Positions 1 to 17,262 of a stretch of DNA of 17,262 nt are shown in pieces. Numbering within the stretch: position 1 is the first letter of the stretch; each line of letters begins with the position of its first letter. Location of the stretch: the NCBI GenBank assembly GCA_028276365.1, contig JAPYWL010000025.1, positions 1 through 17,262 on the forward strand. Reading direction: 5' to 3'. Source of the DNA: Deltaproteobacteria bacterium. Lineage in GTDB: Bacteria > DRYD01. The notes under the pieces were generated by a model, which was not told where the DNA came from, ran no database searches, and worked only from the letters and a program-made list of their open reading frames with translations. A program made the translations under genes and the position numbers.

Positions 1-2
1 AG

Positions 3-239
3 GAAGTTCTAAAGGAAATATATTTTAATTCTATTTCTTATAATAAGGGAGTTTTTGTATTGAATTTTACTTGTTTTAATTATGATAGTGTTTTAAAATT
101 TCAAAATGCTTTAAAGGAAAATCTACAAGATATAGCTATTATATCTAATGTACAAAGCAATAAAAAAGCAATTACTGTAGATAATGAAAATCAGGTTGAG
201 TTAATTGATAGTACTATTGAAATACAAATAAAAAAGTAA
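3..239 (+). CDS. C-terminal end of a PilN-like type IV pilus assembly protein (partial)
   Basis: An open frame runs in from the left edge and stops with TAA at 237-239, giving 78 residues of a C-terminus. The visible part alternates short beta-like stretches (GVFVLNFTCFNYDSVLKF) with a helix and ends in a lysine-rich tail. That is the general look of the ferredoxin-like C-terminal domain of PilN/Fimbrial_assembly proteins, which sit in the inner membrane and link PilM to PilO. The main argument is context: the next gene, 13 bp downstream, is a PilO-like single-pass membrane protein, and pilN-pilO is a standard gene order. No family motif is diagnostic in so short a piece, so PilN is an inference from fold pattern plus neighbour. 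Confidence 0.5.
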   Translation, partial: EVLKEIYFNSISYNKGVFVLNFTCFNYDSVLKFQNALKENLQDIAIISNVQSNKKAITVDNENQVELIDSTIEIQIKK

Positions 240-252
240 GTAATAAAGTAAT

Positions 253-1110
253 ATGAAAAAAAGTGAATTATTATTAATAATAGTTGTTTTGATATTTTTG
301 GGTTTTATTTTTATTTACTTTATTTATAATATTAAAAATAAACAATTACAAGCTATAGCAATCCAAAAAAGTAAAATACAAAGTGAAATCCAGAAGCTAA
401 ATGCTAATAAAACATATATACCAAAAGAAGTTAACAATTCTAATTATGAAAATTTTTTGAATTTTATAAGGAAATATAATTTAGCAAAAATAGAACAGGT
501 TAAAAGTGCTAATAATAATGTAAATATCAGTTTTAAATTAAAGGGTGAAAACTTTTTAAAAATTTTGGATTATATTTATAAAAACGAAGATTTCCTAAAA
601 ATAGATTCTTTTAATGTAGTTAATAATAATTTAAATGAGTTATTAGTTAATTTAGTTATCTTAAATTTATATAAGCAACCTAATGTTGAAGACATATCTT
701 ATTATCCTTTTAATTTAAAATTTTTTAATGAAAAGGAATATATAGATATGATTAAAAAAGAAATAGAAGAAAGAAAAAAGAAGGAAGAATTAGAAAAGCT
801 AATTTTGTATTCTAATGTAAAAGAGATAAATAACAAAAATGAAGTATATAACAAAATTTTTAAAAATTCAATTAAAGAAGATAATTTAAATAAATCAGCT
901 AATTTAAATATGGTTTATAAAGGAGCTATTTTTATAAATAATGAAAAATATGGGGTTTTAGCTATTAATGATAAAGAGTATTTTTTAAAAGAAGGTCAAG
1001 ATATAACAATTGATAAAAATAATATTAGAGTTTTTAATATAAATAAGCAAAGCGTAAAATTAATTATAAATAATTCCGAAACAATTGAAATTAAATTAAA
1101 TGTATTTTGA
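253..1110 (+). CDS. PilO-like type IV pilus inner-membrane protein with a PilP/GspC-like C-terminal domain
   Basis: This 285-residue protein has a short basic N-terminus, one membrane helix at about residues 4-25, then a lysine/glutamine-rich coiled-coil stretch (about 28-50) and an alpha/beta region to about 145. This is the PilO layout. A charged linker (about 155-215, rich in E, K and N) leads to a C-terminal block (about 220-285) beginning MVYKGAIFINNEKYGVLAINDKEYFLKEG. That block resembles the small beta domain of PilP and the homology region of GspC, where 'G.i..n...ya.l.i.g....v..G' is typical. Known PilO pairs with PilN and binds PilP in the pilus alignment complex; here PilO and a PilP-like domain seem joined in one chain. 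The start is ATG at 253 with only a weak upstream ribosome site, consistent with coupling to the preceding gene. The family call is moderate; the fusion is inference. Confidence 0.6.
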   Translation: MKKSELLLIIVVLIFLGFIFIYFIYNIKNKQLQAIAIQKSKIQSEIQKLNANKTYIPKEVNNSNYENFLNFIRKYNLAKIEQVKSANNNVNISFKLKGENFLKILDYIYKNEDFLKIDSFNVVNNNLNELLVNLVILNLYKQPNVEDISYYPFNLKFFNEKEYIDMIKKEIEERKKKEELEKLILYSNVKEINNKNEVYNKIFKNSIKEDNLNKSANLNMVYKGAIFINNEKYGVLAINDKEYFLKEGQDITIDKNNIRVFNINKQSVKLIINNSETIEIKLNVF

Positions 1111-1213
1111 AATTTTAAGAGGATTATAAGAGAAAGTGTAAAAATATAAAATATAAATTGGAGTTTTAATCTTTATTAGAAATAATAAAAATAGTAAGGA
1201 GTGAAGAGAGTTT

Positions 1214-1567
1214 ATGATAACTTTAAAAGTAAAAGATAGAAAAAAAATTTTAAAGGAAGTAAGTAAATCTTATCTTCCTGGTGTTAAAGAGATTAATTTT
1301 AAAGTGGGTGATACAGTTAAAGTTTATCAAAAAATAAAAGAAGGAGATAAAGTAAGAACGCAGGTATTTGAAGGGATAGTTATAGAAATCCATGGTCCTA
1401 AAGATGATAGATATTTTACTGTTAGAAAAGTAGTTCAAGGAGTTGGAGTAGAAAAAACTTATAAAATAAATAGCCCACTTGTTGAAAAAGTGGAATTTGT
1501 AAAGAAACCACTTAGAAAACCTAGAAGAAAGAAAATATTCTATCTAAGAGAACGAAATTATGTTTAA
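1214..1567 (+). CDS. rplS: 50S ribosomal protein L19
   Basis: This is a component of the large ribosomal subunit, located at the 30S-50S interface. The 117-residue length matches the family. Recognisable L19 features are FKVGDTVKVYQKIKEGDKVRTQVFEG (about residues 29-54), FTVRKVVQGVGVEKTYKINSP (about 68-88) and the basic C-terminal signature with YLRERNYV at the end. The start is ATG at 1214, with an AAGGAG-type ribosome site about a dozen bases upstream. The usual bacterial neighbours (rpsP, rimM, trmD) are absent here; rplS instead lies between a pilus gene and a foldase gene. A 103-bp gap precedes it, so it probably has its own promoter, though I cannot identify one convincingly. Confidence 0.96.
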   Translation: MITLKVKDRKKILKEVSKSYLPGVKEINFKVGDTVKVYQKIKEGDKVRTQVFEGIVIEIHGPKDDRYFTVRKVVQGVGVEKTYKINSPLVEKVEFVKKPLRKPRRKKIFYLRERNYV

Positions 1568-1612
1568 AAATATATAAAATAATTAAAATTATTTTTAAAA
1601 AGGAGTTTTGAA

Positions 1613-2521
1613 ATGTATAAATTAAATTTGAAGTCCAATAAGATCTTAGTTATTAATATTTTTATAAGTATAATTATAGTTGTTTTTGTAGTTTTAATTT
1701 TTAGTTCTTGTAATCAAGTTAATGATAAAGTAGTTGCAAAAGTTAATAATGAAAATATAACTCAAAGTCAATTGAATGAAGAATTGAATAAGCAATATGG
1801 TTACGAAACTTTACAAAATTTGATAAATCAAGTATTAGTAATTCAGGAGGCTAAGAAAAAAAATATTACTGTCAATGAGAAAGAAATAGAGGAAGAAATT
1901 TATAAAACTGCTTTAAATATGGGAGGTATTGAAAAACTAAAAGAACAATTAAAAGCTAGAAATGTTAATTTTAATGATTATAAACAAAAGGTTAAGTTAG
2001 ATTTATTATTAAGGAAATTAGTTATTTCTGAATTATCTGAGGATGAGTTAAGAGTTTTTTTTGATAATATAAAAGGATCTTTACCTATGGTTGAAGTTTC
2101 TTTTATAATGGTACCTGATAAAGATTTAGCTAATTCTATAATAGATAATTTAAAGAAGGGTGCTTCTTTTGAAAAATTATCTGAAACTTATTCTCAAGAT
2201 CCATTAACTAAGGATACTAAAGGATATGCTGGATTCTTACTTAAAAATGATATATCAAATGCTTCTCCTACTTTTAAAGCTCTTGATGAAGCAATTTTTA
2301 AAGCTCCTAAAAAAGGAGAGATTATTGGACCTATTGAAATAAATTATAAAGGTCAAAAACTATATTATATTATTAAATACATAAATGTTTTACAATCTTA
2401 TCAAGAAGTTAAGCCTAAGCTTCAGGAGATATTAGCTCAGCAGAAATCTAATGAATATATCCAAAAATTAAGGAAAAATGCCAATATCGAAATCCTTTAT
2501 AATAAGGATAATCAAAAATAA
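1613..2521 (+). CDS. Exported SurA/PrsA-type parvulin-like peptidyl-prolyl isomerase or chaperone, probable lipoprotein
   Basis: This 302-residue protein has a basic N-terminus, a hydrophobic segment (about residues 11-30) and then FSSC with Cys33. That suggests a lipoprotein signal with an imperfect lipobox. After it comes a helical SurA_N-like region (about 36-150: VVAKVNNENITQSQLNEEL is the typical opening). A PPIC/rotamase-like domain follows (about 159-256) with GASFEKLSETYSQDPLTKDTKG and YAGFLL, then a helical tail (QEVKPKLQEILAQQKSNEYI) that would pack back on the N-domain. This family folds proteins outside the cytoplasmic membrane. The usual 'HIL' at the start of the rotamase domain is SFIM here, so isomerase activity may be weak or lost. 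The start is ATG 1613 behind AAGGAG with 8-base spacing. It follows rplS by 45 bp and may share its transcript. Confidence 0.85.
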   Translation: MYKLNLKSNKILVINIFISIIIVVFVVLIFSSCNQVNDKVVAKVNNENITQSQLNEELNKQYGYETLQNLINQVLVIQEAKKKNITVNEKEIEEEIYKTALNMGGIEKLKEQLKARNVNFNDYKQKVKLDLLLRKLVISELSEDELRVFFDNIKGSLPMVEVSFIMVPDKDLANSIIDNLKKGASFEKLSETYSQDPLTKDTKGYAGFLLKNDISNASPTFKALDEAIFKAPKKGEIIGPIEINYKGQKLYYIIKYINVLQSYQEVKPKLQEILAQQKSNEYIQKLRKNANIEILYNKDNQK

Positions 2522-2711
2522 ATAAAAACAAGAAAATTAATTATAAATACTACAAGCTTTAGAAAAGATAGAAAAGAATATAAAAGAATAGCAAGATTGG
2601 AAAGAGCATAATCTAAGATTTTAAAAAAAAATATTGATAAGATAATTGTTATATACAAGTGTGATGTGAAGTGCTTGAAAATAAGATTTAAGAGAAATAT
2701 CTTTAAAGATA

Positions 2712-3638
2712 ATGTTTGATTTAAAAAAGCAAAGAATTAATCAGTTTTTTATATCTTTATTTTTGTTTTTTGTTTTTTCTATATTATTTTATTTTAAAAT
2801 AGTTTTTTCTGATCAAGAAGATCTAGATAAAAATACTAATGATTATAATGATAATAATTTAAAAGCTACACTTGTAATAAATACTATTCCTAATAGTTGT
2901 TCTGTTTATGTGGATAATGTATTTATAGGTAATACTCCTTTAAGAAAGGAGATTTCGCCAGGGCAACATTTAATAAGGGTATCTTATGATGATAATTATG
3001 TTTCTGAATTTATAAAGCTTATAGCATTTGCTAAGCATACTTATAAATATGATATTAAATTAAAATATACTTCTATAGGTGCTTATAGAAAAGCTCAGGA
3101 ATATTTAAATCAAGAAAACTATTTGTATTCTCGGGAATTCTTTTTGCTTTCTACTAAGAGCTATGGTAAGTTAATTCCTGAGGCTTATTTCTATGCAGGT
3201 TATATAAGTTTTATTTTGAAAGAATTTGATAAAGCTGAAAAATATTTATTAGAATATATTAGTTATAATAGTAGTAGTTTGTCCAGTTGGTTTATGCTAG
3301 GTGAGAGTAGGAATACTTTATCTAAAATTTCTTTAGCTATTGCTTGTTATAAAGAAGCTTTAAAAATTATTTACCCTAAAACTACTACTATTTTAAATTC
3401 TACTTATGCTACTTATGAGGAACAAAAGAAATTAGAAAATCAAATTATTAAAAACCCGACCTTAGAAAATTATGTAAAATTAGCAAGAATATATGAATTA
3501 AAAGGTGATTTAAAAAGCTCATTATATTATTACAGAAAAGCAGTAATGCTTTTTAATATTGATATATCTAATCCATATATAAGGAAATCTGAATTGGAAA
3601 ATGAAGAAGAAAAGGAAGGAGTTAGTGAGCAAAAATAA
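2712..3638 (+). CDS. Exported or membrane-anchored PEGA-domain plus TPR-repeat protein
   Basis: This is a 308-residue protein. Residues 11-33 are strongly hydrophobic and followed by an acidic, Asn-rich stretch, so it is either secreted or anchored with its body outside the membrane. Residues about 51-117 form a PEGA domain: an opening beta strand (ATLVINTIPNSCSVYVDN), then FIGNTPLRKEISPGQHLIRV. Residues about 121-285 are tetratricopeptide-like helices (AYRKAQEYLNQENYLYSREF; AYFYAGYISFILKEFDKAEKYL; SWFMLGESRN...AIACYKEAL; YVKLARIYELKGDLKSSLYYYRKAV). PEGA and TPR modules usually mediate surface or protein-protein interactions; the partner is unknown. A 190-bp gap lies upstream and the ribosome site is poor. 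The slipin gene follows after 19 bp, so the two are probably one transcript. Confidence 0.82.
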   Translation: MFDLKKQRINQFFISLFLFFVFSILFYFKIVFSDQEDLDKNTNDYNDNNLKATLVINTIPNSCSVYVDNVFIGNTPLRKEISPGQHLIRVSYDDNYVSEFIKLIAFAKHTYKYDIKLKYTSIGAYRKAQEYLNQENYLYSREFFLLSTKSYGKLIPEAYFYAGYISFILKEFDKAEKYLLEYISYNSSSLSSWFMLGESRNTLSKISLAIACYKEALKIIYPKTTTILNSTYATYEEQKKLENQIIKNPTLENYVKLARIYELKGDLKSSLYYYRKAVMLFNIDISNPYIRKSELENEEEKEGVSEQK

Positions 3639-3657
3639 TTATAGGAGGTTTTAAATA

Positions 3658-4476
3658 ATGGTAAGTATTTTGTCGTTTTTATTTTTCCTTTTTATTGTAT
3701 TTTTTGCTTTTATTTTGCCTTTATTAGCTAGTATTATTAAAATAGTTAATCAATATGAAAGAGGGATAATATTAAGATTAGGAAGGTTTAATAGAGTTGT
3801 TGATCCTGGTTTGGTTATATTAATACCCATTGTTGATAGAATTATATTAATAGATATAAGAGAGGTACCTATGAATTTACCTTCTCAAGAAGTTATAACT
3901 GCTGATAATATTACTATAAAAGTTAGTGCAGTGGTTTATTTTCAGGTGGTTAAGCCTGAAGATGCTTTTTTAAAGGTTCAGGATTATGTTAGTGCCATCT
4001 TCCAATTAGCACAAACTACTTTAAGAAATGTAGTGGGTCAATCTGAGTTAGACGAGATCTTACAACATAGAGAAAAGATAAATTTAAAAATAAAGGAGAT
4101 AGTAGATGAAACTACTCAAAAATGGGGTATAAAAATAACTTTAGTAGAAATTAAGGATATAGAGTTACCTGAATCTATGCAAAGGGCTATGGCTAAGCAA
4201 GCAGAAGCTGAAAGAGAAAGAAGAGCTAAAATTATTCATGCTGAGGGTGAATATCAAGCAGCACAGAAATTAACTGAAGCAGCTAATCTTATGGCTACTC
4301 AACCAGTAACTATTCAATTAAGGTTACTTCAAGTTTTAACTGAGGTATCTCAAAATAAGGGATCTGTTATTATTTTACCTATCCCAACTTCTTTAATGGA
4401 ATTAGTATCTAAGATAGATAAACTAAATCTTAAAAATCCTGAAACTAATATTACTATTAAAGAAGTAAATCAATAA
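3658..4476 (+). CDS. Slipin: SPFH/stomatin/prohibitin-family membrane protein
   Basis: This 272-residue protein has an N-terminal membrane hairpin or helix at about residues 3-28, followed directly by an SPFH domain (about 30-190). Clear family stretches are VNQYERGIILRLGRF, DPGLVILIPIVDRI, VITADNITIKVSAVVYFQV, LRNVVGQSELDEIL, and KDIELPESMQRAMAKQAEAERERRAKII leading into the coiled coil. The C-terminal part (ATQPVTIQLRLLQVLTEVS, IILPIP) matches bacterial and archaeal slipins. These proteins oligomerise at the membrane and organise or regulate local proteins; they are often encoded next to an NfeD-type protease. No nfeD gene is present here. The start is ATG 3658 with a strong AGGAGG site. 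Confidence 0.92.
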   Translation: MVSILSFLFFLFIVFFAFILPLLASIIKIVNQYERGIILRLGRFNRVVDPGLVILIPIVDRIILIDIREVPMNLPSQEVITADNITIKVSAVVYFQVVKPEDAFLKVQDYVSAIFQLAQTTLRNVVGQSELDEILQHREKINLKIKEIVDETTQKWGIKITLVEIKDIELPESMQRAMAKQAEAERERRAKIIHAEGEYQAAQKLTEAANLMATQPVTIQLRLLQVLTEVSQNKGSVIILPIPTSLMELVSKIDKLNLKNPETNITIKEVNQ

Positions 4477-4539
4477 AACCAATAAAATCAATAATAAAAA
4501 AAATATAAGGTAAATAAAAAGTAAGGGGGGAATTAATAA

Positions 4540-6450
4540 ATGAAAAATTTATATTATCCATATCTAAATAAATACTTGAAGTTTTATGAGTGGAGTGTAA
4601 ATAATTTAGAAGAATTCTGGAATTTACAAGCTAATATTATACCTTGGTTTAAAAAGTGGGATAGGGTTTTGGAATCTGATGGTAATTTTTATAAATGGTT
4701 TGTTGGAGGATTATTAAATGCTTCTTATGTTTGTTTAGATCAACATATTTTTAATAATTTTAATAAAGATAAAGTAGCTTATTATTATGAAAATGAAATA
4801 GGAGAAACTAAGAGTGTTAGTTATTATGATTTATATATAATGGTTAATAATTTAGCAAAGGTTTTAAGTGATTTGGGAGTATCTAAAGGTGATGTAGTAT
4901 TAATTTATATGCCTTTAAATATAGAGGCTATAGTTTCTATGTTAGCTGTTGCTAGATTAGGAGCTATTCATAGTGTGGTTTTTTCTGGTTTTTCTACTAA
5001 AGCAATCTTAGATAGAATTATTGATAGTAAAGCTAAATATATTATAACTACTACTCATACTTATAGAAAAGGAAAAGTTGTTGATCTTAAATCTAATATT
5101 GATTTTATTATTAGTGAATATAAGGATATAAAAAATGTTTTACTTTTTGATAGGAAAAAAGATTATGAAATAAAAGAATTGGATCCTAAGTATGTAGTTA
5201 TAAAAGATTTAAATGGATATAATTATATAAATCCTGTTATTGTGGAATCTACGGATCCATTATTTGTGTTATATACTTCAGGGACTACTGGTAAGCCTAA
5301 GGGGATTTTACATTCTACTGGTGGTTATTTAGTTTATGTAGCTAATACATTAAAATGGGCTTTTAATGTTGGATATGATAGTGTGTGGTGGTGTACTGCT
5401 GATATAGGATGGATTACGGGGCATTCTTATGTAGTGTATGCTCCTTTAGCTTTGGGGATTACTAGTTTTATTTATGAAGGTGCCCCTGATTATCCTGATC
5501 CTTCTAAGTGGTGGGCTTTAATTGAAAAATATAAAATTACAGAATTTTATACTTCTCCTACTGCTTTGAGGATGTTTATGAAATATCCTTTAGATTATAT
5601 TAAAAAACATGATTTAAGCAGTTTAAGAGTGTTAGGTAGTGTAGGAGAACCTATTAATCCAGAGGTTTGGGTTTGGTATTTTGAAAATATTGGAAATAAA
5701 TTATGTCCTATTATAGATACGTGGTGGCAAACTGAGACAGGTGGTTTTATGATTGCTCCATTTATGGGGATAATTCCTTTAAAACCTGGTTTTGCTTCCT
5801 TACCTTTACCTGGTGTAGTTGCTGATGTTGTTGATGAGCAAGGAAATAGTGTAAAACCTAATGAAAAGGGATATTTAGTTATTAAGAAGCCTTGGCCGGG
5901 AATGATGAAAACTATATTAAATAATAATGAAATGTATGAACAAGTTTATTGGTCTAAGTTTAAGGGATGGTATTATGTAGGAGATTATGCTATTAAAGAT
6001 GAGGATGGATATATACAGTTATTAGGTAGAGCGGATGAGGTTATAAAAATAGCGGGTCATAGAATTGGGACTTTTGAAGTAGAAAGTGCTATTTTGGAAA
6101 ATAATAAAATAGCTGAAGCTGCTGTTGTTGGAGTACCTGATGAGATTAAAGGTGAGGTTATTAATGCTTTTGTTGTTCTTAAGCAAGAATTTGCTAATTA
6201 TAAAGATGATCCTAATATATTTAGTGAAATAAAGCAAACTGTTAGAGAAGTTGTGGGACCTGTTGTTGTTATTGATAAAATATTTATAGTAGATAAATTA
6301 CCAAAGACAAGAAGCGGAAAGATTATGAGAAGATTATTAAAAGCGGTGCTTTTAGGTAAAGAATTAGGAGATGTCACTACGTTAGAGGATGAAGCTTCTA
6401 TTAGTGAAGTTAAAAATGCTTATGAGGAACTTAAAAAGGCTTTAAAGTAA
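4540..6450 (+). CDS. acs: Acetyl-CoA synthetase (AMP-forming)
   Basis: It activates acetate to acetyl-CoA in two steps via acetyl-AMP, in the cytoplasm. The 636-residue length is close to the usual 640-650. The N-terminal Acs-type cap region is present (EEFWNLQANIIPWFKKW, WFVGGLLNASYVCLDQH). The ATP-binding loop TSGTTGKPKG is at 246-255, WWCTADIGWITGHSY at 283-297 and WWQTETGG at 395-402. The ribose-binding Asp is in YVGD (D482), and GRADEVIKIAGHRI at 496-509 contains the hinge. The catalytic Lys594 lies in KTRSGKIMRR, the site that protein acetylation controls in known Acs enzymes. The WW pair at the acyl pocket fits acetate rather than longer acids. The start is ATG 4540 behind a GGGGGG-rich ribosome site. 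Confidence 0.95.
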   Translation: MKNLYYPYLNKYLKFYEWSVNNLEEFWNLQANIIPWFKKWDRVLESDGNFYKWFVGGLLNASYVCLDQHIFNNFNKDKVAYYYENEIGETKSVSYYDLYIMVNNLAKVLSDLGVSKGDVVLIYMPLNIEAIVSMLAVARLGAIHSVVFSGFSTKAILDRIIDSKAKYIITTTHTYRKGKVVDLKSNIDFIISEYKDIKNVLLFDRKKDYEIKELDPKYVVIKDLNGYNYINPVIVESTDPLFVLYTSGTTGKPKGILHSTGGYLVYVANTLKWAFNVGYDSVWWCTADIGWITGHSYVVYAPLALGITSFIYEGAPDYPDPSKWWALIEKYKITEFYTSPTALRMFMKYPLDYIKKHDLSSLRVLGSVGEPINPEVWVWYFENIGNKLCPIIDTWWQTETGGFMIAPFMGIIPLKPGFASLPLPGVVADVVDEQGNSVKPNEKGYLVIKKPWPGMMKTILNNNEMYEQVYWSKFKGWYYVGDYAIKDEDGYIQLLGRADEVIKIAGHRIGTFEVESAILENNKIAEAAVVGVPDEIKGEVINAFVVLKQEFANYKDDPNIFSEIKQTVREVVGPVVVIDKIFIVDKLPKTRSGKIMRRLLKAVLLGKELGDVTTLEDEASISEVKNAYEELKKALK

Positions 6451-6514
6451 ATTCTATAAAATAAAAATGAATTGCTAAGGACTTTATAAGGTTTTAGAAA
6501 GAGGTGATTTTGAT

Positions 6515-7048
6515 TTGTACATTTTTGAAGGAAATTTATTGAAATTAAAAAAAGAGGAAGGTTATGAAATTGTAGAACATCCTGGAGCTTGTGCTATTAT
6601 TATTCATTACAGAAAAAATAATAATGATAAAGAAAATAATAATGAAGAAAAAATTTGCTTAGTAAAACAATATAGGAAGCCCATAGAAAAATTTTTATGG
6701 GAGTTACCTGCAGGTAAAATTGATAAACAGGACCCTAATTTGATTGAAACTATAAAACGAGAAACCTTTGAGGAAACAGGGATTCTTATTGATGAAAATA
6801 AAATCAAATACTTAGGTTATATATATACTACTCCTGGTTTCTCTAATGAAGTGATTCATATTTTTTATTATCTTTTGGATTCTTTTGATAATATTTCATT
6901 AAAACAAATGGATTTTAATGAAATAGATGATATTAAGTTTTTTAGTATAAAAGAGATAAAAGAAATGATTTTAAAAAATGAGATAACTGATACTAAAACT
7001 TTATCTGCTTTTACTTTGGCTAATATTTATGATCTTATAAAATTTTAA
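6515..7048 (+). CDS. NUDIX hydrolase, ADP-ribose pyrophosphatase type
   Basis: This family hydrolyses nucleoside-diphosphate-linked compounds; the ADP-ribose type yields AMP and ribose-5-phosphate. The 177-residue chain contains LVKQYRKPIEKFLWELPAGKID (about 49-70), the characteristic lead-in of ADPRases. The NUDIX box follows at 67-90, ending REtfEEtG with the metal-binding residues. The box is slightly unusual: an Asp stands where the first conserved Glu is expected, and one extra residue separates it from RE. A low-complexity Asn/Glu/Lys insert lies at about 34-46. The start is TTG at 6515, chosen because AGAGGTGAT lies 8 bases upstream and the downstream protein begins like other family members. 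It follows acs by 64 bp. Confidence 0.88.
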   Translation: MYIFEGNLLKLKKEEGYEIVEHPGACAIIIHYRKNNNDKENNNEEKICLVKQYRKPIEKFLWELPAGKIDKQDPNLIETIKRETFEETGILIDENKIKYLGYIYTTPGFSNEVIHIFYYLLDSFDNISLKQMDFNEIDDIKFFSIKEIKEMILKNEITDTKTLSAFTLANIYDLIKF

Positions 7049-7080
7049 CAGTATTCTTATGTTGAACTATACTACGTAGA

Positions 7081-7228
7081 TGTCCTGATAATCAAGAGAT
7101 CTAGAGCTGGAGCGGCCAAAGTTAAGTTTTTAAAACATGCTCTAGTAGATGACCGGATTCCTTACAGGATACCTAAAAAGCCATCATGCTTTCAAGCAGG
7201 AGGCTCCACCTTTTACAAGGTGGAGTAG
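7081..7228 (+). ncRNA. OmegaRNA/reRNA-like structured region of a TnpB element (remnant)
   Basis: This stretch is clearly richer in G+C than its surroundings and can fold into nested stems. TGTCCTG (7081-7087) pairs with CAGGATA (7165-7171) with one G-U pair. Inside it, CTAGAGC (7101-7107) pairs perfectly with GCTCTAG (7139-7145). Downstream, CTCCACCTT (7204-7212) pairs perfectly with AAGGTGGAG (7217-7225). Overlap with the tnpB tail and placement at the element's 3' end is how TnpB guide RNAs are encoded. The structure is seen in the sequence; its identity as an omegaRNA is inference, and an unrelated structured RNA is possible. Confidence 0.4.
7204..7225 (+). mobile_element. Right-end hairpin of an IS200/IS605-family element
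   Basis: A perfect 9-bp stem (CTCCACCTT / AAGGTGGAG) with the loop TTAC is followed by TAGTTTGC and preceded by CAAGCAGGAGG. The pattern 'aGCagGAgGCTCCACC...GGTGGAGTAGTT' is the familiar subterminal palindrome at the right end of many IS200/IS605 and TnpB-only elements, where the TnpA transposase recognises it. No left end or tnpA is present in the window, so the element is truncated and immobile by itself. Confidence 0.55.
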
Positions 7229-7249
7229 TTTGCTTTTGGGGATATATTT

Positions 7250-7277
7250 AAAGGTAGCAAGGAAGCTACTTTTTTTT
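7250..7277 (+). terminator. Intrinsic terminator ahead of the ATPase-nuclease array
   Basis: The stem AAAGGTAGC (7250-7258) pairs with GCTACTTTT (7265-7273) with one G-U pair. The loop is AAGGAA and the 3' arm runs into an uninterrupted T tract to 7277. It is the clearest rho-independent terminator in the window and probably ends transcription from acs, the NUDIX gene and the IS remnant, so the array downstream needs its own promoter. Confidence 0.7.
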
Positions 7278-7397
7278 ATTTTTACTACCTATACTGTAAA
7301 AAATATAAATATATTAAGAGATATTAAGGTATTAAAATTTTGGGAATAGGGATAATTGATTTTAGTAAGAATTTTTGGCTTAAGAGAAGGTGGTATA

Positions 7398-8921
7398 ATG
7401 AAATTATTACCAATAGGGATAAGTGATTTTAGAGAGCTAATAGTAGGTGGATATATATATGTGGATAAGACAGAGTATATATATAAGTTATTAAGAAATG
7501 GGAAATATTATTTTCTAAGTCGTCCAAGACGTTTTGGAAAATCGTTATTAATTTCTACGCTTGAGTATTTATTTAAAGGAGAAAAGGAGTTATATAAAGG
7601 ATTGTATATAGAGGATAAGTGGAAATGGGAAGAGACTTATCCAGTGATAAGAATAGACTTTGCCAAAGATATAAAAAATAAGGAAGATTTAAAGGAGAAG
7701 GTGTATCAGGAATTAAGAAAGAATTATATGTGGAATAAATTGGAGATGTCAAAGGAAATAAGAGATGAGAGTATATTATTAGAGGAGCTAATAATGAGGA
7801 TAAATGAGAAGGAGAAGAAGCAAGTGGTAGTATTAGTAGATGAATATGATAAGCCCATATTAGATGTCATAGAGGATAAAAAAGAAGCAGAAAAAGTTAG
7901 AAAAGAACTAAAAGGATTTTATTCAACATTAAAAGGATTAGATAGGTATATAAGGTTTGTATTAATAACAGGAGTAAGCAAATTTTCAAAGGTATCATTA
8001 TTTAGTGGATTAAATCAATTGAAGGATATATCATTAGATGTAAGATATGGGAATATATGTGGATATACTCAAGAGGAATTAGAGTTTTATTTTAAGGAGT
8101 ATTTAGAAGAGGTGAATTTAGAAGAAGTAAGAGAATGGTATAATGGATATAATTTTTTAGGTGAAAAAGTATATAATCCATTTGATATATTGTTGTATTT
8201 AGATAGTAAAAAGTTTAAGAATTATTGGTATGAGACGGGAAAAACGGAGTTTTTATTTAAGTTGTTAAAGGAAAAAGAGTATAAATTACCGTTTTTAGAG
8301 AAGGAATATTATACAAATGATATATTGGAGAAGTTTGATATAGAGTATATAGGAATAGAGGCATTGATGTATCAAACGGGGTATTTAACAATAAAAGATG
8401 TAAAAAGGATAGAAGAAGAGGAGGTATATGTATTAGATTATCCGAATAGAGAGGTAAGACAATCATTTAATAGGGAGTTATTGTATTATATAACGGGGGA
8501 ATATCAGATTGATAAGACATCAAAACTGAAGATGGCTTTTATAAAAGAGGATATAGAAGAGATAAGAAATCAAATAGAGATATTTATGGAATCAATGAGT
8601 TATGAGATATTAAGGAATGAGTATGTATATCAAGCTGCGATATATGGATTAATATATTCTACAGGATTTAGTATCATATTAGAGGATACTACTTTTAAAG
8701 GAAGAATAGATTTAACAATCTTGGTAAATAGAAGTATAGTATATATAATGGAATTTAAAGTTATTCAAGATGAAAAAGAAAAAGGGAAGGCAGTAAAGCA
8801 AATAGAGGAAAAAGAGTATTATAAGAAGTATTTAAATTATGAAAAAGTGTATATAGTAGGAGTGGAGTTTGATAAAACAAAAAAACAGATCGTTAATTTT
8901 GAATATAAACAGGTTAAATAA
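7398..8921 (+). CDS. AAA-ATPase-like / PD-(D/E)XK nuclease-like protein, copy A
   Basis: This 507-residue protein has an N-terminal P-loop ATPase-like domain. The Walker A-like SRPRRFGKS is at 41-49 (K48), the Walker B-like VVVLVDEYDKPILD has D148-E149, and the sensor-like stretch reads FVLITGVSKFSKVSLFSG. The C-terminal nuclease-like domain has GRID (D438), EFK (E452, K454) and a helix with KQIEEKEYY, the PD-(D/E)XK pattern. This matches the PF09820 + DUF1703 architecture, whose function is unknown. The frame extends 14 codons upstream to a TTG at 7356. I chose ATG 7398 because GAAGGTGG lies just upstream and all paralogues begin MKLLPIGISDF or similar. Its N-terminal part (FRELIVGG, GKYYF, LISTLEYLFKGEKEL) differs from copies B-E, but its C-terminal half is nearly copy D, then copy C. 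Confidence 0.9.
   Translation: MKLLPIGISDFRELIVGGYIYVDKTEYIYKLLRNGKYYFLSRPRRFGKSLLISTLEYLFKGEKELYKGLYIEDKWKWEETYPVIRIDFAKDIKNKEDLKEKVYQELRKNYMWNKLEMSKEIRDESILLEELIMRINEKEKKQVVVLVDEYDKPILDVIEDKKEAEKVRKELKGFYSTLKGLDRYIRFVLITGVSKFSKVSLFSGLNQLKDISLDVRYGNICGYTQEELEFYFKEYLEEVNLEEVREWYNGYNFLGEKVYNPFDILLYLDSKKFKNYWYETGKTEFLFKLLKEKEYKLPFLEKEYYTNDILEKFDIEYIGIEALMYQTGYLTIKDVKRIEEEEVYVLDYPNREVRQSFNRELLYYITGEYQIDKTSKLKMAFIKEDIEEIRNQIEIFMESMSYEILRNEYVYQAAIYGLIYSTGFSIILEDTTFKGRIDLTILVNRSIVYIMEFKVIQDEKEKGKAVKQIEEKEYYKKYLNYEKVYIVGVEFDKTKKQIVNFEYKQVK
8301..8476 (+). repeat. 176-bp tract identical to 13815-13990 (copies A and D)
   Basis: By hand alignment this tract in copy A matches copy D base for base, with flanking mismatches at 8300/13814 and 8477/13991. 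The same two genes differ strongly in their N-terminal halves, so the shared block reflects recombination rather than a recent whole-gene duplication. Confidence 0.85.
8454..8596 (+). repeat. 143-bp tract identical to 12423-12565 (copies A and C)
   Basis: This is an exact match by hand between copies A and C, bounded by mismatches at 8453/12422 and 8597/12566. It starts inside the A-D identical tract, so copy A changes its closest relative from D to C within about 150 bp. Confidence 0.85.
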
Positions 8922-8939
8922 GATATATGGAGGTATAGG
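8922..8939 (+). promoter_or_regulatory. Array linker with ribosome-binding site, now in front of a dead start codon
   Basis: This 18-bp linker between copies A and A' has the same layout as the other array linkers, with GGAGG at 8929-8933. The position where the others have ATG is ATA here (8940-8942). Confidence 0.7.
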
Positions 8940-9260
8940 ATAAAATTATTACCAATAGGGATAAGTGATTTTAGAGAGCTAATAGTAGGTGGATATATAT
9001 ATGTGGATAAGACAGAGTATATATATAAGTTAATTATATATAAAAGAATTACATATGGAATAAAAAAGAGATACTAAAGGAAGTAAAAGATGAGAGTATA
9101 TTACTAAAGGAGCTAATATCGAAGGTAAGTTAAAAGGAGAAGAAGCAAGTGGTAGTATTAGTGGATGAATATGAGAATTTGATATTTAGATGTAATAGTG
9201 GGATAGAGCTAAATAAGGTAAAGAAGTAGGTATTGAATTATGAGTATATGAGAGTAAAAT
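8940..9260 (+). pseudogene. Degenerate sixth copy (A') of the AAA-ATPase-like/nuclease gene
   Basis: Right after the linker, 8943-9032 is identical to 7401-7490 of copy A (90 bp), but the start codon ATG has become ATA. The sequence then jumps, losing about 220 bp including the Walker A region. It resumes as a diverged match to copy A near 7720-7880 (GATGAGAGTATATTA and GAAGAAGCAAGTGGTAGTATTAG are recognisable) with stops and frameshifts, up to the Walker B region. Similarity fades around 9200-9260; nothing of the C-terminal half remains. It shares copy A's N-terminal variant (FRELIVGG), so it was a tandem duplicate of A. The right boundary is approximate. Confidence 0.85.
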
Positions 9261-9540
9261 AATGCTAAATGTTAGAGTTAAATTTTTAAAAAGTTTAACT
9301 TGTTAAGAAAAGATTTAAGTTGTTTTAAAAGATTTAAATTATCAAGCTTTAATGTGTTTCAGACTATTTAAGTTTTTTGTGTTTAAATTTTTAGTATTTA
9401 AATTTTTTTGAAGTGTTTTAAAGTGTTAAAAATTTATCAAAGGGTTTAAGTTGTATTTGAAGTATTTTTTTTTATATTTTTTAAAATTTTAATAATTTTA
9501 GAGTTATATTAGTTAGTATTCTGGAAATGGGAACTAAAAA
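9261..9540. other. Non-coding T-rich spacer with dispersed TTTAARTT motifs
   Basis: No plausible gene is present on either strand. The octamer TTTAA(A/G)TT occurs six times, at 9314, 9333, 9367, 9382, 9397 and 9445. Three of these (9367, 9382, 9397) are spaced exactly 15 bp apart. The run could be a decayed tandem repeat, protein-binding sites or low-complexity drift; AT-richness makes chance a real alternative. Confidence 0.5.
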
Positions 9541-9814
9541 AAGTAAAGGTAAATAAAGGAAACTAAAAGGAATTAAAAGAAACCAAAGAGAAATAAAAGG
9601 AGCAAAAGGAAGAAAAGGTAACTAAAGGTAGTAAGAGAAAAAAATAAAAAAGAGAAAAACAATTGGAAAAAAACAAAAAGAGTTAAAAAAGAGAAAAATA
9701 GAGAAAAAAGAGGAGATATAAAAAAATAAAAAAGAGAAAAATGAAAATGGAGGAATAAAAAGGGGAAAAGTAAAAAGAGGAGGTAGGAAAGTAGAAAAGA
9801 GGAGGAAGTAAAGG
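9541..9814. other. Long purine-rich tract leading into copy B
   Basis: By hand count 34 of 274 bases are pyrimidines, so the + strand is about 88% A/G. The texture is irregular repeats of AAAAGAG/AAAGGAA-like words. It carries no plausible protein; the minus-strand open frame across it is a Leu/Phe/Ser low-complexity shadow. The last bases (GAGGAGG at about 9798-9804) supply the ribosome site of copy B. Such polypurine stretches can form unusual DNA structures or yield an unstructured A/G-rich leader RNA, but no role is evident. Confidence 0.6.
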
Positions 9815-11347
9815 ATGAAGAAGTTATTACCAATAGGAATAAGCGATTTTAAGAAACTAAGAGAAGGAGGATATGTATATGTAGATAAGACGGAGTATAT
9901 ATATAGGTTAATAAAGGAGGGAGGGGGATATTATTTTTTAAGTCGTCCAAGACGCTTTGGAAAATCGTTATTGCTATCAACAATAAGGTATTTGTTTGAA
10001 GGGCAAAGAGAATTATTTAAAGGATTATATATAGAAGATAAATGGAATTGGGAAGAGACTTATCCAGTAATAAGAATAAGTTTTGCGAAAGATATAAAAA
10101 GAAAGGAGGATTTAAAAGGTAGAATAAGAGAGGAATTAGAGAAGAATTATGAAAGAAATGGAGAAGAGATGGAAGAGGGAAAAAGAGATGAGGGAAGCTT
10201 ATTAGAGAGGTTAGTAATAAAAATAAATAAGAAAAAAAGAAAACAGGTAGTGATATTAATAGATGAATATGATAAGCCGATATTAGATGTAATAGAGGAT
10301 AAAAAAGAAGCAGAGGAAGTAAGAAAAGAACTAAAAGGATTTTATTCAGTGTTAAAGGATTTGGACGAGTATATAAGGTTTGTAATAATAACGGGAGTGA
10401 GTAAGTTTTCAAAAGTATCATTATTTAGTGGATTAAACCAATTAAAGGATATATCATTAGATGAAAGATATGGGAATATATGTGGATATACGCAAGAGGA
10501 ATTAGAAAACTATTTTAAAGAGTATTTAGAAGGAGTAAATTTAGAAGAGGTAAGAGAATGGTATAATGGATATAGCTTTTTAGGAGAAAGATTATATAAT
10601 CCGTTTGATATATTGTTGTATTTAGATAGTAAGAATTTTGATAGTTATTGGTATAAGACAGGAACACCAAGTTTTTTAATAAAGTTAATAAAAGAAAGAG
10701 AATACGATATATTAGAATTAGAGAACAAAATAGTAAAGAAAAATGTATTAGAAAAATTTGACATAGAAGAGATAAGAATAGAAGCATTAATGTATCAAAC
10801 AGGGTATTTAACAATAAAAGAGGTATATAACAAAGAGTATGGACAGGAGTATAGATTAGGATTTCCGAATAAGGAGGTAAGAATATCGTTTAATGAGGAT
10901 ATATTACCTTTGGTATTAAAAGATGAAATAAGGGAGAATATATCGGGTAAGATAATAGAGATATTAAAGGGAGAGAAATTAGAGGAGCTAAGAGAACAGG
11001 TAGAAGTGTTAATAAGCAATATAAGTTATGTACATTATAGGGGGGAGTCAAGTTATGTAATAGCGATATTTAGTTTATTGTATACAACGGGATTAAATGT
11101 AATAACAGAAGATAATACAAATAAAGGTAGAATAGATTTAGCGGTAATAGTGGATAGGAGTATAGTGTATATAATAGAGGTGAAGGTAATAGAAAGAGAA
11201 GAGGAGAAAGGTAAAGCGATAAAGCAAATTCAAGAGAGGGAGTATTATAAGAAGTATTTAAATTATGAAAAAGTATATATAGTAGGTATAGAGATAAATA
11301 AGAATAAAAAACAGATTGTTTATTTTGAATATAAACAGGTTAAATAA
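9815..11347 (+). CDS. AAA-ATPase-like / PD-(D/E)XK nuclease-like protein, copy B
   Basis: This 510-residue protein is the first gene of the continuous four-gene array. It begins MKKLLPIG, with one extra Lys relative to its siblings. The Walker A-like SRPRRFGKS contains K50 and the Walker B pair is D150-E151. Nuclease motif residues D441, E455 and K457 are intact. Its middle segment is the 'KDIKRKEDLKGRIREELEKNYERNG' type shared with copy D. Its C-terminal segment is the 'NFDSYWYKTGTPSFLIKLIKE' type shared with copy E, including a 326-bp identical tract. It uses purine-ending codons (ATA, GTA, GGA, GAG) far more than acs or ruvC. The start is ATG 9815 behind GAGGAGG. Family function is unknown; ATP-dependent nuclease action is an inference from the domains. 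Confidence 0.92.
   Translation: MKKLLPIGISDFKKLREGGYVYVDKTEYIYRLIKEGGGYYFLSRPRRFGKSLLLSTIRYLFEGQRELFKGLYIEDKWNWEETYPVIRISFAKDIKRKEDLKGRIREELEKNYERNGEEMEEGKRDEGSLLERLVIKINKKKRKQVVILIDEYDKPILDVIEDKKEAEEVRKELKGFYSVLKDLDEYIRFVIITGVSKFSKVSLFSGLNQLKDISLDERYGNICGYTQEELENYFKEYLEGVNLEEVREWYNGYSFLGERLYNPFDILLYLDSKNFDSYWYKTGTPSFLIKLIKEREYDILELENKIVKKNVLEKFDIEEIRIEALMYQTGYLTIKEVYNKEYGQEYRLGFPNKEVRISFNEDILPLVLKDEIRENISGKIIEILKGEKLEELREQVEVLISNISYVHYRGESSYVIAIFSLLYTTGLNVITEDNTNKGRIDLAVIVDRSIVYIIEVKVIEREEEKGKAIKQIQEREYYKKYLNYEKVYIVGIEINKNKKQIVYFEYKQVK
10604..10929 (+). repeat. 326-bp tract identical to 15240-15565 (copies B and E)
   Basis: This exact hand-checked match between copies B and E covers the region after PFDILLYLDSKNFDSYW up to LKDE. 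The bounding mismatches are 10603/15239 and 10930/15566. The same genes carry different middle segments, so the block moved independently of the rest. Confidence 0.88.
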
Positions 11348-11363
11348 GATATGGAGGTAAAGG
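11348..11363 (+). promoter_or_regulatory. Array linker B/C with GGAGG ribosome-binding site
   Basis: These 16 bp read GATATGGAGGTAAAGG, directly followed by the ATG of copy C. It is two bases shorter (one TA less) than the C/D and D/E linkers. There is no room for a promoter or terminator, so B and C must be cotranscribed. Confidence 0.85.
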
Positions 11364-12890
11364 ATGAAATTATTACCAATAGGAATAAGCGATTTTAAGA
11401 AACTAAGAGAGGGCGGATACATATATGTAGATAAGACGGAGTATATATATAGGTTAATAAAGGAGGGAGGGGGATATTATTTTTTAAGTCGTCCAAGACG
11501 CTTTGGTAAATCGTTATTGCTATCAACAATAAGATATTTGTTTGAAGGGCAAAGAGAATTATTTAAGGGATTATATATGGAGGATAGGTGGAATTGGAAA
11601 GAAAGTTATCCAGTAATAAGGATAGATTTTGCAGAAGCACAGGTAAAGAATGTAGATGAACTAGAAAAAGAATTAAAAGCAACAATAATAGAAACAGGTA
11701 AAAAATATGGATATGAGTATAATAAGGAATATACAATAAATAGAAATTTAAGATTGTTAATAGAGGGAATATATGAAGAAAGTAAAAAACAGGTGGTGAT
11801 ATTAGTAGATGAATATGATAAACCGATATTGGATAATATAGAGAAAAGGGAAGAAGTAGAGAAGATAAGAGAAGTATTAAAGGGATTTTATACAACATTA
11901 AAAGGATTAGATGAATATATAAAGTTTGTATTAGTAACGGGAGTGAGTAAGTTTTCAAAAGTATCATTATTTAGTGGATTAAATCAGTTAGAAGATATAT
12001 CGTTAAGCAAAGAATATGGTAATATATGTGGATATACACAAGAGGAGCTAAAGAAGAATTTTAAGGAATATTTAGAAGGAGTGAATATAGAGGAGGTAAG
12101 GGAATGGTATAATGGATATAATTTTTTAGGGGATAGATTATATAATCCGTTTGATATATTGTTGTATTTAAAGAGTAAAAAGTTTAAGAATTATTGGTAT
12201 GAGACGGGAAAAACAGAATTTTTATTTAAGATGTTAAAAAGTCGGAATTATCAATTGCCATACTTAAATAAATTATATTATACGAATGAAATATTGGAGA
12301 AATTTGATATAGAATATATAAGCATAGAAGCGTTAATGTTCCAAACGGGATATTTAACAATAAAAGAGGTAAATAAGATAGAGGAAGAGGAATTATATGT
12401 ATTGGATTATCCAAATAAAGAAGTAAGACAATCATTTAATAGGGAGTTATTGTATTATATAACGGGGGAATATCAGATTGATAAGACATCAAAACTGAAG
12501 ATGGCTTTTATAAAAGAGGATATAGAAGAGATAAGAAATCAAATAGAGATATTTATGGAATCAATAAGTTATGAGATATTAAAGAATGAGTATGTATATC
12601 AAGCGGCGATATATGGATTAATGTATTCAATGGGATATATTGTAATAATAGAGGATAGCACATCAAAGGGGAGGATAGATATAACAATATTGATAAATAG
12701 AATGAAGGTATATATAATAGAGTTTAAGGTAATAGAGAAGGAGGAGGAAAAAGGGAAGGCAATAAAGCAAATAGAAGAAAAAGAGTATTATAAGAAGTAT
12801 TTAAATTATGAAAAAGTATATATAGTGGGTATAGAGATAAATAAGAATAAAAAACAGGTTATTAATTTTGAATATAAACAGGTTAAATAA
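11364..12890 (+). CDS. AAA-ATPase-like / PD-(D/E)XK nuclease-like protein, copy C
   Basis: This 508-residue protein has the Walker A-like SRPRRFGKS at 42-50 (K49) and VVILVDEYDKPILD with D149-E150. The nuclease motif residues are D439 (GRID), E453 and K455 (EFK), with Q469 in the following helix. The middle segment is the second type (AEAQVKNVDELEKELKATII), almost identical to copy E: 11634-11954 matches 14724-15044 with three substitutions. From the TGVSKF sensor stretch onward it switches to the copy D type (LEDISLSKEYGN), and its C-terminal segment is the 'KFKNYWYETGKTEFLFK' type. The first 150 bp are almost identical to copy D. It is cotranscribed with its neighbours through a 16-bp and an 18-bp linker. 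Confidence 0.92.
   Translation: MKLLPIGISDFKKLREGGYIYVDKTEYIYRLIKEGGGYYFLSRPRRFGKSLLLSTIRYLFEGQRELFKGLYMEDRWNWKESYPVIRIDFAEAQVKNVDELEKELKATIIETGKKYGYEYNKEYTINRNLRLLIEGIYEESKKQVVILVDEYDKPILDNIEKREEVEKIREVLKGFYTTLKGLDEYIKFVLVTGVSKFSKVSLFSGLNQLEDISLSKEYGNICGYTQEELKKNFKEYLEGVNIEEVREWYNGYNFLGDRLYNPFDILLYLKSKKFKNYWYETGKTEFLFKMLKSRNYQLPYLNKLYYTNEILEKFDIEYISIEALMFQTGYLTIKEVNKIEEEELYVLDYPNKEVRQSFNRELLYYITGEYQIDKTSKLKMAFIKEDIEEIRNQIEIFMESISYEILKNEYVYQAAIYGLMYSMGYIVIIEDSTSKGRIDITILINRMKVYIIEFKVIEKEEEKGKAIKQIEEKEYYKKYLNYEKVYIVGIEINKNKKQVINFEYKQVK
11634..11954 (+). repeat. 321-bp middle block nearly identical to 14724-15044 (copies C and E)
   Basis: Hand alignment shows three substitutions in 321 bp. The match breaks abruptly at the TGVSKF codons, where C continues TCAAAA like copy D and E continues GCTAAA with copy B-like sequence further on. 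This marks a recombination junction just after the Walker B/sensor region. Confidence 0.88.
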
Positions 12891-12908
12891 GATATATGGA
12901 GGTAAAGG
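12891..12908 (+). promoter_or_regulatory. Array linker C/D with GGAGG ribosome-binding site
   Basis: These 18 bp read GATATATGGAGGTAAAGG and directly precede the ATG of copy D. The linker is identical to the D/E linker. Confidence 0.85.
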
Positions 12909-14435
12909 ATGAAATTATTACCAATAGGAATAAGCGATTTTAAGAAACTAAGAGAGGGCGGATACATATATGTAGATAAGACGGAGTATATATATAGGTT
13001 AATAAAGGAGGGAGGGGGATATTATTTTTTAAGTCGTCCAAGACGCTTTGGAAAATCGTTATTGCTATCAACAATAAGATATTTGTTTGAAGGGCAAAAA
13101 GAATTATTTAAAGGATTATATATAGAAGATAAATGGAATTGGGAAGAGATTTATCCAGTAATAAGAATAAGTTTTGCGAAAGATATAAAAAGAAAGGAGG
13201 ATTTAAAAGGTAGGATAAGAGAGGAATTAGAGAAGAATTATGAAAGAAATGGAGAAGAGATGGAAGAGGGAAAAAAGGATGAGGGAAGCTTATTGGAGAA
13301 GTTAGTGATAAAAATAAATAAGAAAAAAAGAAAACAAGTAGTGGTATTAGTAGATGAATATGATAAGCCGATATTGGATGTAATAGAGGATAAAAAACAA
13401 GCTCAAGAGGTAAGAAAAGAACTAAAAAGATTTTATTCAGTGTTAAAAGATTTGGATGAGTATATAAAGTTTGTGTTAATAACGGGAGTGAGTAAGTTTT
13501 CAAAAGTATCATTATTTAGTGGATTAAATCAGTTAGAAGATATATCGTTAAGCAAAGAATATGGTAATATATGTGGATATACTCAAGAAGAGTTAGAGAT
13601 TTATTTTAAGGAGTATTTAGAGGGAGTGAATATAGAAGAGGTAAAGGAATGGTATAATGGATATAATTTTTTAGGTGAAAAAGTATATAATCCGTTTGAT
13701 ATATTGTTGTATTTAAAGAGTAAAATGTTTAAGAATTATTGGTATGAGACGGGAAAAACAGAGTTTTTATTTAAGTTGTTAAAGGAAAAAGAGTATAAAT
13801 TACCGTTTTTAGAAAAGGAATATTATACAAATGATATATTGGAGAAGTTTGATATAGAGTATATAGGAATAGAGGCATTGATGTATCAAACGGGGTATTT
13901 AACAATAAAAGATGTAAAAAGGATAGAAGAAGAGGAGGTATATGTATTAGATTATCCGAATAGAGAGGTAAGACAATCATTTAATAGGGAATTATTGTAT
14001 TATATAACAGGGGAGTATCAAAGTGATAGGACATCAAAGCTAAAGATAGCATTAATAGAAGAGGACATGGAAGAAATAAGGAGGCAGATAGAGGTATTTT
14101 TGGAAACAATAAGTTATGAGGTTTTGAAAAATGAGAATGTGTATCAAGCGGCGATATACGGGTTAATGTATGGGATGGGGTATGAAGTGGAGATAGAAGA
14201 TAGGACAATAAAGGGAAGGATAGATCTAACGGTGTTGATAAATAGGAAAAAGGTATATATAATAGAGCTAAAGTTGATAGAAAAGGAGAAGGAAAAAGGG
14301 AAATCGATAAAACAGATAGAAGAGAGAGAGTATTATAAGAAGTATTTAAATTATGAAAAAGTATATATAGTAGGTATAGAGATAAATAAGAATAAAAAAC
14401 AGGTTATTAATTTTGAATATAAACAGGTTAAATAA
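12909..14435 (+). CDS. AAA-ATPase-like / PD-(D/E)XK nuclease-like protein, copy D
   Basis: This 508-residue protein has K49 in the Walker A-like loop, D149-E150 in Walker B, and D439, E453 and K455 (ELK) in the nuclease motif, all intact. The N-terminus is nearly that of copy C. The middle segment is the copy B type (KDIKRKEDLKGRIREELEKN). The stretch after TGVSKF is the copy C type (SLSKEYGN). The following C-terminal block is the copy A type, with 176 identical bases. The last quarter (LIEEDMEEIRRQIEVFLETI, YGMGYEVEIED) is the most private part of this copy. It lies between two identical 18-bp linkers. Confidence 0.92.
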   Translation: MKLLPIGISDFKKLREGGYIYVDKTEYIYRLIKEGGGYYFLSRPRRFGKSLLLSTIRYLFEGQKELFKGLYIEDKWNWEEIYPVIRISFAKDIKRKEDLKGRIREELEKNYERNGEEMEEGKKDEGSLLEKLVIKINKKKRKQVVVLVDEYDKPILDVIEDKKQAQEVRKELKRFYSVLKDLDEYIKFVLITGVSKFSKVSLFSGLNQLEDISLSKEYGNICGYTQEELEIYFKEYLEGVNIEEVKEWYNGYNFLGEKVYNPFDILLYLKSKMFKNYWYETGKTEFLFKLLKEKEYKLPFLEKEYYTNDILEKFDIEYIGIEALMYQTGYLTIKDVKRIEEEEVYVLDYPNREVRQSFNRELLYYITGEYQSDRTSKLKIALIEEDMEEIRRQIEVFLETISYEVLKNENVYQAAIYGLMYGMGYEVEIEDRTIKGRIDLTVLINRKKVYIIELKLIEKEKEKGKSIKQIEEREYYKKYLNYEKVYIVGIEINKNKKQVINFEYKQVK

Positions 14436-14453
14436 GATATATGGAGGTAAAGG
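14436..14453 (+). promoter_or_regulatory. Array linker D/E with GGAGG ribosome-binding site
   Basis: These 18 bp are identical to the C/D linker and directly precede the ATG of copy E. Confidence 0.85.
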
Positions 14454-15983
14454 ATGAAATTATTACCAATAGGAATAAGCGATTTTAAGAAACTAAGAGA
14501 AGGAGGGTATGTATATGTAGATAAGACGGAGTATATATATAGGTTAATAAAGGAGGGCTCAGGATATTATTTTTTAAGTCGTCCAAGACGCTTTGGTAAA
14601 TCGTTATTGCTATCAACAATAAGGTATCTATTTGAAGGGCAAAGAGAATTCTTTAAAGGATTATATATGGAGGATAGGTGGAATTGGGAAGAAAGTTATC
14701 CAGTAATAAGGATAGATTTTGCGGAAGCACAGGTAAAGAATGTAGATGAACTAGAAAAAGAATTAAAAGCAACAATAATAGAAACAGGTAAAAAATATGG
14801 GTATGAGTATAATAAGGAATATACAATAAATAGAAATTTAAGATTGTTAATAGAGGGAATATATGAAGAAAGTAAGAAACAGGTGGTGATATTAGTAGAT
14901 GAATATGATAAACCGATATTGGATAATATAGAGAAAAGGGAAGAAGTAGAGAAGATAAGAGAAGTATTAAAAGGATTTTATACAACATTAAAAGGATTAG
15001 ATGAATATATAAAGTTTGTATTAGTAACGGGAGTGAGTAAGTTTGCTAAAGTATCATTATTTAGTGGATTAAACCAATTAAAGGATATCTCATTAGATGA
15101 AAGATATGGGAATATCTGTGGATATACACAAGAGGAATTAGAGTTTTATTTTAAGGAGTATTTAGAAGGAGTGAATTTGGAAGAGGTAAAGGAATGGTAT
15201 AACGGATACAGTTTTTTAGGAGAGAGATTATACAATCCATTTGATATATTGTTGTATTTAGATAGTAAGAATTTTGATAGTTATTGGTATAAGACAGGAA
15301 CACCAAGTTTTTTAATAAAGTTAATAAAAGAAAGAGAATACGATATATTAGAATTAGAGAACAAAATAGTAAAGAAAAATGTATTAGAAAAATTTGACAT
15401 AGAAGAGATAAGAATAGAAGCATTAATGTATCAAACAGGGTATTTAACAATAAAAGAGGTATATAACAAAGAGTATGGACAGGAGTATAGATTAGGATTT
15501 CCGAATAAGGAGGTAAGAATATCGTTTAATGAGGATATATTACCTTTGGTATTAAAAGATGAAATTAGGGAAAAAATAGCGGATAAGATAATAGAGATAT
15601 TAAAGAAAGAGGAAATAGAGAAATTAAGAGAACAGGTAGAGGTGTTAATAAGTAATATAAGTTATGTACATTATAAAGGGGAATCAAGTTACGTAATAGC
15701 GATATTTAGTTTATTATATTCTACGGGGTTAAATGTAATAACTGAAGATAATACTCATAAAGGTAGAATAGATTTAACAGTAATAGTTAATAAGAGGATA
15801 GTGTATATAATAGAGGTGAAGGTAATAGAAAGAGAAGAGGAGAAAGGGAAAGCAATAAAGCAGATAGAAGAGAGGGAATATTACAAGAAGTATATGAACT
15901 ATGAGAAGATATATATAGTAGGTATAGAGATAAATAAGAATAAAAAACAGATTGTTAATTTTGAATATAAACAAATTAAGTAA
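14454..15983 (+). CDS. AAA-ATPase-like / PD-(D/E)XK nuclease-like protein, copy E
   Basis: This 509-residue protein is the last gene of the array. The P-loop region has a small change (KEGSGYYF instead of KEGGGYYF); SRPRRFGKS (K49), D149-E150, and D440, E454 and K456 (EVK) are intact. The middle segment is the copy C type and the C-terminal segment the copy B type, the fourth possible combination. Its end differs slightly from the other copies (KQIK instead of KQVK, AAACAAATTAAG). The array linker is missing: only AAA separates its TAA from the ruvC start codon. No terminator follows, so it is probably cotranscribed with ruvC. Confidence 0.92.
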   Translation: MKLLPIGISDFKKLREGGYVYVDKTEYIYRLIKEGSGYYFLSRPRRFGKSLLLSTIRYLFEGQREFFKGLYMEDRWNWEESYPVIRIDFAEAQVKNVDELEKELKATIIETGKKYGYEYNKEYTINRNLRLLIEGIYEESKKQVVILVDEYDKPILDNIEKREEVEKIREVLKGFYTTLKGLDEYIKFVLVTGVSKFAKVSLFSGLNQLKDISLDERYGNICGYTQEELEFYFKEYLEGVNLEEVKEWYNGYSFLGERLYNPFDILLYLDSKNFDSYWYKTGTPSFLIKLIKEREYDILELENKIVKKNVLEKFDIEEIRIEALMYQTGYLTIKEVYNKEYGQEYRLGFPNKEVRISFNEDILPLVLKDEIREKIADKIIEILKKEEIEKLREQVEVLISNISYVHYKGESSYVIAIFSLLYSTGLNVITEDNTHKGRIDLTVIVNKRIVYIIEVKVIEREEEKGKAIKQIEEREYYKKYMNYEKIYIVGIEINKNKKQIVNFEYKQIK

Positions 15984-15986
15984 AAA

Positions 15987-16511
15987 ATGGTTTTTTTCTT
16001 CAATAAAAAAAAAGAGGAAATAATAATAGGTATAGATGCGGGAACTACCAGAATTGGGTATTCAATTTTAAGGGTTTATAAAAAAAAATCTAAAAACTTT
16101 AGTATTAGTTTAATTTCTTTTGGATTACTTGATATTACTGAAATTGAACATCATTTAAGATTGAAACAAATTTATAAAGAATTTAATAAGCTTTTAAAGA
16201 AATATAAACCAAATAGGGTTATAGTAGAAAGGTTGTATTTTAATTTAAATGCCAAGACTGCTATGGAGGTTAGCCAAGCTGTTGGGGTTATTACTTTAGC
16301 TTCTGCTTTAAATAATGTTTTTATAGATTATATAACCCCTACTCAAGTTAAATCGATAGTAGCTAATAATGGGAAAGCTACTAAGCAGGAGATAGCACAA
16401 AAGGTAAAGAGTTTTTTTGATATCCAAGATAAACTAATAGATGATATAACTGATGCTATTGCTATCGCTTTAGCCTTTGTTATTAAGGAATATTCTAATA
16501 ATAACTCTTAA
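15987..16511 (+). CDS. ruvC: Holliday junction resolvase RuvC
   Basis: This endonuclease resolves Holliday junctions with RuvAB in recombinational repair. The 174-residue length is normal. The catalytic acids are visible: D17 in GIDAGTTRIGY, E81 in VIVERLYF, and D153 and D156 in DDITDAIAIAL. The stretches TAMEVSQAVGVI and ITPTQVKSIVANNGKATKQEI are typical of RuvC. ATG 15987 gives about ten extra residues (MVFFFNKKKE) before the first strand compared with E. coli, where the first catalytic Asp is residue 7. No other ATG, GTG or TTG fits before D17. There is no good ribosome site ahead of it, which suggests translational coupling to copy E 3 bp upstream. The usual ruvA/ruvB neighbours are absent. 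Confidence 0.95.
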   Translation: MVFFFNKKKEEIIIGIDAGTTRIGYSILRVYKKKSKNFSISLISFGLLDITEIEHHLRLKQIYKEFNKLLKKYKPNRVIVERLYFNLNAKTAMEVSQAVGVITLASALNNVFIDYITPTQVKSIVANNGKATKQEIAQKVKSFFDIQDKLIDDITDAIAIALAFVIKEYSNNNS

Positions 16512-16640
16512 TTTCTTTTACAATTTTAATTCCCTTTGATAATACAAGTACCTCTTTTGGATTTATGGTATTTTGGAAATTAATTTAAAGTTTTGGTTAA
16601 AAAAATTGTAAATAAGATGTAGGATTTTTTTAAGTTTTTT

Positions 16641-16646
16641 TATAAT
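16641..16646 (+). promoter_or_regulatory. Possible -10 element of the pilin-like gene
   Basis: A perfect TATAAT lies in the 156-bp gap after ruvC, about 20 bases before the GTG start. No convincing -35 box is found at 16-18 bp spacing, and T-rich surroundings make chance matches likely. If used, the leader would be only about 15 bases long. Confidence 0.25.
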
Positions 16647-16667
16647 ATAATAAAGGGGGTGATATTA

Positions 16668-17262
16668 GTGGATAGATCGGGATTAATTAAAGGTTCTAAT
16701 AAGAAGGGGATCCTATTAATAAGTACGTTATTTTTTATAATAGTGTTAATAATGATGTCGGTAGCATTATTTGCTTTAACCCGAGCTAATTATGCTGATA
16801 TGAGATCATTTTACTCAGAAAGCGAAGCAATAACTAACGCAGAATCTGCTATCAATATTGCTTCATTTATTATTGCCTCTAATCCCGTTTTGTTAACTAT
16901 TAACTCTAACAATGTTAACCTGGGTACCCTACTTAATAACGATAATACTAATATAATAAAAAGGATAAATACTAATAATTATAAAATAGCTATAGTAAGA
17001 TTATCAGATGGGAGTGTAATCAGTAATGATAGTACTGTTAGCGCTTCAAATTTTGTTATTAATAATAATACTTCAAAAATAATGGCTGCTATGATTATAA
17101 GTCCAAGGAATAAGAGTATATCTGATAGCGGAGCTATCCTATTCTTTGGTAACTCTACAAGTAATACTAATACTTATAAAAACGATTCAGCTAATGCTGT
17201 TGGTATTTCTTTTAACAATAATAAAATTAATTTTTATTTTACTTCTGGTGGATGGCCATCAA
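16668..17262 (+). CDS. PilX-like type IV pilus minor pilin / pilus-assembly protein (partial, runs off the edge)
   Basis: The frame opens at GTG 16668 behind AGGGGGTG and stays open to the window end, giving 198 residues without a stop. The N-terminus is KKGILLISTLFFIIVLIMMSVALFAL, a basic/Gly start followed by one long hydrophobic helix. Then comes YADMRSFYSESEAITNAESAINIASFII, which parallels the 'AEAG...A' helix of PilX N-terminal proteins. Those are minor pilins that prime or decorate type IV pili. The rest is Asn/Ser/Thr-rich and beta-like, as in surface-exposed pilin heads. An in-frame GTG at 16659 overlaps the ribosome site and was not chosen. The family assignment rests on the N-terminal pattern only. 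Confidence 0.65.
   Translation, partial: MDRSGLIKGSNKKGILLISTLFFIIVLIMMSVALFALTRANYADMRSFYSESEAITNAESAINIASFIIASNPVLLTINSNNVNLGTLLNNDNTNIIKRINTNNYKIAIVRLSDGSVISNDSTVSASNFVINNNTSKIMAAMIISPRNKSISDSGAILFFGNSTSNTNTYKNDSANAVGISFNNNKINFYFTSGGWPS

What the first reader, a model, noticed from the sequence alone, without database searches (positions are those of the whole stretch)
7398..15983. Tandem array of mosaic ATPase-nuclease paralogues: all four combinations of two swappable modules
Seen: two alternative middle segments (KDIKRKEDLKGRIREELEK type in B and D, with A close; AEAQVKNVDELEKELKATII type in C and E) and two alternative C-terminal segments (NFDSYWYKTGTPSFL type in B and E; KFKNYWYETGKTEFL type in A, C and D). 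A and D pair the first middle with the second C-terminus, B first with first, C second with second, and E second with first. The catalytic and P-loop motifs are conserved in every copy. Known: PF09820 + DUF1703 proteins are widespread, often multi-copy, and of unknown function. Inference: the array may be a diversity generator in which the variable parts determine target or partner, as in defence or conflict systems, while the ATPase and nuclease core is kept.
Basis: partly seen in the sequence, partly recalled or inferred. Interest (0 to 1): 0.88.

Follow-up and report, generated by a model that had tools for sequence, protein, structure and literature searches.

The report
Shuffled two-module ATPase-nuclease gene family
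A bacterium carries about thirty copies of a predicted ATP-driven nuclease gene whose two variable parts have been swapped between copies independently of each other, and the same two parts are swapped in an unrelated phylum, which looks like a general way of building many versions of a nuclease switch whose job is still untested.

Summary
It is not local: the genome has 29 full-length copies with 3 middle types x 2 C types, all six combinations, no association (p=0.63). Each segment's tree rejects the other's grouping (AU p 6e-7 and 2e-37). The sister species has both C types and two middle types, but lacks this array: its NUDIX and ruvC genes are adjacent. The complete genome of gammaproteobacterium HdN1 (22 copies) repeats the pattern: 2 middle x 3 C types, all six combinations, with tandem copies about 97-100% identical in DNA except in one ~50-codon block. 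An AlphaFold model (pLDDT 93) resembles archaeal STAND-like ATPases, with a Wolbachia CidB/CinB-like nuclease at the end. The middle module is two helices before Walker B; the C module is the winged helix plus linker. Recombining DUF1703 expansions are already published (Cardinium); the two-module organisation, its free assortment and its recurrence across phyla appear new in the literature I could search. A conflict or toxin role is plausible but untested, as is selection for diversity over neutral gene conversion.

The parts
7398..8921 (+). copy A, PF09820 ATPase + PD-(D/E)XK nuclease; middle type 1 (subtype NYMWN), C type II
7656..7820 (+). middle module of A (type 1)
   Evidence: boundaries from breakpoint histogram
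8208..8666 (+). C module of A (type II)
8940..9262 (+). decayed sixth copy (two PF09820 fragments with stops and deletions)
9815..11347 (+). copy B; middle type 1, C type I
10079..10243 (+). middle module of B (type 1)
10631..11092 (+). C module of B (type I)
11364..12890 (+). copy C; middle type 2, C type II
11625..11789 (+). middle module of C (type 2)
12177..12635 (+). C module of C (type II)
12909..14435 (+). copy D; middle type 1, C type II
   Evidence: AlphaFold model
13170..13334 (+). middle module of D (type 1)
13722..14180 (+). C module of D (type II)
14454..15983 (+). copy E; middle type 2, C type I; stop codon 3 bases before ruvC
   Evidence: AlphaFold model
14715..14879 (+). middle module of E (type 2): two helices between beta-2 and the Walker B strand
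15267..15728 (+). C module of E (type I): end of lid, winged helix, linker helices up to the nuclease
6515..7048 (+). left flank: NUDIX hydrolase, adjacent to ruvC in the sister species
15987..16511 (+). right flank: ruvC, adjacent to the NUDIX gene in the sister species

Best explanation
The array is one cluster of a genome-wide multigene family of DUF1703 proteins: a STAND-like P-loop ATPase with lid and winged helix, fused to a PD-(D/E)XK nuclease. Shown: copies occur in tandem and at dispersed sites, and homologous (ectopic) recombination between copies has reassorted two variable modules independently while the ATPase and nuclease core is kept. The modules are (1) the two-helix segment between beta-2 and Walker B, and (2) the winged-helix and linker region. 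Inferred: the protein is an ATP-dependent switch that licenses its nuclease in a conflict role (anti-phage, anti-plasmid, or toxin/addiction). The two modules are the surfaces that recognise a trigger or partner, so each copy is a different combination.
For: Modular recombination: block distances are uncorrelated (middle vs C r=0.03) while within-module blocks are linked (C1-C2 r=0.89; middle with the next 50-60 residues r=0.73); 6 of 6 combinations, p=0.63. AU tests reject each module's types as clades on the other's data. Breakpoints pile up at residues 80-99, 140-199, 260-289 and 410-470. In the sister species both C types occur, and each C clade holds copies of both species. HdN1 shows the same two modules, r=0.03, 6 of 6 combinations, p=0.49, and neighbouring genes nearly identical except in the middle block. 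Variability profiles of the two unrelated genomes agree along the protein (Spearman 0.69, p=3e-8). Fold: 2fna and 2qen Z 16, then CED-4, NRC4, Apaf-1, Avs3; nuclease like CidB/CinB, Z 12. Both module types give the same fold. dN/dS 0.12-0.27 within types, so the genes have been under purifying selection; between types it rises to about 0.8 (middle) and 0.5 (C). Context: three HdN1 copies are interleaved with an addiction-module component, TacA-GNAT, PIN-MazE-like and BrnTA genes. PMC6387759 cites an intact DUF1703 homologue as part of the MEDEA selfish element.
Against: No direct functional evidence. No PADLOC match. Most G000 copies sit among housekeeping genes rather than in defence islands. 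Only 2-3 discrete types per module in a genome, which is little for a repertoire of specificities. dS between types is near saturation, so dN/dS there is unreliable. The structural resemblance to STAND ATPases is shared with Orc/Cdc6, TnsC and BrxC at lower Z. The context sample has no matched control.
Confidence: 0.5

Rival explanations
1. Neutral gene conversion. Old, divergent paralogues of a nuclease family recombine wherever identity is high. The two segments stay distinct only because heterology stops conversion tracts there; no function depends on the combinations.
For: Breakpoints lie in conserved stretches flanking the modules. Genes in the family are often lost or broken: remnant in the window, fragments in several genomes. 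Discrete ancient types would persist passively.
Against: Whole modules have been replaced inside otherwise nearly identical genes (HdN1 tandem pair; G000 C93 pair with identical C-module proteins and different middles), so heterology does not protect them. The same two protein regions are the variable ones in unrelated phyla. Purifying selection within each type.
Confidence: 0.22
2. Selfish or mobile gene. The nuclease-ATPase promotes its own spread (homing-like, transposase-like or addiction), and the diversity reflects escape from host or sibling suppression rather than defence.
For: Dispersed copies between housekeeping genes; empty site at NUDIX-ruvC in the sister species; presence on plasmids and in a few phage records; TnsC among the fold matches; a DUF1703 homologue in the Tribolium MEDEA element (PMC6387759).
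Against: No common terminal repeat or target-site duplication was seen around the copies compared, and two insertion places seem shared by both species.
Confidence: 0.13
3. Assembly compatibility. The modules are oligomer interfaces that stop co-expressed paralogues from mixing, so diversity serves insulation rather than recognition of a target.
For: The middle module lies next to Walker B in the ATPase core and is linked to the block that follows it (residues about 145-210, with the helix at 162-180), r=0.73-0.75 in three genomes. STAND switches act as oligomers (PMC6468293, abstract).
Against: Only two or three types among about 30 copies, so most copies would still mix; free assortment of the two modules is not needed for insulation.
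Confidence: 0.12
4. Assembly artefact: the array and its mosaics are chimeras of collapsed repeats in a metagenome bin.
For: The genome is in 124 contigs, and many contigs end at or near a copy.
Against: All five frames are open with all motifs. The same mosaic pattern is seen in a complete genome record (HdN1), in Desulfobotulus alkaliphilus and in the sister species' bin.
Confidence: 0.03

Closest known systems
DUF1703 family (PF09820 AAA-ATPase_like + PF08011 PDDEXK_9), expansion in Cardinium cCpun (PMC6387759)
   Same: Same two-domain proteins, 25 paralogues in one genome, intragenic recombination between paralogues found by network and RDP4/PHI tests; function unknown.
   Different: The sections I read of that paper do not define modules, breakpoints, free assortment or a whole-protein structure, and report no apparent homogenisation (average identity 39%). 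Here recombination is resolved into two modules, shared by two species and repeated in an unrelated phylum.
STAND NTPases (archaeal SSO1545/PABY2304; CED-4, Apaf-1, plant NRC4, bacterial Avs3)
   Same: Predicted nucleotide-binding core with lid and winged helix, fused to an effector domain; best structural matches Z 16 and 11-13.
   Different: No repeat sensor domain was found; the nuclease is C-terminal; Walker A is the atypical RPRRFGKS. Trigger and oligomerisation are unknown.
Plant NLR gene clusters (established knowledge, recalled)
   Same: Tandem and dispersed paralogues of a nucleotide switch made mosaic by unequal crossing-over and gene conversion.
   Different: Two or three discrete types per module here instead of continuous variation in a repeat sensor; no immune role shown.
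DGR-diversified NACHT/STAND conflict systems (PMC10907252)
   Same: Diversity generation in proteins around STAND-type switches.
   Different: No reverse transcriptase was found in this genome; variation comes from recombination between whole paralogues.
Wolbachia CidB/CinB nucleases
   Same: Predicted nuclease domain fold, Z 12 over about 137 residues.
   Different: Different architecture: CifB proteins carry two nuclease domains and pair with CifA; no such pair is seen here.
Rpn/YhgA-like recombination-promoting nucleases (PMC5350276)
   Same: Multi-copy PD-(D/E)XK family with paralogues in one genome.
   Different: A different Pfam family (PF04754), without the PF09820 ATPase (own knowledge).

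Membership tests
DUF1703 (PF09820 + PF08011) | PF09820 AAA-ATPase_like domain over the curated cut-off | tested here: met
   220-236 bits against a cut-off of 26.1 in all five genes
DUF1703 (PF09820 + PF08011) | C-terminal PDDEXK_9 domain | tested here: met
   B-E 51-58 bits against 25.5; A not reported at E 0.001 but keeps D and ExK
DUF1703 (PF09820 + PF08011) | Atypical Walker A RPRRFGKS and Walker B DEYD | tested here: met
   Present in all five genes; motif as described in PMC1913061
STAND NTPases | P-loop ATPase core + lid + winged helix | tested here: met
   AlphaFold model and matches to 2fna/2qen over residues 2-360, Z 16; fold only
STAND NTPases | Sequence signature of a STAND subfamily (NACHT, NB-ARC, ATPase_2) | tested here: not met
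   Only PF09820 and PF08011 reported by Pfam at E 0.001; so I call it STAND-like, not a member
STAND NTPases | Trigger-dependent oligomerisation | not testable with these tools
   Needs biochemistry
Known anti-phage defence system | Match to a PADLOC model | tested here: not met
   0 families at E 0.1 for the five proteins
Diversity-generating retroelement | Reverse transcriptase in the genome | tested here: not met
   No PF00078 match in the bin, 87% complete
Shufflon / phase-variable invertible array | Site-specific recombinase with inverted repeats bounding the modules | tested here: not met
   Only imperfect 18-25 nt inverted matches within coding sequence; one tyrosine recombinase in the genome
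Integron cassettes or transposon | Common ends or target-site duplications around copies | tested here: inconclusive
   No shared ends seen in 500-base flanks or at the empty site; bin is fragmented

The most novel reading that the evidence does not exclude
DUF1703 is a widespread combinatorial nuclease system. Its STAND-like switches carry two independent recognition modules that are kept as discrete ancient types and reshuffled by recombination between paralogues, giving many bacteria an NLR-cluster-like repertoire against mobile DNA or competitors.
Probability: 0.3. Interest if true: 0.85.

Novelty: new variant of a known kind. Interest (0 to 1): 0.62.

Why it matters
Genes of this family are common and often multi-copy, yet have no known function. 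Finding that variation sits in two exchangeable modules, at the same places of the protein in unrelated phyla, gives specific surfaces to test and turns 'unknown multi-copy nuclease' into a testable two-module switch. If the modules set specificity, this would be a prokaryotic counterpart of mosaic immune-receptor clusters made by recombination rather than by targeted mutation.

Tried and rejected
Annotated defence system: no PADLOC match. Solved relatives by sequence: none. DGR: no reverse transcriptase. Shufflon: no convincing inverted repeats at module borders. Link to ruvC function: rejected, because ruvC sits next to the NUDIX gene without the array in the sister species. Rfam RNA in the window: none. 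Mobile unit with fixed ends: 500-base flanks show repeated purine-rich leaders and some shared downstream stretches but no common border. A broad scan of the neighbours of 79 outside loci was prepared but not run, since no matched control was available. Literature: few papers mention DUF1703/PF09820/PF08011, and I found none that describes modules.
Full report
What is there. The window holds five intact tandem genes on the + strand, A-E (7398-15983), of 507-510 residues, each with PF09820 and a PD-(D/E)XK nuclease end. B-E are spaced by about 20 bases; A is separated from B by about 890 bases that contain a decayed sixth copy (8940-9262). All Walker A, Walker B and nuclease residues are kept.

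Mosaic structure. Identity between any two copies can jump from 37-60% to 98-100% at sharp borders, and the partner changes along the gene: A matches D over residues 281-360 but C over 361-400; C matches E over 81-200 but D over 1-60. Neighbouring sites are far more compatible than in shuffles (0.133 against 0.474, sd 0.008), the signature of recombination.

Genome-wide. The bin has 32 PF09820 matches, from which I extracted 29 full-length genes. Middle types 1, 2, 3 occur with C types I/II as 9/5, 5/6 and 2/2 (p=0.63). Distances in the middle module are uncorrelated with those in the C module (r=0.03). Linked stretches are the middle with residues 150-210 (r=0.73) and the two halves of the C module (r=0.89). 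On the C-module tree the middle type changes 11 times and on the middle tree the C type changes 9 times; the AU test rejects middle type 1 as a clade on C data (p=6e-7) and C type I as a clade on middle data (p=2e-37). Breakpoints concentrate at residues 80-99, 140-199, 260-289 and 410-470. One pair on contig C93 has identical C-module proteins and different middle types.

Age and position. In the sister species (G001) both C types and two middle types occur; each C clade contains copies of both species, so the C types are older than the split. The second middle type rests on a single, long-branched G001 copy. Yet the array itself is absent there: NUDIX and ruvC lie about 30 bases apart. Two other positions (next to ksgA and next to a 1001-residue gene) appear to hold copies in both species. 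Copies turn over by locus while the module types persist.

Independent replication. Gammaproteobacterium HdN1 has a complete genome with 22 full-length copies extracted. The middle module (54% mean identity) and C module (71-76%) vary, the remaining blocks are about 88% identical; middle and C are uncorrelated (0.03, -0.0); 2 middle x 3 C types give all six combinations (p=0.49). Two copies of one cluster are mostly 90-100% identical per 10 codons, and near 100% over the C-terminal half, except one block of about 50 codons at 20-56%. Desulfobotulus alkaliphilus and Methylotuvimicrobium buryatense show the same kind of swap in fewer copies; in the Latescibacteria genome the middle is also the most variable block, but blocks are more correlated. 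The variability profiles of G000 and HdN1 along the protein agree (Spearman 0.69).

Structure. AlphaFold models of E (middle 2, C I; pLDDT 92.8) and D (middle 1, C II; 90.2) have the same elements. The middle module is two helices (97-115, 125-140) between beta-2 and the Walker B strand. The C module runs from the end of the lid through the winged helix (strands 332-339, 342-348) to the helices before the nuclease. Best matches are archaeal ATPases SSO1545 and PABY2304 (Z 16), then CED-4, NRC4, Apaf-1, Avs3, NLRC4; the nuclease matches Wolbachia CidB/CinB (Z 12). Calling 332-348 a winged helix rests on the elements and on the ranges of those matches. A shared fold does not show function.

Selection. 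Within the same module types median dN/dS is 0.12-0.27 in every block; between types it is about 0.77 in the middle and about 0.5 in C. The latter is computed near saturation and is not a test of positive selection.

Function. Not shown. No PADLOC model matches. Neighbours of G000 copies are mostly housekeeping; exceptions among the few tested are a type IIG restriction-like protein, a SNF2-type helicase and a nucleotidyltransferase. In HdN1 three copies alternate with addiction-type genes. Relatives are on plasmids (60 records) and in 30 phage records. PMC6387759 cites a DUF1703 homologue as part of the MEDEA selfish element. I therefore favour an ATP-dependent nuclease switch in a conflict role whose two modules meet different partners or triggers. 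The recombination half is shown; the switch and recognition half is inferred.

Known or new. DUF1703 proteins and their domains are described (PMC1913061). A 25-copy expansion with intragenic recombination is published for Cardinium, with recombination also in a midge Rickettsia (PMC6387759). The definition of two freely assorting modules, their persistence across species, their recurrence in an unrelated phylum and their place on a STAND-like model appear to be new, within the limits of the open-access library searched. I did not read the supplementary tables of the Cardinium paper.

Limits. The genome is a fragmented bin. Context was sampled without a control. Strain-level data on shuffling are lacking.

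Noticed in passing
G001 copies (L031, L037-L042) and G000 copies (L013, L021): A 31-37 base palindromic element (TATAAC...GTTATA arms, variable but self-complementary inner stem) has 27 pattern matches in G001 and G000, at coordinates that fall in DUF1703 copies, and none on either strand in three other family genomes. In G001 34-base units sit at the same sites in several divergent copies and shift the frame, yet the open pieces on either side have no further stop in five copies and dN/dS 0.09-0.22. In G000 it is a 36-base in-frame insertion in two copies. Unexplained.
   Followed up: partly
window 8940-9262: Decayed DUF1703 copy between A and B.
   Followed up: yes
window 7100-7236: Repeat with a short hairpin (CTCCACC...GGTGGAG), reminiscent of an IS605-type end, with three good further copies (81-83%) in the genome; it lies at the left border of the array.
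   Followed up: partly
window 7398-15983: Array genes are strongly purine-rich on the coding strand (GC skew about 0.65 against 0.2-0.45 for most of the rest).
   Followed up: no
window 9520-9814: Purine-rich leader upstream of B, about 70-77% alike to leaders upstream of several other copies.
   Followed up: partly
protein residues 11-20, 31-40 and 211-220: Further short variable blocks (for example KDISLDERYG / EDISLSKEYG) in G000, with a similar dimorphism in HdN1 (LRDITLTREF / LNDITLDPLY) at 211-220.
   Followed up: partly
L178 (HdN1): Three DUF1703 copies alternate with an addiction-module component, TacA-GNAT, PIN-MazE-like and BrnTA genes.
   Followed up: yes
L012, L013, L017 (G000); L033, L035, L040 (G001): A glycine-rich lipoprotein-like gene family recurs next to DUF1703 copies in both species.
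   Followed up: no
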